Source: Gammaproteobacteria bacterium
Lineage (GTDB): Bacteria > Pseudomonadota > Gammaproteobacteria > Xanthomonadales > Wenzhouxiangellaceae
Assembly (NCBI GenBank): GCA_021772985.1
Contig: JAJFKX010000034.1
Coordinates: 1 to 64,000, forward strand
Length of the DNA: 64,000 nt
Direction: 5' to 3'
Shown here: positions 1 through 64,000 of the stretch, piece by piece
Position numbering within the stretch: position 1 is the first letter of the stretch
Layout: every line of letters starts with the position of its first letter
Notes under the pieces: model-generated
Told to the model about the DNA's origin: nothing
What the model saw: the letters and a program-made list of their open reading frames with translations, nothing else
Database searches by the model: none
Translations under genes and position numbers: made by a program

Positions 1-376
1 ATCCTGGGTCGGCGTGATTAAAACACGCCTTTAACAACCCGAATATATGTCAGCAGACCATTTCTTGATCGGCTATTGGGCAGACAACAATTTAATCAAG
101 AATTGCCCTTGACTGGAGGGAGGCGTCCATATATGTCTATAACTGCTATAGCCAGTATCACACAGGCACGAATGGTTCCGGATAGCATCGTGTTGATCAT
201 TTACCTCCTTTAGATAATGCCACGAGCGGCCGGGTTTTACCCCGTTTTTATTGAATTTGAGATATGGGTATCTCGGCTTTTGTTATTTGTCTGTGTTAAC
301 GGCCTAGCTCATTAAAGTGAGACCAGAAAGGCAAATCGCAATCCTGGTCGGTTATTGCGTGGGAATACACCACTCG
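1..376. other. Left-edge intergenic stretch
   Basis: No convincing long gene lies here. A plus-strand frame open from the window edge stops at about position 33 and could be the last residues of a truncated gene, but ten codons cannot be identified. A short stem (CGGG/CCCG, about 231-244) followed by five Ts on the plus strand is a weak terminator-like signal. A 34-codon minus-strand reading frame with a strong Shine-Dalgarno sequence is listed separately. Confidence 0.5.
96..200 (-). CDS. Possible small hydrophobic protein (34 aa)
   Basis: The start codon at 200 is preceded by AAAGGAGG with a short three-base spacing (complement of 204-211), one of the best Shine-Dalgarno matches in the window. 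The predicted peptide begins MINTMLSGTIRAC and continues with a hydrophobic stretch (VILAIAVIDIY), so it could be a tiny membrane peptide. I do not recognise a family. It lies upstream of and apart from the M36 protease gene. The main argument against it is length: a reading frame of 34 codons is common by chance, and only the ribosome binding site supports it. Confidence 0.22.
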   Translation of the reverse strand: MINTMLSGTIRACVILAIAVIDIYGRLPPVKGNS

Positions 377-2719
377 CTAATCTTCAAAGCCATTGACAAA
401 AATCAGTGTTTCTTCGCCTGCTACAACCGTTGCGCATGAACTGGTTGGTCCCATACATGCGTCCGAACCGGTAAAACCCGCCACTACATAGTAATACTCC
501 CGGCCGTTTTGCAGTCCGGTATCGTCAAACGATGTCGAGGCTGTTTCACCCACTATGGCCTTCCCATAATCGCATTGCTGAACGCCATCAGTGCGGAAGA
601 TTTTATAGCGAGTAGCATCTGGGATGGAAGCCCAGCTTAAAGAGGCGCCACGCTCTGCACTGGATACCACCACAGTTGGTGCTGTGACTGGAGTATTGGC
701 ACATCCGGAATCCTGCACCACCGGTGTAGTACAGGCGATACCATGGCGGTTAAAAGCCGCAAAAATAGCCTGCATATGGGGTGTCCCATCACCAAGGTCA
801 CCATTATCATCATCTGCTGCAAGGTATTGCTGATAACCACTGGAAGCATTACAGCCACCCTCTTCTCCATTGTTGGTCACAAACCAACTGGCCACGTTGT
901 CAGCGCCCAGGTAGGTCAATCTGGTAGCAACTTCCAAAGAAGTATTGCTATCAAGACCATATTGGGCAGGTAAATCCCGCTTTAATAAGTCCCAGGCAGC
1001 TTCAGCATTTAACATGCCCCGACAATGCGGGCTGCCACCGCAATTGGCATTAGCCCAGGCCACGTTGTGTGGCTGCTGGGAATCGTGCCTGGCCCAGTCA
1101 ATATCCCTAGCCGCTGTGCAACCGAAGCTGGGGGTGCAGGGGTCGCCAAAGCCTCCACATGTGTTTGCCAGCGCACCCCTTCCAGGACAGGAATCATTTA
1201 TCCGCAAAGCGGAAAACACATCAGCGATACCCTCACCCGGTGAAGATACTGAACCATTGGTGCCGTTGTCATCCATGCCGTGGCCCCATTCATGGTCGAT
1301 CACACCCGCCAGCTCTCCAAGATTGGAACAGGTCGGCGAGGAACGGAAAAACTGCACCACTGATCCTGTCCAGAAGGCGTTACATTCCACCGAGATATTC
1401 AGTTCAGCCGTTAGCTGACTGCGGACCCAGCTATTAGCGGGCAGCTGGCCGCGAGCCAGCTCCGCGATCCGGTTCAATTCATAAAAAGCGGTTCTTGCCG
1501 AATGTGTATTACCTGCGGATGCACCCGGCGGTGTATCACAATCAATACCTCCGCTGGTACCGAGATCAAGATCACCGGCACCGGATGACTCGGAGACCGC
1601 ACCACAGAACTCATCAACAGCCACAAACGTTCCGGCCAATTCAGTGGTCATCAGGCCGCTGACATCCAATACATTGCCACCTGAATCTGCGGTGGCGACG
1701 CCGCCTGCGTGACTGACATCTGCAAACGGCATAGGAAAACCGGCAATCTCCACACCGTCAACGCCAAGCCCGTCATTACTCAGTGGGTAGACACCGCCTT
1801 TTACATTTCGGGCATCCTGAGCATGATAGGTATCCCAAAAAGCAATCACAGCGCCGCTGTGTGCATCTACGGCTCCCTGATATCCAGCAACGATGTCATC
1901 AAACTCAACCGGCAACAACCAGACCAGCCGATGAGCATATGCCGGAGCGCCGGCAACGTCTGTGCTGTAAGGTATCAGCATCAATTCAGGATCAGCAGAA
2001 ACGTTACTTGGAAGTTGCGGCGCCAGGTAATTCAACAGTGCCGAGCGCGCTTCATTTCCAGTAATTGTCGGTGTGGTAGCAACCCTTATATCCGCCCAGT
2101 GATCCAAACCCAACAAAATCAAATTGCCATGGCTGATAGTTGCAGTAAGGCCAGCACCTCTTATCGGCACACCATCAACCTCGCGCTGCGCGTGAAGCTG
2201 GATTAAATCACCATGCACGCCAACCCGAAAACTCATTTGTGAAGTATCAACTTGCAATGCATCTGCGTGTTGATCCAAAAAGGCCCGAAAACGCTCCACC
2301 ACAAGCTGGTCTAACACATCCCCAACAGGTACTGATGCATAACCCAAAGTTGACCAGGACAAAACATTCCCCGTACCGGAACCTGGCAACATCGGCTGAC
2401 TAAGCCATAACGAGCTCAATCGGCCACTACGCTGATCATATAAAGCAGCTTGTTCCGAAACACCTAAATCCAATAATAGCTGTTGATTACTCAGAGCCAG
2501 TATTGGTGAAAGCTCATTGGCCCGGCGCCAGATCGGCTGAGGTGGAGAAAATAGTGTTTTTTCTTTATCTGCCAGTTGGCTAGCCCCTACCCTGGGCAGA
2601 TATCCGTCACCAAAAGCAGCCGTGGTGTAAAAGCACACTATAGAGATGAACAATAAGCAGCAAACGACATAGCCGCCAAAAATACCGCTTGAGTTAAAGC
2701 GCGAAGGTGGTAGACGCAT
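377..2719 (-). CDS. Secreted M36 (fungalysin-type) zinc metalloprotease with FN3-like domain and C-terminal GFE tag
   Basis: A 780-residue exported protease. An N-terminal hydrophobic segment (about residues 15-36) serves as signal peptide. Residues of roughly 60-300 resemble the FTP/PepSY-type propeptide of the family (IPIRGAGLTATI-like stretch and strand-rich region). The catalytic zinc motif HEWGH sits near residue 476, followed by the glutamate-containing helix GEGIADVFSAL, the third zinc ligand expected in M36 enzymes. A fibronectin type III-like module (residues about 680-765, ending in REYYYVVAGF) precedes the terminal IFVNGFED. That tail resembles the GFE ends of the proteins at 41903, 61081 and 63903, so it is likely a family-wide secretion or sorting feature rather than part of the enzyme. 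The likely role is extracellular protein breakdown. The gene stands alone, transcribed toward the left edge. Confidence 0.85.
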   Translation of the reverse strand: MRLPPSRFNSSGIFGGYVVCCLLFISIVCFYTTAAFGDGYLPRVGASQLADKEKTLFSPPQPIWRRANELSPILALSNQQLLLDLGVSEQAALYDQRSGRLSSLWLSQPMLPGSGTGNVLSWSTLGYASVPVGDVLDQLVVERFRAFLDQHADALQVDTSQMSFRVGVHGDLIQLHAQREVDGVPIRGAGLTATISHGNLILLGLDHWADIRVATTPTITGNEARSALLNYLAPQLPSNVSADPELMLIPYSTDVAGAPAYAHRLVWLLPVEFDDIVAGYQGAVDAHSGAVIAFWDTYHAQDARNVKGGVYPLSNDGLGVDGVEIAGFPMPFADVSHAGGVATADSGGNVLDVSGLMTTELAGTFVAVDEFCGAVSESSGAGDLDLGTSGGIDCDTPPGASAGNTHSARTAFYELNRIAELARGQLPANSWVRSQLTAELNISVECNAFWTGSVVQFFRSSPTCSNLGELAGVIDHEWGHGMDDNGTNGSVSSPGEGIADVFSALRINDSCPGRGALANTCGGFGDPCTPSFGCTAARDIDWARHDSQQPHNVAWANANCGGSPHCRGMLNAEAAWDLLKRDLPAQYGLDSNTSLEVATRLTYLGADNVASWFVTNNGEEGGCNASSGYQQYLAADDDNGDLGDGTPHMQAIFAAFNRHGIACTTPVVQDSGCANTPVTAPTVVVSSAERGASLSWASIPDATRYKIFRTDGVQQCDYGKAIVGETASTSFDDTGLQNGREYYYVVAGFTGSDACMGPTSSCATVVAGEETLIFVNGFED

Positions 2720-2997
2720 AGGTTAGGGCCGATTAGCTGAAGAACGACAGCATAGAGCCTGACTTCTCAGCGGTCAATTTAAACCAATTTATTGTTTGTT
2801 ATACCAATATAAAGATGGCATATGGACAGACACAACTTAAAACTATTCGTTAAAAGCCTCATTTTTATAGCGTCAACCTTGAACTGGTAGAATGTAAAGC
2901 TTGGATGGATTCCGCCAGCCACTCACATAGACAATAACAATGTTGTCACCCATCCATATGTCGACCGGATTTAAAGGCGAGTAAGGATGAAGGATTC

Positions 2998-4494
2998 ATG
3001 AAACGCTTTTTATTCAAGCTACATTTATTGCTCATCAGCCAGCTGCTTGTGCTGCCAGCCATGGCTCAGCATTATCGAATTATCGATGATGCCCAGGGTG
3101 GAGATTGTATCGGGCAACAAATCGGCAACTGGGATGCAGCCACGAAAACCTGCACCCTGACCGCTTCACAACAGGCATCGATCTCAATTGAAGATGATGG
3201 CATTACTCTGGACGGTTCCGGCCTGATGTTGCGTCATGTGGCTGGTGCACGCGGTGTCGGTGTGATGCTGGACGGTCGCAAAAATGTGGTGGTTCGCAAG
3301 CTCCGGGTGTTCGGTTTTTCAGAAGGTGTGGTAATTGTCCAGGGACATTCAAATACCATTCGGGATTGTCACATCAGCGGCCCGACCAGTATGGGCACAG
3401 GCATCACCCTGGATCGTACCAATCAAAATCGGGTCCGAAAAAACACCATCGTTTCAACCAATGGGCGTGGTATCACCCTAAGCAAATCACATCAAAACCG
3501 GTTGACAAAAAATAGCATCCTGCTCAACCCTAAAGGCAGTATTCTGATGTGGGATTCCACCAATAACCTGATTGGCAAAAACACCCTGCGAGGTACTGGT
3601 GCCCGTGGAAGCAACGGCATCAATTTCACCAAAAGCCATCGCAACGAAATCACTGGCAACGAGATTAGCCGGCACAGCCAATATGGCATTGTGTTTAACA
3701 AATCGAATAATAACCGAATTTATTTCAACAACATTCTGAACAACGACCAGAACAGTTTTTTCCTCTGGGACGGCAATCACAATTTACTGTTTTGTAATGA
3801 CTTTCAGGGTCACATCGATGGCGTAGAATTACTGGGTGCTGCAGTCGGTAACCAGACTTGGTGGAATAACTTTCTATTGACCGACTCCGCCATCGACCTG
3901 GTGGGAGCACGCCTCAACCAATTCCAGCACCCCAGGCCCGAAGGCGGCAACTACTGGAAAATCAACGCCGCCAACTGTGTTGATGCCAACGGCGACCGAT
4001 TTTGCGATGGGCCTTATCTGTTCCGTGGCAACCAGGACGACTTGCCGCAGGTTAATCCAATTCCATGGGTTAATAACCCAGCAGTCTGCCTGGCACCTGC
4101 TGAAATTGTAACAGGCTATGAAGTACCACCTGAGAGTTTGCAATGGGATAGCACCGTGGCAGGTTTGGTGCAGTTGTTTGATACTGCTGTGATGGAAGCA
4201 AAGCCGCAGATGTTGCTTCCAAACCTGGCCAATGACATCACATTGATCACAGATAATAAAACCTTCACAGGAACCAATACAGTACTCGCAGAATTGGAAA
4301 CTTTGCTGAAATGCCCTGAAGGCACACCAACACTTCAAGTGATATCAAGCCAACCGGATGTTGATCCCGCAGTGATCGAATTTTACATCAAACGATGCAG
4401 CCATAAGCCTATGCGCCTTGCGATGGTGTCACGCATTCGATCAGGCTCGGGTGAACGAGAGGTGACATCCATTATCATTGCAAGGTCGTACTAA
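2998..4494 (+). CDS. Secreted NosD-like right-handed beta-helix protein
   Basis: The protein has 498 residues with a clear signal peptide (MKRFLFKLHLLLISQLL, cleavage after AMA). Residues about 75-300 carry serial NosD/PbH1-type repeats of the pattern N-x-I/V-x-x-N-x-I/L (for example HRNEITGNEIS and NNRIYFNNILNN), typical of periplasmic or surface beta-helix proteins. The C-terminal 120 residues (from about 375) are not beta-helix; they look like a small alpha/beta domain of uncertain type. GAAGG just before the ATG gives a ribosome binding site. No nos genes (nosZ, nosF, nosY) are nearby, so a role in nitrous oxide reductase maturation is unlikely. Only 38 bases separate it from the binding-protein gene, so co-transcription is plausible. 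Function is unknown; carbohydrate or polymer binding is a guess. Confidence 0.75.
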   Translation: MKRFLFKLHLLLISQLLVLPAMAQHYRIIDDAQGGDCIGQQIGNWDAATKTCTLTASQQASISIEDDGITLDGSGLMLRHVAGARGVGVMLDGRKNVVVRKLRVFGFSEGVVIVQGHSNTIRDCHISGPTSMGTGITLDRTNQNRVRKNTIVSTNGRGITLSKSHQNRLTKNSILLNPKGSILMWDSTNNLIGKNTLRGTGARGSNGINFTKSHRNEITGNEISRHSQYGIVFNKSNNNRIYFNNILNNDQNSFFLWDGNHNLLFCNDFQGHIDGVELLGAAVGNQTWWNNFLLTDSAIDLVGARLNQFQHPRPEGGNYWKINAANCVDANGDRFCDGPYLFRGNQDDLPQVNPIPWVNNPAVCLAPAEIVTGYEVPPESLQWDSTVAGLVQLFDTAVMEAKPQMLLPNLANDITLITDNKTFTGTNTVLAELETLLKCPEGTPTLQVISSQPDVDPAVIEFYIKRCSHKPMRLAMVSRIRSGSGEREVTSIIIARSY

Positions 4495-4532
4495 GGGGCG
4501 AATGGATAGAGTACTAGTCTTATACTAAGCTT

Positions 4533-5699
4533 ATGCAAATTACATTTACCAAGGTTGCTGCGCGCATCGCAATAGCTTTAATGCTTCTGTCACTACCGGC
4601 TCTGGCCGAAGTCGGTGTCTATAACGATCACATTGTCTTTGGTCAATCAGCAGTCCTTGAAGGCCCAGCAGCGGCGCTTGGCCGGGGTGTTCGAGACGGC
4701 ATTCTCGCTGCATTCGAAGAAGCAAATGAGACCGGAGGTGTGCATGGTCGCAAACTTGATCTATTGGTCCTTGATGATGGCTACGAACCAGAGAGAGCTA
4801 TTACCAATGTTAATCGATTGATCGATGTCGATAAGGTATTTGCGATTATCGGCGAGGTTGGGACGCCAACATCACGCGCGGTACAACCGATCACAACCGA
4901 GGTTGGAGTACCCTTTTTTGGCCCTTTCACAGGTGCTGAATTTTTACGTAACCCCGCCCTTGAGAATGTCATTAATGTCCGCGCGTCTTACAACCAAGAG
5001 ACCGAAGCCTGGGGTAAATATCTTGTAGATTCTCTAGGCTTCAACCGCATCGCCGTGCTCTATCAAGATGATTCCTTTGGTCGAGCCGGCCTCGAGGGTT
5101 TGCGCAATACCTTAACCAAACGTGGTTTGGAGCTGGTCGCCGAAGGCACTTATATGCGCAACACAACCGCAGTAAAACGCGGGCTGCTTGAGATCCGTAA
5201 AGCTAAACCACAGGCTGTGGCCATTGTCGGTGCGTACGAACCCAGCGCAGAATTTATCCGCATAGCACGCGGGCTCAGCATGGACCCTGTTTTCATCAAT
5301 ATCTCATTTGTCGGAAGTGAGGCTTTGGCCGAAGAACTTGGTGCTGACGGTAAAGGGGTCATCATAAGTCAGGTTGTGCCTCTGCCTGACGATAGCTCAG
5401 TACCAGTGGTGGCTAACTATAACCGAGCCATTAAAGCACTTAACCCTGGGTTAAAGCCAAGTTTCGTATCACTCGAGGGTTACATTCTTGGGCGGCTGGT
5501 TATCGCCGCCCTGGAAGCCTCGGGGCCTGAAGTGACCCGACAGAGCTTACTGGCAACCATCAGAAATATCGGCCAATTCAATCTTGAAGGCATACAGATG
5601 AACTTCGGCCCAGATGACAACCAAGGCATGGATGATGTTTTTCTCACCGTACTCAATAATAATGGTCACTTTGATGCCGTAGAGTTTGTTGATAATTAG
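4533..5699 (+). CDS. Periplasmic ligand-binding protein, Leu/Ile/Val-binding (Peripla_BP_6) type
   Basis: 388 residues with a signal peptide (MQITFTKVAARIAIALMLL, cleavage near LALAE). The mature part begins with the classic type I binding-protein strand (IVFGQSAVLEGPAAALGRG). It continues with ETGGVHGRKLDLLVLDDGYEP, VFAIIGEVGTPTSRA and the hinge-region RIAVLYQDDSFGRAG, all hallmarks of the LivJ/AmiC fold. In transport operons such a gene sits with permease and ATPase genes. None is present here: the next gene, 36 bases downstream, encodes a membrane adenylate cyclase. The context therefore suggests that it presents a ligand to the cyclase sensor domain, as TorT does for TorS, instead of feeding a transporter. 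The ligand cannot be read from sequence; branched amino acids, amides or other small polar molecules are all possible. Confidence 0.85.
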   Translation: MQITFTKVAARIAIALMLLSLPALAEVGVYNDHIVFGQSAVLEGPAAALGRGVRDGILAAFEEANETGGVHGRKLDLLVLDDGYEPERAITNVNRLIDVDKVFAIIGEVGTPTSRAVQPITTEVGVPFFGPFTGAEFLRNPALENVINVRASYNQETEAWGKYLVDSLGFNRIAVLYQDDSFGRAGLEGLRNTLTKRGLELVAEGTYMRNTTAVKRGLLEIRKAKPQAVAIVGAYEPSAEFIRIARGLSMDPVFINISFVGSEALAEELGADGKGVIISQVVPLPDDSSVPVVANYNRAIKALNPGLKPSFVSLEGYILGRLVIAALEASGPEVTRQSLLATIRNIGQFNLEGIQMNFGPDDNQGMDDVFLTVLNNNGHFDAVEFVDN

Positions 5700-5735
5700 A
5701 CGCTTGGTATTATTGCTGACAGCCTTTATCAAACA

Positions 5736-8678
5736 ATGGATCACACAGATAGCGCAATAAGGTACAAATACCTCGGAAACAAACAGCCTTGGTATCGCTC
5801 TTTAGGTATCAGAGCAAAACTCTTTATCGCCTTTTCTGGGTTCGCCGGACTTACAGTTATCGCCAGTTTGGTGGCCTGGTTGGTTTTTGTCATTATCGAG
5901 CAATCCGTTGATCAGGTCACTCAAAAAAGCATGCCCGGTATGGTCGATGCTCTGGCGCTGTCTAAGAAAGTGGCTGATATCGCGGCCGCTGCACCGATGC
6001 TGGCTACCAGTAACAGCCACGAAAAACTCGCTGAGGAGCAAGCCACACTTGCCAAGGATTTGCAGCAATTTGTAAACGTTTCCCAGTCGCTTGCTCAAAC
6101 CAGCAAAATCGATCAACGACAACAACAGATAGGGCCTGTCGCTGCTGAGCTTGAGATGCAACTCAGCGCGCTTGGTTCGATCGTTAGCCAACGCCTGGAC
6201 TTACAGCATAAGAGGCAAGTCAAAACGGCGGCCGTGCAGACTGCTCATGCACGCTTCAACGAAGCCTTAGAGCCATTAATCGACGATGCCGTTTTCAACC
6301 TCGTGATTAGTGGCGAAAAAGTAATGCTCAATAATTCGACATCGATTACCAGACTGGTCGAAAATGGGGTGAGCGGCATTGATGCGTTACTGTCTATTAA
6401 TGCTGCTACAAACCTTGCTGCTGGTCTAATCGCTGAAGCGGTTGTGGTTATCGATCCGATCCGACTGGAACCATTAAAAGAGCGCTTTCTTTCAGCCGCA
6501 CTCATGATCGACCGGAATATAGCTAAGCTGCCCGATAACCCACGTACGCTAGCGTTGCGAAGAGCGAGTAATAGCCTACTTGACCTGGGGCTTGACCATA
6601 CCTCTGTATTCACTGCTCCTGCAGGGCAACAGTTAGCAAGAGATTCAGCAGCCGATCGGCAAGTATTAGATAACCGGCATAACCAACTACTTCTGCTTTT
6701 AACGCCAATGATTGACGACGCCACTTTTGATTTAGTAATGGCAACTGAACAAGTGACCACACATAGCGAAGCAGCAATTTCCGGATTGATCGAAGGCAAT
6801 GTCAATACGCTCAGCCTGGTGCTCACTATTCGCGCTGAAGGCAATCTTGCCGCCAGTTTATTAAGTGAAGCCGCGAGCTTAAGTAACGACGCACTGTTTA
6901 CACCATTACAAGATCGTTTTATCGCCACCAAAGCACGCATTGCAACACTTCTGCCACGGGCTAAAGCTGCTATATACTATGATGAATTGAATAAGGTTCT
7001 GGAGACTCTATTGACGCTAGGTGGAGGCACGGAGAGCCTCTTCAAGCTGCGCCGCGATGAACTGGAAGCGCAGAAAATAGCCCAAACCACACTTGACTCT
7101 AGCCGGGCCCATGCTTTGCAACTTAGTGATCTGGTTGCGGAAATTGTCGCCCAGGCCCAGACATCGAGTGACTCTGCATCTGCCCACTCTAAGCAAGCTA
7201 TTGATACCGGACAAATAATTTTGATCTTAATTACACTAGCGGGGTTGGTTGGCGCTACTGTTGCAATGTTTGTCTATGTTGGCCCAAAGGTAATCCAACC
7301 AATCAGCCGGATTACAACTGCAATGACTGAGCTCTCGGATGGTGACACCAGTATTGATATTCCAGCACGCAATCGCAAAGATGAATTGGGCGAGATGGCC
7401 AGAGCCTTGGGTGTTTTTCGGGACAATGCGGTCGCCGTCCGAAAAGCTAACCTGGAGGAGATTCAAAGCACGCGTCGCCGCTTGGCCGAAGCAATTGAAA
7501 GTATCAACGAAGGTTTTTGCTTCTATGACGCCAATGATCAGTTGGTGGTCTGCAATAGTCGTTACCAGGAACTACTTTACCCTGGGATAGATCACGCCCT
7601 TGAACCAGGCACAACATTTGAGTCTGTCATCCGGCACACGGTATCGTTGGGATTAGCTGTAGAGGCTCAAGGCGATGAAGAGGCATGGGTTGCCCAGCGT
7701 CTAGCGAAACATCATGAAGCCGGATCACCACATGTGCAACAGCGCGCGAACGGCCGCTATTTGATGATCAGCGAGCGTAAAACCGAAGACGGCGGTACAG
7801 TCGGCGTTTATTCCGACATAACAGAACTCAAACAGCGCGAAACAGAACTTGGAAAAAAATCAGGTGAGTTGGAGCGCATTGCCAATCAGTTATCCAAGTA
7901 TCTATCTCCACAGGTGTACGAATCGATCTTTACCGGTCGACAAGAGGTCAAAGTCGAGAGCCAGCGGAAGAAGTTAACCGTATTCTTCTCTGACATCGCT
8001 GACTTCACCGAAACCGCTGAAAAGCTACAATCTGAAGACCTGACTTTCCTGCTCAATGAATACCTCACAGAGATGTCAAAAATTGCTCAGGACTATGCTG
8101 CGACGATAGACAAATACGTCGGTGACGCTATCGTGATTTTCTTCGGCGACCCCGAAACTCGAGGCGTTCAAGAAGATGCTATCAGCTGTGTTGAAATGGC
8201 CATAGCAATGCGTTGCAGAATGGATGAGTTACGAAAAATATGGCGGGACCGAGGCATTGAAGATCCATTAGAATGCCGCATGGGCATTAATACCGGCTAT
8301 TGCACGGTGGGTAACTTCGGTAGCGAATCTCGAATGGATTACACCATTATCGGTGCAGGTGTGAACTTGGCTTCCCGTCTTGAAACAGCCGCTGCACGCA
8401 GCGAAATCCTCATTTCTTACGAAACTTACGCCCTGGTCAAGCGCTGTGTTTCATGTGAGCAACGAGCACCCATTAACGTCAAAGGAATCAATCGACCGGT
8501 TGCAACTTTCCAGGTTATTGATCTGATTGATAACCTGCAAGCGGAAAACCAAAAAGTGCACGCAGAGCACCTCAATCTTCGTTTAGAAATGAACCCTACA
8601 GCTATGTCTAAGCCTGAGCGTGCCGAGGCAGAGAAAGCACTGCGTCAAGCACTGGACAATTTGACCTCAAAGACTTAG
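5736..8678 (+). CDS. Membrane adenylate cyclase: duplicated periplasmic sensor, HAMP, PAS, class III cyclase
   Basis: 980 residues. The first membrane helix is about residues 29-56, then a helical periplasmic region of some 430 residues. That region contains an internal repeat: PLIDDAVFNLV near residue 180 recurs as PMIDDATFDLV 144 residues later, each followed by an NLAA-containing helix and an F-L/I-x-A helix. The second membrane helix is about 493-517, HAMP about 515-567, a PAS-like domain about 580-690 (INEGFCFYDANDQLVVCNSRY), then the cyclase domain about 740-930. The cyclase has both metal-binding aspartates (FFSDIADF, KYVGDAIV), the adenine-selecting Lys and Asp (DKYVGD, MDYTIIG), and the transition-state Asn and Arg (NLASRLE), so it should make cAMP. 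The duplicated helical sensor next to a type I binding protein resembles TorS with TorT, with the kinase replaced by a cyclase. That functional link is inference. Confidence 0.88.
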   Translation: MDHTDSAIRYKYLGNKQPWYRSLGIRAKLFIAFSGFAGLTVIASLVAWLVFVIIEQSVDQVTQKSMPGMVDALALSKKVADIAAAAPMLATSNSHEKLAEEQATLAKDLQQFVNVSQSLAQTSKIDQRQQQIGPVAAELEMQLSALGSIVSQRLDLQHKRQVKTAAVQTAHARFNEALEPLIDDAVFNLVISGEKVMLNNSTSITRLVENGVSGIDALLSINAATNLAAGLIAEAVVVIDPIRLEPLKERFLSAALMIDRNIAKLPDNPRTLALRRASNSLLDLGLDHTSVFTAPAGQQLARDSAADRQVLDNRHNQLLLLLTPMIDDATFDLVMATEQVTTHSEAAISGLIEGNVNTLSLVLTIRAEGNLAASLLSEAASLSNDALFTPLQDRFIATKARIATLLPRAKAAIYYDELNKVLETLLTLGGGTESLFKLRRDELEAQKIAQTTLDSSRAHALQLSDLVAEIVAQAQTSSDSASAHSKQAIDTGQIILILITLAGLVGATVAMFVYVGPKVIQPISRITTAMTELSDGDTSIDIPARNRKDELGEMARALGVFRDNAVAVRKANLEEIQSTRRRLAEAIESINEGFCFYDANDQLVVCNSRYQELLYPGIDHALEPGTTFESVIRHTVSLGLAVEAQGDEEAWVAQRLAKHHEAGSPHVQQRANGRYLMISERKTEDGGTVGVYSDITELKQRETELGKKSGELERIANQLSKYLSPQVYESIFTGRQEVKVESQRKKLTVFFSDIADFTETAEKLQSEDLTFLLNEYLTEMSKIAQDYAATIDKYVGDAIVIFFGDPETRGVQEDAISCVEMAIAMRCRMDELRKIWRDRGIEDPLECRMGINTGYCTVGNFGSESRMDYTIIGAGVNLASRLETAAARSEILISYETYALVKRCVSCEQRAPINVKGINRPVATFQVIDLIDNLQAENQKVHAEHLNLRLEMNPTAMSKPERAEAEKALRQALDNLTSKT

Positions 8679-8885
8679 GCAGCTTAAGACGATTCTGACC
8701 AATTGAGTAACAGTGTCCGCAAGCGGTTCAAACATTTGCCTGTAAGCATGTACTCCAATCGCACACAGACAAAATCAACAATAACGGGATCAGAGCTTCT
8801 GCATGCTTTTGATAACCAAAGATCACTTGCTTACCAGCCCCTGCAATCGGATAATCTCTGCGAACCCCAAACCCAGAGACAACGC

Positions 8886-9812
8886 ATGAACAAGTTATTT
8901 CTTGTTGTATTGATTTTATTCCTTGCCGCCTGTCAATCTGCAGATCAGGCACCACCAGCGGATGCGGCACCACAAACGACCGACCAGGTGCAACCAGCCC
9001 AGGCACAACCGCCCCAGACAGAAGCGGACCCGTTAGACACCGTGCTTTCCATACAACCGGAAGAAAGCAAGGCACGTTATGCTCACCGCCATCCGCGTGA
9101 AACCCTCGAGTTTTTTGGCATCGAACCCGGCATGACAGTGCTGGAAGGACTCCCGGGCACAGGTTGGTACAGCAGGATACTGCTGCCCTACCTTGGTGAT
9201 GAGGGTCATCTTATCGGAGCCAATTATGCGTTGGACATGTGGCCGAACTTTCCATTTGCCAACGAGGAATTCATGGCTAATACGTCGCAGTGGCTGGAGA
9301 CCTGGCCCACCCAGGCTGCGGAATGGGCCGGTGAAAGCAATACCCCGGTATCTGCGTTCTGGTTAGGCTCGCTGCCGGAAGAACTCGCCGGCACCGCAGA
9401 TGCAGCGTTCTTCCCGCGCGTACTTCACAACCTTGCCCGCTTCCAAAATGAGGGTGTCGGCAATTATCTGGATGCTGCTTTGGCCGATGTCTACACGGTG
9501 CTCAAGCCGGGTGGAGTATTCGGCATTGTCCAGCATTGTGCACCGTCAGAAATGCCCGATGAATGGGCCAATGGCAGTAACGGATACCTGAAGAAACAAT
9601 TTGTTATTGCACAGATTGAGGCGGCCGGTTTTGAATTTGTCGGTGAGAGCGATATCAATGCCAACCCCAAAGACCAGCCGACTGAGCAGGATATCGTCTG
9701 GCGACTACCGCCGTCTTACTTCACCAGCCGCGATGATCCCGATCTGCATGCGCAGTATGCAGCCATCGGTGAATCCAATCGCATGACTCTGAAATTCCGT
9801 AAGCCAGAATAA
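8886..9812 (+). CDS. Exported methyltransferase-like lipoprotein (COG4798-like), paralog 1
   Basis: The frame is open from 8703, but the start is placed at 8886 because the peptide then begins with a textbook lipoprotein signal, MNKLFLVVLILFLAAC, giving 308 residues with the lipid-bearing Cys at 16. A Pro/Gln/Ala-rich linker follows (about residues 20-55). The domain resembles class I SAM-dependent methyltransferases: motif I region MTVLEGLPGTGWYS, a late LKPGGVFGIVQH strand (motif IV-V region) and the terminal NRMTLKFRKPE. The same landmarks occur in the exported proteins at 23883, 29815 and 63040. SAM is not expected in the periplasm, so the ligand or reaction is unclear. The gene follows the cyclase by about 200 bases and probably has its own promoter. 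Confidence 0.8.
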   Translation: MNKLFLVVLILFLAACQSADQAPPADAAPQTTDQVQPAQAQPPQTEADPLDTVLSIQPEESKARYAHRHPRETLEFFGIEPGMTVLEGLPGTGWYSRILLPYLGDEGHLIGANYALDMWPNFPFANEEFMANTSQWLETWPTQAAEWAGESNTPVSAFWLGSLPEELAGTADAAFFPRVLHNLARFQNEGVGNYLDAALADVYTVLKPGGVFGIVQHCAPSEMPDEWANGSNGYLKKQFVIAQIEAAGFEFVGESDINANPKDQPTEQDIVWRLPPSYFTSRDDPDLHAQYAAIGESNRMTLKFRKPE

Positions 9813-9903
9813 ACGTGGGGTAGCAATGCTGCTAGTGCGGCTCCTCTCAGCCAAGTGCGAAGTATCATGACAGGCTTAACTCATATGTAGGAAATTGAAT
9901 AAG

Positions 9904-9926
9904 CTCCCGACTTACTAAGTCGGGAG
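9904..9926. repeat. Perfect 10-bp inverted repeat (hairpin)
   Basis: CTCCCGACTT, a three-base centre, then AAGTCGGGAG. It could act as a terminator for the plus-strand gene ending at 9812 or be the anticodon-like arm of a decayed tRNA. There is no T tract directly after it on the plus strand. Confidence 0.6.
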
Positions 9927-10106
9927 TAGCAAATTCGAGTCGTGCCGAGCGCACCAAGCCTTATTACTAGAACGAAACCCACTTAGTTACTGGCCTATCC
10001 AATGTTTTCCCTCTCAATCATATCCGAAACAGGAAAGTATGGATTGTGATTACCCAATACAGTTTGGTAAAAACAGCTGCTACCATCGTTGCCGGAATAA
10101 GAATCT

Positions 10107-10130
10107 AACTGCCCTTATAAATGGGCAGTT
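10107..10130 (-). terminator. Probable terminator of the CoA-transferase operon
   Basis: An 8-bp stem (AACTGCCC/GGGCAGTT) with an eight-base AT loop begins 14 bases past the scoB stop codon. The following bases on the minus strand are moderately T-rich (TTAGATTCTTATT), so termination is plausible but not strong. Confidence 0.5.
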
Positions 10131-10143
10131 GGGTTTACTGACT

Positions 10144-10800
10144 TCAGTCCACCAATATCGCTGCCTCAGTTGCAGCTTGCACTTCACCCAAGCTTATCCC
10201 AGGTGCTAACTCAACAACTTTGAGACCGTTCTGTTGCTCATCGGAGACGATATCAAACACCCCCAGGCCGGTGATAATGCGGTCAACAACACGGGTTCCT
10301 GTAAGTGGCAACGTGCATGCTTTAAGCAGCTTTGGCTGGCCCGCTTTGTTGGTATGGTCCATCAATACAACAACACGTTTCACGCCCGCAACCAGATCCA
10401 TCGCACCGCCCATGCCTTTGACCATTTTGCCGGGGATCATCCAGTTTGCCAGATCGCCATTTTCCGCAACTTCCATCGCACCGAGAATTGAGAGGTCAAT
10501 ATGCCCTCCCCTGATCATCGCAAAACTATCCGCAGATGAGAAATAACTTGATGTAGGCAGTTCAGTGATCGTTTGCTTGCCCGCATTGATCAAATCCGCA
10601 TCAACCTCTTCAGGATATGGAAACGGCCCCATGCCAAGCATACCGTTTTCACTTTGCAATGTTACCTGCACATCCTCAGGGATATAATTCGCGACCAGTG
10701 TCGGGATACCAATCCCAAGGTTTACATAAAAACCATCCTGAAGCTCAAGCGCCGCACGGGCTGCCATTTGATTTCGATTCCAGCCTTTTACTTCGGACAT
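10144..10800 (-). CDS. scoB: 3-oxoacid CoA-transferase, subunit B
   Basis: A 218-residue beta subunit of succinyl-CoA:3-ketoacid (or related acetate/acetoacetate) CoA-transferase. The catalytic glutamate lies in the conserved SENGMLGMG segment, with [19 protein letters not shown] upstream and [15 protein letters not shown] downstream, both typical of the family; the length is normal. The start codon overlaps the end of the subunit A gene by one base, so the two are translationally coupled. The enzyme moves CoA between succinyl-CoA and a 3-oxoacid, usually for ketone body, branched-chain or fatty acid breakdown. The exact acid cannot be decided from sequence, so the symbol is by family. Confidence 0.93.
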
Positions 10801-11504
10801 TACACTGTCTCCCTTTCACGAACGGTGCGTTGCTCGATGCGTTTTTCGTGCTGGCCTTTAATAAGCCGCTGGACATAAATGCTTGGTATATGAATTTGAT
10901 CCGGGTCAAGCTCGCCTGGAGTAACAATTTCTTCCACTTCCGCAATTGTTACCTTGCCTGCTGTTGCCATCATCGGATTAAAATTGCGCGCGGTTTTCCT
11001 AAACACAAGGTTTCCTTCAGTGTCCGCTTTCCATGCTTTCACCAGTGACACATCAGCTTTAAGGCCGGTTTCCAAAATGAATGTTTCACCGTCAAAATCT
11101 TTGTGTTCCTTGCCCTCTGCAATCACCGTACCAACACCAGTTTTGGTGTAAAACCCGGGAATGCCTGCACCGCCCGCGCGAATCCGCTCAGCCAGCGTAC
11201 CTTGGGGGTTAAATTCCAGTTCAAGTTCACCTTCCAGATACTGGCGTTCAAACTCCTTGTTCTCACCAACATAGGAAGACACCATCTTTTTGATTTGCTT
11301 TGCGTCGAGTAAAATACCAAGACCAAATCCATCAACGCCGCAATTATTAGAGATCACCGTTAGCTCTTTCACACCAGTTTTATGGGCCGCTGCAATAAGA
11401 TTTTCAGGGATTCCGCAAAGGCCAAACCCACCTGCCATCAGGGTCATGCCATCAAACATTAAACCTGCAAGGGCATCATCTGCATCTTTAAATATCTTGT
11501 TCAA
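10800..11504 (-). CDS. scoA: 3-oxoacid CoA-transferase, subunit A
   Basis: A 234-residue alpha subunit. The glycine-rich [18 protein letters not shown] segment and [20 protein letters not shown] are diagnostic of the CoA-transferase family I alpha chain, and [15 protein letters not shown] follows as expected. It is the first gene of the pair: its end overlaps the start of the beta subunit by one base, the usual scoA-scoB order. An upstream gap of about 65 bases separates it from the exported RidA-like gene, so the three could be one transcript. Cytoplasmic. Confidence 0.93.
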
Positions 11505-11570
11505 TCAATCGTCCTTCTAGATTATCAAGCTTGTTTACAATGCGTACTATACACTTAGCAACCTTCCGGT

Positions 11571-12080
11571 TTAATCCACCGGCGAATATGCCACAATTTC
11601 TATTTCCACCAAGCCCTTATCTGGAAACAATGCAGTTGTACCAACTGCTGTCCAAACCGGGTAAGGCTCACCGATAAATTCATCCTTTACCTCTGCAACA
11701 GCATCTATCTGGGTGATTTTATCGATCGCCACATGCGGGCTGTCAAATACATGATAAGTATTGATCTTAACCACATTTTCAAAACTGGCACCAGCAGCTT
11801 TTAATATTTTTTCAATGGTTTGAAAACGTTTTCTAATGTCATCTTTAAATGCCTCCTTGCCAATCGGCTGCTCGCTTTCGTAAGCACCTGCAACAACCCC
11901 TGAGAAAAACACATAATCGCCGGCGCGGTGTGCCGGTGCAAAATGGTATTTGCCCTGGTACCAGCGTTGCTGGCCTTCAGGAACGATGGCGGTGGAATTT
12001 TTGCCTTTAACATTCAAGTCTTCGGCATTGCCCATCATTGGCAAGCTACTCAGCAAAGCAGTCAACAATAAAAATTTCAT
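11571..12080 (-). CDS. Exported RidA/YjgF-family protein lacking the usual catalytic arginine
   Basis: 169 residues with an N-terminal signal peptide (MKFLLLTALLSSLPMMGNA), unlike the classic cytosolic RidA of about 130 residues. The body has the family layout: an HRAGDYVFFSGVVAG strand, a central QTIEKILKAAGASFENVVKINTY helix-strand, and LVEIEIVAY at the end. In RidA the imine-hydrolysing Arg lies in an ARSCVEV-like strand; here the same place reads VWTAVGTTA. The protein therefore probably does not deaminate enamines and belongs to an exported non-RidA subgroup. It sits upstream of and co-directional with scoA-scoB, but a metabolic link is only a guess. Confidence 0.82.
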   Translation of the reverse strand: MKFLLLTALLSSLPMMGNAEDLNVKGKNSTAIVPEGQQRWYQGKYHFAPAHRAGDYVFFSGVVAGAYESEQPIGKEAFKDDIRKRFQTIEKILKAAGASFENVVKINTYHVFDSPHVAIDKITQIDAVAEVKDEFIGEPYPVWTAVGTTALFPDKGLVEIEIVAYSPVD

Positions 12081-12154
12081 GAATTCATCCTGTAATCGGC
12101 AACATTAATCAATCGTAGCGATGATCGACCGGCAATGCAGCAAGCTCGCCTTGT

Positions 12155-12970
12155 TTATAATTGATGCTGCCGTAAGAATGCCTGACCACCCAGTTGCCGG
12201 ATTTGTTGCTGAATCCATTCCCGGCGTTGTTGTTGATTAGCACCCGGCTGAAATACTGAATAGGTTTTAGGGCTGGGCAAAATTGATGCCAGTGCCGCAG
12301 CCTGCGGCAGGCTTAATTGACCGGCTGTGCTGGAAAAGTAATGTCTGCTGGCTGCTTCAACACCGTAAACACCATCACCTAATTCCGCAATGTTCAAATA
12401 AATTTCTAGAATCCGGCTTTTGGGCAATAACATTTCCAGCCAAACGGTGAACCATGCTTCCAGACCTTTTCGTGACCACTTGCTGACGCGTGACTCTCCC
12501 GGCCACAGGTATAAGTTACGGGCAACCTGTTGGGTAATGGTGCTTGCGCCGCGCAATCCCTGCCCATTTTGAGAGTCGTTCAACGCCTGGCGAATGGCAT
12601 TCATGTCAAAACCATAATGCAATGGGAAGTTTTGATCTTCGGCCGCAATGACCGTCATTTTCATGGTCCAGGCAATCGACTCGGCATCACGCCATTGCTG
12701 TGTAATAACAGCTTGCTCCAGCCAGCTTGCCTGCAGGATATAACTACTGGTTGCCGGGTTCATCCAGCGCAGCGGCAACACCAGAGTAATTGACAGCACA
12801 ATACTGAATAATATTAAGCGGTTCAAAAACCGCAGTATACGCCGTGGCAACGATGGTGCAGGTTCGCGAAAATGCAATTGGCGCGCTTTGGGTCGCCGTT
12901 TAGCGCGGCTTTTGCCCTTTTTAGCCGCTGCAGCCGGGCGTCGCTTCCCGGGTTTAGAACTACCGGTCAT
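12155..12970 (-). CDS. mtgA: Monofunctional biosynthetic peptidoglycan transglycosylase
   Basis: 271 residues of family GT51. It has a strongly basic N-terminal tail (about residues 6-34, rich in Lys/Arg), one membrane helix (about 48-66), then the glycosyltransferase domain facing the periplasm. The catalytic glutamate lies in AAEDQNFPLHYGFD, and GASTITQQVARNLYLWP, the second Glu in LEIYLNIAELG, and YFSSTAGQLSLPQAA complete the family signature. No transpeptidase domain follows, so it is the monofunctional type that polymerises lipid II into glycan strands. The basic tail is longer than in E. coli MtgA. It lies 15 bases downstream of the iscA-like gene and may be co-transcribed with it. Confidence 0.95.
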   Translation of the reverse strand: MTGSSKPGKRRPAAAAKKGKSRAKRRPKARQLHFREPAPSLPRRILRFLNRLILFSIVLSITLVLPLRWMNPATSSYILQASWLEQAVITQQWRDAESIAWTMKMTVIAAEDQNFPLHYGFDMNAIRQALNDSQNGQGLRGASTITQQVARNLYLWPGESRVSKWSRKGLEAWFTVWLEMLLPKSRILEIYLNIAELGDGVYGVEAASRHYFSSTAGQLSLPQAAALASILPSPKTYSVFQPGANQQQRREWIQQQIRQLGGQAFLRQHQL

Positions 12971-12985
12971 CTTATGCGGCTAAAT

Positions 12986-13354
12986 TTAAAACGGGTTTGC
13001 AGGTGCTCCATCGGCTACAGTTTGATTCGACTGGGTAACCGCAAAACTTTCACCACAACCGCATTCGCCGGTGACATTGGGATTGGCAAAGGTAAATAAC
13101 TGATTGAGCCCCTGCTGAATATAATCTACCCGGGTACCGTCAATCAGCGTCAGGCTTTTCGGGTCAACCACAATCGGAACACCCTGATCTTCAAATTGTT
13201 GATCATCACTGGTGATTTCATTGGCAATTGAAGTCACATAGGCCCAGCCGGAACAGCCGGTGCGTTTAACACCCAGGCGAAATGCCATGCCATGCTCCTT
13301 ATCAAGAAACTGGCGAATTCTGGTTGCTGCGTTGTCACTCAGGGTAATAGCCAT
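12986..13354 (-). CDS. iscA: IscA-type iron-sulfur cluster assembly protein
   Basis: 122 residues of the HesB/IscA/SufA family. The three cluster-binding cysteines are in RTGCSGWAY and GECGCGESF. MAITLSDNAATRIRQFL at the start and VDPKSLTLIDGTRVDY in the middle match IscA more closely than ErpA. No iscS, iscU, hscA or fdx is nearby, so it is an isolated copy that could serve as IscA, SufA or a general A-type carrier. It carries Fe-S clusters or iron to apoproteins in the cytoplasm. A short C-terminal extension (TQSNQTVADGAPANPF) goes beyond the usual end. It is divergent from asnS, with a shared AT-rich promoter region of about 70 bases. Confidence 0.9.
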   Translation of the reverse strand: MAITLSDNAATRIRQFLDKEHGMAFRLGVKRTGCSGWAYVTSIANEITSDDQQFEDQGVPIVVDPKSLTLIDGTRVDYIQQGLNQLFTFANPNVTGECGCGESFAVTQSNQTVADGAPANPF

Positions 13355-13427
13355 AGTTCAATATTAATTAAGCAGTGCGTATCTGTTCCATATATTTTAT
13401 CATTTACTGCTTTATCAAGGTTAATCA

Positions 13428-14861
13428 GTGGGACAATCCATGACCGCATCCGTTTACTCCATCCGTGAGTTACTGGCTGGCAAGGCCGAACTCCAATCAC
13501 AGGTGACTATCCAGGGCTGGATACGCACCCGCCGTGACTCCAAAGCCGGTTTATCATTTCTGCAAGTCAGCGATGGTTCCTGCTTCGCTACACTACAGGT
13601 GGTTGCTGATAACCAACTGGCCAATTATGCCGATGAAGTGTTACACATGACCAGCGGTTGCGCCGTAGAGTGTCATGGTACCCTGGTTGAATCCCAGGGG
13701 CGTGGCCAAAGCATGGAAATTCAGGCCAGCAGCGTAAAACCGATTGGCTGGGTGGAAAATCCGGATACCTATCCGGTCCAGCCCAAACGGCATACTTTTG
13801 AATTTTTGCGGGAAGTCGCTCACCTAAGACCCAGAACCAACACATTTGGTGCCATTACCAGGGTCAGGCATGTCGCCGCCCAGGCGGTTCACCGTTATTT
13901 TCATGAGCAAGGCTATTACTGGATCAACACCCCGCTGATTACCGCTAGTGACGCGGAGGGCGCGGGACAGTTGTTTCGGGTCAGTACCCTGGATCAGCTT
14001 AACCTGCCGCGCACCGACAGCGGCGCCATTGATTACAGCAAAGACTTTTTCGGTCAGGAAACATTTTTAACAGTATCGGGACAGTTGAACGTGGAGGCCT
14101 ACTGCCTGGCGATGAGCAAGGTCTATACCTTTGGCCCAACTTTCCGCGCAGAAAACTCCAACACTACCCGTCATTTGGCGGAATTCTGGATGATCGAACC
14201 GGAAATTGCCTTTGCCGACCTGGATGACCTGGTTACTTTGGCTGAGGATTTTCTAAAATACATTTTCCGTGCAGTGCTTCAGGAATGCCCGGATGATATG
14301 GCGTTTTTTGCCCAACGGATTGAACCACAGGCAATCCAGCGGCTGGAAACGCTGATCGAACAGCCTTTCCAGCGTGTGGATTACACCGAAGCCGTAGATA
14401 TTTTGCAAAAATCGGGTAAAAAGTTTGATTTCAAACCCGAATGGGGAATCGATTTACAAACCGAACACGAGCGCTTTTTAACTGAACAGCACTTCAATGC
14501 GCCGGTTGTGGTGGTTAACTATCCAGATGAAATCAAAGCATTTTACATGCGCCTGAATGATCAGCAGGACGGAGAACCAGGCCGCACAGTTGCTGCCATG
14601 GATGTGCTGGCTCCAGGAATTGGCGAAATTATCGGTGGGTCTCAACGTGAAGAACGCCTGGATGTTCTAACCAGCCGGATGCAGGCACATGATATCGACC
14701 TGGAACAATACAGCTGGTATCTGGATTTGCGCCGCTATGGCACTGTCCCGCATGCCGGTTTTGGCCTGGGCTTTGAACGTCTGGTCAGCTATATCACCGG
14801 GATGGCCAATATTCGTGACGCGATCCCTTACCCGAGAGTCCCTGGAAACGCTGGGTTTTAA
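13428..14861 (+). CDS. asnS: Asparaginyl-tRNA synthetase
   Basis: Class II aminoacyl-tRNA synthetase charging tRNA-Asn. An N-terminal OB-fold ([20 protein letters not shown]) binds the anticodon. Motif 2 lies in [21 protein letters not shown] and motif 3 in [15 protein letters not shown]; the sequence is close to E. coli AsnS throughout, with matching length. Two starts are possible. GTG at 13428 has AAGG seven bases upstream, while ATG at 13440 gives a 473-residue protein that aligns better with the E. coli N terminus; I report the GTG because of the ribosome binding site. The presence of asnS implies direct charging in addition to any transamidation route. Confidence 0.97.
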
Positions 14862-14875
14862 CCCGGCATTGCTCA

Positions 14876-14902
14876 GCTGATTGCCAGTCACTGGCAATCA
14901 GC
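14876..14902. terminator. Bidirectional terminator hairpin between asnS and the convergent gene
   Basis: A perfect inverted repeat with 13-bp arms (GCTGATTGCCAGT and ACTGGCAATCAGC) around a single central base begins 15 bases after the asnS stop and ends 16 bases before the stop of the convergent minus-strand gene. There is no strong T run, so the evidence is position and stem quality. Confidence 0.65.
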
Positions 14903-14917
14903 CAGTTATACATTGAG

Positions 14918-15208
14918 CTATTCTTCAACCGATTCCAACTGCAACCTGAACGTCAATTCCAGTACTTCACCCACTTTCACATATAGATTATTCATGACCT
15001 GTGTCCTGAAGCCGGTCATAGTCACAGTTACCTGGTATGGCCCACCCATCCGAGCATTAAATATAACGAATCGCCCATCCGCTCTGGTCACAGCATTATA
15101 ATGTGTTCCAGTGGGTTCATGGGTTGCGCTAATAACCGCGCCAGGTAACGGGTCCTCATTTGTATCAGTGACTATTCCGGCAATTGAACCAGTTGTAACA
15201 TCTTGCAT
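14918..15208 (-). CDS. Small stand-alone carboxypeptidase-regulatory-like (CnaB-type) domain protein
   Basis: 96 residues forming one seven-stranded carboxypeptidase-regulatory-like domain: GSIAGIVTDTNEDPLPGAVI, then TRADGRFVIFN and GPYQVTVTMTGFRTQ. The pattern matches the N-terminal domain of Oar-like TonB-dependent receptors, but no plug or barrel follows and there is no signal peptide. A good Shine-Dalgarno (AAGGAG, nine bases before the ATG) suggests it is a real gene, not only a relic. It starts 30 bases after the end of the B3 metallo-beta-lactamase gene and is probably in the same transcript. It could be a truncated receptor fragment or a free-standing domain; function unknown. Confidence 0.65.
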   Translation of the reverse strand: MQDVTTGSIAGIVTDTNEDPLPGAVISATHEPTGTHYNAVTRADGRFVIFNARMGGPYQVTVTMTGFRTQVMNNLYVKVGEVLELTFRLQLESVEE

Positions 15209-15238
15209 TAACCTGAACTCCTTGGCCTTTAAGACCTA

Positions 15239-16153
15239 TCAATTAATATTTTTTTCCTGAGCTATCCGTTGTTCCAGCTGAACGGTTGCCTTATCTGCAT
15301 ACCTGCGACAAGCTTCAGAATCCACAAAAACATCCAGGTCTAAATTCTGTTCTCTACGCGCCAGTTTGCCCTGCATATCAAAATAGCCGGGATGCGGAGA
15401 CAATAAGATATCGCAGGGTAAATTCCTAACCACATCAATACTGTGCATAAACGTGTTAACACTGACACGCCTGTTGGCGGCATCGGTATAACGAAATTCC
15501 GGTGCCGATACCGAACTGAGGCTATCTGCATAAACCATATTGAAACACCGCCCGGATTCACAGGATTGCCAGCTCCAACTGGTGCCGCCGGCTGTGTGTC
15601 CAGGGGTAAAGTGCGCGGTGATGCGCAACCGCCCTACCCTGAGTTCTTGTTTGTCATCAATGATAAGCACATCCTGTGCTGCCGGAAAACTATTGGCACG
15701 GCGGCCAAATGCAAACTGGGGATCATCTTCGGTCGGACCACCACTTATTAATGCTTCAGCGCTGGCCGGGCTGACAGCTATCTGTGCCTGGCTGAGTTGC
15801 TGCAGCTTTGCTAACCCACCAACATGATCGAAGTGCGAATGGGAGCTGACAATCAAGCGAACGTCACTCGTTTCAAAGCCAAGTTTTTTAATATTGGCAT
15901 CAATCACTGCTGCTGACTGTGGTAAACCACCGTCAATTAATATGTGCCCGGCATCGGAAGTGATTAATATGGAAGAAAGGCCTGCAGGTCCAACATAGTA
16001 GGTATTACAGGCAATCTGGAACGGCGCCATTGGCTTATTCCAACGCTCACACATAAAGCATTGTTTTGGCTGATAACTTAGCTCTGCAGCATGCACAAAC
16101 CCAGCTGCCATTAACCAGCCCACCATCAGCACTATCTGGAAATGTCTACCCAT
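15239..16153 (-). CDS. Subclass B3 metallo-beta-lactamase
   Basis: 304 residues with a signal peptide (about residues 1-22, VHAAE cleavage). Zinc ligands of the B3 subclass are all visible: SHSHFDH near residue 105 (His116, His118, Asp120, His121 in standard numbering), TPGHTAGGTSW (His196) and LSPHPGYFD (His263). There is no Cys221, as expected for B3. GPAGLSSILITSDAGHILIDGG opens the fold. Most B3 enzymes hydrolyse penicillins, cephalosporins and carbapenems in the periplasm. Some relatives are lactonases or have other substrates, so the spectrum needs assay. There is no integron, IS or plasmid signal around it; it looks like a resident chromosomal gene. A short CnaB-type gene follows. Confidence 0.9.
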   Translation of the reverse strand: MGRHFQIVLMVGWLMAAGFVHAAELSYQPKQCFMCERWNKPMAPFQIACNTYYVGPAGLSSILITSDAGHILIDGGLPQSAAVIDANIKKLGFETSDVRLIVSSHSHFDHVGGLAKLQQLSQAQIAVSPASAEALISGGPTEDDPQFAFGRRANSFPAAQDVLIIDDKQELRVGRLRITAHFTPGHTAGGTSWSWQSCESGRCFNMVYADSLSSVSAPEFRYTDAANRRVSVNTFMHSIDVVRNLPCDILLSPHPGYFDMQGKLARREQNLDLDVFVDSEACRRYADKATVQLEQRIAQEKNIN

Positions 16154-16391
16154 AGAGTCATCATTATCAGTTTACTGCCGGATACCCTGTTACTCCCATA
16201 CCAGCAGCACGCTTTAAATATACTGTGGTTTAGGTCAGTTGAGCAAATATTACGGTTTCCGAATCAGTTGATGAAAGCCGTTTTGAGCCTGCTTTGAAGA
16301 ATCAACCGGGGCTTAGATGAACCTGGCTGACCGATAACTCCGATGTTGATGTACTGTTGTGGCCAACCTACCCATGATTGCCTGCCTTGAC

Positions 16392-17018
16392 TCAGTGAGC
16401 CGCTTCCCAAGCCTGTAAAACAGTACGCATGATGATTGATTGCGCCGCTGCTGTAGGGTGCAATCCATCTGCCTGCATTAACTCAGGTTCTGTGCCTACC
16501 CCTTCCAGCAGAAAAGGCACCAATGGCACCTGCTTTTGTGCTGCAATTTTCTGGTAAACCTCGGCAAAACGGGCTTGATATATTGGACCATAGTTATCGG
16601 GAATCTGGATACCCAGTAATAGCACCTGAATACCTGCAGCCTGACAAAGGTCAATCATTTGAGCCAGGTTATCAGCCAGTGCTTTGGTTGACAGCGCCCG
16701 CAAACCATCATTGGCCCCCAGTTCCAGCAATAACCATTCGGGTTGTTGCGCTGCAATAATTTCCGGCAAACGGGTCAACCCGCCTGCGCTGGTTTCACCG
16801 CTGATACTGGCATTGACCACTTCCCATTCCGGGACCAATTGTTGCTTCAGCAGATTCACCCAGCCTGCTTCCAGCGGAATATTATGTGCCGCACTCAAAC
16901 TATCACCCATGACCAATAGCCGATTCGGGGACTCATCTGTTTGAGCTAAAGTGCATTGACCCCAAACTAAGCTGCAAGCCAATAGCAAACCAACAACTAT
17001 TTTTTTGTGAACTGTCAT
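16392..17018 (-). CDS. tesA: Acyl-CoA thioesterase I / lysophospholipase L1 (GDSL hydrolase)
   Basis: Start set at 17018, giving 208 residues, the same length as E. coli TesA and with a normal signal peptide (MTVHKKIVVGLLLACSLVWG). The open frame continues upstream to 17060, but that would overlap the divergent ybbA start. The catalytic serine is in LLVMGDSLSAAHNIP, the oxyanion Gly in ISGETSAGG and Asn in LELGANDGLR, and the Asp-His pair in DGLHPTAAAQ. It acts in the periplasm on acyl esters and thioesters. The divergent arrangement with ybbA-ybbP is conserved in E. coli. Confidence 0.94.
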   Translation of the reverse strand: MTVHKKIVVGLLLACSLVWGQCTLAQTDESPNRLLVMGDSLSAAHNIPLEAGWVNLLKQQLVPEWEVVNASISGETSAGGLTRLPEIIAAQQPEWLLLELGANDGLRALSTKALADNLAQMIDLCQAAGIQVLLLGIQIPDNYGPIYQARFAEVYQKIAAQKQVPLVPFLLEGVGTEPELMQADGLHPTAAAQSIIMRTVLQAWEAAH

Positions 17019-17051
17019 AGCATAGCCCGATAAATTTTTGCGAGTATTTGT

Positions 17052-17762
17052 ATGTCTCATTTTTCATCCAGTTCGGATTCGGTCATTTTATCCTGTAGCA
17101 ATCTGCAGCACAGTATTACCAGCAGCGATCATAGCCTGTCTATACTTAAGGGTGTTGAGCTGCAACTCAAGGCTGGTGAATCTTTGGCCATTTCCGGCGC
17201 ATCCGGTTCCGGCAAAACCACTTTGCTGGGCTTGCTAGCCGGACTGGACGTAGCCACGGAAGGCGAATTGCACATGTTTGGCCAGTCATTACAAAATATG
17301 GATGAAGAAGGTCGGGCAGCACTGCGGCGCCAGCGGGTTGGTTTTGTATTTCAATCATTTCAATTACTTCCAACCCTGAGCGCACTGGATAATGTATTGC
17401 TGCCGATGCAATTGACCGGTATGACTGACGCCAGAGACAAAAGTTTGAATGCCCTCGATAGTGTAGGACTAAGCAAGCGATTAACGCATTATCCCAGCCA
17501 GTTATCGGGTGGTGAGCAACAACGGGTGGCACTGGCCAGGGCATTTGCCGGTCAGCCAGAGTTGTTATTTGCCGATGAACCGACGGGAAACCTGGATCAC
17601 GCCAATGGCAGGCATATCGCTGATCTGCTGTTTGATATGAATTCCAAACACGGTACAGCTTTATTGCTGGTTTCCCATGACCTGGATATGGCCAACCGCT
17701 GCCAACGCCATATGCACCTGCGTGATGGCCAGCTGCACACAGATATCAAGCAGGCCGCCTGA
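17052..17762 (+). CDS. ybbA: ABC transporter ATP-binding protein, YbbA/LolD-type
   Basis: 236 residues with Walker A ([17 protein letters not shown]), Q-loop (VGFVFQSFQLLPTLSALDNV), signature ([19 protein letters not shown]), Walker B ([13 protein letters not shown]) and H-loop (LLVSHDLDMA). The sequence type is that of the MacB/LolD branch, which pairs with FtsX-like permeases. The next gene overlaps its stop by one base and encodes such a permease, and tesA lies divergently upstream, as in the E. coli tesA-ybbA-ybbP locus. The system probably handles lipid or envelope substrates; substrate unproven. Confidence 0.94.
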   Translation: MSHFSSSSDSVILSCSNLQHSITSSDHSLSILKGVELQLKAGESLAISGASGSGKTTLLGLLAGLDVATEGELHMFGQSLQNMDEEGRAALRRQRVGFVFQSFQLLPTLSALDNVLLPMQLTGMTDARDKSLNALDSVGLSKRLTHYPSQLSGGEQQRVALARAFAGQPELLFADEPTGNLDHANGRHIADLLFDMNSKHGTALLLVSHDLDMANRCQRHMHLRDGQLHTDIKQAA

Positions 17763-20236
17763 TGTTATCACTGAGTTTACGGCAAACCTGGCACGAGTGG
17801 AAAGCCGGGCCATTGGCTGCGATATTCTGGGCGTTAACCATCACCCTGGCTGCTTTAACTGCAGTGAATGTCACCAGTGACCGCGCACAACGCACTTTGG
17901 CTGTCAAAGCAGGTGAGTTACTGGCTGCTGATCTGGTCGTCACCGGCCGGGAACGGATTACCCAAGATATCCGGCAATCAGCCGAAACTCTGGGACTATC
18001 AACAGCTGAAACCGTCAGCTTCCCCAGTGTTGTGTTCGCCGGCGACAATTCGCTGCTGGTTGCCGCCAAAGCGGTTACCAACGGTTACCCATTGCGCGGG
18101 CAATTGGAAATCAGCGACATCGCATATGCTCCAGGCACCACCACAGACCAACTTCCGGCCACAGGAGAAGTCTGGGTGGAGTCACGTCTGTTGACCGATC
18201 TAGAACTTAGCACCGGTGATTTGCTGGCAGTCGGCAGCAACAATTATCTGATCAGTAAGGTGCTCAGCTATGAACCGGATCGGGCCGGTGGCTTTGCCGG
18301 ATTATCACCACGTTTGTTATTGCGTGTCGCAGATGCCGAAAGGGCCGGCTTGCTGCGCAGTCAATCACGGGCCAGCTGGCAGTTACTGGTAGCCGGTGCG
18401 CCAATAATTGTGGACCGGTTTCAGGAAGCCATCAAGGCGCAGCCCGGCATCCGGATAACCACGCCTGAACAAGCTCAGGCACAATCCAATAATGCGCTGC
18501 AACAGGCCACCCAGTTTTTAAGTCTGGCGGCACTGTGCGCGGTATTACTGGGTGCAGCCGGTATGTTGCAGGCAGGCAGGCGTTATGCCCTGGCACAACA
18601 ACAACCTGTCGCATTACTGCGCTGTTTCGGTGTGTCCTGGTCAGAAATCTTACGCTTAAAACTGTGGCAGCTGCTGTGGCTGATGCTATCAGCCTGCAGT
18701 TTGGGGGTGTTGCTGGGTTTGTTGGCACAGCAATTGCTGGCACAACAATTGGCCTCGATCTTGTCCAATCAGCTGCCTGGCCTGGCCTGGCAGCCTATTA
18801 TGGAAACCGTGGCTATTGGTACATTATTGCTTGGCACATTGTGTCTACCCCGGCTGCTGCAGCTGCGTCGACAAGCCAGCCTGGCTATTTTGAATGAAGT
18901 GGCCATCGCTACCGATCAACATTGGCTGATCACCTATCTGCCAGCGTTTGTGTGCCTGCTGGCCGTAAGCGCGTGGCAACTGGGTAATTTGCGCCTGGCC
19001 ATGATTGTGTTGACAGGCATTCTGATTCTGGTCGCCAGCTTGCTACTGGTCGTTAAACTGGTGCTTTGGTCAATCAAACACCTGCACAGAATCAGCGCGC
19101 CTGAACTCAGGCTGGCTCTGTCCGGACTACAACGCCACCAGCAAGCCAATACCCTGCATATGACAGCACTGGGCTTAGCTCTTATCGCATTACTGGTACT
19201 GGGTTGGGTTCGTAATGACATGATCACACAATGGCAAACCAGCCTGGCACCAGATACACCCAACCGTTTTCTAATCAATATACAACCTGAACAACAACAA
19301 CCTTTACAGCAATTATTGCAAACGGCGGGAACCGAGCAATTGGAATTTGGGCCGATGGCGGTTGCCAGAATTACCCATATCAATGGAAAGCCGGCCGCAG
19401 ACTGGCGCCCTGATGCGAACCCACCTGGGCGCCGCGATGGGACTGTTAACCTATCCTGGCGAAACGACCTGCCCACATCAAATACCATCACAGCTGGCCA
19501 ATGGTTCGATTCCAGCAACGAAGCAGTGCAGATATCTTTGTCTTCGAACTGGGCCGAGGCATTGCAGTTGATCCCTGGGCACACGCTCACCTTTCAGTCT
19601 GGCGAACAGCAAATCCAGGGAACCATCACCAGCCTGCGTGATGTTGAATGGGATTCTTTTAATATTAATTTCTTTATTCTGCTGAACCCGGAAGCAGCAG
19701 CCGATCTGGGCTTTCAATGGATCGCCAGTTTTTACCTGTCCGATAGCAACACCGGTTTGTTACGGGAAATAACCAGGCAATATCCTAATATCACCATTTT
19801 TGATGCCCAGGCACTGATCAAGCAGGTTGGCGAATTACTCGGAAAATTGATTCGCGCATTGGAAATTGTGTTTCTGTTTACCCTCGCGGCTGCACTGGTG
19901 GTGCTGGTCAACGCGGTCCAATCCGGACTGTCCGAGCGACAACGGGAAACAGCTGTTTTACGTTGTCTGGGGGTTAAAAAATCCACTTTGCAACGTGCCT
20001 GGTGGCTGGAAAACATATTATTGGGTGGTCTGACTGGTTTGCTCGCGGTTATCGTAGCCGCTGGTTGTACCTGGTGGATCAGTCGTGATGTGCTTGATGT
20101 TAACTGGCAGTTACAGCCTTGGCTAGTCGCCGGTGGACTGTTGGTTGGATTGGTTTTTCTACCCTTGACGACCTGGCTGGTCAGCAGGCGCAGTTTGAAC
20201 ATGCCGCCATTGGCTGCCATCAGAAACAGTATCTGA
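17762..20236 (+). CDS. ybbP: FtsX-like ABC permease, YbbP type
   Basis: 824 residues, with an N-terminal membrane helix (about 20-40), a large periplasmic MacB-like core domain, clusters of helices around residues 255-470 and a second periplasmic domain. A final three-helix FtsX domain (about 695-824) has the characteristic SERQRETAVLRCLGVKKS segment. The duplicated architecture matches YbbP. It is translationally coupled to ybbA by a one-base overlap of stop and start. A 16-bp inverted repeat lies about 80 bases downstream. It likely moves hydrophobic molecules across or out of the inner membrane; substrate unknown. Confidence 0.92.
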   Translation: MLSLSLRQTWHEWKAGPLAAIFWALTITLAALTAVNVTSDRAQRTLAVKAGELLAADLVVTGRERITQDIRQSAETLGLSTAETVSFPSVVFAGDNSLLVAAKAVTNGYPLRGQLEISDIAYAPGTTTDQLPATGEVWVESRLLTDLELSTGDLLAVGSNNYLISKVLSYEPDRAGGFAGLSPRLLLRVADAERAGLLRSQSRASWQLLVAGAPIIVDRFQEAIKAQPGIRITTPEQAQAQSNNALQQATQFLSLAALCAVLLGAAGMLQAGRRYALAQQQPVALLRCFGVSWSEILRLKLWQLLWLMLSACSLGVLLGLLAQQLLAQQLASILSNQLPGLAWQPIMETVAIGTLLLGTLCLPRLLQLRRQASLAILNEVAIATDQHWLITYLPAFVCLLAVSAWQLGNLRLAMIVLTGILILVASLLLVVKLVLWSIKHLHRISAPELRLALSGLQRHQQANTLHMTALGLALIALLVLGWVRNDMITQWQTSLAPDTPNRFLINIQPEQQQPLQQLLQTAGTEQLEFGPMAVARITHINGKPAADWRPDANPPGRRDGTVNLSWRNDLPTSNTITAGQWFDSSNEAVQISLSSNWAEALQLIPGHTLTFQSGEQQIQGTITSLRDVEWDSFNINFFILLNPEAAADLGFQWIASFYLSDSNTGLLREITRQYPNITIFDAQALIKQVGELLGKLIRALEIVFLFTLAAALVVLVNAVQSGLSERQRETAVLRCLGVKKSTLQRAWWLENILLGGLTGLLAVIVAAGCTWWISRDVLDVNWQLQPWLVAGGLLVGLVFLPLTTWLVSRRSLNMPPLAAIRNSI

Positions 20237-20314
20237 AGCGTATTTTTAGCCATTTACCATGACTCATATTGCTTGCAATTCAGACAGCTCAAACCTTATA
20301 AATTTGCTGGTTAA

Positions 20315-20354
20315 TTATCGGCATAATTTAGTGGTTATTAAATTATGCCGATAA
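20315..20354. repeat. Perfect 16-bp inverted repeat
   Basis: Arms TTATCGGCATAATTTA (20315-20330) and TAAATTATGCCGATAA (20339-20354) flank an eight-base centre. It may be the ybbP terminator or a protein-binding site; it is longer and more AT-rich than the other hairpins of the window. Confidence 0.7.
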
Positions 20355-20579
20355 CTGTGCATAAATATTCATTCAAACCTTCACACTAACCTCACAAATT
20401 CTTTACAAGCTATTAACTGCAAGGGGTGTAGCCTGTTCTTGAGCTCGCTGGTTGCTCATCAAAGGGATTGAACATGCACATGGACGTGCCTTGAATACGA
20501 AGTAATATTTTTGTTGTTTATTAACCCGAATATTATCAGCAGATATTAGCCATTAATAACGGCACTATCGATGACCCTG

Positions 20580-20607
20580 AAAAAGAAACCCGGCTTGGCC
20601 GGGTTTC
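20580..20607 (-). terminator. Intrinsic terminator of the PspB-like gene
   Basis: On the minus strand GAAACCCGGC pairs with GCCGGGTTTC over a three-base loop and runs into five Ts (20584-20580). It begins 33 bases past the stop of the gene at 20641. Confidence 0.85.
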
Positions 20608-20640
20608 TCACTAGTTCGCTAACGGAGAAACCAACCTTAG

Positions 20641-20937
20641 CTAGCGACTATTTCTTAACTCTTCATCGAACTGATAACGACGATCGGTCACAATTGCTTC
20701 CAGAATTTCGACACGCTTCTTCAGCTCATTAATTTCCCTGTCTTTGGCGTTAACCTTGTGTTCTGCACCACCGGAGTGTTGTTTCTTATTGTCTTCACCC
20801 CACATGAAATCCCACCAGTTTTGACCTGGTTCACCGCTATTCCACTCAGGAGTAAAACGTTTCTGGATCGCATGCATCACGATGCACAAGCCCCAAACTG
20901 CAAATCCGAACAATACCCAGCCGAATGCACTAAACAT
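20641..20937 (-). CDS. Small membrane protein with C-terminal coiled coil, PspB-like
   Basis: 98 residues when started at the ATG at 20937, which has AAGGAGA seven bases upstream; the longer frame to 20961 is less likely. One N-terminal membrane helix (MFSAFGWVLFGFAVWGLCIVM) is followed by a Trp-rich cytoplasmic linker. A heptad-patterned tail (INELKKRVEILEAIVTD) resembles the C terminus of phage shock proteins PspB/PspC. No pspA or pspC is nearby, so the role is uncertain: it may be a stress-linked inner membrane adaptor or simply share the coiled coil. It ends in a strong terminator and is divergent from the M14 peptidase. Confidence 0.7.
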   Translation of the reverse strand: MFSAFGWVLFGFAVWGLCIVMHAIQKRFTPEWNSGEPGQNWWDFMWGEDNKKQHSGGAEHKVNAKDREINELKKRVEILEAIVTDRRYQFDEELRNSR

Positions 20938-21066
20938 GGTTATTTCTCCTTCCAGCCACAAACCTCAGTATGTTTACGATACCCAGTGGCTATCAACAGA
21001 TACAGTGCAGGAAGTCATGGAGGTCCATTTGTTATAGTGCGTAAGCTATTTTTCAGGAAAACCATC

Positions 21067-23769
21067 ATGCGCTTGTTCTTTACTCTGACCGTTGCCATTA
21101 GCTGCTGTTGCTTCAACCTTTCTGCGCAGGATCAGAACTTCGATCTGTCACCGTTATGGCCAGGTACTGAATATCGTTCGGAAACCCCCAGCTATCACGA
21201 TGTACTCGGCTATCAACCAGGTCAACGGATTAGTTCGCATGCTCAGATTCGGCAATATTTTGATGCCCTGGCAGCGGCACACCCAGATCAGGTTCAACTG
21301 TTTCCGTATGCCAACTCCTGGGAAGGCCGGGAGCTGTTTTATGCCGTGATCGGCAACCCGGATAACATTGCCAGTCTGGATTCAGTCAAAACAAACATCC
21401 AGCAGCTTGCCGACCCACGAGTTACCTCGGCAGCTCAGGCCAACGATTTAATCACCCAACTACCAGCTACAGTATGGTTATCGTATGCCGTACATGGCAA
21501 TGAAATTTCCTCTTCTGATGCGGCCATGTTCACTGCTTATCACCTATTGGCTGCCGATAACAACGCTATGGTCGATGGGATCTTGGCCAATACCCTGGTA
21601 TTTATCGACCCGTTGCAAAACCCCGATGGCCGTGACCGATTTGTTAACGGTTTTCGTCAAGCCAGGGGCTTGCTAGCAGACACCAGCCGGTTTGCAGTTG
21701 AACATGATGAAGCCTGGCCATCAGGTCGGGTTAATCATTATTTATTCGATTTGAACCGTGACTGGCTGGCCTTGACCCAACCGGAAACTCAGGGGCGGGT
21801 CGCAGCGATTCAACAGTGGTACCCGCTGGCTTTTGTCGATGCACATGAGATGGGCTCGGATGCGACCTATTTCTTTGCTCCAGAAGCAATTCCGTACAAC
21901 CCGCACCTGGCACAGGATCAACGCGATAACCTGGTACTGTTTGGTCGGAACAATGCCAAATGGTTTGATCAATACGGTTTTGATTACTTCACCCGGGATG
22001 TATTTGATGCCTTTTATCCAGGCTATGGTGCCAGTTGGCCATCTTATTACGGCGGTATCGCCATGACTTATGAACAGGCCTCACCGCGTGGTTTGGTGGT
22101 ACGTCGTTCCGATGGCAGTCTGTTAACTTACCGGGATGCGGTAAGACACCATTTTGTCAGTTCTATTTCCACTGCAGAAACAGTCAGTAATAACCGCCAG
22201 AAACTGTTGCAGGATTTTTATGCTTATCGCAGCAGTGCTATTGCGGAAGGCAGCAGTGGTAATTTGCGCAGTTTTATCATTCCTGCACAGGCTGATCAGG
22301 GCGGCGCAAATCATTTAGGGCGCTTAATGACTCAGCATGGCGCTGAAGTATGGCGCAGCAGCAATGGTTTTTCTGCCTGTGGCAATGACTATCCAGCCGG
22401 TTCGATGGTCCTCCCGCTGGCACAACCAGCCAAGCGACTGTTGCGTACCATGCTGGATAAACAAGTAGACATTGACCCCAGTTACATTAATGAACAACAA
22501 CGGCGGCTGGATAAAGGCTTGAATCATCAGATTTATGACGTAACCGCCTGGTCACTGCCATTGATGTTCAATATCCAGGTAGATGAATGCAGGCAAACTG
22601 TAGCCACCGGCAATATGCAACGGCTCGGTACAGAATCGGACTTCGCTATCAGGCAACCAGCTGCAGCTCAACTAGCTTATGTAATCCCCGGTGCTGATCG
22701 CAGAATTGCAGCCGCGCTCAGCAGCATGTTCCGGGCAGGCGTGAACATGAAATCCAGTCATCAGCCATTTACGCATGCCGGTCGAGCATACCCCTCAGGC
22801 AGTCTGATCATACCCCTCAATGGCAACCCGGATAATCTTCATCAGATGATGCTGGATCTGCAAACTGAATTGGATGGAATCGAAATAGTCGCATTTGATC
22901 ACAGCTGGATTACTGATGGCCCCAGCTTTGGCAGTTTCCAGACAGCCAGCTTAATAGCACCCAAAGTCGCGCTGGCCTGGGATGCTCCAACCGACGTCTA
23001 TTCGCCAGGCGCGGCAAAATTTATTATTGAAGCTCAATTCGGCTACCCGGTAACATCAATCCGGGTGGATAACCTTGCCCGCGCACAGCTGGATGATTTT
23101 GACGTTCTGATTCTGCCTGACAGCAGCCGGTTTTTTGGTGGTTATGCAGCTGGCTTTAATGACTCAGCACTGAGTGCTATCAAGGGCTGGATTGAACGTG
23201 GTGGTGTATTGGTAACATTGGCTGATGCCACCTCCTGGGCTGCCGATAAAGATGTTGATTTATTGGCTATCCGCCGTGAAAACCAGGTGCGTGATGAAGA
23301 TGCCGAAGAGGCTACCGATTTATCGGCTAATTCACTCCCAGGCCGGGTCATTGAACAGGATAGTCAATACCAACAGATCCTTTTCCCTGAGAGCCAGCCA
23401 CCACTGAATAACCCTGGCGTTTTGGTTAAAGCGGTGGTTGATCCTGATCATTGGTTATCAGCTGGGGTGGCTCCAGAATTAAATGTATTGGTTCGTGGAC
23501 AACGCATTTTTAGCCCCATGCCACAAAATACCGGTACCAATGTGGCCCGCTTTACCAACGCTGATGAGCTATTACAAAGTGGTTATCTATGGCCGGATAT
23601 CCTGCCGCAACTTGCTTACAAACCATTTGTTGTAGTGCAATCACGGGGACGCGGCATGGTCATAGGATTTACTGAAGATCCAACCGTTAGAGCCTATTTG
23701 AATGGTTTGAATGCGATCTTTATGAACGCGGTATTGAGGGCTCCGTCCTATAGTGGAAAACTGCGCTAA
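21067..23769 (+). CDS. Secreted M14-family zinc carboxypeptidase, large type
   Basis: The frame is open from 20758, but the start is placed at 21067 because a signal peptide then begins the protein (MRLFFTLTVAISCCCFNLSAQ), giving 900 residues. The M14 domain covers about residues 40-380: zinc ligands in YAVHGNEISSSDAAM near residue 143, LQNPDGRDRF, LNRDWLALTQPET, and VDAHEMGSDATYFF. The C-terminal half (from about 630) has a flavodoxin-like/glutamine-amidotransferase-like region (DVLILPDSSRFFGG, WIERGGVLVTLADATSW), common in this large subgroup. It probably releases C-terminal residues or trims cell-wall peptides outside the cytoplasm. It stands alone, with a long hairpin downstream. Confidence 0.88.
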   Translation: MRLFFTLTVAISCCCFNLSAQDQNFDLSPLWPGTEYRSETPSYHDVLGYQPGQRISSHAQIRQYFDALAAAHPDQVQLFPYANSWEGRELFYAVIGNPDNIASLDSVKTNIQQLADPRVTSAAQANDLITQLPATVWLSYAVHGNEISSSDAAMFTAYHLLAADNNAMVDGILANTLVFIDPLQNPDGRDRFVNGFRQARGLLADTSRFAVEHDEAWPSGRVNHYLFDLNRDWLALTQPETQGRVAAIQQWYPLAFVDAHEMGSDATYFFAPEAIPYNPHLAQDQRDNLVLFGRNNAKWFDQYGFDYFTRDVFDAFYPGYGASWPSYYGGIAMTYEQASPRGLVVRRSDGSLLTYRDAVRHHFVSSISTAETVSNNRQKLLQDFYAYRSSAIAEGSSGNLRSFIIPAQADQGGANHLGRLMTQHGAEVWRSSNGFSACGNDYPAGSMVLPLAQPAKRLLRTMLDKQVDIDPSYINEQQRRLDKGLNHQIYDVTAWSLPLMFNIQVDECRQTVATGNMQRLGTESDFAIRQPAAAQLAYVIPGADRRIAAALSSMFRAGVNMKSSHQPFTHAGRAYPSGSLIIPLNGNPDNLHQMMLDLQTELDGIEIVAFDHSWITDGPSFGSFQTASLIAPKVALAWDAPTDVYSPGAAKFIIEAQFGYPVTSIRVDNLARAQLDDFDVLILPDSSRFFGGYAAGFNDSALSAIKGWIERGGVLVTLADATSWAADKDVDLLAIRRENQVRDEDAEEATDLSANSLPGRVIEQDSQYQQILFPESQPPLNNPGVLVKAVVDPDHWLSAGVAPELNVLVRGQRIFSPMPQNTGTNVARFTNADELLQSGYLWPDILPQLAYKPFVVVQSRGRGMVIGFTEDPTVRAYLNGLNAIFMNAVLRAPSYSGKLR

Positions 23770-23831
23770 AATTGCAGTCTTGCCACTTAATTACCGATTA
23801 CAGTCGCACACTTGATGGTACACAACTAACA

Positions 23832-23871
23832 CGGGTTAATACGCTGCCGCAGGGCATGGCGTATTAACCCG
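23832..23871. terminator. Long hairpin between convergent genes
   Basis: Outer arms of 13 bp (CGGGTTAATACGC and GCGTATTAACCCG) enclose an inner TGCC/GGCA stem. It sits between the M14 peptidase stop and the methyltransferase-like gene stop and could serve both strands. No T tract is seen. Confidence 0.65.
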
Positions 23872-23882
23872 GTTGATTCAGA

Positions 23883-24707
23883 CTATTTCCTGAATAACAG
23901 CGTCATCCGGTCGCTTTCCCCAATCTTCAGGTATTTTTCACGATCCTGATCTTCCAACTCGAGGCTTGGCGGCAACGTCCACACGCCTTCCGGATGATCA
24001 TGATCATCTGCTGGGTTGGCATTAACTTCCGAGCTGGACACCAACTGGAAACCAGCAGCTTCAACCAGTGCCTGTACGGTAGCTTGAGGCACATATCCAT
24101 CAGGCACTGTTTGTTCTGCATCTGAACCGTCAGCTGCTCGATGCTGGACAATGCCTAACCAGCCACCCGGCTTGATCACTGCATGGAAATCCGCCAATAC
24201 ATCATCGACAATTCCATCACCTATCCAGCCATGCATATTCCGAAAAGTCAGTACCATATCGACCGACCCGTCCGCACCTAGCCCCTGGCTTTCAGGGTCT
24301 GAATACCTGGTTACTTTCACCCGGTCATAATTCGCAGGATCTGCTGCAAACTTTTCCATCAGTTGCTGATGCAAACGATAGCGATATTCCGGCTGATCGG
24401 GAATCTCGGTGTCATAACTGGCCACAATCAGGCTACCATTGTCGCGCATCACCGGCGCCAATACCTCTGTATACCAACCGCCACCGGGCCAAATTTCCAT
24501 CACCGTCATACTTTCCTGCAAACCGAGTGCTGTCAAGGTGCCAACCGGATGGCGATAACGATTGCGCGCCTGGTTGGATTCACTGCGATGTTCACCCAGC
24601 ATAGCGGCTTCTACTTTTTCAGCCATAGATGGGGCCAATTGCTGTTGCGCCAGCAACCCGTTACCCAAGCATAAGCCCAGAATCATTGCACAGATCGATC
24701 GAATCAT
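23883..24707 (-). CDS. Exported methyltransferase-like protein (COG4798-like), paralog 2
   Basis: 274 residues with a signal peptide (MIRSICAMILGLCLGNGLLAQ) and no lipobox, so probably soluble in the periplasm or secreted. GGAG six bases before the ATG supports the start. The fold landmarks are MTVMEIWPGGGWYTEVLAP (motif I region), VDMVLTFRNMHGW, IKPGGWLGIVQHRA, and the ending DRMTLLFRK. These match the proteins at 8886 and 29815 almost position for position and, more loosely, 63040. Shared features also include an N-terminal block (EHRSESNQARNRYRHPVGTL) preceding motif I. The substrate and the source of any SAM are unknown. Confidence 0.82.
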   Translation of the reverse strand: MIRSICAMILGLCLGNGLLAQQQLAPSMAEKVEAAMLGEHRSESNQARNRYRHPVGTLTALGLQESMTVMEIWPGGGWYTEVLAPVMRDNGSLIVASYDTEIPDQPEYRYRLHQQLMEKFAADPANYDRVKVTRYSDPESQGLGADGSVDMVLTFRNMHGWIGDGIVDDVLADFHAVIKPGGWLGIVQHRAADGSDAEQTVPDGYVPQATVQALVEAAGFQLVSSSEVNANPADDHDHPEGVWTLPPSLELEDQDREKYLKIGESDRMTLLFRK

Positions 24708-24782
24708 TTTCTACTCCAATGCGAAGCCCTTCGGGCCAATTATTTAATCCACTGAGATTAATCGAAACCTGGCATAGCATAC

Positions 24783-24809
24783 AAAAAAGCCCGGCAAGAT
24801 ACCGGGCTT
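24783..24809 (-). terminator. Intrinsic terminator of the gene at 24829
   Basis: On the minus strand AAGCCCGG pairs with CCGGGCTT and is followed by a run of six Ts. It starts 20 bases past the stop codon and separates the small membrane protein gene from the methyltransferase-like gene downstream. Confidence 0.88.
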
Positions 24810-24828
24810 TGTTGAACATTTTTAAAGG

Positions 24829-25281
24829 TCAAGCTTGTGGTGACAGCTTTTCAGAAGCCCACCCCAATGCCGCCCCACCCAGCACATACATCAACAGACC
24901 TTCAACCGCCCACCAGATCCAGATAGTTTCAGGCAGGTTAAATACACCCGACCAGCCAGCGCTCAAACAAGCACTAAACAGCCAAACCATAAAACCGAAT
25001 TTGGCGCCTTTGACCCAACCATCACCATTAAACGCATGCCTTATCCAGGCATAAATCGCTGCCATGATAAAAGTGGTAACCAGGCCAACAGCAATCCAAC
25101 GCGGCATTAAAGCTGCCATATCCGGTGGAACCTGATTCAATTCAGGACGCCAATAACCGGCATTTTGGATATACAAATCAGCCAGTACACCATCGTGAAT
25201 CAATGGCCCTGTACCAAAACTCACTATCCATAGCACTGCGTAAAATGCTAATCCTCCGATAAAGATTATTTTCCAATTCAT
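24829..25281 (-). CDS. Four-helix inner membrane protein of unknown function
   Basis: 150 residues from the ATG at 25281, which has GGGAGA seven bases upstream; the frame extends to 25314. Hydrophobic segments lie near residues 3-22, 62-82, 92-112 and 118-140, with a Trp-rich loop (WSGVFNLPETIWIWWAVEG). The layout is reminiscent of small DUF1761-like integral membrane proteins, but I cannot assign a family with confidence. It is a single-gene unit with its own strong terminator. Confidence 0.7.
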   Translation of the reverse strand: MNWKIIFIGGLAFYAVLWIVSFGTGPLIHDGVLADLYIQNAGYWRPELNQVPPDMAALMPRWIAVGLVTTFIMAAIYAWIRHAFNGDGWVKGAKFGFMVWLFSACLSAGWSGVFNLPETIWIWWAVEGLLMYVLGGAALGWASEKLSPQA

Positions 25282-25396
25282 ATGAAATTCTCCCGGATTT
25301 ATATATTTATCCACTATTAGTGGTGTGCCGAGTATAAAAGAGTTTGAATTAAGCTGTCGAGCTAACTGAACCAGGCATTATCATGTTGAAAGAGTA

Positions 25397-26515
25397 CTAG
25401 TAACCCGTCAACTCCACGTAACCCAGACCACCGATAGGCTGATTGTCCAGTTTGCCCGTAACTTTCATCGCGCCTTCCCAATAAGTTAGCCTGCTGTTCC
25501 ATAGTTGATTGGGTATTATTGCTTCGATCTGTAATTGCAAATCCATACTGTCAATGCTGACTTCCCAGGCGATCGGATAGCGGCTATCAGTGTCCGAACT
25601 GCGCCAAAACCTGGTGGGTTCAAGTTGCACGTCGTCAACACCCAAACGTGTTGTTCTACCTTCCGCATCCACCCACACACCGGCACTGGCGGTATCTATA
25701 CTGCCGTCTTCCAGGCGCAAACGATAAAACATCAATTCATGCTGGTTATCCAATTGCAAGGCAAACCAATCCCATCCAGTCTGACGTGCATGCAAAGCAC
25801 TGGTGCTCCATTCGCGATCAAACCAACTGGAACCGCGCACCTCAAATTGCTCCTCATTCAGCTTTAGTTTTCCATTTGTGGTCAACCTGGTTTGGCTGTA
25901 ATAGTAGGAAGCATTCATTGGGTCGTTTGCGCTTTTTTTGCTCCAACCCTGATCGCCCTGCAATACCAATGGTTTATCCGGCAGCAAATCCAATTCCAAT
26001 TCAAACTCATCAGCCACAACCCGAAGTTGATAGGGTCGGGCTCCATCAGCTGGATCGGCAGCAGCCTGATAAAGCCGCCAGCCCTGCACTTGCACGTCAA
26101 GCCGCTGCAACGCCGCTTGGCTGATACCACTAAGTTCACGGGTGAATTGTTCACTGGTATAAAACTCACCATTTTCGAGATCGCTTAACGCTACTTGTGC
26201 CAACCAGACTGCATCTGACTCCCATGCTTGTTCAGCATCTTCAGCAGGATCGACAACAAAGCGAAAAAAGGTCAGCTGATAACCAAATTGGCGCTTTCCA
26301 GAAAACAGGTGGCCAGTGACATACCACCATTCACTGCGGAAGCCGGGGTGCACCCCATGATCATCCGGAAATACAAACCGGCGTGGACGGTCAGCACCAA
26401 CAAACCCTTCGCCAGCTGGTGAAGTCAGCAACTCAATACCTGACCGATTGTTACGCTCAGTAGCCGGTCTGCAGGCAACCAGTATCAACAACCCGATTGC
26501 CAGTAACCACCTCAT
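25397..26515 (-). CDS. AttH/CrtC-like lipocalin-fold lipoprotein
   Basis: Start placed at the ATG at 26515, overlapping the permease stop by four bases (ATGA). The 372-residue protein then opens with a lipoprotein signal, MRWLLAIGLLILVAC. FPDDHGVHPGFRSEWWYVTGHL is the signature of the AttH/CrtC/Svf1 'predicted secreted hydrolase' family, which folds as two lipocalin-like barrels; GSSWFDREWSTSAL and DWFALQLDNQHELMFYRLR continue it. In AttEFGH-type loci this gene accompanies an FtsX-like ABC transporter, exactly as here. The lipoprotein probably binds or modifies a hydrophobic molecule handled by the transporter. The family name 'hydrolase' is weakly supported. Confidence 0.88.
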   Translation of the reverse strand: MRWLLAIGLLILVACRPATERNNRSGIELLTSPAGEGFVGADRPRRFVFPDDHGVHPGFRSEWWYVTGHLFSGKRQFGYQLTFFRFVVDPAEDAEQAWESDAVWLAQVALSDLENGEFYTSEQFTRELSGISQAALQRLDVQVQGWRLYQAAADPADGARPYQLRVVADEFELELDLLPDKPLVLQGDQGWSKKSANDPMNASYYYSQTRLTTNGKLKLNEEQFEVRGSSWFDREWSTSALHARQTGWDWFALQLDNQHELMFYRLRLEDGSIDTASAGVWVDAEGRTTRLGVDDVQLEPTRFWRSSDTDSRYPIAWEVSIDSMDLQLQIEAIIPNQLWNSRLTYWEGAMKVTGKLDNQPIGGLGYVELTGY

Positions 26516-29031
26516 ACTGTAACAACCTCCGTGGCATGTTGTTGCTGCCATGATGCAGCAGAAATCCGGATACATAACCAACCGGCCAACAACGTTGCCA
26601 ACATACCAATAGCCGCTGCCAGTAAATAATGTTCAGGCAATAGTAATACTGTAATATGCCATCCAAATGCCCGTTGATTAATTACCTCACATAACATCCA
26701 GGCCAACATACTGCCTAGCGGTAACGCCAACAGTATTGCCACCAAACCCAGCAACCCTGCCTCGTACAACATCAAACGCCGTTGCTCATTGTCATTCAAA
26801 CCCAATCTTTGCAACAGTTGCAGTTCTGCCTGTCGCTCCAACTGCAAAGCCAGCAATGCACCTGTGATACCAACCAGCGCAACCAAGGCGACAATCCAGC
26901 GCAACGACCGGGTCAACAAAAAAGTCTGATCAAAAATTCGCAAGGTTTCAGCCTTTACTTCGGTGGCGGAAATGACCTCGACTTCCAATGGCAAATCCGG
27001 CAGCCTGTCCAACTGTTGCCGTAAAAGCCCGAACTGACCCGGGTCATTTAAGTACACACCCAAAGCAGCTGGCGCTACCGGTGGATTTGATAGTGCTGTA
27101 CGCAACATAACCATCCGCCCTGGCCCCGCCCGATAGTCTTGAAATACACCCGCCACCCGCGCTGTTACCGACAGACCCTGTTCAGCCAGGGTAAAACTCA
27201 CTGTTTGACCACTTTTTAGATTTCGCCTGGCTGCCAGTGTTTCCCCTACCATTACCATGCTTGCGGACTGATCTGCTATTTGCCAGAGTGATTGACCATC
27301 CAAGATTCGATAAGAATTTTGTCCCGCTTCCGGCAATTCGACAATACTCAACTCAGCTCTGTAATCAGCCAGTTGGATACTTACAGTGTTCAGCCATCCT
27401 ACCGCGTTGACTTCCGGCCAGTTTGCCACCTGGTCTAACAGTGATTTTGGTAATTCCTGGCCCTCGGCACCAATGTATGCAGTTGCACTTAAACTGACGT
27501 CCATCCAATCGGTGACACTGCTGCGAAAGCTGTTAACCATGCTGCCTATCCCAATAATGCTGGCAACCGCCAGGGTCAGTGCAACCAGTGCGGGGGTGGT
27601 ATGTCTTAAGCTGGCCAGCAAACGTCGGGCTGCCACCACCCCGAGATAGCGTTGCCAATTGAATAGGTAGCGTATCAATTTGGCCAAAACTGCCAATAAC
27701 GGTATCGTTAACAGCAAATACCCCATGGTTGCTGAGAACAAGCCAGCCAAAGCCAATAGCAGTCCACCGGAACCGAATAACAAAATTATCGCCAGTATCA
27801 CCAATAACGTACCCATCAAGATTGGCCAACGGTTTTTATTGGCTGCTGGATCGACAACCTGAAAGCCGGTTTTATAGATTCGCCATAACAGTGGCGCAAT
27901 TGCCAGCATTGAGCCTCCCAATCCAGCTAATACAGCTTGAATCACCATGCCTCTGGTTAGCCGGATACTGTCATTAAAACCGGTAACCCATAAATCCGAT
28001 AATGTCTGCTGAATCCAGCCGATCACCAATTGTGCCAACCCCAAACCTGCCAGCAAACCGATCACGGTGCCCAATAAGCCGATTAATATTGCTTCAGTGA
28101 ATGCATCAATAACCTGACTTAAAGGGTTACTGCCGATGGCATGTTGCAACCTGATTAACGGCTCACGCTGCAACAGCAGCAACCGAAAGGTGCTGAATAC
28201 CATCAACACACCCATTAGCAGGGTCAATAAACCCATAGCAACCAGATTTAGACTAAAAGCTGCACTCAAACCTGATTGGTCGCTATTACCGCGTAACTCA
28301 AGCCCATCCGGCAGGTTTGCTGTGAGTACTTCAACCTGTTCCGGAGTCAGCCGTAAGCGGATACTGTCAAGACCATTACGGGCAAACCATCGGCTGGCAA
28401 ATGCAATGTCCACTACGATGACATCACTGGCTATAGATGACTTTTGATTTAACTGACCGGCGACAGTCAGTTTTTTTTGCTGCCCCCGCCAAAATAAATC
28501 CAACCGCTCATTTTCAACCAGCTCACTAATACCTGCCGGAATCAGTGCCAATGGCTCACCACCAAGCCATGCTGCAATATCAATACTTTCAATACCGGGT
28601 AACAAACCGGTGTTTGGGCTTTTTTGATCGGAAAATTCAGCTTCGCTGATTAAATCAACTCCTAATATAGTGACCCGCTGAAAATCATCAGCGTGAGGTT
28701 TCCCTGCAGGTATTAATCTGGCGCGTTCCCGGATCACCGGAGCCATTGGCAAAAGTGGATAGTTACTGCGAAGTTCAACATAAGTTGCCATGCTGATAAC
28801 TCCTCCAACAGCCACCAGGCGATGGGTCACACTACCTTCAAGTGCTTGCAGGTTGCGGCTGAATGAGTCCTCAACCGCCTGCCGGGCTGCACCGACAGCC
28901 ACCACTGCAGCCACTCCAACCGCAACACCCAATAGAGCCAACAATAATTGCAATGGATGCCTCTGGAAGTAGCGCAGCGAAGACAACCAGCGCAGCCGCC
29001 AGGCAGTTATTTGAGGCTGAGAGCTACTCAC
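26512..29031 (-). CDS. FtsX-like ABC permease (AttF-AttG-like fusion)
   Basis: 839 residues with an N-terminal helix (LLLALLGVAVGVAAVVAVGAA), a periplasmic domain, helices in about 250-450, a second periplasmic domain and a final helix cluster (about 700-820). The two FtsX-type halves in one chain correspond to what are separate permeases in some AttEFGH loci. It overlaps the ATPase gene by eight bases and the lipoprotein gene by four, so the three form a tight operon. It resembles the YbbP protein at 17762 in architecture but not closely in sequence. Lipoprotein or lipid export is the likely role. Confidence 0.88.
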   Translation of the reverse strand: MSSSQPQITAWRLRWLSSLRYFQRHPLQLLLALLGVAVGVAAVVAVGAARQAVEDSFSRNLQALEGSVTHRLVAVGGVISMATYVELRSNYPLLPMAPVIRERARLIPAGKPHADDFQRVTILGVDLISEAEFSDQKSPNTGLLPGIESIDIAAWLGGEPLALIPAGISELVENERLDLFWRGQQKKLTVAGQLNQKSSIASDVIVVDIAFASRWFARNGLDSIRLRLTPEQVEVLTANLPDGLELRGNSDQSGLSAAFSLNLVAMGLLTLLMGVLMVFSTFRLLLLQREPLIRLQHAIGSNPLSQVIDAFTEAILIGLLGTVIGLLAGLGLAQLVIGWIQQTLSDLWVTGFNDSIRLTRGMVIQAVLAGLGGSMLAIAPLLWRIYKTGFQVVDPAANKNRWPILMGTLLVILAIILLFGSGGLLLALAGLFSATMGYLLLTIPLLAVLAKLIRYLFNWQRYLGVVAARRLLASLRHTTPALVALTLAVASIIGIGSMVNSFRSSVTDWMDVSLSATAYIGAEGQELPKSLLDQVANWPEVNAVGWLNTVSIQLADYRAELSIVELPEAGQNSYRILDGQSLWQIADQSASMVMVGETLAARRNLKSGQTVSFTLAEQGLSVTARVAGVFQDYRAGPGRMVMLRTALSNPPVAPAALGVYLNDPGQFGLLRQQLDRLPDLPLEVEVISATEVKAETLRIFDQTFLLTRSLRWIVALVALVGITGALLALQLERQAELQLLQRLGLNDNEQRRLMLYEAGLLGLVAILLALPLGSMLAWMLCEVINQRAFGWHITVLLLPEHYLLAAAIGMLATLLAGWLCIRISAASWQQQHATEVVTV

Positions 29032-29716
29032 CGGTTGTCATTACCAGGCTGCCCTGTTCCAATCTGGCAACACTATCCAGTCGGGCCGGTAATTCACTGC
29101 TATGCGTGACCAATATCAAACCTGCCTGCGATTCGCGGCAGGCAGCCACCAACAACTCAATTACCTGACGGGCGTTATCTAAATCTAGATTACCGGTAGG
29201 TTCGTCAGCCAGCACCAGTGATGGTTTGTGTGCCAAAGCTCTGGCCACCGCAACCCGCTGCTGCTCACCACCGGAAAGCTGACCTGGAAAGCTCGCATGT
29301 TTATCAGCAATACCCAGTTGATCAAGCAGAGTGTGTAATTTATTAGCAGCTGTTGATTGGCCGTTCATCGCACACACAAACTGCAGGTTTTCCATTACCG
29401 TCAAGGTGGGAATCAGGTTAAATTGCTGAAATACCAAACCGATATGCGCACGCCGAAAAGCTGTGCGTTCCGCTTCACCCAATTGATGCAATGGATAACC
29501 ACACACCGTCAATTCACCAGAGGTTACCGGTAATAAACCGGCACAAGCATGCAACAAGGTTGTCTTCCCTGATCCGCTGCGCCCCAGCAATGCCAGCTGT
29601 TGTGACGCGGGCAAACTAAACGTTAGGTCTTTAAAAATAGTCTGTGCAGATAGTGCAGTGGAATAGCATAACTGCAACTGATGTGCCTGGATTAATACCG
29701 GATAAGAATGGTTCAT
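29024..29716 (-). CDS. ABC transporter ATP-binding protein (MacB/LolD branch; AttE-like)
   Basis: 230 residues with Walker A ([18 protein letters not shown]), Q-loop ([19 protein letters not shown]), signature ([19 protein letters not shown]), Walker B ([13 protein letters not shown]) and H-loop ([10 protein letters not shown]). It is the first gene of a three-gene operon with the fused FtsX-like permease and AttH-like lipoprotein. It powers the transporter at the inner membrane. It is distinct from the ybbA product at 17052. Confidence 0.92.
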
Positions 29717-29770
29717 GGTTTGATATTCGCATGAATTGCCGGATAAGTTCTAATCTGGACCGGCAGCCAG

Positions 29771-29803
29771 AACCAACCACCCGGTATTGCCGGGTGGTTG
29801 GTT
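29771..29803. terminator. 14-bp hairpin after the methyltransferase-like gene
   Basis: Arms AACCAACCACCCGG and CCGGGTGGTTGGTT flank TATTG, starting 11 bases past the stop of the minus-strand gene at 29815. There is no T tract on the minus strand, so it may terminate weakly or stabilise the 3' end. Confidence 0.65.
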
Positions 29804-29814
29804 GATTCGCTTAT

Positions 29815-30615
29815 TTAATTAGCAGGTTTGCGGAATAAAAAAGTAAATCTATCGGTATTACCGGTCACACTTTTCCGGCCAACTTCGTAACGAAGCTCAT
29901 CATCGGGACGAAAATGCAAGTCAGCATAATCAGCAAATTCGAAACCCGCCTCCAACATCTCTTTGATAGTCAGCACCGGATCTACCCGGCGGCGATTTTC
30001 TCCGTTATCCGGTTCCATGTGACGACGGGTATGATCCACTACGCCGTAAATACCACCTGAATTAAGTGCAGCAAATACCGCTGCATGCATGTTCGCGCGA
30101 CCAACAGCATCAAAATTATGCACATTGCGGAAGGTAAGCACTGCATCAATGTTGGTTACACCCAGTGAAAATGGACCGATAGTTGCTCCACGGCCGGTTT
30201 CGCTTTGACTGATCTCTGCATCAATGGCCAATAACTCAACAGCTTCAAATCCAGCTTCATCCAATAGTCCGGATTCTTCCAGGCGGCGGGTTCCTAAAGC
30301 TTCATATAGTTTGCCATGATCGCTTAAGGCAGGCGCCAGCAATTTGGTATACCAACCAGCACCCGGAATCAGTTCCAGTACATGCATATTTTCATCAATA
30401 CCGAAAAAGTCCAGCGTTTCAACCGGTAAACGGTTTTCATCTCTGGTAACTTCTCCCTCACTGCGATTTTCAGCTTGCAGTGCGTTGCGAATACTTTGCA
30501 GGAATGGGCGTTCTTCCTCAGATTCAGAATCCTGTGCGACAACATTGCCGGCAACCAGACCGGCAATAAATATAATGCTCAAAACTGAGTGTTGAGCAGA
30601 GAATCGATTCAGCAT
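29815..30615 (-). CDS. Exported methyltransferase-like protein (COG4798-like), paralog 3
   Basis: 266 residues with a signal peptide (about residues 10-27, IIFIAGLVAGNVVAQ). The shared block appears again: an AENRSEGEVTRDENRLPVET segment, MHVLELIPGAGWYTKLLAP (motif I region), DAVLTFRNVHNF, GGIYGVVDHTRR and the ending TDRFTFLFRK. The acidic stretch DSESEEERPF just after the signal is a difference. The nearest divergent gene is a DoxX-like membrane protein. Like the copies at 8886, 23883 and 63040 it appears to be exported, although the fold normally uses cytoplasmic SAM. Confidence 0.82.
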   Translation of the reverse strand: MLNRFSAQHSVLSIIFIAGLVAGNVVAQDSESEEERPFLQSIRNALQAENRSEGEVTRDENRLPVETLDFFGIDENMHVLELIPGAGWYTKLLAPALSDHGKLYEALGTRRLEESGLLDEAGFEAVELLAIDAEISQSETGRGATIGPFSLGVTNIDAVLTFRNVHNFDAVGRANMHAAVFAALNSGGIYGVVDHTRRHMEPDNGENRRRVDPVLTIKEMLEAGFEFADYADLHFRPDDELRYEVGRKSVTGNTDRFTFLFRKPAN

Positions 30616-30714
30616 AATATTTCCCTGTGTGTTTTACGAAGACAAAAACTTCTGGCATTCTAACGTCTTGGATAGGGGACCTCTAGCTTTTATAGATCAT
30701 TTCAGGAGTTTATC

Positions 30715-31140
30715 GTGTATCCCAACATTGCTACCGAGAATCTTGCTACCATTCGTTTCATCGCCCGCTGGATGCTTGGCATTTTATTTGGCATGGCCGG
30801 CTACTGGAAAGTATTTACTTTAGGCAGCACCAATCATGCCCAGCAATTTTTCATTGAAGGCTTTGCCGAGCACTGGATTCCAGAATGGCTGCTATTAATA
30901 TTAGGGCACACTATCCCATATTGGGAACTGGCTGGCGGCATATTACTGGTTATCGGTTTTAAAGTTCGCTGGGTGTTGATAAGTTTTGGTCTGTTGTTGT
31001 TGGTCACCACCTACGGACATGCATTACAACAACCCTTATTTGATATCAATGGGCATACATTTACTCGCCTGATGTTGATTTTTATTGTGCTGCTGATTGC
31101 CCAGCAACACGATTGGCTAACCCTGGATAAATCCAAATAA
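30715..31140 (+). CDS. DoxX-like four-helix membrane protein
   Basis: 141 residues starting at GTG with AGGAG six bases upstream. Four predicted helices: about 15-32, 52-75, 80-100 and 112-128. The opening IARWMLGILFGMAGYWKVF and the second-helix IPYWELAGGILLVIGF are typical of the DoxX/SURF4 family. Family members have been linked to quinone-associated redox chemistry, but the role here is unknown. It is divergent from a methyltransferase-like gene and 23 bases upstream of a serine hydrolase gene, with which it may be transcribed. Other DoxX-type genes in the window are at 39690 and 60588. Confidence 0.8.
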   Translation: MYPNIATENLATIRFIARWMLGILFGMAGYWKVFTLGSTNHAQQFFIEGFAEHWIPEWLLLILGHTIPYWELAGGILLVIGFKVRWVLISFGLLLLVTTYGHALQQPLFDINGHTFTRLMLIFIVLLIAQQHDWLTLDKSK

Positions 31141-31163
31141 CAATTTGCCAACCTACAAATATC

Positions 31164-32369
31164 ATGATGATCTTTAGCCGGCGCCAAACTTTTACTGTCA
31201 GCATATTATTGTTGTTCTGGAGTGCTTTCGCAGCCGCTGCAGATTCAGTCGAACCGGCTTTTCCGATACTTAAACCGGCTCTTGATCGCAATCTCAGCAG
31301 TGCTTTTGAACATCGGTTTAACAGCTTGCTGCAAACTGCCAATATCCCGGGTGGCGCCTACATCATCGTTACACCCGATACAATTGCCAGCCTCGGCACT
31401 ACCGGAAAAACCCGCGCTGGTGGAAGTGATGCCATAACTGCCAATACGGTGTTTCGGCTGGCTTCGGTTTCCAAAACCTTCGCTGCTGAATTAACCGCAC
31501 TAATGGTTGAACAAGGCAAATTAACCTGGCAAGACCCAGCCAACAGGTATACCCCTGCATTCCGTATCAAGGGCAACACTCAGCGCATTACGCTTGAGGA
31601 TTTATTGGGCCATAGCACCGGTATCGTTGGACATGCCTATGATCACTTGATTGAAGCAGGCCAGCACATTGAACAGATTTTGCCAAAATTCGCAGAACTG
31701 AGCCCGGTTTGCGCTCCCAGTACTTGCTACACCTACCAGAACGTTGTCTTCAGCTTGATCGAGCCTGCCATTCAGGCTGTCAGTCAAACCAGTTACGCTG
31801 AAAACCTGGACATTCATATCTTCAAACCACTGAACATGCGCACCGCATCAACCGGTCTTGAAGCCTTACAGGAGAGTGACAATTATGCCCGCCCGCACCG
31901 CAAGCAGCGGGGCCGTTGGGTTGAGGTGCCGGTTTTGCCGACTTATTACCGGATAACCCCTGCTGCCGGTGTCAATGCAAGCATTCTGGATATGGGCCGC
32001 TGGCTGCAAGCCCAACTCGGTGCCTATCCGGATGTAATTTCAGCATCGGTGATAGAAAGTGTGACCGCGCCGCGTCTGGTCACCCGTGGTGACCTGCGAC
32101 GCCGATATTGGCGCGATCACTTGACCAGTGCCCATTACGGGCTGGGCTGGAGGGTTTACCGCTGGGGTGAGGAAGAGTTGATCTACCACGGTGGCTGGGT
32201 TTCCGGTTTTCGTGCTGATATTGCCTTTTCACGACAGCATAATGTCGGGTTTGCGGTATTGCTGAATGCCGAAGACAGCACCGCAAGCGAAATCAGCACC
32301 ACCTTCTGGGAAATGTTTTTTGCACAAGCCTCAGGGCTCAAACACAGCACCGCATTAACCACTCCTTGA
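31164..32369 (+). CDS. Secreted serine hydrolase, beta-lactamase class C / esterase family
   Basis: 401 residues with a signal peptide (about 8-27, LFWSAFAAAADS). The catalytic SxxK is in RLASVSKTFAAE (near residue 96), the YxN motif in YTYQNVVFS, and the third box is HGGW in LIYHGGWVSGFR where a class C beta-lactamase would have KTG. The HGG form is usual in esterases, D-aminopeptidases and penicillin-binding-protein-like hydrolases of this family, so cephalosporinase activity is less likely. It acts in the periplasm. It is preceded by a DoxX-like gene, and the sigma-kinase pair follows about 200 bases later. Confidence 0.85.
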   Translation: MMIFSRRQTFTVSILLLFWSAFAAAADSVEPAFPILKPALDRNLSSAFEHRFNSLLQTANIPGGAYIIVTPDTIASLGTTGKTRAGGSDAITANTVFRLASVSKTFAAELTALMVEQGKLTWQDPANRYTPAFRIKGNTQRITLEDLLGHSTGIVGHAYDHLIEAGQHIEQILPKFAELSPVCAPSTCYTYQNVVFSLIEPAIQAVSQTSYAENLDIHIFKPLNMRTASTGLEALQESDNYARPHRKQRGRWVEVPVLPTYYRITPAAGVNASILDMGRWLQAQLGAYPDVISASVIESVTAPRLVTRGDLRRRYWRDHLTSAHYGLGWRVYRWGEEELIYHGGWVSGFRADIAFSRQHNVGFAVLLNAEDSTASEISTTFWEMFFAQASGLKHSTALTTP

Positions 32370-32578
32370 CGGCTATTCAGCCAATATTTACAAGTATGGG
32401 TAATACTAGTTCTTAAAACACCAGCAATTTGATCAGCTGATTTAGTGTCGTAACTTTCAGTTGTTGCTGTATATATCCATGTGGCAAATAAAATGCAGCA
32501 ACACGTTAACAGCATAATTTTAAATATCGATTTTTACACTCAAAGCTGTTATTAATAGACACGGAGAGCGCTGAAGGT

Positions 32579-33199
32579 TTGGAATTTTCAACAGCCTCCG
32601 AGGCACCAACAACATTGAATAACAACCACCACGATCATCACCTTACCCAGCTCCTACACGCTTGGCACAATGGCGATTCTACAGCCGGCGATGCCCTGTT
32701 CAGGCAGGTCTACCAAGCATTAAAAGCCATTGCATCCAATCGCTTGCGCTGTGTTAATGCATCTATACAAACCACTGAATTGGCGCATGAGGGCTTTCTA
32801 CTATTGAGCCATAAAGAAGCCATTGATTGGCAAGATCGCAAGCATTTTTTTGCAATCGCCGCCAATGCAGTACGTCGGTTGCTGGTAGACCGTGCGCGCG
32901 CCAGCCACGCGCAAAAAAGAGGTGGTGGCGCGCAATACATTCCGCTGGACGATATTCAAATCCCTGTATTTGATCACCCAATCGACTGGATTGAACTGGA
33001 TGATCTGTTCAAAGAACTGGAACAAATGGACGAAATACTGGCTCGCACCCTTGAACTGAGGTTGATCATGGGACTGACCGTCAGGGAAACCTCGGAAGTA
33101 CTGGAAGTCAGTACCGCGACCGTATCCAGAAAATGGAATTTTGGTTTGGCCTGGCTGCATGACCATTTACCGGGCTTGGCGATCCAGCCTGACCTGTAA
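32579..33199 (+). CDS. ECF sigma factor, ECF43-like / TIGR02999 type
   Basis: About 206 residues; the start is uncertain because the frame opens with TTG and a second TTG lies 12 codons in. Region 2 is LFRQVYQALKAIASNRLR to AIDWQDRKHFFAIAANAVRRLLVDRAR. Region 4 is LRLIMGLTVRETSEVLEVSTATVSRKWNFGLAWL. The HFFAIAA-RRLLVDRARA signature is that of the TIGR02999 group, which commonly lies beside Ser/Thr kinases. No anti-sigma factor is present; the next gene, 22 bases on, is a kinase-TPR protein. In the Vibrio EcfP/PknT example such a sigma factor is switched on by phosphorylation, which is the favoured model here by analogy. Confidence 0.88.
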   Translation: MEFSTASEAPTTLNNNHHDHHLTQLLHAWHNGDSTAGDALFRQVYQALKAIASNRLRCVNASIQTTELAHEGFLLLSHKEAIDWQDRKHFFAIAANAVRRLLVDRARASHAQKRGGGAQYIPLDDIQIPVFDHPIDWIELDDLFKELEQMDEILARTLELRLIMGLTVRETSEVLEVSTATVSRKWNFGLAWLHDHLPGLAIQPDL

Positions 33200-33221
33200 C
33201 AACCCGGTCAAGCACATAACG

Positions 33222-35996
33222 GTGACAACAAGCCAAGCATTGCCATCCAAGCTGACTTCTGCTCAGTTCCAACAAGTCCAGCAGCTGTTTGAACAGGCAT
33301 CCCAATTAACCATTTCAGAACAACAGACCTGGTTCTCACAACAACCGGAAATAGACACTGCAGTCGCCGCCAAAGTACGTCAGTTATTGCGTATCTCTAA
33401 TCAACTCCGGGACGATCAGGAACCGCAAGCCATAGCTGTAATAGATGTATTCGAACTGGCGTTGATTGAATCTGAATTAGGTAGCTATCAACTAATTAAA
33501 AGCCTGGGCGAAGGTGGTATGGGCCGGGTTTACCTGGCGCGTAGGAACGACCAGGCATTCGATAAGGATGTGGTCATCAAACTGATGAAAGGCTTCCACA
33601 AAAAAGGTACAGCGCTGCAACGCTTTCATTTTGAGCGACAAGTTCTGGCCCGCATGGAACACCCTAATATCGCACGCTTATTGGACGGTGGTGAGTGTCA
33701 GGATGGTACGCCTTACTATGTGATGGAACATGTCAATGGAAGCACCGTCAGCAGTTACTGCCGAGAACATAATCTAAGCATCGCTGCGCGGCTGGCATTA
33801 TTCCAAAAAATTTGCGCTGCTGTTCATTATGCCCATCAAAATCTGATCATTCACCGTGATTTAAAACCCAGCAATATCCTGATCAACGCCGATGCGGAAC
33901 CAAAGTTACTGGATTTTGGAATCGCCAAACAGATTGGTGCTGACCACGATGCATTAACCCGTGCTACGGTCGGCCCAATGACACCAACATACTGCAGTCC
34001 GGAGCAGATGCTCGGGCAAAACCTGACAACTGCCAGCGATATTTATTCACTTGGTGTGATCTTGTTTGAAATCCTGACAGGCGAAGGGCCATACGGAGCC
34101 GATAACGCACATCCGTTACGTCAACCAGCAGCGATTTGTGATTATCGGCCAAAAGCACCGTCTAAATCCGCATCAAACCAAAACCTAAGCAAAACACCAT
34201 GGTCCAGTGACCTGGACAATATTGTGCTGAAAGCACTACGTAAAGACCCGGGAAGACGTTATCGTTCCGCATTCCAATTATCTGAGGACCTACAACGTTA
34301 TCTGGATGGGCTGCCAGTCAGCGCCAGCCGTAACACCTGGGTATACCGATGTAACAAATTAATCCAGCGTCACCGCTGGGTGGTTAGCGGTATTGCCTTA
34401 GCACTGGTGATATTGGGCTGGCAACAAATCCGTGTATTGGAACAACGTGATCAGGCTCGCTTAAATGCTGTAAGAGCAGAGCAAAATCAGGATTTCGTAG
34501 TTGGTATGTTTGATATTCTGGACCCCAGTTTATCTGATGGTGCTGAAATATCCGCAAAAACCGTACTCGATCACGGTGCCCATCAACTACGAAATATTTT
34601 AAACACTCAGCCTGAGTCTAGGGCCACTCTACTGGTGACTCTGGGTGGTTTATATCAAAAACATGGTTTATACGATGATGCCGCAGCATTGATCGAAAGC
34701 GCAGTCACCATCAGGCGTGATTCATTTGGAAATCAACACCCCATGGTAGCTGATGCTTTGGATGCATTGGCTGCAGTCTATATTGATCACACACACTACC
34801 AACCGGCACTGCAAACCATCCAGGAAGCTTTGCAGATTCGAGAACTCTACAGAAACCAGCAACCGGATGGCCACATTCGAAGCCTTAACGTGCTCAGTGA
34901 AGTGTATTCGGGTACCGGCCAGCTAAAAGCTGCCCGACAGACCGCTGAACAAAGTACTGCGATTGCCAGATCATCGCTGAGTACTCAGAACCCATCGCTA
35001 CTCAGGCAAACGCTCAAGCTACTGGGAGTGACTTATGCGGATTTGGGCGAATATCCGCTGGCACAACAATCATTACGCGAATCGTTATCTATTTGCGAAC
35101 AACAATATGCCCCAATTCATATCGACTGTGCTGAAATTATCCACAGTCTTGGGGTTGTTTTGTCAGCACAGGGGCTATATGAACAAGCAGAGCAATATTA
35201 TCGTAAATCTCTTGCGGTCACTGAAAAAATATTAGGTAACAAACACCCCGATGTAGCCTTTATTCAAAACAGCCTCGGTTTGTTATTGATCAATACCGGT
35301 CGTTTTTATGAGGCCGAAACCACACTTAAGAGCTCCATGCAGTTGACTGAAAATCAATTGGGCCATGATAATATCAATATTGCCACACAACTCAGTAATC
35401 TAGCTCTGTTGTACCGTGAAACCGACCGTCTTGAAGAAGCATTACAAGCGGCTGAACGTGCGCTCAAAATTCGCCAAAAAGCCACTCCAGATAATCTCGA
35501 TGACATCGCACAAAGACAATACGTTGTCGCGCTGACATTACGAAGAATGGGCCGCTTGGAGCTTGCTGAACAAATTTATTGGCAGGTTATGAACACCTGG
35601 GTCGATACCCGTGGTGTGAACAATGTGAATGTGGCCACTGTACGTGCCAGCCTGGCAGCAGTTCTGGCACACCAGGGAAAATATCAATTGGCCGAAGCGC
35701 AAACACGGCAGGCGATGAACATCTACCGGCAAAACCTGGACCCAAGTCATTGGCATATTGCTGTGCTGCAAAGTAGTTTAGGTGGTATCGTTTTGCGCCA
35801 GAACCGCTTTGAAGAAGCGGAATCACTTTTGTTACCTGCTTGTGAGCGACTATTCCAGGCAAAAACAATGCAATCGGACTACACTCGAACCTGTACTGAG
35901 CATGTGATCGAACTACTAAAGAAAACTGATCGTATCAGCGAAGCCGAACATTATCAGGCACAGCTATTGACAGGTGATGAGGTTGGCCGGCAGTGA
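33222..35996 (+). CDS. Membrane Ser/Thr protein kinase with C-terminal TPR array
   Basis: Start taken at GTG 33222 (924 residues); the open frame runs back to 33141 inside the sigma gene. After an N-terminal segment of about 85 residues, the Hanks-type kinase domain shows the glycine loop LGEGGMGRVYLARR (near residue 95), Lys in VVIKLMKG, the catalytic HRDLKPSNIL (near 210), DFGIAK (near 230) and the APE-region YCSPEQMLG. One membrane helix (about 386-404, WVVSGIALALVILGW) puts the C-terminal part outside. That part carries repeated TPR/Kinesin-light-chain-like helices (residues about 465-900; for example YEQAEQYYRKSLAVTEK). Pairing with the upstream ECF sigma factor suggests that an outside signal received by the TPR region leads to sigma phosphorylation. 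Confidence 0.9.
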   Translation: MTTSQALPSKLTSAQFQQVQQLFEQASQLTISEQQTWFSQQPEIDTAVAAKVRQLLRISNQLRDDQEPQAIAVIDVFELALIESELGSYQLIKSLGEGGMGRVYLARRNDQAFDKDVVIKLMKGFHKKGTALQRFHFERQVLARMEHPNIARLLDGGECQDGTPYYVMEHVNGSTVSSYCREHNLSIAARLALFQKICAAVHYAHQNLIIHRDLKPSNILINADAEPKLLDFGIAKQIGADHDALTRATVGPMTPTYCSPEQMLGQNLTTASDIYSLGVILFEILTGEGPYGADNAHPLRQPAAICDYRPKAPSKSASNQNLSKTPWSSDLDNIVLKALRKDPGRRYRSAFQLSEDLQRYLDGLPVSASRNTWVYRCNKLIQRHRWVVSGIALALVILGWQQIRVLEQRDQARLNAVRAEQNQDFVVGMFDILDPSLSDGAEISAKTVLDHGAHQLRNILNTQPESRATLLVTLGGLYQKHGLYDDAAALIESAVTIRRDSFGNQHPMVADALDALAAVYIDHTHYQPALQTIQEALQIRELYRNQQPDGHIRSLNVLSEVYSGTGQLKAARQTAEQSTAIARSSLSTQNPSLLRQTLKLLGVTYADLGEYPLAQQSLRESLSICEQQYAPIHIDCAEIIHSLGVVLSAQGLYEQAEQYYRKSLAVTEKILGNKHPDVAFIQNSLGLLLINTGRFYEAETTLKSSMQLTENQLGHDNINIATQLSNLALLYRETDRLEEALQAAERALKIRQKATPDNLDDIAQRQYVVALTLRRMGRLELAEQIYWQVMNTWVDTRGVNNVNVATVRASLAAVLAHQGKYQLAEAQTRQAMNIYRQNLDPSHWHIAVLQSSLGGIVLRQNRFEEAESLLLPACERLFQAKTMQSDYTRTCTEHVIELLKKTDRISEAEHYQAQLLTGDEVGRQ

Positions 35997-36056
35997 ATAG
36001 ATATATACATCAGTTTTGCTTAAAACTTAATTATCTTGCTTTTGCAACTTCTCAAT

Positions 36057-36080
36057 AAAAACCCCCGGCTGTACCAGGGG
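36057..36080 (-). terminator. Intrinsic terminator of the subtilisin gene
   Basis: On the minus strand CCCCTGG pairs with CCGGGGG (one G-T wobble) over a five-base loop and is followed by five Ts. It starts 22 bases past the stop codon. Confidence 0.8.
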
Positions 36081-36102
36081 CTGTGACGCAAGCACATTAA
36101 TT

Positions 36103-37734
36103 TTATTCACATGGGGGTTCACCTGCTCCCCCGCAGCTTTGATAATATGCCAGCTTAGGTGCCGTAAAACCGCTACATCCGATAGCATTACAAGCCCTTA
36201 CTTTGTAGTAAGTATTAGAAAAAACATTAACCAAATATGCATGTCCAGTCTTCTGAGCGTCAAAAACATAGGCGCCATTGATTGTTGGACTTTTATATAT
36301 CTGGTAATGACTGGCAACACCCGTCGGCAGCCACCACAGCACATTGATACCACCACCGTAAGTTCGTATATGAAATCCAGCAGGAACCGATGGCGGCAGT
36401 GTTGGAATAGCTGAAAAGTTCATGTTCAACAACAAGTTCGGTGATCCTGCATTGATCGCGCCTAACTTGCCAACACTGGCAGCTGCAATAACCTCGCTGG
36501 ATACCTCAGCCGGGGAAGCCAAAGGATCTTCATCGAGGTATAACGCCACCGCACCAGTCACATGAGGTGCTGCCATAGATGTGCCATCAATAGAGTTAAT
36601 AGCCGTGTCGTTGGTGTGCCATGCGGAGGTAATGTTTACACCAGGCGCAAAAACATCCAGACAATTACCCCAATTGGAAAATCCAGCTCGTTTATCCACA
36701 ATGTTGCTTGCCCCCACTGTTATCACACTGGCAACTTGCCCAGGAGAAAACTGGCATGCATCCTGAGCACTATTGCCTGCACTGTTAACAACGGTTATGC
36801 CCATATTCACCAAACTAATTACGGCTTGATTAAGTGCAGTATTGTGACCGCCACCAAAACTCATATTAACCACTGCCGGCATCTGTGCGTTGTTTGCTAT
36901 CCAATCAATTCCAGCAATAATATTAGCAATTGAAGTAAAAACAGAACATTCAAATACACGTACTGAATATAACCTCACTGCCTTGGCCACGCCATATGTG
37001 GAACTACCAATTGTGCCCGCCACATGGGTACCATGTCCGGTACAATCACCGTCATCGTCGGTGTTAGGGAAAGCAGTAAAACCAAATAAAGCACGCCCTC
37101 CAAATTGCGAGTGACTGTGCCGAATGCCGGAGTCAAGGACATAAGCATTCACACCACTGCCGTTAACATTGTAAGAATAAGAATTACTTAAAGGCAGATC
37201 AGTCTGATCAATTCGATCCAAACCCCAGGTTACTGGTGATTGGGTTGAACCGATAGGGGTAATTTGATGCAAATATACTTTTTGAGCAACTTGCATAAAC
37301 GCCACCACAGAATCTTTTGCTAAATTCAATGCTTCATTTTCACTCAGGTTGTTAATCGCAAAACCGGTGAGCGCATTGGTATATGCAAAAGCAACTGTAC
37401 CACCATAACGCTCTGACAGATTCTGACTAAGGCCTCTTATGGCTTCTGCTTTATCAGCACTGCGCTGACTTATTTGATAATTATTTACTGCTTCTTGTTC
37501 GAGCACCACAATATACTGGTCTTCGATACGGTCACTTGACCCCAGTCCAGATATTAATTCATTAGCATTATCATGCTGTGCATAGACCGTGGATAAGCAA
37601 CAACCAATGGTGATCATCACTATCCATAAAGATAAATTTCTCAATAGCTGCATAGGATGTAATCGTTTGAATAAACGGTTTCCGTTCACAATGTCCAAAC
37701 ATGTTTGACGCTGAAGTAATTTGAATCGTTGCAT
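36103..37734 (-). CDS. Secreted subtilisin-like serine protease (S8) with I9 propeptide and FN3-like tail
   Basis: 543 residues from the ATG at 37734, which has AAGGAG about nine bases upstream. This leaves an unusually long 33-residue lead before the hydrophobic segment (LSLWIVMITIGCCLSTVYA); an internal ATG at 37653 would give a normal signal but lacks a ribosome binding site. An inhibitor I9-type propeptide (QYIVVLEQEAVNNYQ) precedes the proteinase-K-like catalytic domain: Asp in AYVLDSGIRHSHSQF, His in GHGTHVAGTIG, Ser in DGTSMAAPHVTGA. A fibronectin type III-like domain follows (about 455-530). It is an extracellular endopeptidase, probably digestive, and monocistronic with a strong terminator. 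Confidence 0.92.
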   Translation of the reverse strand: MQRFKLLQRQTCLDIVNGNRLFKRLHPMQLLRNLSLWIVMITIGCCLSTVYAQHDNANELISGLGSSDRIEDQYIVVLEQEAVNNYQISQRSADKAEAIRGLSQNLSERYGGTVAFAYTNALTGFAINNLSENEALNLAKDSVVAFMQVAQKVYLHQITPIGSTQSPVTWGLDRIDQTDLPLSNSYSYNVNGSGVNAYVLDSGIRHSHSQFGGRALFGFTAFPNTDDDGDCTGHGTHVAGTIGSSTYGVAKAVRLYSVRVFECSVFTSIANIIAGIDWIANNAQMPAVVNMSFGGGHNTALNQAVISLVNMGITVVNSAGNSAQDACQFSPGQVASVITVGASNIVDKRAGFSNWGNCLDVFAPGVNITSAWHTNDTAINSIDGTSMAAPHVTGAVALYLDEDPLASPAEVSSEVIAAASVGKLGAINAGSPNLLLNMNFSAIPTLPPSVPAGFHIRTYGGGINVLWWLPTGVASHYQIYKSPTINGAYVFDAQKTGHAYLVNVFSNTYYKVRACNAIGCSGFTAPKLAYYQSCGGAGEPPCE

Positions 37735-38012
37735 AGCTTGTTCTCCTTTCAGTTATATCAACTCACAGAGACTCACTACACTTGGTAATAATTGGTTGAA
37801 CCATACCTGTGCAAGTGTCTCTGTTTAATAATCGGAAAAACAATCAATTTTGTTACAGGTCACCAGTTATTGGTTATAAAACACGGTCAATTGAACACAC
37901 TGTTGGAGCATCGCTAATGGATGCTATTAACCAATTGTTATTGAGGGTCCTGATTCAGAATAATAGTCGGCCATTCGAATGACTGGTTTAGCAATTTTAT
38001 AAGTTTTGCTGG

Positions 38013-39437
38013 TTATGTGGTTTTAGCTCTAGCCTGTTCCAATAGCTGAACCAACTCATCAATATGCTGTTTTTGTGTCAAATAGCTGGTTACACATACC
38101 CGGATAACCGGCCTTCCAACAATGCGTGTTACAGAAATCCAGGCACGGCCGCTATCAACCACATAATCAACAACAGCAGCCTGATGATCAGCACGCTGTT
38201 CCTGCTTCAAACCATCACTCTGAATATCCTCAAAGCAAACAATCGCTAGTGAAGTGTCAGCTACCACCCGCCAGTTCCGTGCTTCCAGTTGCTGTGCCAG
38301 ATAACCTGCCATAGTCACTTGATGTTCCAGTGTTTCTGCATAACCCTGGCGGCCGATGCTGGCGATTGTCATAAATAGCTTCAGGCCGATCAAACGCCGG
38401 GAAAACTGCAGGCTAAGCCGGTAATTATCCATTCCCACTTCACTGCTTTCCGGTACATAGGCGGTTTCCACATGAAAAGTATCCGCCAACCAATGTCCTT
38501 TTCGCACAATCAGCATTCCAGCGGCCATGGGAACTGATAAAAACTTGTGTGGATCAAAAGTGATGGTATCAGCATGTTCTATACCGGCCAGCTGACCTTT
38601 CAACTTATCCGACAATATCACTGCCCCACCCCAGGCGGCGTCCACATGTAAATGCAATTGCTCACGCTGGCAAACTTCAGCTATTTCACTGATCGGGTCA
38701 ATCACCCCGGCATTGGTGGTTCCGGCGGTAGCAACGACCATAAAAGGGATATTATTCCGCGCACGGTCTTGCTTGATTGTCTGTTCCAGCCGATCAACAC
38801 TCAATCGATAATGTTCGTCAGCTTTTATAGTCCGCACTGCATTTCTGCCCAGGCCACAGGCATGTGCGATTTTTTCAAATGAATGATGAAATTCTTCTGA
38901 ACAGTAAAACACCGGTTGTCCAGGCAATGCGCGTAAACCGTGGCGGGCAAAATCTGGAAACTGCCGGGTCAAAGCCACCAGTACACCAGTAGAATTGGCT
39001 TCTGACCCCCCCGAAGTAAAACTGCCGTAAGCCTGCTCTGCCGGCAAACCAAATCGGCCGGCAAAGTACTTGATAAGATGGCGCTCCATTTCCACCCCAA
39101 AAGGACTGTGATGCCATGCTCCAGCTTGAGGGTTTAAAGCTGCAGCCAGCAAGTCCGCCAGTACCCCGGCAAAACTCGGCGCGGGATTAAACAGCCCATA
39201 ATAGCCTGGATGTGCAACCTTCATACCCCAATCACGCAATGATTGATAGACCATATCAACCACCTGGCTCAGGTCGTTCTTTTTTTCAAAATCAATGGCT
39301 TGTAGAAACTTTCTTATCTGATCTGAATTTACTTTCGGAGTAACTGGAAGATCTTCCAATTGCTGGTAATAGTCATCGATCAGTTGCCCGGTTTGCTGTA
39401 ACAATTGCAACCGCTGATTAGAGTCAGGTAATAACAT
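38013..39437 (-). CDS. PLP-dependent amino acid decarboxylase, group II
   Basis: 474 residues. The pyridoxal lysine is in TITFDPHKFLSVPM, with the cofactor-binding Asp in LHVDAAWGGAV and the histidine region YCSEEFHHSFEKIAHACG. SFTSGGSEANSTGVLVAL is the phosphate-binding loop. This is the glutamate/aromatic amino acid decarboxylase fold. Substrate is not obvious: members of about this size act on tyrosine, tryptophan, 2,4-diaminobutyrate, cysteine sulfinate or aspartate. No transporter, panC or other pathway gene adjoins it. Cytoplasmic. Confidence 0.9.
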   Translation of the reverse strand: MLLPDSNQRLQLLQQTGQLIDDYYQQLEDLPVTPKVNSDQIRKFLQAIDFEKKNDLSQVVDMVYQSLRDWGMKVAHPGYYGLFNPAPSFAGVLADLLAAALNPQAGAWHHSPFGVEMERHLIKYFAGRFGLPAEQAYGSFTSGGSEANSTGVLVALTRQFPDFARHGLRALPGQPVFYCSEEFHHSFEKIAHACGLGRNAVRTIKADEHYRLSVDRLEQTIKQDRARNNIPFMVVATAGTTNAGVIDPISEIAEVCQREQLHLHVDAAWGGAVILSDKLKGQLAGIEHADTITFDPHKFLSVPMAAGMLIVRKGHWLADTFHVETAYVPESSEVGMDNYRLSLQFSRRLIGLKLFMTIASIGRQGYAETLEHQVTMAGYLAQQLEARNWRVVADTSLAIVCFEDIQSDGLKQEQRADHQAAVVDYVVDSGRAWISVTRIVGRPVIRVCVTSYLTQKQHIDELVQLLEQARAKTT

Positions 39438-39689
39438 AGTCAGTTTATCTCACACAAATTACTTTGGCTGGAAACCTCGGACATGGCCTGAAAAATTCGA
39501 ATCCCATTGAAAGCCAGACCAGACAGGATAATACGACTTTGCTATAGTCTAACCGGTTTTAAGTATCGTTAAGCTACACAAATAAGCAATAAACCGAGAT
39601 ACACTACCCAGTCGTAGCAGACTATTGTTCTGTTTGTTTTAGCGACAATGACAGCCATCACACAAACGTAATAAATTCGGGAAAAACAT

Positions 39690-40082
39690 ATGCAAAATTC
39701 AAAAACTCAAGCCATTGGACGAATCTTACTGGCGCTGATATTTGTTATTTACGGTTTCGATAAAGCTTTTGGCTTCATCGGTGGCGGTTTTAGCGGTACA
39801 TCGGGCGCAATTGCGAGTAAAGGATTGCCGTTACCCGAGGTATTGGCTGCATTGACCATTCTGATCGAAGCTGGTGGTGGTTTGATGCTTTTATTTGGCT
39901 TCAAAACCAGGCTGGCTGCATGGGCCATCTTTTTAGTACTGATTCCGATTACTATCTTTTTTCACCCGGTATGGTCGGATATTGGCCAAATGTCCAGTTT
40001 CTTTAAAAATCTTGCAGTTATGGGTGGCATGTTGTATGTTGTCGCCAATGGACCAGGTGCCTGGTCTATAGATAAGAACTGA
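39690..40082 (+). CDS. DoxX family membrane protein
   Basis: 130 residues with four helices; RILLALIFVIYGFDKAFGFIG at the start and the IEAGGGLMLLFGFKTRLAAWAIFLVLIPITIFFH core are classic DoxX. The start has no strong ribosome binding site (GGGAAAAA lies about 10 bases upstream). It stands alone, followed by an intrinsic terminator. The function of most bacterial DoxX proteins is unclear; some are tied to thiol or quinone redox balance. Confidence 0.88.
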   Translation: MQNSKTQAIGRILLALIFVIYGFDKAFGFIGGGFSGTSGAIASKGLPLPEVLAALTILIEAGGGLMLLFGFKTRLAAWAIFLVLIPITIFFHPVWSDIGQMSSFFKNLAVMGGMLYVVANGPGAWSIDKN

Positions 40083-40101
40083 TGGTCCCAATAAAAAAAT
40101 G

Positions 40102-40134
40102 GCACGTAACCCTGTGGTTGCGTGCTGTTCGTTT
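40102..40134 (+). terminator. Intrinsic terminator of the DoxX gene
   Basis: GCACGTAACC pairs with GGTTGCGTGC (one G-T wobble) over a four-base loop, followed by the T-rich TGTTCGTTTT. It lies 19 bases past the stop codon. Confidence 0.78.
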
Positions 40135-40152
40135 TGGAGACTATAAGCAGTT

Positions 40153-41397
40153 ATGCGTTATTTGATATTTTGTTTGGCAATATTTCCCTACGCAACCTTC
40201 GGCACGATCTTAACTTCAACGGAGTTCATTACCGGAATACCCGGCGTTTCCGACATCGGCAGCTTTGAGGTCAGCCCAGACGGCAAACATCTATATGCCA
40301 TCAGCAATGCGGAAAATGTACTTGCTGCTTTTGCTATCGACAACACCAGCGGATCACTAACCAGCATAGATACCGAAACTACCGGCATACCCGCCAACTC
40401 CAGAACCGTAACAACACATTTACGCTTATCCCTGGATGGCAAATTTGTTTATGTGGCGGGAGGTGGAACAAATGCTATTACACTGTATACGCGTGACGGC
40501 CAATCAGGAGAACTGACATTGGTGACCGAGAACGCTGCTGAGATACCTGCCGATCAAGTGGTCAACTCCATAATCATAAGCCCGGATAGCCAAAACTTAT
40601 ACGCGATTACCTTACCTTCGTTACCCATTGCTGGTTTCGAAAGCACCATTTATACCTATGCCATCAATGCTCAAAGCGGAGTATTGAACCTCCAACAAAA
40701 CTTTACCATGCTGGAAGCTCACAACAACGCGGGATTTACTAGCCCGGATGGGAAGTATTTATATATTGCTGAATTGAACGATAGCTTTCGGATAAGCTTA
40801 AATCTCTTTAATCGTGATGACCAGGGCGACCTTACTCTCGTGGGCGATTCACAGGCAATTCTCTTCAGTCTTACAAGCGAAGTTCCAGCTATTAATAGTA
40901 ATAGCAATACATTCTACTTCTTGCACTCCCTTGAGGCCGATCCACCTGGCGGTTTTTTGAGCATGCTTGAACGTGATGCCGGCAACGGCCAATTTGTCGA
41001 TGAATCGAGTGTTCCAGCATCTCGACGGTTTTTTGGCGATGATGCCATCAAACTTATCGATAACGATCGCTTATTAATCGGTGATAATCCTTTAATGCTT
41101 TACCGAATACCCGCATTGGGTGGTAATCCATTACAGCTTGAAGACCAAATCATAAATACCACAGCAGCCAGCATGGATGGCACCCAGCCCGCACTGGCAA
41201 TCAGCATCGATCAGAGGTTTTTGTATGTGGCAGGCCCTAACGGCATTATCGTTTTCCGAATAGAGCCGCTGGCATTGGGCGATATTCCGGAAGTACCGGT
41301 CTTGAACAGCTATGGATTGGTGGCACTAATATTGTCGCTGTTACTGGTTACAGGCTGGATTTATATATACAGACGTCACCTGTATTCAACAGATTAA
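40153..41397 (+). CDS. Secreted lactonase-like beta-propeller protein with IPTL-CTERM-like tail
   Basis: 414 residues; a GGAG about 14 bases upstream and a signal peptide (MRYLIFCLAIFPYATFG). The body has the repeated seven-bladed pattern of the 6-phosphogluconolactonase/YVTN group (FEVSPDGKHLYAISN, LRLSLDGKFVYVAGG, ISPDSQNLYAIT, FTSPDGKYLYIAEL, ISIDQRFLYVAG). The C terminus (VPVLNSYGLVALILSLLLV then a helix and YRRH) matches the layout of IPTL-CTERM sorting signals: short motif, hydrophobic helix, basic end. These signals are recognised by exosortase-like systems, none of which is in this window. Probably exposed on the surface; catalytic activity doubtful. Confidence 0.78.
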   Translation: MRYLIFCLAIFPYATFGTILTSTEFITGIPGVSDIGSFEVSPDGKHLYAISNAENVLAAFAIDNTSGSLTSIDTETTGIPANSRTVTTHLRLSLDGKFVYVAGGGTNAITLYTRDGQSGELTLVTENAAEIPADQVVNSIIISPDSQNLYAITLPSLPIAGFESTIYTYAINAQSGVLNLQQNFTMLEAHNNAGFTSPDGKYLYIAELNDSFRISLNLFNRDDQGDLTLVGDSQAILFSLTSEVPAINSNSNTFYFLHSLEADPPGGFLSMLERDAGNGQFVDESSVPASRRFFGDDAIKLIDNDRLLIGDNPLMLYRIPALGGNPLQLEDQIINTTAASMDGTQPALAISIDQRFLYVAGPNGIIVFRIEPLALGDIPEVPVLNSYGLVALILSLLLVTGWIYIYRRHLYSTD

Positions 41398-41408
41398 AGC
41401 ATGTGGAC

Positions 41409-41828
41409 TTATTCAGGATACTCAGCAAACTCCGGTATTGTTTGATCCTGGGCACAAGACCAATCAGAACGTGAGTCCCAGAAGATACTGGCCTGGGGCT
41501 GAATGGAAGGTTCATGATCCAAACCACCCGCCGGGATTATCGCAATACTGCCATCAGCTGCAATACGCGGCAGTAAACTGCCGCAGGTTTTACAAAAGCA
41601 AGTACCAAAACGGTTTGCTTCCGGCACCTTGTAATGGCTGAGCATATCTTCGCCTTTGGTCCAAACCACACTATCTGGCTGCTGCATGATGATGTTGCTG
41701 CAATGCCCTGTGCCACTGGCCTTGCGGCAACGCTGGCAATGGCAATGATAAAACTTGTTGGGCGTGCCTTCGATTACATAGGCAACAGCCCCACACAAAC
41801 AACTACCGGTAAGCGTTTCTTGCGACAT
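41409..41828 (-). CDS. GFA/CENP-V family zinc-binding protein
   Basis: 139 residues of the glutathione-dependent formaldehyde-activating fold. The zinc cysteines are in GSCLCGAVAY, YHCHCQRCRKASG and GTCFCKTCGSLLP. The family name comes from Gfa; most members have no proven enzymatic role. No frmA/adhC formaldehyde dehydrogenase gene is nearby. It is convergent with the beta-propeller gene, with 11 bases between stop codons. Cytoplasmic. Confidence 0.92.
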   Translation of the reverse strand: MSQETLTGSCLCGAVAYVIEGTPNKFYHCHCQRCRKASGTGHCSNIIMQQPDSVVWTKGEDMLSHYKVPEANRFGTCFCKTCGSLLPRIAADGSIAIIPAGGLDHEPSIQPQASIFWDSRSDWSCAQDQTIPEFAEYPE

Positions 41829-41902
41829 TTCGGATTCACTCCAGGTTCTTTGCTCAGGCCGATAGTACAGAGATAGCCCGGGTATTGCGATATATCATTT
41901 TG

Positions 41903-43135
41903 TCAGCAACACCTCCAAACTGAGAGGTCACCGGATTCAAAACCATCAGTAAATATACTTTCGCCAATCCGAGCTCGCAAAACGGTATCGCTGTTACTGC
42001 CGGCGGTAATATATCGACTAGCCCAGCTTTTACCACCATCGAACTGCACAAAACAGCTATCCACCGGGCCACCAAAACCTTGTGCTGGAAAATCATTATC
42101 CACACTCACCATACCTGTTGGGAATGGCTCACGGACTACAAAATAATCACCCCACAAAACATTGGTTTCAAACGCTTGACCACTGCCATCTTCCACAGCT
42201 ACAAGCGTGCCCGCCTGAAATGTAAAAAACATCCCATTATTGTTCACTGTGCCTAAGTTGCCGGTCGAAAATGCACCGGGATTATCTACCGGGACATTGA
42301 CCGTCCGCGCGTTACCATCTGCATTGTAGGTAAACCTGACTTCTTTACCTCCTAGCGTAGCAATAATACCTCCACCGGATTCTTTGACAAATGTAAATCC
42401 CGCTGGTGGCGGCAAATTTGCTACATCGGTATTTGTCAAAGTTGGTGGATTATCTGCAGTGTTAAATGTACTTACCCTGATCCTGCCATCATCCAGTTGG
42501 AACAAACTTGCAGCTTCTCCGTCCGGACTTATCGCCAGCTGGTCACGAACTGCTCCATCAAACGGGCCACTGATGGTATTACCCCCGCCGGCTAGAATGG
42601 TATCGTAAATCGACCAGTTAATACCGCCATTGACCGAACGATAAAGTACTAAAGTGTCATTGGTATCATTATGCGCACTGACAAAAATGCCGTCGCCATT
42701 GGCTGCGCAGTCAGCGCTGTCAAAATCATCTCCTAATGTGAATGGAATAGACAACGTGCCCCAGCTGGAACCATTAAAGCGGGCATATTCCACATTGAAG
42801 TTGTCAATGTAGGGGGCTAGAACAACATTGCCCTCTGTACAAATATCCCCCAGAGAAAATAGCACGCCGGAACTATCCAGGGGCGTAGAAGTTATGCCTG
42901 CTCCGTCATGGGGAAATGGAATCGATACTGCATCCAGCCTATTGGTTACCCCATCATTCCACAAAATAAGGCTGACAACATCCGGATCAGGGATATGCTG
43001 AAATAACCCCAGTTTGGCTTCTAACGGCAGTTCATCAAATACCGGAACAGATGTCCAGCCACCAACAGCCATCGGTGGTCCAGCTGATAGCGGAAAGCAA
43101 GTCATCAACAACAAAGTAGTAAGCAACGTTCTCAT
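41903..43135 (-). CDS. Secreted BNR-like protein with C-terminal GFE tag
   Basis: 410 residues with a signal peptide (MRTLLTTLLLMTCFPLSAG). The middle has several sialidase-like BNR patterns (LYRSVNGGINWSIYD, LAISPDGEAASLFQLDDG, QFDGGKSWASRYI), suggesting a beta-propeller without obvious catalytic residues. The end reads GESIFTDGFESGDLSVWRCC. The IFTDGFESGD motif is the same tag seen at the ends of the proteins at 377, 61081 and 63903. I do not know a function; a surface-exposed or secreted binding protein is the likely type. Confidence 0.72.
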   Translation of the reverse strand: MRTLLTTLLLMTCFPLSAGPPMAVGGWTSVPVFDELPLEAKLGLFQHIPDPDVVSLILWNDGVTNRLDAVSIPFPHDGAGITSTPLDSSGVLFSLGDICTEGNVVLAPYIDNFNVEYARFNGSSWGTLSIPFTLGDDFDSADCAANGDGIFVSAHNDTNDTLVLYRSVNGGINWSIYDTILAGGGNTISGPFDGAVRDQLAISPDGEAASLFQLDDGRIRVSTFNTADNPPTLTNTDVANLPPPAGFTFVKESGGGIIATLGGKEVRFTYNADGNARTVNVPVDNPGAFSTGNLGTVNNNGMFFTFQAGTLVAVEDGSGQAFETNVLWGDYFVVREPFPTGMVSVDNDFPAQGFGGPVDSCFVQFDGGKSWASRYITAGSNSDTVLRARIGESIFTDGFESGDLSVWRCC

Positions 43136-43237
43136 CTCTAACCTCCTAGCAACAGGAACGGATGATCCGTTTTATTGGCTTTATTTATAGTGTGTACAAA
43201 GACTATACGCCGATGGTTGGCCGCATGCGAGGCTGAA

Positions 43238-43262
43238 ACCTGAACAGCAACACTGTTCAGGT
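43238..43262. terminator. 10-bp hairpin between ppiB and the BNR-like gene
   Basis: ACCTGAACAG and CTGTTCAGGT flank CAACA. It lies about 70 bases past the ppiB stop and about 100 bases upstream of the start at 43135. The minus-strand T tract is weak, so it could also be an operator. Confidence 0.5.
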
Positions 43263-43332
43263 ATTTAAAACATTATAAATCAACTAGTTATACCATAAAG
43301 TTGATTATTTTGTTAAGCCGGAAAGAACGCCT

Positions 43333-43836
43333 TTAACTTAGCAATTTATTCCAATCGTCGATACGATCCTGAACTTGTGCATACACGCTTGCAGTGTCAC
43401 CATTAATGCGAATACTGTCTATGCTGTCACCCTGCTGAATGCTGTTGACCATGTCCTGATCAGCCTGACTGAGCACCTCGCCAAATACAGTATGCTTGCC
43501 ATCCAGCCATGGTGTGGCTTCATGAGTAATAAAGAACTGGCTACCATTGGTGCCTGGGCCGGCGTTGGCCATGGACAACTTACCTGGATTGTCATGTGTC
43601 AAGCTGGAATCAATTTCATCTTCAAACCGGTAACCAGGGTTGCCGGTACCACTGCCATTGGGGCAACCACCCTGAATCATAAAATTAGGAATCACCCGAT
43701 GGAAATTCAAATTATCATAAAAGCCCTTTTCGGCCAGGTTACAAAAATTGGCTACCGTTAAAGGTGTTTTGTCCGCATGCAAACGTAAATTGATAGCACC
43801 TTTACTGGTATTGATAACTGCGGTTAACTCTGACAT
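43333..43836 (-). CDS. ppiB: Peptidyl-prolyl cis-trans isomerase B (cyclophilin)
   Basis: 167 residues, the size of E. coli PpiB, with no signal peptide and therefore cytoplasmic. [22 protein letters not shown] holds the active-site Arg-Phe and Gln; [17 protein letters not shown] and [11 protein letters not shown] complete the cyclophilin signature. It speeds isomerisation of X-Pro bonds. The gene is single, with no close operon partner. Confidence 0.96.
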
Positions 43837-44092
43837 AAAATCCCAATCCTTTTGCGTTGTAAACGTGTTGCGGCTTAAACAGCCAAGCTTTCATCAGCCG
43901 CGTATAATAACAGAAATTATCAGCAACACGTTCAGCACTCTGTCATGTTGATAACCAGTAGTTCAGTGGCTGTATCAGCGCTCTTAACAAACTGCGCTTG
44001 GTAGATAATAGCTAACCTTTATCTGGTGGAAAAAAAGCTCAGCAACGCTGATCTCGTTAATATTAGACAGTTAGAGCACCAGTTCAAAAGCA

Positions 44093-45142
44093 TCATTGCG
44101 CAGCGACCCCCAATGCGTTACCAACCTGATGATTCCAGGCTTGGTGATCTGCCGTAAGGGTTGAAAACTGCCAGCCTGCCAGCCCACCGAACAGCTTGCC
44201 GTAATCTTGCAACAATGGTTGTATTATGGTGGTTATAATCTGGTCCGGCGAAATATAACCACTGCCGGCATCGTCTTTGTAAATAGGTTTGCCCACGACT
44301 ACTTTTCGACTTGGCCAATGCAACCGCCCGGTTGTGCTAACCAGGTCTGGGTAACTGGTCAATGTGCTGTTGTTCTTATTTACTGAATCCGGAACCGGAT
44401 TGTTAAACCCCGGATTGTCGTAATACTGAACCATAATCCAATCAATGGCCTCGCCTGCAGCTGCAAGCACCTGCAGATAGGGCCCTGCATGCCAGTCGGG
44501 ATCAAGGTACGGCGGTTGCGGTGCATGGCTAAGCAGATACCGGGGCGAAGGCAGTTCAGCCCGCAGAGCCCGAGTCAGCGCTATTAAAAATGCCCTACCG
44601 TCACCTGTGTCAGCTGGCCGTTGCTGATGCAACATGGCGCTGGCCTCGAAATCAATATCAATACCATCCAACTGGTACTGCTTCACATATGCAGCAAGCA
44701 TTCCAGCAAGCTCTTTTTCCCTGCCAATCAAGGCCGTATATTCCGCAGTCTGTGCCTCCCCCCCACCAAAAGAAATCAATACTTTCTTGCCGGCTGCCTG
44801 TAATTCGGGAATAGCCGATGATTGTTTAACAATGGCCTCTGGAACCAGCAGTTGCAGATTACCGTGGGCATCAACGACAACCCGCAAAAACGACAGAATA
44901 ATATGGCTGTAAGTTGTCTGTACAGCCGCCTTTAATGGCGCAGCATCACTGTTGTAGTAAACGATATATCTCGGTGTGAACGTTGTTTCAGTCACAGGTT
45001 TTGCCTGACAGCCCATCAATAACCAGAGGGCGGTTGCCATTGACCAGAAAAACCCTTTAAAGCGCAAGCTACAATCTTCATTACCGAAAGATTGTAGCTT
45101 ATTCAATGATCCAGTGATAATGGCTGCCAGCTGAAAAATCAT
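44093..45142 (-). CDS. GH18 chitinase-like lipoprotein
   Basis: The catalytic box LDGIDIDFEAS (DxxDxDxE, near residue 159 of the long form) identifies glycoside hydrolase family 18; KVLISFGGGEAQTAEY is the preceding conserved strand and YYDNPGFNNP the late Tyr region. The start is uncertain. The ATG at 45142 gives 349 residues with an odd lead. A TTG at 45067 gives MRFKGFFWSMATALWLLMGC, an ideal lipoprotein signal with Cys at 20, and a weak GAAG upstream. A 13-bp inverted repeat covers that TTG. It likely breaks chitin-like or GlcNAc-containing polymers from the outer membrane. There is no separate chitin-binding domain. Confidence 0.85.
   Translation of the reverse strand: MIFQLAAIITGSLNKLQSFGNEDCSLRFKGFFWSMATALWLLMGCQAKPVTETTFTPRYIVYYNSDAAPLKAAVQTTYSHIILSFLRVVVDAHGNLQLLVPEAIVKQSSAIPELQAAGKKVLISFGGGEAQTAEYTALIGREKELAGMLAAYVKQYQLDGIDIDFEASAMLHQQRPADTGDGRAFLIALTRALRAELPSPRYLLSHAPQPPYLDPDWHAGPYLQVLAAAGEAIDWIMVQYYDNPGFNNPVPDSVNKNNSTLTSYPDLVSTTGRLHWPSRKVVVGKPIYKDDAGSGYISPDQIITTIIQPLLQDYGKLFGGLAGWQFSTLTADHQAWNHQVGNALGVAAQ
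45066..45100. repeat. 13-bp inverted repeat at the GH18 gene start
   Basis: AAGCTACAATCTT (45066-45078) and AAGATTGTAGCTT (45088-45100) flank nine bases. If translation starts at the TTG at 45067, the stem would cover the start codon and its ribosome binding site, a possible translational switch. If it starts at 45142, it is simply within the coding region. Confidence 0.6.
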
Positions 45143-45209
45143 GCCGTATTAAAAATGCCTCAGCTTTCAGCCAAGCATATTAATCGCGCCCTGTCACGAG
45201 CAGCCTGAG

Positions 45210-46634
45210 TTAAATGATTTCATCGTGCTCAGCTTCAACAACATCAATCAAATGATGCTCATGCTGTTCGTCTGGAAATACATCACCATCAGTACCGAAT
45301 TCAAAATGCAGGCCATTGATAAATCCATCTTCCATCAACAATTCAAAATCTTTGCTCAATGCTTCCGGCAATCCTTTCAACATGTGCAGGCTCTGCAGGT
45401 CTTCCATATCCAGTTCCTGCAGACCTTCCAACCCACGAATTTTAATGTCGCCCAGGTCCAGACCTTCCAATACCTTGAAGGCCTCGTGACCTTCCAACAT
45501 GCTGAAGTTTTTTAATGGGTGGCTGGGCTCTGGAACCTCAAAGCTGATATCCAGCTGATCACGCTCGCGTAGCACTTCCAGGGTAACCGTTTCACCCTGC
45601 TCATAGGAACGAAGAATCCGGAACGCGTGATGCGGGTCAGTGGGCTCCCGGCCGTCAATAGACATCAAGACATCGCCGGCACGAACTTCTGCAGGGAAAT
45701 CTTCCGGTACGCTGACCACCAACAGACCATTGCTGGTTCCGAAATAACGACCCAGGTCGTTATTCAACTCAACCAGTTCCAAATCAGCAGAAAAACTACC
45801 AAAACCCTGAAAGAATGCCCTGCCACGGTGTAACAAAGGTGCAGCTGGTGCAATAGGCGCTGTCGGGGCTATCGGTGCTACCGGCGCAAATTTAATGGGC
45901 GCACGGCGTTCGGCAACGACCACTGCTTCGTCAATAACACCGTCACGTTCATATTCCACAGTGACTTCATCACCTGGCTCCAATGCAGACATTACCTCCA
46001 ACACGGTGTTACTGGGGTTATCCAGATCAAACTCATCCAGGCGTACATCATTAATCGCCAACAACACATCATTTGATTGCAAACCTGCGGTATCAGCTGG
46101 CCCACTAGGACTGACCGAGTTAATTAATACACCTAGTTGATCATCATCGACATCTGCATTTGCAATGCTCACGCCTAACATGGCTCGGTTGGCATTGGTC
46201 AAAAACCTAAAGGCATAACTTCGAGTCGGCGTTAATTCTGCAGATAATTCAGCTACTTTGCGGGCCGCCTCACGTAACGCTTCCTGAGCATGCTGGTACT
46301 CTTCCCGTGCCTGTTCACTGACCCGTGCAGCCTGTGCAGCTTGTTCTCGACTATGTTCTGCCTGCTCCCGGGCCTGTGCCGTACGCGCCTGCCTTATGCC
46401 ATTATCGCGTTCTCTCAATTGTGCCAACTGCAGGCGCGCATTGTGTGCACGTTGTTGTGCCTGCTCACGAACACGGGTGGCGTGTTCAGCTTCAAAAGCA
46501 GCCTGCGCACGCATTTGCTCACGAGCATCCATCTCCGCAAGTCTGGCAGACTGTAGTTCGTCAGCCGGTGGTTTATCTTGAGCAACCAATGTGCTTGAGA
46601 TCAGAACCATTAACAACATGATGACCTTTTTCAT
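45210..46634 (-). CDS. Exported coiled-coil protein with two PDZ domains, no protease domain
   Basis: 474 residues from the ATG at 46634 (GAGG seven bases upstream). Signal peptide MKKVIMLLMVLISSTLVAQ. An Ala/Arg/Glu/Gln-rich coiled coil (about 25-130) leads to PDZ1 (about 150-245, VSPSGPADTAGLQSNDVLLAIN), an Ala-Pro linker (APVAPIAPTAPIAP), PDZ2 (about 290-365, AEVRAGDVLMSIDGREP), a Leu-rich segment (about 380-440) and an acidic His-containing tail. No serine protease domain precedes the PDZ domains, so it is not a DegS/DegP homolog. It is last in an operon with an ECF sigma factor and an anti-sigma-like protein, and may be the periplasmic sensor of that switch. Confidence 0.82.
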   Translation of the reverse strand: MKKVIMLLMVLISSTLVAQDKPPADELQSARLAEMDAREQMRAQAAFEAEHATRVREQAQQRAHNARLQLAQLRERDNGIRQARTAQAREQAEHSREQAAQAARVSEQAREEYQHAQEALREAARKVAELSAELTPTRSYAFRFLTNANRAMLGVSIANADVDDDQLGVLINSVSPSGPADTAGLQSNDVLLAINDVRLDEFDLDNPSNTVLEVMSALEPGDEVTVEYERDGVIDEAVVVAERRAPIKFAPVAPIAPTAPIAPAAPLLHRGRAFFQGFGSFSADLELVELNNDLGRYFGTSNGLLVVSVPEDFPAEVRAGDVLMSIDGREPTDPHHAFRILRSYEQGETVTLEVLRERDQLDISFEVPEPSHPLKNFSMLEGHEAFKVLEGLDLGDIKIRGLEGLQELDMEDLQSLHMLKGLPEALSKDFELLMEDGFINGLHFEFGTDGDVFPDEQHEHHLIDVVEAEHDEII

Positions 46635-46663
46635 AACATTACCTCGGGATATATTCATCCACT

Positions 46664-47332
46664 CTAAATCTGTTGGTCGATGGTGCCGGCCAGGCCTTCA
46701 CCATCGCGATAAAAATAATCAGATTGACCGTACTGACTGGCCAATAACTCGTTCAGTAATACCACCCGTTGTTGCCATAATCCGGTACGCTCGTTCACCA
46801 GCAGGTCATTATCAGCCGTGTAACCGCTGGCGGTCTGGGAAGCTGTGATTTGTAAATCCACAAAACCAATCATGCGCTCCAACTCATCCATCGCCAGCGC
46901 TTGTTGCCCAGACATTACTCTGGTTGGTGTCTGTGTGCGTAAGCTCCGTAATTGCGATTCCAATAACTGTGAGCGACTTACCCACTCTTGTAACTGGGAA
47001 TACCGTTCTGCGGCCACCGGTTCGCTGAACTGATCGCCTGGTTGATTTGATGACGGCAAAAACACTACCGTAATCAATACCAATACAGCTGCGGCCACAC
47101 CCATCCATTCTTCTGCACGTAACCAACCATATCGCCTTGATCCTGAACCGGCCCGGCTATCGCTGTCATCACTCAAACGAGCTACAATATTTTCCCAGCC
47201 TGATGCTTGTTCAGTCTGAGCAAGTTCTACCAGCGGCAGGTCTTGTAATGCCTGGCTCAAAACCCGCCGGGCCGTTAATTCATCACTGGGCATGACAAAA
47301 TCATGTAGTGGATTTTGTGGCTGCTTACTCAT
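46664..47332 (-). CDS. Probable anti-sigma factor, single-pass membrane protein
   Basis: 222 residues. The N-terminal cytoplasmic part (about 1-70) is helical and acidic. A membrane helix follows (about 75-93, MGVAAAVLVLITVVFLP) and a periplasmic part with coiled-coil character (LQEWVSRSQLLESQLRSLR) and the end GLAGTIDQQI. The topology and its place one base after the ECF sigma gene are those of anti-sigma factors; no zinc-binding HxxxCxxC motif is present. It should hold the sigma factor at the inner membrane until a signal, perhaps through the PDZ protein encoded 29 bases downstream, releases it. Family not named. Confidence 0.72.
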   Translation of the reverse strand: MSKQPQNPLHDFVMPSDELTARRVLSQALQDLPLVELAQTEQASGWENIVARLSDDSDSRAGSGSRRYGWLRAEEWMGVAAAVLVLITVVFLPSSNQPGDQFSEPVAAERYSQLQEWVSRSQLLESQLRSLRTQTPTRVMSGQQALAMDELERMIGFVDLQITASQTASGYTADNDLLVNERTGLWQQRVVLLNELLASQYGQSDYFYRDGEGLAGTIDQQI

Positions 47333-48099
47333 TAATTAACCTCATACAAGGTCGTCGCCAGCGGACTGCTGCAGGCGACCCCGGTGGTACTCGATAATTG
47401 ACTGTTTTTTGAATTGCTTGAGACACTTGCAGGTTCCTCATCAACTGCCAACAGCATGCGCAACTGACGACGGGCACGGGTTAGACGGGATTTGGAAAAG
47501 CTAGTGCTGCGCCCCATCATTTCAGCGATTTCCAGATGGGTGTAACCTTCCACGTGGTATAGCCAGATCACCGTTCTGGATAGTACCGGCAATTGCGCCA
47601 AGGCTGCTTCCAGTTCAACCTGTACGGCACCTTGGGTCGCGTCACTGGCACTGATTAACACTGCTTCGCCAACCACACCATCAACATCAAACTCTTGTCC
47701 GCGGCGTTTATCCCGGCGCATCCGCATAAATGTGGTGGTACTAACGATACGACGCAGCCAGCTCCAGAAAGAAGCTTCACCACGATACTGATGCAGACTT
47801 TTAAAACACTTCACGAAAGCATCCTGCATCACATCCTGTGCATCTGCCTGGTGACAAAGCAAGTGTAATGCCAAGTTATATACCCGCTGGGAATACTGTT
47901 GATACAACCATTGCATGGCCCCCTGATCGCCAGCTTTAGCCTGAAGAATCATTTGCTGTTCAAGCTGATCAGGGGGTTGTGACTGTGGTGATAGTGCTGC
48001 GATCAAAACCTGCTCGTGAATATTATTCGTTACAGCATAGATGCTAAAAATGCCCAAAAGGTCGCAAACATTTTTACTCCAAACATAATTCAAAGGCAT
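47332..48099 (-). CDS. ECF sigma factor, RpoE-like
   Basis: 255 residues from the first ATG, but the conserved part begins near residue 50 (MILQAKAGDQGAMQWLYQQYSQRVYNLALHLL), so the true start may be 30-50 codons downstream. Region 2: AQDVMQDAFVKCFKSLHQYRGEASFWSWLRRIVSTT. Region 4: LPVLSRTVIWLYHVEGYTHLEIAEMMGRSTSFSKSRLTRARRQL. It directs RNA polymerase to a small regulon, probably including its own operon. Its end overlaps the anti-sigma-like start by one base. A C-terminal tail of about 40 residues after region 4 is longer than usual. Confidence 0.9.
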   Translation of the reverse strand: MPLNYVWSKNVCDLLGIFSIYAVTNNIHEQVLIAALSPQSQPPDQLEQQMILQAKAGDQGAMQWLYQQYSQRVYNLALHLLCHQADAQDVMQDAFVKCFKSLHQYRGEASFWSWLRRIVSTTTFMRMRRDKRRGQEFDVDGVVGEAVLISASDATQGAVQVELEAALAQLPVLSRTVIWLYHVEGYTHLEIAEMMGRSTSFSKSRLTRARRQLRMLLAVDEEPASVSSNSKNSQLSSTTGVACSSPLATTLYEVN

Positions 48100-48187
48100 C
48101 TATCTTTTTCATTATGCTATTTTCTATTATGCATGGCTTCTGATTTACAATATCCAACCATCTAACGTTTTATCAGTATCTGCAAGC

Positions 48188-48730
48188 ATGACCGTCAAAA
48201 CTGTATTACGAATAGGCGATCCCGGATTACGCGAAACCGCTCAACCGGTGACCAATTTTTCGACAATCGAACTCGATCAACTGATCAGCGACCTGCTGGA
48301 TACCATGGCTCATTACAATGGCGCAGGCCTGGCAGCACCACAGATTGGTGTGGCATTAAGGGTGGTGATATTTGGAGTAGAACATAATCCACGTTATCCG
48401 CACGCTGAACCTGTACCTCGGACCGTGCTGATTAACCCGATCATAACGCCTGTTGATACTCATCAGGCTGCTGACTGGGAAGGTTGCCTGAGTGTGCCCG
48501 GCATGCGTGGCATGGTCTCACGTTATACCCGGATTCAATATCGAGGGTTTGATCAACACGGTCAGCTGATCGAGCGCCAGGCTGAACAATTTCATGCCCG
48601 GGTAGTACAACACGAATGTGATCACCTGGATGGCATACTCTATTGTGACAAGCTGGCTGACCCACAAAAGTTTGGTTTTATTGAAGAATTGGCAAGCGCA
48701 GGTATTATTGATCAGTTGCCCACGGAATAG
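48188..48730 (+). CDS. def: Peptide deformylase
   Basis: 180 residues with the three deformylase motifs: GAGLAAPQIGV, EGCLSVPGMRG and QHECDHLDGIL (metal ligands Cys, His, His; catalytic Glu). It removes the formyl group from new proteins. No fmt follows as in many genomes; the neighbour is yajQ. The lack of fmt/rsm linkage and a slightly divergent GMRGMVSRY region suggest it could be a second copy. Confidence 0.95.
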   Translation: MTVKTVLRIGDPGLRETAQPVTNFSTIELDQLISDLLDTMAHYNGAGLAAPQIGVALRVVIFGVEHNPRYPHAEPVPRTVLINPIITPVDTHQAADWEGCLSVPGMRGMVSRYTRIQYRGFDQHGQLIERQAEQFHARVVQHECDHLDGILYCDKLADPQKFGFIEELASAGIIDQLPTE

Positions 48731-48787
48731 CCCGGCTTATCGGCCAAAATTGTTAAACTAGACACCGGATAACTCAAAGGAATCAGC

Positions 48788-49270
48788 ATGCCATCATTTG
48801 ATGTGGTCTCAGAAGTCGACCAGCATGAATTAAAAAATGCCCTTGACCAGGCTAACCGGGAAGTAGCTACTCGCTTTGACTTTAAAGGCAGCGGAGCCAA
48901 TTACGCTCATGCAGATAACAATATCACCATGCACGCCCAGGCAGAATTTCAACTACAGCAGATGCTGGATATGTTACAAAAAAAAATGTCCAGTCGAGGT
49001 ATCGATTTGTACTGCCTGCAAACCCATGATCCGGTTATCCATGCCAAAACAGCAACCCAAGCGTTAACCGTCAATGAGGGTATCGACACAACAACCGCTA
49101 AAAAACTGGTCAAAATGATCAAAGACAGTAAATTAAAAGTACAAGCGACGATCCAGCAACAACAGTTGCGGATTACCGGCAAAAAACGTGATGATCTGCA
49201 GCAGGTGATGGCGTTATTAAAAGACGCTGATTTGAAATTGCCTTTGCAATATCAAAATTTTAGGGATTAG
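48788..49270 (+). CDS. yajQ: YajQ-family nucleotide-binding protein
   Basis: 160 residues. MPSFDVVSEVDQHELKNALDQA and ATRFDFKGSGANY at the N terminus and LKDADLKLPLQYQNFRD at the end match YajQ closely. The family has two ferredoxin-like domains; in Xanthomonas the homolog binds cyclic di-GMP and alters transcription of virulence genes. AAAGGAATC precedes the start. It ends in a four-base overlap with the convergent tesB stop. Confidence 0.95.
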   Translation: MPSFDVVSEVDQHELKNALDQANREVATRFDFKGSGANYAHADNNITMHAQAEFQLQQMLDMLQKKMSSRGIDLYCLQTHDPVIHAKTATQALTVNEGIDTTTAKKLVKMIKDSKLKVQATIQQQQLRITGKKRDDLQQVMALLKDADLKLPLQYQNFRD

Positions 49271-50124
49271 TGTTTTACTCTGATTAAACCTTCCTGGGCG
49301 GTGCTGGCCACCAGCTTGCCGTCCTGAGTGAAGATCATCCCACGTGATGTCCCTCGGCCACCGAACGCTCTGGGACTGTCAAAGCTATATAACAACCATT
49401 GATCCACCCGTACCGGGCAATGAAACCACATGGCATGATCCAGGCTGGCCATCTGTACATGGCCTTGGTCAAAGCGCAATGCATGTGGCAGTGTAGCGGT
49501 ACCCAACAATTCATAATCTGAAATATACGCCAGTAAATTGCGATGCAATGCAGGTTCGTCCGGCAGGCGATCACAGGCCCGCATCCAGACATGTTTAATC
49601 GGCGGTAATTTAACTGGATTGAGAAAGTTTGGTGGCAGAACCGGTCGAAATTCAAATGGTGGCTGGTGCGCCAGATAGCGACGCATTTTTTCCGGCACCT
49701 TATCCAGTATCGCCTGCCTAATATCAAACGCACTTTGTAAACCCTCCGGACCAGCGACTTCCGGCATTTCTGCCTGATGCTCCAGGCCTTGCTCCAGATG
49801 TTGAAATGAAGCAGCCATATTGAATATTGGCTGCCCATGTTGAACCGCCACTACCCGTCGATTGGAAAAACTGCCGCCATCGCGAGCACGTTCCACCTGA
49901 TAGACAATCGGTGAATTAAAGTCACCGCGCCGCAAAAAATAAGCATGCAGTGAATGTGGCGCGCGATCTTCAACTGTATTGTGTGCCGCGGACAGCGCCT
50001 GCCCCAGTACTTGACCACCAAATACCTGCGGGCTGCCGATATCCCGGCTTTCACCACGGAATATGTTTTTCTCGATGCGTTCCAATTGCAGCAGTTTGAC
50101 AACGTCGGCAAGTACTGGATTCAT
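49267..50124 (-). CDS. tesB: Acyl-CoA thioesterase II
   Basis: 285 residues forming the double hotdog fold. RGESRDIGSPQVFGGQVLGQALSAA, PHSLHAYFLRRGD and SLDHAMWFHCPVRVDQWLLYSFDSP are the conserved TesB segments, with the catalytic Asp in LDHAMWFH and the Thr/Gln region following. It hydrolyses medium- and long-chain acyl-CoA in the cytoplasm. It is convergent with yajQ, the coding ends sharing four bases. Confidence 0.95.
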   Translation of the reverse strand: MNPVLADVVKLLQLERIEKNIFRGESRDIGSPQVFGGQVLGQALSAAHNTVEDRAPHSLHAYFLRRGDFNSPIVYQVERARDGGSFSNRRVVAVQHGQPIFNMAASFQHLEQGLEHQAEMPEVAGPEGLQSAFDIRQAILDKVPEKMRRYLAHQPPFEFRPVLPPNFLNPVKLPPIKHVWMRACDRLPDEPALHRNLLAYISDYELLGTATLPHALRFDQGHVQMASLDHAMWFHCPVRVDQWLLYSFDSPRAFGGRGTSRGMIFTQDGKLVASTAQEGLIRVKH

Positions 50125-50225
50125 AAATTAATCGTCCTAAAGGGGTTAAATTCTATTTTGAAAAATTAACATGCCCCCCTTAAAAAGCATGACCATTGCA
50201 ACTTTATAACTGTCGATTGGCATGC

Positions 50226-50759
50226 TTATTGATCAACCAGGCAAACATTGCCCAATTGCAACATGAATAACTGGGTATCCTGATCATCACCCGACATGCG
50301 AATCATTTGATCAAATTGAAAGCCAAGTTTTTCCAGCAAACCGATTGATGCTTTGTTTTCCGGTGAAACAATCGCCACCACTTGCTGCAAGCTCAGTTTG
50401 CTGGCTGCATAGGCCAAAACTCCAACCGCTGCTTCATAGGCATATCCATGCTTTCGCCAGGCAGGTAAAAAGCCGAAACCAATATCCACATGGTCCAAGC
50501 CGGGACGCTTAACCAGACCACAAATACCTATCGATGTCGACCCGTCAATCAACTCAACCAGATACATGCTGAAGCCATATTGCCGATAGCTGCTTAAGAC
50601 CTTTTCCCGAATATAATCCGCAGCTTCAGGAATGCTGCGCACGCCACGATCGCCAACATATCGGATAAAATCCGGATCAGTCAGTATCCCCAGCATCAAC
50701 TCGGCGTCATCTTCGCTCATCTGCCGCAACCGCAGGCGTTCGGTTTGTTGAATGTACAT
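50226..50759 (-). CDS. GNAT-family N-acetyltransferase (RimJ/RimL-like)
   Basis: 177 residues from the ATG at 50759; a TTG six codons upstream also opens the frame. The opening IQQTERLRLRQMSEDDAELM and HVDIGFGFLPAWRKHGYAYEAAVGVLAYA (acetyl-CoA-binding segment Arg/Gly) followed by VAIVSPENKASIGLLEKLGF are typical of the Acetyltransf_3 group that modifies ribosomal proteins, antibiotics or small amines. The substrate is not predictable. Its promoter region is divergent from the DUF6498-like gene. Confidence 0.9.
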   Translation of the reverse strand: MYIQQTERLRLRQMSEDDAELMLGILTDPDFIRYVGDRGVRSIPEAADYIREKVLSSYRQYGFSMYLVELIDGSTSIGICGLVKRPGLDHVDIGFGFLPAWRKHGYAYEAAVGVLAYAASKLSLQQVVAIVSPENKASIGLLEKLGFQFDQMIRMSGDDQDTQLFMLQLGNVCLVDQ

Positions 50760-50847
50760 GCCGTTATGGTTATGCAAAGATGTGTATTAAGCAAGTACCA
50801 TCGCAGATAGCCAAATCGATGATAACGGTTTACAGAATAACAATAAT

Positions 50848-51492
50848 ATGACCAAAACAGCACCTGATAAGCACACTTTGCCAACCCTTGCCCTGTTGCT
50901 GTTAACCAATCTAATACCGATTTACCTGGTATTGTTTGATCAATGGACAGTTGCTCAAATGGTGCTGTTGTTCTGGCTGGAAAATGTGATCATCGGGATC
51001 ATGAATGTACTCAAAATGCGCACCTGCCAACCCAACAAGCGCCCACGCAGCAAACATAACAGGGAGATGACGACTTTTTTTATGATCCACTACGGCGGTT
51101 TTACCTTTGGCCATGGTATCTTTGTCATAGCATTTTTCTTTTTTGTCGAATTTGACTATGGCACCCTGGCCAGTCCATACACTTTTTCTCAGGTAATCAC
51201 CGATCCCAATCTTTGGTGGACCATGCTGGCTTTGCTGATCAGCCATGGCTTTTCCTATTACTGGCACTTTTTTAAAGGTGGTGAACGTATGCGGGAAACT
51301 ACTGACAGTCTGTTTTTTAAACCTTATGCTCGGGTGGTTGTTTTACATATCACCATTATCGGTGGCGCCTGGCTGGCTGCCTCGTTAAAACAGCCTATAT
51401 GGGCACTATTAGTATTGGTGTTCCTGAAAATCCTGGTGGATATGGGCTCCCACTATTCAAGCCACAAAAAACCATTGCTCTTCAACAAATAA
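50848..51492 (+). CDS. DUF6498-like multi-pass membrane protein
   Basis: 214 residues with about six helices. The early LLFWLENVIIGIMNVLKM, the FFMIHYGGFTFGHGIFV segment and KILVDMGSHYSSHKK near the end are the recurring conserved parts of DUF6498-type proteins; several intramembrane His, Glu and Asp residues suggest a metal or cofactor site. Function unknown. It stands between a divergent GNAT gene and a convergent DUF819 gene. Confidence 0.78.
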   Translation: MTKTAPDKHTLPTLALLLLTNLIPIYLVLFDQWTVAQMVLLFWLENVIIGIMNVLKMRTCQPNKRPRSKHNREMTTFFMIHYGGFTFGHGIFVIAFFFFVEFDYGTLASPYTFSQVITDPNLWWTMLALLISHGFSYYWHFFKGGERMRETTDSLFFKPYARVVVLHITIIGGAWLAASLKQPIWALLVLVFLKILVDMGSHYSSHKKPLLFNK

Positions 51493-51572
51493 TTTTCAAT
51501 GATTTTGCTCATACCGGCAGCAGTTAAAAGCCTTGCTGGGCTCAGTCGCAATATCCTTGGTCTTTTCAGCCA

Positions 51573-51592
51573 GCGCCTGATGCGTCAGGCGC
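51573..51592. terminator. Hairpin overlapping the stop codon of the DUF819 gene
   Basis: GCGCCTGA and TCAGGCGC flank TGCG. It lies between convergent genes and includes the minus-strand stop codon at 51585-51587. No T tract follows, so a role in termination is moderately likely. Confidence 0.45.
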
Positions 51593-52739
51593 CTGCCAAT
51601 CTAACCATCAAAAAACCCAAATAAGTCCCTACCCCATTACCCAGACTACCTACCAGAATACCCGGAAGTAATAAATCCATCCGGCGAAAACTTTGTGCCA
51701 GTGGCAACACTATCGTTGCGCCACCAATATTGGCAGCTGAGGCAATTGCGGTCATTTCAGGGTCCTGCCGAAACAACAGGCCGCCACTAAACAGGATCAA
51801 CCCATGTATCAATACCGTCAAGCCGACGAACAGCAGCAACAACACACCCAATCGGCCAAGTTCGATCAATGCTGACAATTCGCAATAGGCACCCAATGTC
51901 CCAAGAAACAAATAAGCACCGTAGGTGCCCAATATTTGGGTACCATCAAGCCGCTGCACCAATGGCAACTGGGCAGCAATTAATGCCAGACTGGTCAGGA
52001 TAATAATTGAGGGTACAGCCAGTCCTGAACCGGCAAACCATTCACTAAGCTCCAACGAAACCCAGTGTGCTGCAAAGGCCATCGCCAGTAATGCTGCCAG
52101 ATCACCCATCGAAGGCCTGCTATCAGCTTCAACACTGGCAGTGGCTTGGTCTTCAGTCAGTCCGGACACAGCCTGCACAGTGTTTTTAGTAAACGTACGG
52201 ATCAGTTTCGGGATAATCAGCAAAGCAGTCACCCACAATACGGTGACAACGTGATCTACCACCGTTGCCGCTGCAAACAAGTTGCCCTCACGGACAAAAT
52301 CGTAGTGCAGTGCCAATGCGTTGAAATTTGCACCACCTCCGATATAAGTTGCTGTGAACATTCCGCTCACAGGGCCTACCCATTCATTTAGCCATGTACC
52401 CGCATCAGTAACCCAACCAGCGATAAACACCCCTGACATGGTCGCCACAGCACCCAGTGCAAACAACACCAGCATCGGCGCTCCAGCTTGCCTTAATGCG
52501 GTTAACCTAACCCCCAACAGTAAAAAGAAAATAGACACCGGTGCGCCGATTGAAATTAATTGGGTATACAGCGGCGGCGCATTTGATGCAGAAGGAATAA
52601 TACCGACATTGGCCAGCAATGCTACCAGTAAAATAACCAGTATAGCGCCACCGATTGAGCGCCCAACCGGTTTTTGTGCCAGCCAATGGGCCGCAGCAAC
52701 ACAACTGAGCAAAACGATAAGTATAAATAATTGGTCCAT
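51585..52739 (-). CDS. DUF819 (YjcL-like) inner membrane protein
   Basis: 384 residues and about ten to eleven helices. The motif GMFTATYIGGGANFNALALHYD, followed by AATVVDHVVTVLW, and a late ASAANIGGATIVLPLA are the two conserved parts of the DUF819 family, which has a transporter-like inverted-repeat topology. Members may be carboxylate or ion transporters, without direct proof. The region between (RTFTKNTVQAVSGLTEDQ) is a cytoplasmic loop. It is convergent with the DUF6498-like gene. Confidence 0.88.
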   Translation of the reverse strand: MDQLFILIVLLSCVAAAHWLAQKPVGRSIGGAILVILLVALLANVGIIPSASNAPPLYTQLISIGAPVSIFFLLLGVRLTALRQAGAPMLVLFALGAVATMSGVFIAGWVTDAGTWLNEWVGPVSGMFTATYIGGGANFNALALHYDFVREGNLFAAATVVDHVVTVLWVTALLIIPKLIRTFTKNTVQAVSGLTEDQATASVEADSRPSMGDLAALLAMAFAAHWVSLELSEWFAGSGLAVPSIIILTSLALIAAQLPLVQRLDGTQILGTYGAYLFLGTLGAYCELSALIELGRLGVLLLLFVGLTVLIHGLILFSGGLLFRQDPEMTAIASAANIGGATIVLPLAQSFRRMDLLLPGILVGSLGNGVGTYLGFLMVRLAGA

Positions 52740-53126
52740 GCCGGCACTCAGTGCTGCTTCAATTCAGCGCAGCCTAGCATGTAATGCTACTCGTCTCGCC
52801 GCAAGCAAAAAGTTCCAGGCAACGCCAAGCGCTGCACTGGAACCGGTTTCGCTTGGTACGCGAAATAATTCTTGCTGCTGGCTTGCCTGCCGGCTGACTG
52901 GGTAATACTGCACCATTATTTACCTATTCTATATGACTTGTCTACTAGACTATTGCACAAACGCACCTAATGGCTCGAAACATCACCCGATGTATCCAGC
53001 CTGTTTACTATGCAATTAGCTCTGAATATGGTTGGCGGATGCGCTATGAACCGCTGTTAAAAGCCCAGGCACAGATTACACATCGCACCTTACCGATAGA
53101 ATAGATGTTAAATAATTGAATGGTTA
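52740..53126. other. Intergenic region upstream of the DUF819 gene
   Basis: A 387-base gap between the TetR-family gene (ending at 53127) and the DUF819 gene start at 52739. A 44-codon plus-strand frame at 52970-53104 lacks a good ribosome binding site. The DUF819 promoter should lie in the left part; no clear operator palindrome was seen. Confidence 0.5.
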
Positions 53127-53735
53127 TTAAGCCGGTTGGTTATTTTTTCGCAGCGCCAGTTCAAAGAAAAACTCGATGAAGTTTTGCATAGGTTTTGCAG
53201 ATTGTTTAACTTTGCCCATCAGCATTGCACCCTGGCAACCAGTTAGTAGCAGCTCGGCCAACTGTTCACAATCTGCCTGCTGATCCAATTCGCCTGCCTG
53301 TATCGCAGCCTCCAGGCAACTCATATAGTGTTGCTTCCATTCTTCGAAAACTGCTGCCAAACAATGTCGGAAATCAGCATTTTGTGCAGCCAATTCCTGG
53401 CTTAAATTGCCGATTATGCAACCGCGTCGAAACTTATATTCAATCAATGTTTTTAAACAATATTCAAGATAATTACGCATCCGCTGCAGCGGGCTGACTG
53501 CTTGATTGCTCATTAACATGGTCAAGACTTCCGAGTGTTGTTTCGCAAAATCATCGATAACTGCCAAACCAAAGTCCTGTTTGCTGGAAAAATAATGGTA
53601 AAAAGAACCTTTTGGAACACGGGCACGGCTGAGCACGGTGTTAATACCGGTATTATTAAACCCCAGCTCGGCAAAGATTTCGCTCCCTGCTTCAATCAGT
53701 TTTTGACGTGTCCGTGTGCGTGTCATCCTGAACAC
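53127..53735 (-). CDS. TetR/AcrR-family transcriptional regulator
   Basis: 202 residues. The N-terminal helix-turn-helix reads LIEAGSEIFAELGFNNTGINTVLSRARVPKGSFYHYFSSKQDFGLAVI, a typical TetR domain with the YHYFSSK recognition-helix end. The C-terminal ligand domain includes a Cys in FRRGCIIGNLSQELA and is of the TetR_C type found in regulators responding to small electrophiles (NemR/AcuR-like); this is only a hint. Its target is not evident: the next downstream gene encodes a DUF819 transporter-like protein about 390 bases away and the divergent neighbour is yheS. Confidence 0.92.
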   Translation of the reverse strand: MFRMTRTRTRQKLIEAGSEIFAELGFNNTGINTVLSRARVPKGSFYHYFSSKQDFGLAVIDDFAKQHSEVLTMLMSNQAVSPLQRMRNYLEYCLKTLIEYKFRRGCIIGNLSQELAAQNADFRHCLAAVFEEWKQHYMSCLEAAIQAGELDQQADCEQLAELLLTGCQGAMLMGKVKQSAKPMQNFIEFFFELALRKNNQPA

Positions 53736-53872
53736 ATTAGACGCTGCACGTCATAAATCTGTCAAATTGGCAGGCTGCTGTCGTCAGGGTTCCGATGCTG
53801 CGAGTTACAGCTGTGCTATACCATCACACTGCATAGCCACATTCCGGTCAAAATTCACTACAATGCGCAGCG

Positions 53873-55786
53873 ATGATCAGATTCTCCAAACTTAGTCTCC
53901 GCCGAGGCACTAAAACGCTTTTTTATGATGCGGATTTCACCATTCATCCGAATGAACGGGTTGGTGTTATCGGCAGCAACGGTTGTGGAAAATCCAGTTT
54001 ATTTTCGTTGATCATGCAGCAGTTGAGCGCCGATAGCGGTGAGCTTCAGATCCCTCATGATTGGCGTATTGCAATCATGTTGCAGGAAACTCCGCATAGC
54101 TCACGTACGGCAATTGAACACGTGATCGACGGTGATACTGAGTTGCGTCAGTTAGAAGCTGAACTGGCAGTGGCGCAACAGCATGACAATGATCATGCCA
54201 TTGCCAGAATCCTGGGCGAGCTGGATTCCATCCATGCTTACAATGCTGTAACCCGTGCCAGTCAGCTGTTAGCCGGTTTGGGCTTTGAAACCGATCAGCT
54301 TGAGCGTGCGGTTGAGGCGTTTTCAGGTGGCTGGCGTATTCGTCTCAATCTGGCCCGTGCATTGATGCGTCGCTCGGATTTGTTATTGCTGGATGAACCT
54401 ACCAACCACCTTGATATCGACGCAGTTGCGTGGCTGGAGAGTTGGTTGCTGCGTTATCCCGGCACCTTGATGCTGATTTCTCATGACCGGGACTTCCTGG
54501 ATAACATTACCCAGCGTACGTTGCATTTTGAACACGGGAAAATCCATGTATATAAAGGTAATTACTCTGCTGCCGAACGTCAAAAAGCTGAACGATTAGC
54601 TCAACAGCAGGCGTCGTATCTTAAACAGCAGACCCGGATCAAACAGATTGATGAGTTTGTCCGCCGCTTCCGCTATAAGGCAAGCAAAGCCAAACAAGCA
54701 CAAAGCCGCTTGAAAGAACTCGATCGCCTGGAACAAATTGATGCTGCGCATATCGATTCGCCGTTCACTTTTTCCCTGCCATGCTGGGAAAAGCTGTCTG
54801 ATCCGTTAATTGACATCAGAGTTGCCGATCTCGGTTATGACGATACGGTTGTTATTCAGCAGGCCAGGATCAGCATCCGACCAGGCGACCGTATCGGCAT
54901 ACTTGGGCCTAATGGCGCAGGCAAAACCACGTTGCTTAAAAGCATAGCCGGCTACCTGCCGCTAATAACTGGTGAGCGTAATTGTGGAGATCACCTGCGT
55001 GTTGGCTACTTTGCACAACACCAGTTGGAAGCACTGGACATGAACGCAAGTCCAATGCTGCATTTGCAACGTTTGAATGAACAAGCCAAAGAGCTGGAGA
55101 TTCGCAATTTTCTGGGTGGGTTTGGATTTGGCAATGAAGCGACAGTGGGTTCCATTGCTCATTTTTCCGGTGGAGAAAAAGCCCGGTTGGCATTAGCCAT
55201 TATCGCCTGGCAGCGCCCTAACCTGTTGATCCTTGATGAACCGACAAATCATCTTGACCTGGAAATGCGGCACGCCTTGACCATCGCCCTGCAGCAATAC
55301 CAGGGAGCTGTATTACTGGTATCACATGATCGACACCTGTTGCGCAACACTGTTGATGAATTGTTGCTGGTTAATAGTGGTAAAGCTGATCGCTACCCAG
55401 GCAGTTTGCAAGACTATCAACAACAACTGCGAAGCCAATACAAAACCATCGACAAAAGCTCTGGAAACCAGAAACCAACTGCCAACGGTAACAAAAAAAG
55501 CAAACGTCAGCAGGCCGCAAATATAAGACAATCATTGCAGCCATTGAGAAAAGCCATTAAGCAAACTGATCAGCTGCTAATCAAAGTCAGCGCCCAATTA
55601 CAGCAACTTGATGCCAGCCTGACTGATACCAGCTTATATCAGCCAGCCAATGCCCAACGCCTGCAGGAAATGCTAAAAGACCAGGGTAAATTACGCGCTC
55701 AACAATCCCAACTTGAAGAGCAATGGCTGGAGCAACATGAAGCGCTGGAGCAGGCTGAGCAACAATTGAGCACCGGTGATTCGTGA
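53873..55786 (+). CDS. yheS: ABC-F family ATPase, YheS type
   Basis: 637 residues with two ABC domains and no membrane segment. First: Walker A IGSNGCGKSSLFSLI, signature AFSGGWRIRLNLARAL, Walker B LLLLDEPTNHLDIDAV. Second: LGPNGAGKTTLLKSI, HFSGGEKARLALAI, LLILDEPTNHLDLEM. The linker (P-site tRNA interaction motif, about 235-295) is rich in Lys/Arg/Gln. A C-terminal coiled coil (about 530-637) ends the protein. This layout and the NPHD-type first domain match YheS/Uup ribosome-associated factors that help restart stalled ribosomes. Cytoplasmic. Confidence 0.95.
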   Translation: MIRFSKLSLRRGTKTLFYDADFTIHPNERVGVIGSNGCGKSSLFSLIMQQLSADSGELQIPHDWRIAIMLQETPHSSRTAIEHVIDGDTELRQLEAELAVAQQHDNDHAIARILGELDSIHAYNAVTRASQLLAGLGFETDQLERAVEAFSGGWRIRLNLARALMRRSDLLLLDEPTNHLDIDAVAWLESWLLRYPGTLMLISHDRDFLDNITQRTLHFEHGKIHVYKGNYSAAERQKAERLAQQQASYLKQQTRIKQIDEFVRRFRYKASKAKQAQSRLKELDRLEQIDAAHIDSPFTFSLPCWEKLSDPLIDIRVADLGYDDTVVIQQARISIRPGDRIGILGPNGAGKTTLLKSIAGYLPLITGERNCGDHLRVGYFAQHQLEALDMNASPMLHLQRLNEQAKELEIRNFLGGFGFGNEATVGSIAHFSGGEKARLALAIIAWQRPNLLILDEPTNHLDLEMRHALTIALQQYQGAVLLVSHDRHLLRNTVDELLLVNSGKADRYPGSLQDYQQQLRSQYKTIDKSSGNQKPTANGNKKSKRQQAANIRQSLQPLRKAIKQTDQLLIKVSAQLQQLDASLTDTSLYQPANAQRLQEMLKDQGKLRAQQSQLEEQWLEQHEALEQAEQQLSTGDS

Positions 55787-55839
55787 GTTATACAAAACCA
55801 TCCATCAGACATTCTTGGTGAATACAGCCGACGGCAAAC

Positions 55840-57654
55840 CTACTGTGCTGAGAAATCCTCACAGGAAAACCCGCGTAAGTTGGTAATCCGTTGAATATCA
55901 CGCACGCCATTGCCGCGCACGGTATTGAAAGTCAAACTGCCGCTATTACAATCATCGAAAACAAAAGTCAGTGAGCCGAAATCACGACGCTGAATATCAT
56001 TGCTGTCAAAATCATCGCCAAACGCAGCACCCATAGAATCACGAGAATCTGGTAATACCAATGTATTCCCGACAATATCTGCCACACCACCATTCCAAGC
56101 CTGGTTGCCGTTTTCATCGAATGTGAACCAGTAAATGACCACCTGGGTGGCACTGATGACCTCAATCACCCAACCTTCACCATTGGTTTGCGGATCAAAC
56201 CACGAGCCGCTGATACCTGCAGGTAACACAGCTGTTTCTGCTTCACGGTCCAGCCGTACAAAACGCTGAATATTGTAGGAATCTGAACCAAACTCCGGTG
56301 GTCCGGCATAGCTGACCACAGCTGTGTCATTGTCCGAGAATACAAACTCCAATGTTCCCCAAAACTCCCTGACAATATCAGCCGGATCAAACCCAGCGCC
56401 AAAAACAGCTCCCGATGCAATCCGGACATTATCAAATGTATAGGTGTTTCCGTTAATTTCCCCCACTGAAATCAACCACAATTGCTGACCATCACCACCC
56501 ACAGGCGGATAACTGAACCAGTAAAACCCGGCGGTAGTTTCATTCAACACTTCTATCACCCAGCCCTCTCCATTGCGACTTGGGTTAAACCAAGATCCGG
56601 TTGGCCCTGGGTCTGCAGGCGGTGGCTCCAACATCTGACTGTTAAAAAACCAATTTACTTCACTGGTGGATGCAATTTGAATTTGGGCAGGCCCAAACTG
56701 CTGGCTATCGGTTACGATGACAGAGTGGTTAGGCGTAACATCGTTGGCGATCGCCACCCTGCAAAAGGCAAAATCATCACCCGCAATCAATAGCTGCACA
56801 TCACAGTTTTCAGCCACCCCGGTATAGTTGATGCGCACGCTGTAATCATCCGCAGTGCCCTGCAGTTCATCAAATCCAGCCATGCCCAGGCGCAAGCTTG
56901 CAACATCATCTGCTGCCAGTGTTCGTTGTGCCTCATCAGGACGGGTACCCTGTTGCATTACCGCTTCGGTTGCAAACACACCAAGCAGAGTACCCACAGA
57001 TCTATCCGCATTTGCTGCGAAAACATCATTCCCGGGCAGATCGGCCAAATCAACTGAATAACTGCGCCGGTCGAACATGTCACCGGCCACAAATGGGTTA
57101 TTATCGATAATCCGGAACCAGTTCCGGTTGATATCATCTCCACGTATATCATCAGCGGAACCGATTACAAAATCAGGCCCTGCATTGATATCGAATACGC
57201 CATTTGGACCGGTTTGTGCCTGGGTATAATTGAGATTGGCTCCGCTTAAATCAGATTCGGAAGCCAGGTTGATATGCGCCAAACCCAGACAATGTCCCAT
57301 TTCATGCAGCAGCACTGATTCGAAATCGAATCGGTTAGGTGGAATGTTGTTGTTAAAACCGGTACTAAGGTTAGCGCCCTCGTCCTGCAATGCATTCCAT
57401 ACAATTGTGACGTTCTGCGCAGCAATATCTGCTGATTGCCGGCTCTCACTGGCAGGGTCAATGCAGAAGTTGACCACCAATTCCTGATTGCTCCCCTGGT
57501 AGCCCGACACATGCGTAATGGAAGCTGCATCTCCATCCGAAGAGCTAAGAAAAACACCCGCTGATACGGTTGTAGTCATTAACGCAGAGCCTAAAACCAG
57601 CAAAGCAGGCAACCACAACTGAATCCGCAACCTGGTCACATGCCAACCATTCAT
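55840..57654 (-). CDS. Secreted matrixin-like metalloprotease with two C-terminal tandem repeat domains
   Basis: 604 residues; signal peptide about 12-32 (LWLPALLVLGSALMTTTVSA). The metzincin zinc motif HEMGHCLGLAH is near residue 116 and the protease domain covers about 35-290. At about 355-600 two copies of a roughly 120-residue domain follow, each opening with GSWF(N/D)P-x-x-NGEGWVIEV and including a YWF strand and a DFG/EFWG-T/S-L-x-FVF strand. Such GEGW domains are frequent in secreted proteins of related gammaproteobacteria; their ligand is unknown to me. The gene overlaps the end of the upstream secreted-protein gene by four bases (ATGA), implying a functional pair. Confidence 0.85.
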   Translation of the reverse strand: MNGWHVTRLRIQLWLPALLVLGSALMTTTVSAGVFLSSSDGDAASITHVSGYQGSNQELVVNFCIDPASESRQSADIAAQNVTIVWNALQDEGANLSTGFNNNIPPNRFDFESVLLHEMGHCLGLAHINLASESDLSGANLNYTQAQTGPNGVFDINAGPDFVIGSADDIRGDDINRNWFRIIDNNPFVAGDMFDRRSYSVDLADLPGNDVFAANADRSVGTLLGVFATEAVMQQGTRPDEAQRTLAADDVASLRLGMAGFDELQGTADDYSVRINYTGVAENCDVQLLIAGDDFAFCRVAIANDVTPNHSVIVTDSQQFGPAQIQIASTSEVNWFFNSQMLEPPPADPGPTGSWFNPSRNGEGWVIEVLNETTAGFYWFSYPPVGGDGQQLWLISVGEINGNTYTFDNVRIASGAVFGAGFDPADIVREFWGTLEFVFSDNDTAVVSYAGPPEFGSDSYNIQRFVRLDREAETAVLPAGISGSWFDPQTNGEGWVIEVISATQVVIYWFTFDENGNQAWNGGVADIVGNTLVLPDSRDSMGAAFGDDFDSNDIQRRDFGSLTFVFDDCNSGSLTFNTVRGNGVRDIQRITNLRGFSCEDFSAQ

Positions 57655-58235
57655 GGCGCACTGGTCTCACGCATTAGCCGGTCCAGTTGTTCAACCGCCA
57701 AGGATAAATCAGCCAATGCCTGTAGCTGTGGAAATTGGCTGCTTTTACCACGCAAACCCGAAAAAGCAAATTCATGCATACCATTATCAGAGGCTATCCG
57801 GATATGGGTAATATCCTGATCGGTGCGAATCAATCGCAGCCGTCCACTGTCAGTTGAACCACGGCTCAACCGCTTGATGTTATTTTCCGCTGTTTCCGGC
57901 TCGAAGTCCGCCATCCCGGATGCATACATGGATGCCATTAGCCGGTTAAGTTCTCCAGCAGTCAAACTGGATTGGTGTTCACCTGCCCGGCGCATAAAAG
58001 CCGGATAGTGAACACTTACCCGTCCATCAGCAAAAATTTTTAATCGCATGGTATTGTCCTGCCCGGAAACCATGCTCACTTCACGCCGATATTCCAGGAT
58101 GAGTTCTGCATTACCCAATCCATCCTGCGCAGACACCATTGAGCCGGGTATTGCTGACAGCATCAAACACACCTGAAACCAGCCAAGCAGCTTATTGGTC
58201 AGGGTGGTTTTATTGATGTGTTGCTTAATTTGCAT
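57651..58235 (-). CDS. Secreted protein of unknown function, partner of the matrixin-like protease
   Basis: 194 residues with a signal peptide (about 15-37, WFQVCLMLSAIPGSMVSAQ). The mature part (ILEYRREVSMVSGQDNTMRLKIFADGRVSVHYPAFMRRAG) is strand-rich, followed by a helical segment. I do not recognise a family. It is translationally coupled to the metalloprotease by a four-base overlap, so it could be a dedicated inhibitor, chaperone or substrate-recognition protein for it. Confidence 0.7.
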   Translation of the reverse strand: MQIKQHINKTTLTNKLLGWFQVCLMLSAIPGSMVSAQDGLGNAELILEYRREVSMVSGQDNTMRLKIFADGRVSVHYPAFMRRAGEHQSSLTAGELNRLMASMYASGMADFEPETAENNIKRLSRGSTDSGRLRLIRTDQDITHIRIASDNGMHEFAFSGLRGKSSQFPQLQALADLSLAVEQLDRLMRETSAP

Positions 58236-58440
58236 GAACAGCTATGTGTCGGTCCGTTTTATTCTGAATAACCATTGTCAGCCCGCATACAAAAAGCAGC
58301 ACTGCCTGCCGTATGCCAGTCGCTTAGATAGACCGCATGCCGACAGATATCATTCATCTGTTAAAGACTAACCTTAGACAGGCTAGCAAAGTGTTAATGG
58401 TTGCTGACGTCACCCATGGCACATATTTGCCAGGCCAGTA

Positions 58441-58902
58441 TCACTTGATGGTCAATTCGTAAGCGATTTCTGATTCTTCATATAACGAATTGAATACATC
58501 CACATACCAGACTCCGGCATCTGGACGATCGATTTTAAGCGTGGCTGACTCTGAAGTTGAGTCATCACCCAAATCCCAATCAGGATTCTCACCGTAGGCA
58601 GTAATCACATCACCGTGCTTTATGGCCAAATCCAAATCACCCTCCGCCAGCATACTGACCACCAGCTGTTTGGTACCGGGAGATATCTCAATGGTATAAG
58701 TATGGAAAGATGATGATTCATCTTCTCCCAGCCCCGCCAGTTTACCCACCGCTTTATCACCCGCTTGAATGCTACCCACCATCCCGGATTCTGAATTCGG
58801 AGCATGCAGGGTTTGCTGAGCCTGCACTGTCGCACTGATGCAGCAAATCATTAACACCAACCATGCCCTGACAATACGAAAATGGGTAACTTGAATAGTC
58901 AT
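58441..58902 (-). CDS. Secreted PPC-type (pre-peptidase C-terminal-like) domain protein
   Basis: 153 residues from the ATG at 58902, with AAGGATGAG about 10 bases upstream; ATG codons at 58914 and 58941 also exist. Signal peptide about 8-29 (WLVLMICCISATVQAQ). The single domain (FHTYTIEISPGTKQLVVSMLAEGDLDLAIKHG, then DAGVWYVDVFNSLYEESEIAYELTI) matches the PPC beta-sandwich that usually trails secreted peptidases. Here it is free-standing, upstream of the protease operon on the same strand. It may aid secretion or substrate binding of a neighbouring protease, but that is a guess. Confidence 0.78.
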   Translation of the reverse strand: MTIQVTHFRIVRAWLVLMICCISATVQAQQTLHAPNSESGMVGSIQAGDKAVGKLAGLGEDESSSFHTYTIEISPGTKQLVVSMLAEGDLDLAIKHGDVITAYGENPDWDLGDDSTSESATLKIDRPDAGVWYVDVFNSLYEESEIAYELTIK

Positions 58903-58971
58903 AACAACACTCATCCTTAATCTGATTATTTGCATGCTCAAACGGCATGTTTATCCAACTGCAGCAACTTG

Positions 58972-59871
58972 TTAAAGCGGTAAACGATGCCGCCGCGCAC
59001 GAAACATCGGATCCAAAGAAAAAATCAGCAGCGCCAGCCAAATACCTGCAAATGCAATCATATGACCTGTGCTAAATGATTCCTTGAACAAAAACACCGC
59101 CAGCAGAAAACTGATGGTCGGTGCCAGATATTGAAAAAAACCAATCACGGTCAGGGTCAAGCGTTTGGTGGCATAAGCAAACCCAACCAACGGCAATACG
59201 GTGACTAGGCCAGAAAATACCAGCAACCATGCATTGGTCGCATCACCGGTCAGAAACGTCAGTGGTTCACTGCGCCAAAACCCGATCAAGTAGGCTATCG
59301 CAGGCAAGCTCAACAACATGGCTTCCCATAACAGCCCTACCATCGGGCCCACCTCCAGTTGTTTCCGAATCAAACCATAAAACCCAAAACTGAACGCCAG
59401 CATCAAAGCAATCCAGGGTGGCCGCCCCATATAGATTCCCAAATAAATGGTCGCTGCTGCGGCAATCATTACTGCCAGCCAGCGTGGCATAGTTAATCGC
59501 TCACCTAAAAACAGCATGCCTAGCAGCACATTCACCAGCGGATTAATGAAATACCCTAAGCTGGTAGACAACACCTGATCATTAACCACGGCCCATACAA
59601 AAATTAGCCAATTGATGGCTACCAGGGTGCCACTCAGTGCTAACCAGGCTATGGTCCGCTTGGAAATTGCCAATCGCCGCCAAAAATCCGGGCCGTCACG
59701 CAGCAATAAAAAGCCGGCCACAAAACACACCGACCAGACAATCCGATGAGCAATAATCTCATATGGCGATATGCCAACCAGCCACTTGAAATAAATAGGC
59801 GCAAAGCCCCAGAAGGCGAACGTCAGTAGCGCTGCGATGACACCCTGACGGTGTTCTGAAGAGTTAACCAT
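58972..59871 (-). CDS. rarD: RarD-type EamA permease
   Basis: 299 residues and ten predicted helices in two EamA halves. HRQGVIAALLTFAFWGFAPIYFKWL and SPYEIIAHRIVWSVCF at the N terminus and FFQYLAPTISFLLAVFLFKE near the end are diagnostic of RarD (TIGR00688). The transported solute is not known with certainty; the E. coli homolog was named for chloramphenicol sensitivity. Single gene. Confidence 0.93.
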   Translation of the reverse strand: MVNSSEHRQGVIAALLTFAFWGFAPIYFKWLVGISPYEIIAHRIVWSVCFVAGFLLLRDGPDFWRRLAISKRTIAWLALSGTLVAINWLIFVWAVVNDQVLSTSLGYFINPLVNVLLGMLFLGERLTMPRWLAVMIAAAATIYLGIYMGRPPWIALMLAFSFGFYGLIRKQLEVGPMVGLLWEAMLLSLPAIAYLIGFWRSEPLTFLTGDATNAWLLVFSGLVTVLPLVGFAYATKRLTLTVIGFFQYLAPTISFLLAVFLFKESFSTGHMIAFAGIWLALLIFSLDPMFRARRHRLPL

Positions 59872-60012
59872 AATGCGCTACGTTAGAAACTACACGCATC
59901 ATATCGGGACTGGCCTGGGCAGACAATATTGGCTTGATATCCGGTGTTTATAATTTCTTAACAGAGTTAAAAAGATGCCATCCATCGAGGCTGGCTTTTT
60001 TTCCAGTATTGA

Positions 60013-60543
60013 TCACGCTTCCAAGCTATGCTTGGATTTACACCAGGTGGACAATGTATCCAGAAAAGTAAGTGAAAAATCAGTGGCCAACTGGGACCCA
60101 ATAGGCATATGGGCATGTGCAGTTTGCCAAAAGCCGGCAAGCTCTGCTGACTGCTTTTGTGCTGAGTTAGCCAATTCAAACAAGGTCTGCTGGACTTGCG
60201 ATTGTGATGCAAATGCCAGTTTTAGTATCAGCACTGCGGGCTGTCGCAAAATTGCAATCGGTTCCGGACACTTACTCTGCCAGCCTGTGAAGGTGCTGAT
60301 CCCCTGTTGCGTGATTGCATATTGCTTGCGTTGACGCACAGTACCACCGGTCACCCGGGATTCAATCAGTTTGAGTTTTTCCAGCTTTTTCAGAGCCGGA
60401 TACACTGCACCAGGACTATCGGTAAGCGCCGACATTGGCGTTTCGCGGATGGACTTGGATAGTGAATAGCCACTATGTGGCCGTACACTCAGCAAGCCTA
60501 AAATCAAATAGTTAAATAAGGTCAATCTTGACATTGTATTCAT
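60013..60543 (-). CDS. PadR-family transcriptional regulator
   Basis: 176 residues. The winged helix is LFNYLILGLLSVRPHSGYSLSKSIRET, then SPGAVYPALKKLEKLKLIESRVTGGTVRQRKQYAITQQG, the canonical PadR pattern, followed by a helical C-terminal dimerisation domain with several Trp and Gln residues. It is divergent from a DoxX gene, and a perfect 8-bp palindrome lies seven bases upstream of its start. It most likely represses that divergent gene and itself. Confidence 0.92.
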   Translation of the reverse strand: MNTMSRLTLFNYLILGLLSVRPHSGYSLSKSIRETPMSALTDSPGAVYPALKKLEKLKLIESRVTGGTVRQRKQYAITQQGISTFTGWQSKCPEPIAILRQPAVLILKLAFASQSQVQQTLFELANSAQKQSAELAGFWQTAHAHMPIGSQLATDFSLTFLDTLSTWCKSKHSLEA

Positions 60544-60549
60544 ATTCTT

Positions 60550-60568
60550 ATATTACTATTAGTAATAT
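60550..60568. promoter_or_regulatory. Putative PadR operator palindrome
   Basis: ATATTACT-ATT-AGTAATAT is a perfect 8-bp inverted repeat centred in the 44-base gap between the divergent padR-like and DoxX genes. Position and symmetry make it the best candidate binding site for the adjacent regulator; it may also overlap the promoters of both genes. Confidence 0.65.
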
Positions 60569-60587
60569 TTAATGGAAAGAAAACAGC

Positions 60588-60962
60588 ATGACGCATGAAT
60601 CTAAAATTAAATCCATTATTGCATGGGTACTGTCAGCATTACTCAGCGCAGGTTTTGTATTGGCAGGCGTAATGAAATTTATAGCAGGACCTGCCATGGC
60701 CCGCCGCTTTGAGGCTTGGGGTTATTCCCCAAAATTCGCTTTATTGATCGGGATACTGGAAGTGCTCGCCGGGCTATTAGTGTTGTTCCCTCGGTTCGCC
60801 ATTTGGGGTGCTGCTCTGATCATAATACTAATGCTTGGAGCAACATACACGCATCTGCATACCGGTATCGGCTCCCCACTGTTCGCACTGATTTATCTGG
60901 CTATGGTGGTTATAGTTGCGATCCTGCGCTGGCCGATTCGCTGGTGGCCTGGGCGAGAATAG
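60588..60962 (+). CDS. DoxX-like membrane protein, PadR-linked
   Basis: 124 residues with four helices; AWVLSALLSAGFVLAGVMKFIAGPAMARRFEAWGYSPKFALLIGILEVLAGLLVLFPR is the DoxX family N-terminal half. GGAAAG about nine bases before the ATG is a fair ribosome binding site. Divergent from a PadR regulator, suggesting induction by a small molecule such as a phenolic compound or thiol stress. Function of the protein itself is unknown. Confidence 0.85.
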   Translation: MTHESKIKSIIAWVLSALLSAGFVLAGVMKFIAGPAMARRFEAWGYSPKFALLIGILEVLAGLLVLFPRFAIWGAALIIILMLGATYTHLHTGIGSPLFALIYLAMVVIVAILRWPIRWWPGRE

Positions 60963-61080
60963 CCTTTAAGCAGCCTCACTCAATTCCAATCAAGTCTGCA
61001 CTACCATTTAATTCAACTTCAACAATAGCGGCAACTGTCTAACTGCCGCTATACCTGTTATCGACAGTTTTTCTGCCAGT

Positions 61081-62820
61081 TCAAGGCGCCACCACGCCCT
61101 CAAAACCACCTACAAAAAACACTTCATCACAGCCGGTAAAACGAAATGCAGCTATCCGGGTCGACCATTGAGTGGTTGCATTGTGCTGCGCTGTAAACCA
61201 AAAAGTACAATTGTCCACCGGGTCAACATTCAAGGCTGAGTAATCTCCATAGCGAATACTGCTGTTAGGTGACAAACCTTCAATTATGCTGATTTCTGCT
61301 TGTGGTGTTGTGCCCAATGGATCATCAAATAGCCGCCCGGTATAGCGCATCCCCGGGAACACATCATCTTCGGGTCCGACATCACCAATTCCGACCACGT
61401 TATAACCGGCTGCGATATTACCGGCAGCATCCTGAGCCACACTGGCCATCCAGCGGCTGATACCATCTGTGCCGTCAACTGCGCCCGGCTCACTGATGGT
61501 GCCTTCCTGGAAACTGCTGTAACCAGCACCAGTATTACGTAATTCAAACCAGCGCACACCACCGATATCAGTGCCACTGGCATCAGTGATCATATTGGCC
61601 ACCAGAGACTCATAGTCACCAAAATTACGGTATTGAGCCCGCCACATAATCGGCTGTAATAAAGCAAACAGGGTTGTACCTGAACCTGGCTGGGTCAGGC
61701 AACCACTAAAAACCAGGTTGCAAAATTCCGAATCGAATTCTTCGATTGAAACGTTGATTGGCCCGGTGAATGAACTGTTACCCGGGTTATCAAAATCCGC
61801 AACAAATTCCCATAATTCCAAAATATCCGTATCCGGCATAGCCGCAGGACCATGGATTTCAGTATCACGATGACGGATAAACAAACCTGGTGAGCCAATC
61901 GGTGGTTCAAAGTCACCATCCCAATCCACCGGCATAATGTGCTGGAAACCAAATCCAGGTAAGCCCGGGCCGGTAAATACCAATGGTGCGCGAGCTGTTA
62001 AGCCCTGGACCATATTGACACGATCCAATGCATACTGGCGTGGGCCTTCATTGGCACCGATGTAATAAGCATCAGGCCATACACCATATTTGGGATAGTC
62101 CGGCAACCCACCAGTGGCAGAAATAAACTCATACAAAAACCAGGAACCGATCGTCGGATCATCGGTTTGTGAAATGTAGACGCAAAATGAATTGGGAGTA
62201 AATTCGGTTACTACCCAGCGGCCGGGTAATGTATCCGGCCCGTTATCCACGGTCTCATCAAAATTAACTATCGGATCACCGGAACCACTCACACAACCGG
62301 TGCCTGAACCCGTCGCCAGATCCTCAAGATCAAAAGCCGATACCACAGCACCGGATAACTTTTCTAAAATCAATACTTGGGTGCCACCAATGCCGTTGCT
62401 GCCGTTAACTGTCTGCAGGTAGAAATTATTACCAATATCTCCTACCGTATCTGAGGGGTTAACACCTGTAAAACCAACCCCTGGTTCATTAATCGGCACA
62501 TCTTCAAAAACTGAGTCGGTCGCAGCGCCGCCTAAGCCAGCATCAAATTGCCGTTGCAACAGCGGATCCAAACCAACCGGTCGCGGCTCACGTTGCGGTG
62601 GATTGAAATCCCGTTGCACCATCGGCACCTCACGTACTGGATCACCTGGTTGCCATTGAACAGGTATTGGCAAACTGTTGGGGGCGATATCAATGATCAC
62701 TGGATTCACTGGACCGCCCAAGGCCTCCGCACCAACAATCGTATTGGGTTCCTGCGCAAAACCGGCGATTGCAATAGACCATAAGCCACAACTCAATAAC
62801 CACAAACCTTTATCGCGCAT
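61081..62820 (-). CDS. Large secreted protein of unknown function with C-terminal GFE tag
   Basis: 579 residues from the ATG at 62820 (AGGA six bases upstream); the frame is open to 62859. Signal peptide about 4-22 (LWLLSCGLWSIAIAGFAQ). The mature protein is rich in Gly, Pro, Asp and Asn, with strand-turn patterns such as GVNPSDTVGDIGNNFYLQTVNG, WFLYEFISATGGLPDYPKYGVWPDAYYIG and SSIRYGDYSALNVDPVDNCTFWFT. These recur in propeller-like secreted proteins of related bacteria, but no catalytic motif is clear. The end, CDEVFFVGGFEGVVAP, carries the GFE tag. Monocistronic. Confidence 0.75.
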   Translation of the reverse strand: MRDKGLWLLSCGLWSIAIAGFAQEPNTIVGAEALGGPVNPVIIDIAPNSLPIPVQWQPGDPVREVPMVQRDFNPPQREPRPVGLDPLLQRQFDAGLGGAATDSVFEDVPINEPGVGFTGVNPSDTVGDIGNNFYLQTVNGSNGIGGTQVLILEKLSGAVVSAFDLEDLATGSGTGCVSGSGDPIVNFDETVDNGPDTLPGRWVVTEFTPNSFCVYISQTDDPTIGSWFLYEFISATGGLPDYPKYGVWPDAYYIGANEGPRQYALDRVNMVQGLTARAPLVFTGPGLPGFGFQHIMPVDWDGDFEPPIGSPGLFIRHRDTEIHGPAAMPDTDILELWEFVADFDNPGNSSFTGPINVSIEEFDSEFCNLVFSGCLTQPGSGTTLFALLQPIMWRAQYRNFGDYESLVANMITDASGTDIGGVRWFELRNTGAGYSSFQEGTISEPGAVDGTDGISRWMASVAQDAAGNIAAGYNVVGIGDVGPEDDVFPGMRYTGRLFDDPLGTTPQAEISIIEGLSPNSSIRYGDYSALNVDPVDNCTFWFTAQHNATTQWSTRIAAFRFTGCDEVFFVGGFEGVVAP

Positions 62821-63039
62821 AAACATTCCTGATGTTAGACAACTCATGAAGCCGGGCATACTACCTTATAGCTAGTCTAAATGCATTTGCCTCCCCAAGG
62901 TGAGCTGCATTTATAGCCCGTAACCACTCACACTCACCTCAGATAACCAAGCCTTTATACGAAAAGAGCTGTAGACTAGCTTTATAACTATCGCTAACAT
63001 GACTCAACTAACCACTCAATAAACAGATTGATATAAATC

Positions 63040-63906
63040 ATGAATATTCCTATTAAGCCAACGGTTATCGCCCTGCTCCTCTGTATTGGAATAACGGCCT
63101 GCCAAAATGAGGCCGATAATAATACCGGCACACCTGCCAGCCAAGATACCGGCAAAACTGAAGCCTCTGCGCAACAGCCCAACACAGAAAATAGCGAAAG
63201 TGCCGTAGCGGAACGGAACCTGATAGCCATGGCATTAGGCTCAGCCAGCCGCACAGCTGCTGATATCGAACGGGATCAGCGAAGCAAGCCTGCAGATGTA
63301 TTGGGTTTATTGGATTTGTCACCCGGTCAGACAGTCATGGATATATTCGGTGGCGGCGGATATTACTCAGAAATCATCGCCCATATAGTTGGACCGGAAG
63401 GTAAAGTTTTACTGCATAACAATCAGCCTTATCTTAATTTTGTCAAAGATGCGCTGGCCGAACGCAAGCAGCGTTTATCACTGCCCCAGCTGGAATATTA
63501 CGACCGCGAAGTGGATGATTTTGGCTTAGCATCTGACAGCCTGGACGCCGCCATGATTATCATGTCATATCACGACCTTTATTATGTAGATCCTGACAGT
63601 GGATGGTCCGCCATAGATAGCCAGAATTTCCTTGAGCAAATCTGCAAAGCTTTAAAACCTGGCGGCAAATTCCTGATTGTTGACCATGCAGCAACTGACA
63701 GCTCCGGCAATACCCATGCACAAACCCTGCACCGAATCGAAGAATCATTCGCTATTCAGGACATCGAAAACAATGGGTTCAAATTGGTTGGCTCATCTGA
63801 TGCGCTGCGCAGTAGCGAAGACGATCACACCATCATGGTGTTTGACGATGCTATCCGGGGTAAAACCGATCGGTTTATTCTGTTATTTGAAAAAAACGCT
63901 GATTAA
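63040..63906 (+). CDS. Exported methyltransferase-like lipoprotein (COG4798-like), paralog 4
   Basis: 288 residues with a lipoprotein signal (MNIPIKPTVIALLLCIGITAC, lipid Cys at 21) and an Asn/Thr/Glu-rich linker. The domain has QTVMDIFGGGGYYSEIIAH (motif I region), SLDAAMIIMSYHDLYYVDP, LKPGGKFLIVDHAA and the ending TDRFILLFEK. It is the most divergent of the four copies but keeps the landmarks, including a DPxS-G-W segment like some carotenoid/ubiquinone-type methyltransferases. Its stop overlaps by four bases that of the truncated convergent gene at the right edge. Confidence 0.8.
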   Translation: MNIPIKPTVIALLLCIGITACQNEADNNTGTPASQDTGKTEASAQQPNTENSESAVAERNLIAMALGSASRTAADIERDQRSKPADVLGLLDLSPGQTVMDIFGGGGYYSEIIAHIVGPEGKVLLHNNQPYLNFVKDALAERKQRLSLPQLEYYDREVDDFGLASDSLDAAMIIMSYHDLYYVDPDSGWSAIDSQNFLEQICKALKPGGKFLIVDHAATDSSGNTHAQTLHRIEESFAIQDIENNGFKLVGSSDALRSSEDDHTIMVFDDAIRGKTDRFILLFEKNAD

Positions 63907-64000
63907 CCCTCAAAACCATCATTAAGCATGACTTCCGGGTCCGCTGCGACAGTAATGGTCTGATTCGCTGACACATTTGCAAGCACTGTTTGCATGCCAT
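63903..64000 (-). CDS. Partial gene: C-terminal end of a GFE-tagged secreted protein
   Basis: The minus strand is open from the window edge to a TAA at 63905-63903, giving about 31 residues that end in DPEVMLNDGFEG. This VMLNDGFE ending has the same form as IFVNGFED, IFTDGFES and VFFVGGFE at the ends of three complete secreted proteins in the window. It is therefore most likely the tail of a fourth tagged exported protein whose body lies beyond the window. It is too short for the usual gene finders, and nothing can be said about its main domain. Confidence 0.7.
   Translation of the reverse strand, partial: GMQTVLANVSANQTITVAADPEVMLNDGFEG

Follow-up and report, generated by a model that had tools for sequence, protein, structure and literature searches.

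In the TMAO-sensing TorT/TorS system of E. coli and Vibrio a periplasmic binding protein works with a sensor built as an all-helical stack of bundles, and the output runs through a histidine kinase and phosphorelay. In NspS-MbaA a polyamine-sensing solute-binding protein (SBP) controls a membrane c-di-GMP enzyme. CyaB of P. aeruginosa, an adenylate cyclase, carries a membrane MASE2 module, not a periplasmic sensor, and we know of no SBP partner for it. Venus-flytrap domains sit on class III cyclases in the receptor adenylate cyclases of trypanosomes and in the natriuretic-peptide receptor guanylate cyclases, as described in PMC6027212. The SBP-activated receptors listed in passages of PMC9602780 and PMC11113362 are chemoreceptors, sensor kinases, c-di-GMP enzymes and Ser/Thr (protein) kinases; these lists contain no adenylate cyclase. 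Our literature search, which left subscription journals mostly outside, recognised no paper on an SBP-driven adenylate cyclase, and this absence is not proven.

We analysed a 64,000-nucleotide stretch of a Wenzhouxiangellaceae genome (the window), in which an SBP gene is followed by the gene of a class III adenylate cyclase (Table 1), and propose that the two probably encode a two-piece receptor through which an outside solute would act on the SBP, the SBP on the cyclase and the cyclase on cAMP. The locus shares with TorT/TorS the binding protein and a homologous helical sensor, whereas its output is a cyclase. With NspS-MbaA it has in common an SBP placed on a membrane second-messenger enzyme, although SBP, sensor and messenger all differ. 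In the trypanosome and natriuretic-peptide receptors the flytrap belongs to the cyclase polypeptide itself; the locus encodes it separately, and we propose that it acts via the helical sensor. To these receptors SBPs are tied by matches to ANF_receptor (below), while a Bradyrhizobium SBP matches PF25495 only faintly (E 0.047). Both open reading frames lie where the first-pass annotation had placed them, 36 bases apart, and its remark that the SBP has no transporter genes beside it agrees with the adjoining frames; the Pfam scan covered four proteins. A promoter and terminator scan of the sequence returned sites no commoner than in shuffles.

Table 1. Features of the SBP-cyclase gene pair (positions in the window; residues of the respective protein)
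Feature	Position	Strand	Basis or remark
SBP gene, 388 aa	4533..5699	+	type I periplasmic binding protein fold, Peripla_BP_6; closest solved structure 4kv7
Signal-peptide-like N-terminus of SBP, residues 1-25 (...LSLPALA)	4533..4607	+	read from translation
36-base intergenic gap	5700..5735	+	ORF coordinates; no terminator-like site in scan
Receptor adenylate cyclase gene, 980 aa	5736..8678	+	TM1 - helical ectodomain - TM2 - HAMP - PAS_7 - class III cyclase
First transmembrane region (TM1), residues 27-59	5814..5912	+	hydropathy
Helical ectodomain, residues 60-486, TorS-like plus one extra bundle	5913..7193	+	profile, AlphaFold model, structure alignment
Part matching Pfam TorS_sensor_domain, residues 66-174	5931..6257	+	Pfam
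Helical repeat unit 1, residues 177-301	6264..6638	+	hhalign E 1.2e-36
Helical repeat unit 2, residues 321-444	6696..7067	+	hhalign E 1.2e-36
Second transmembrane region (TM2), residues 487-517	7194..7286	+	hydropathy
HAMP domain, residues 519-564	7290..7427	+	Pfam PF00672 1.5e-10
PAS_7 domain, residues 587-702	7494..7841	+	Pfam PF12860 1.5e-22
Class III cyclase catalytic domain, residues 743-927, six of six catalytic positions	7962..8516	+	Pfam PF00211 2e-25

The ectodomain of the cyclase is homologous to TorS, as judged from sequence profiles and a predicted model. By itself the cyclase sequence matches the Pfam TorS_sensor_domain at E 4.1e-6 (26.9 bits, cut-off 27) and the TorS equivalog TIGR02956 of NCBIfam at E 3.4e-32 (111.5 bits, far under its cut-off of 676.5). 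When an ectodomain profile was searched against solved structures, TorS (3i9y/3o1h) was among the best matches, with E 2e-11 and an alignment spanning residues 5-272 of its construct. The AlphaFold model found its best structural match in 3o1i, the TorS of the TorT-TorS complex (Z 19.5, rmsd 3.3, 269 of 270 residues, on model residues 66-475); mean pLDDT of the cyclase model is 62.7, the ectodomain blocks lying mostly at 70-93 with dips to 40-66. Further fold matches include 8f7n (Foldseek E 3.4e-6), the periplasmic domain of the S. meliloti chemoreceptor McpZ with its three concatenated helical bundles; McpZ shares the fold, but its output is chemotaxis, and it was absent from the matches of the sequence profile search. 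The likeness to TorT/TorS drawn in the first-pass annotation thus stands for the cyclase ectodomain, which is one bundle longer than that of TorS, and fails for the binding protein, which belongs to the Leu-binding family and has no TorT model among its listed Pfam and NCBIfam matches.

The internal repeat noticed in the ectodomain is real, its two motifs starting at residues 180 and 324, 144 apart. In a profile-profile comparison with profiles built on 15 related long sensors, hhalign aligned the two units over 124 columns at 31% identity with a probability of 99.9%, and the HAMP region, compared in the same way, reached 0.5%. A weaker hydrophobic window at residues 221-239 falls within a repeat helix. 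The extra bundle is not essential to the pairing: in one related cyclase (L303) the SBP is 52% identical to that of the window, yet the sensor is short, and we rejected this bundle as a docking requirement. We likewise rejected the idea that SBP type tracks sensor length, since a window-type SBP goes with a short sensor in L303 and in several histidine kinases (L196-L198).

HAMP, PAS and an intact, adenylate-selective cyclase follow the ectodomain, as had been read from the translation. Class III adenylate cyclases follow a rule of two metal-binding Asp, an adenine-selecting Lys-Asp pair and a transition-state Asn-Arg pair, and all six residues are present and invariant in 10/10 aligned cores; D753 and D797 presumably bind the metals, K793 and D868 select adenine, and N877 and R881 stabilise the transition state. 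The domain scores 89.9 bits against the Guanylate_cyc model (cut-off 21.9), and its closest solved relative is that of P. aeruginosa CyaB (3r5g, 54-63% identity depending on aligner and chain), so that the cyclase is expected, from its sequence, to make cAMP. Class III domains can also make cGMP or cUMP, and the pair might be real with a catalytic output that is inactive or yields another cyclic nucleotide, as the predicted cAMP output derives from sequence; the invariant catalytic positions, the Lys-Asp pair included, and the kinship with CyaB make this very improbable.

The SBP matches Peripla_BP_6 (Pfam, 1.1e-61), ANF_receptor (Pfam, 1.5e-18) and LivJ-type models. Peripla_BP_6 is mostly a transporter family, and the SBP might serve plain transport, or scavenge as an orphan, and share no more than an operon with a cyclase whose helical bundle senses some other input directly. 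A LIV/HAAT ABC transporter would share such a binding protein, but its LivHM-type permease is missing: a genome profile search returned no BPD_transp_2 match in the window's own genome, which is 98.5% complete, whereas 12 of the 14 genomes searched for reference contained this family. We therefore rejected a distant livHMGF-type transporter using this SBP, a possibility that the first-pass annotation had named as refuting its reading. The only other Peripla_BP_6 match of the genome barely passes the cut-off and lies in an open frame of 666 aa.

We also looked for the same gene pair in other genomes and found it conserved, so that the other outcome that would have refuted the first-pass annotation, a pair lacking conservation, did not occur either. 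Among the matches listed by genome searches that scored few candidates per genome with profiles built from SBP-adjacent members, an SBP gene lies directly upstream on the same strand in 22/22 examined PAS_7-cyclase cores with a membrane sensor (12 + 10 from two survey rounds, one broken copy, L033 = L296, being set aside). These cases are non-independent, nine coming from one family (f61) and four from one genome, and they include two Ensifer/Sinorhizobium plasmids and the near-copies L029 and L031; the plasmid records L094 and L095 were examined individually. Nineteen partners are Peripla_BP_6 proteins, all confirmed by Pfam and all matching ANF_receptor at 1e-10 or better, and one each belongs to SBP_bac_1 (L034), NMT1 (L293) and NMT1_3/TAXI (L294). 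SBP and output classes were assigned by home-made HMMs built from few sequences (DctP 2, histidine kinase 2, chemoreceptor 4, PBP 5, catalytic domain 5, core 10, sensor 12; SBP_bac_1, SBP_bac_3, NMT1 and TAXI from a single one each).

With the same HMMs no SBP was recognised upstream of class III cyclases without this sensor (0/82 and 0/35), nor of five proteins with the same core and no hydrophobic segments (0/5, L304-L308), and we rejected chance adjacency on these grounds. An upstream frame of at least 150 aa is present in 60 of the 117 controls and none in range in 57, and 49 controls come from one block, mostly Acinetobacter (L044-L092); in a Pfam scan of 43 of the 60 upstream frames 37 families matched, and the 25 that were listed include no SBP family. 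Six cyclases carry HAMP and a periplasmic loop and lack PAS_7; one of them has an upstream SBP, and none was recognised at the other five. The positive case, L315, is preceded by an amino-acid SBP (4z9n match, 5.4e-67) that the home-made HMMs and Pfam at 1e-3 missed and that was recognised only via solved structures, so the HMMs overlook some SBPs.

Chemoreceptors and histidine kinases, too, are preceded by SBP-sensor modules of this family. An SBP directly precedes 13 of 44 sensor-family chemoreceptors and was not recognised at the remaining 31; the SBPs upstream of two histidine kinases, L199 and L233, reach 450 and 180 bases past the called starts and were excluded from the counts, and at L202 a DctP gene lies 20 bases downstream. 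Compared with seven members of the other SBP group, the window's core is 53-57% identical, its binding protein 22-24% and its sensor 18-20%. Distance correlations (Mantel/mirror-tree, L194 and L295 left out) were r 0.90 for PBP and sensor, 0.94 for sensor and core and 0.79 for PBP and core, as expected likewise of linked genes; the PBP tree left out the incomplete rows L167 and L194, and L199 and L233 formed no pair.

These surveys bear on both readings in which the SBP is no ligand-dependent input. The transport reading gains from the 31 chemoreceptors, from an Ensifer SBP close to LivJ-type proteins (NF011933 1.6e-97, under cut-off) and from P. aeruginosa, where adjoining SBP and kinase genes did not turn out to be linked and the products of such neighbours did not bind, according to PMC11113362. 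Against it stand the missing permease, the pairing in every examined sensor cyclase with none recognised among the controls, and the several SBP families in the slot, and we regard it as unlikely. Alternatively, the SBP could be mainly a structural or inhibitory partner, with membrane state, pH or an apo-cytochrome as the real input and ligand secondary: apo-TorC is reported to act on the periplasmic region of TorS as an inhibitor (PMC8534201), and the first-lobe motifs GTPTS and GPFTGA of the SBP differ from those aligned with them in the amino-acid binder 3ipc. As the full two-lobe fold is kept, judging by comparison with solved structures, and different SBP families occupy the slot, this is more doubtful still; swapping of ligand specificity fits the variety of families better than a fixed scaffold.

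Taken together, the 22/22 pairing against none recognised in 117 controls, the homology to TorS and the lack of a permease argue for an SBP-gated receptor adenylate cyclase, to which we assign a probability of about 0.75. We go no higher because the wider HAMP-cyclases mostly lack a recognised SBP and because adjacency alone, the feature our pair shares with SBP-activated receptors, is no proof, the neighbouring SBP and kinase products mentioned above having failed to bind (PMC11113362). In the proposed mechanism the exported SBP would close on a small solute and settle on the dimeric cyclase at its TorS-like helical ectodomain. Either this docking or the binding of ligand would alter how the helical bundles pack and how high they stand. 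Relayed by TM2, HAMP and the PAS/coiled-coil linker, the motion would then determine how active the paired catalytic domains are, so that the outside solute would control cAMP; ligand may switch the cyclase on or off. As for a putative cAMP target, a search for a CRP ortholog found none at cut-off among the three Crp/Fnr-type proteins scanned from this genome: all fall far short of the CRP equivalog threshold, and for two the best model is Fnr.

On balance we favour the wider view that Proteobacteria have a class of two-piece receptor adenylate cyclases with ligand specificity on a swappable SBP, into which Peripla_BP_6, SBP_bac_1, NMT1, TAXI and an amino-acid SBP have been plugged, the coupling of cyclase and SBP-sensor having arisen or been exchanged more than once. 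Such receptors would be the split counterpart of the flytrap-cyclase receptors of animals and trypanosomes and would add adenylate cyclases to the outputs of SBPs. If the pair works as we propose, cAMP in these bacteria, plant symbionts such as Sinorhizobium included, could report specific outside solutes via interchangeable binding proteins, and each SBP gene would offer a way to the signal that its cyclase senses.

Both open reading frames of the putative receptor lie where the first-pass annotation had placed them, on the same strand with a gap of 36 bases between the gene of the solute-binding protein (SBP) and that of the cyclase. The cyclase ectodomain comprises ~430 residues and is flanked by hydrophobic stretches (residues 27-59 and 487-517). 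Its match to TorS_sensor_domain is slightly below the Pfam cut-off, and in NCBIfam the cyclase was aligned to TorS at 3.4e-32, far under the equivalog cut-off.

Genes of the window at and next to the SBP-cyclase pair
Feature	Position	Strand	Size	Matches and remarks
Exported-looking protein	377-2719	-	780 aa	HEWGH motif; metalloprotease-like by eye
NosD/right-handed beta-helix gene	2998-4494	+		separated from the SBP gene by 38 bases
SBP	4533-5699		388 aa	Peripla_BP_6 (1.1e-61); signal-peptide-like N-terminus
Cyclase	5736-8678		980 aa	HAMP, PAS_7 and Guanylate_cyc domains

The internal repeat noticed earlier in the ectodomain proved to be real. Its motif starts at residues 180 and 324, and hhalign, based on an alignment of 15 related long sensors, matched residues 177-301 to 321-444 (E 1.2e-36, probability 99.9%; 31% identity in 124 columns), a control of the repeat against the HAMP region giving a probability of 0.5%. 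The duplication also occurs in sensors of other genomes and is thus older than the window genome. As the paired Ensifer, Sinorhizobium and Competibacteraceae members are short of one copy in the alignment, and as another relative (L303) has an SBP 52% identical to that of the window, yet a short sensor, the duplication is, judged by these sequences, dispensable for SBP pairing. TorS was the best solved relative of a twelve-sensor profile (E 2e-11, residues 5-272 of the 276-residue construct), and the Ensifer sensor is collinear with TorS model positions 1-420 (8.1e-27, under the cut-off). When the window cyclase was modelled with AlphaFold (pLDDT 62.7 on average; 70-93 in most ectodomain blocks, falling to 40-66 in places), the model aligned best with TorS chains taken from the complex with TorT. 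Their Z of 19.5 (rmsd 3.3) is above the best Z of 14 that is typical of five mainly helical reference models lacking a clear match. The alignment covers 269 of 270 residues distributed across model residues 66-475, and the ~140 unaligned model residues match an extra bundle in size.

The SBP-cyclase pair is conserved: an SBP gene lies directly upstream on the same strand in 22/22 examined membrane-sensor cyclases with a PAS_7 core (12/12 and 10/10 from two survey sets, a broken copy being set aside), these members having been retrieved by cyclase or sensor sequence and never by the SBP, with profiles derived from SBP-adjacent members. A cyclase-only query of genome contigs yielded 64 loci, and further members came from a plasmid search with the cyclase and from searches with sensor and core profiles. 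In two Bradyrhizobium loci and a Sphingomicrobium locus the SBP just upstream is ~63% identical to that of the window, and in L032, from Competibacteraceae, the protein encoded upstream of the cyclase is a divergent Peripla_BP_6. Nineteen partners belong to Peripla_BP_6, upheld by Pfam in 19/19, with a four-base gene overlap in five of these pairs; the SBP slot is filled by SBP_bac_1 in the gammaproteobacterial L034, by NMT1 in L293 and by NMT1_3/TAXI in L294, whose cyclase has two hydrophobic segments and no TorS-like sensor. One genome (G459) harbours four pairs whose SBPs fall into three families, two being Peripla_BP_6, one NMT1 and one TAXI (C72, C47, C481 and C641; L293, L294, L194 and L295), and another pair is located on the symbiotic megaplasmid pSymA of the model symbiont S. 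meliloti 1021 (L094, record 303586-314980). In the broken copy (G655:C141; L033, identical with L296) the remnants of SBP and sensor and the cyclase core each occupy a frame of their own, reflecting either gene decay or an assembly error.

Among class III cyclases lacking this type of sensor a recognised SBP was found upstream in 0/82 loci of a first set, of which 49 came from one block, mostly Acinetobacter, and in 0/35 of a second. The first set combined cyclase-search and profile-search loci with the second cyclase of the window's own genome, seven short-flank loci being set aside; the second comprised sensor/core-profile-search loci after removal of 10 that have the sensor and 15 whose flanks are short. 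An upstream open reading frame of at least 150 aa was present in 60/117 controls, and a Pfam scan of 43 of these 60 contained no SBP among 25 listed of 37 families. Core proteins without hydrophobic segment (L304-L308) likewise had an SBP in 0/5 cases. Cyclases with HAMP and periplasmic loop that lack PAS_7 had mostly been set aside earlier for short flanks; after refetching L315-L319 and adding L043, one of six had an SBP upstream and none was recognised in the other five. In the positive case (L315, G317:C10:311500-318500) an amino-acid SBP, overlooked by our home-made HMMs and Pfam and recognised as like 4z9n (5.4e-67), lies 12 bases upstream of a cyclase with a HAMP-like match. SBP pairing thus exceeds the PAS_7 core, yet is not general among HAMP cyclases, and L315 adds another input type.

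The same sensor module also serves other outputs. For 13/23 sensor-family histidine kinases an SBP lies upstream (11 by the gap rule and two overlapping the called start), with one more directly downstream, and these SBPs are of the Peripla_BP_6, DctP and SBP_bac_3 kinds (Pfam for L127, L129, L130, L202 and L203). For chemoreceptors of the family, Peripla_BP_6 is directly upstream in 13/44 (L126, L136, L137, L139-L141, L207, L209, L214, L219, L222, L223 and L227), making these candidate SBP-dependent chemoreceptors; a further locus (L213, G302:C10:125000-142000) has three consecutive sensor-family chemoreceptor genes and no recognised adjoining SBP. A quick tree of 39 SBPs resulted in two groups parted by a very long branch, one with nine cyclase partners and one kinase partner, the other with 13 chemoreceptor, nine cyclase, five kinase and two unassigned partners. 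On this tree the cyclase label needs four changes, at least two of them forced by starred branches. Comparing the window with seven members of the other group (two copies on Ensifer/Sinorhizobium plasmids and five representatives of a single family) gave identities of 53-57% for the core, but 22-24% for the SBPs and 18-20% for the sensors, indicating that input module and output core recombined. An SBP is present in both module-core combinations.

In agreement with the view that the SBP serves no distant transporter, a search for the BPD_transp_2 permease gave zero matches in the window's own genome (98.5% complete), the control being positive in 12/14 genomes. The only other Peripla_BP_6 match there, barely above the cut-off, is in a 666-aa open frame; a same-order relative has two related matches in tandem (L006/L023, G040:C37:35903-38195). 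Although the SBP belongs to the Leu-binding family, its first-lobe motifs GTPTS and GPFTGA are unlike those of the amino-acid binder 3ipc, so that a plain amino acid as ligand is not assured.

On the output side, 10/10 aligned cores share D753, D797, K793, D868, N877 and R881, the positions that in class III adenylate cyclases serve for metal binding, adenine selection and the transition state. The catalytic domain shares 54-63% identity with that of P. aeruginosa adenylyl cyclase CyaB (3r5g). The window's genome encodes one further Guanylate_cyc domain (L134, G000:C6:75365-75886) on a 728-aa protein with a presumably CHASE2-like N-terminal part, judged by motif, and no recognised SBP upstream, as well as three Crp/Fnr proteins that score too low for the CRP model, Fnr being the best-scoring model for two of them.

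Among 398 genomes of the phylum at least three encode a cyclase that combines sensor, HAMP and PAS, namely that of the window and two belonging to a single family, and in 369 Gammaproteobacteria nothing else was comparable over the long sensor among the matches listed. SBP matches occurred in 17 of 60 relatives of the window genome, all at ≤34% identity. The most similar complete pairs come from Alphaproteobacteria, so that the window pair may have been acquired horizontally. The Ensifer pair matched 97 plasmid records in blastn, 60 of them Sinorhizobium by the first word of the organism name, and 53 of the records cover 80% or more of the pair at a single site.

Of the proposed likeness to TorT/TorS, the homology of the sensor to TorS stands, whereas the output is a cyclase and no kinase, and the binding protein is not TorT. 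By analogy, the window system most likely acts like TorT/TorS without being a member. The SBP would dock on the helical ectodomain of the cyclase dimer, its ligand state might alter the packing of the bundle, and HAMP and PAS would relay this change to the cyclase dimer. A review (PMC8534201) portrays TorS as a stack of two four-helix bundles that moves like a piston. Experiments also call for caution: the SBPs encoded next to two P. aeruginosa kinases failed to bind the sensor domains of these kinases in the assays that were made (PMC11113362). In the receptor adenylate cyclases of trypanosomes and in the natriuretic-peptide receptor, Venus-flytrap domain and class III cyclase share one chain (PMC6027212). 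Adenylate cyclases are absent from the SBP-activated receptor types enumerated in passages of PMC9602780 and PMC11113362, and in our own assessment the window pair would add a receptor with adenylate cyclase output to the known SBP-gated receptors.
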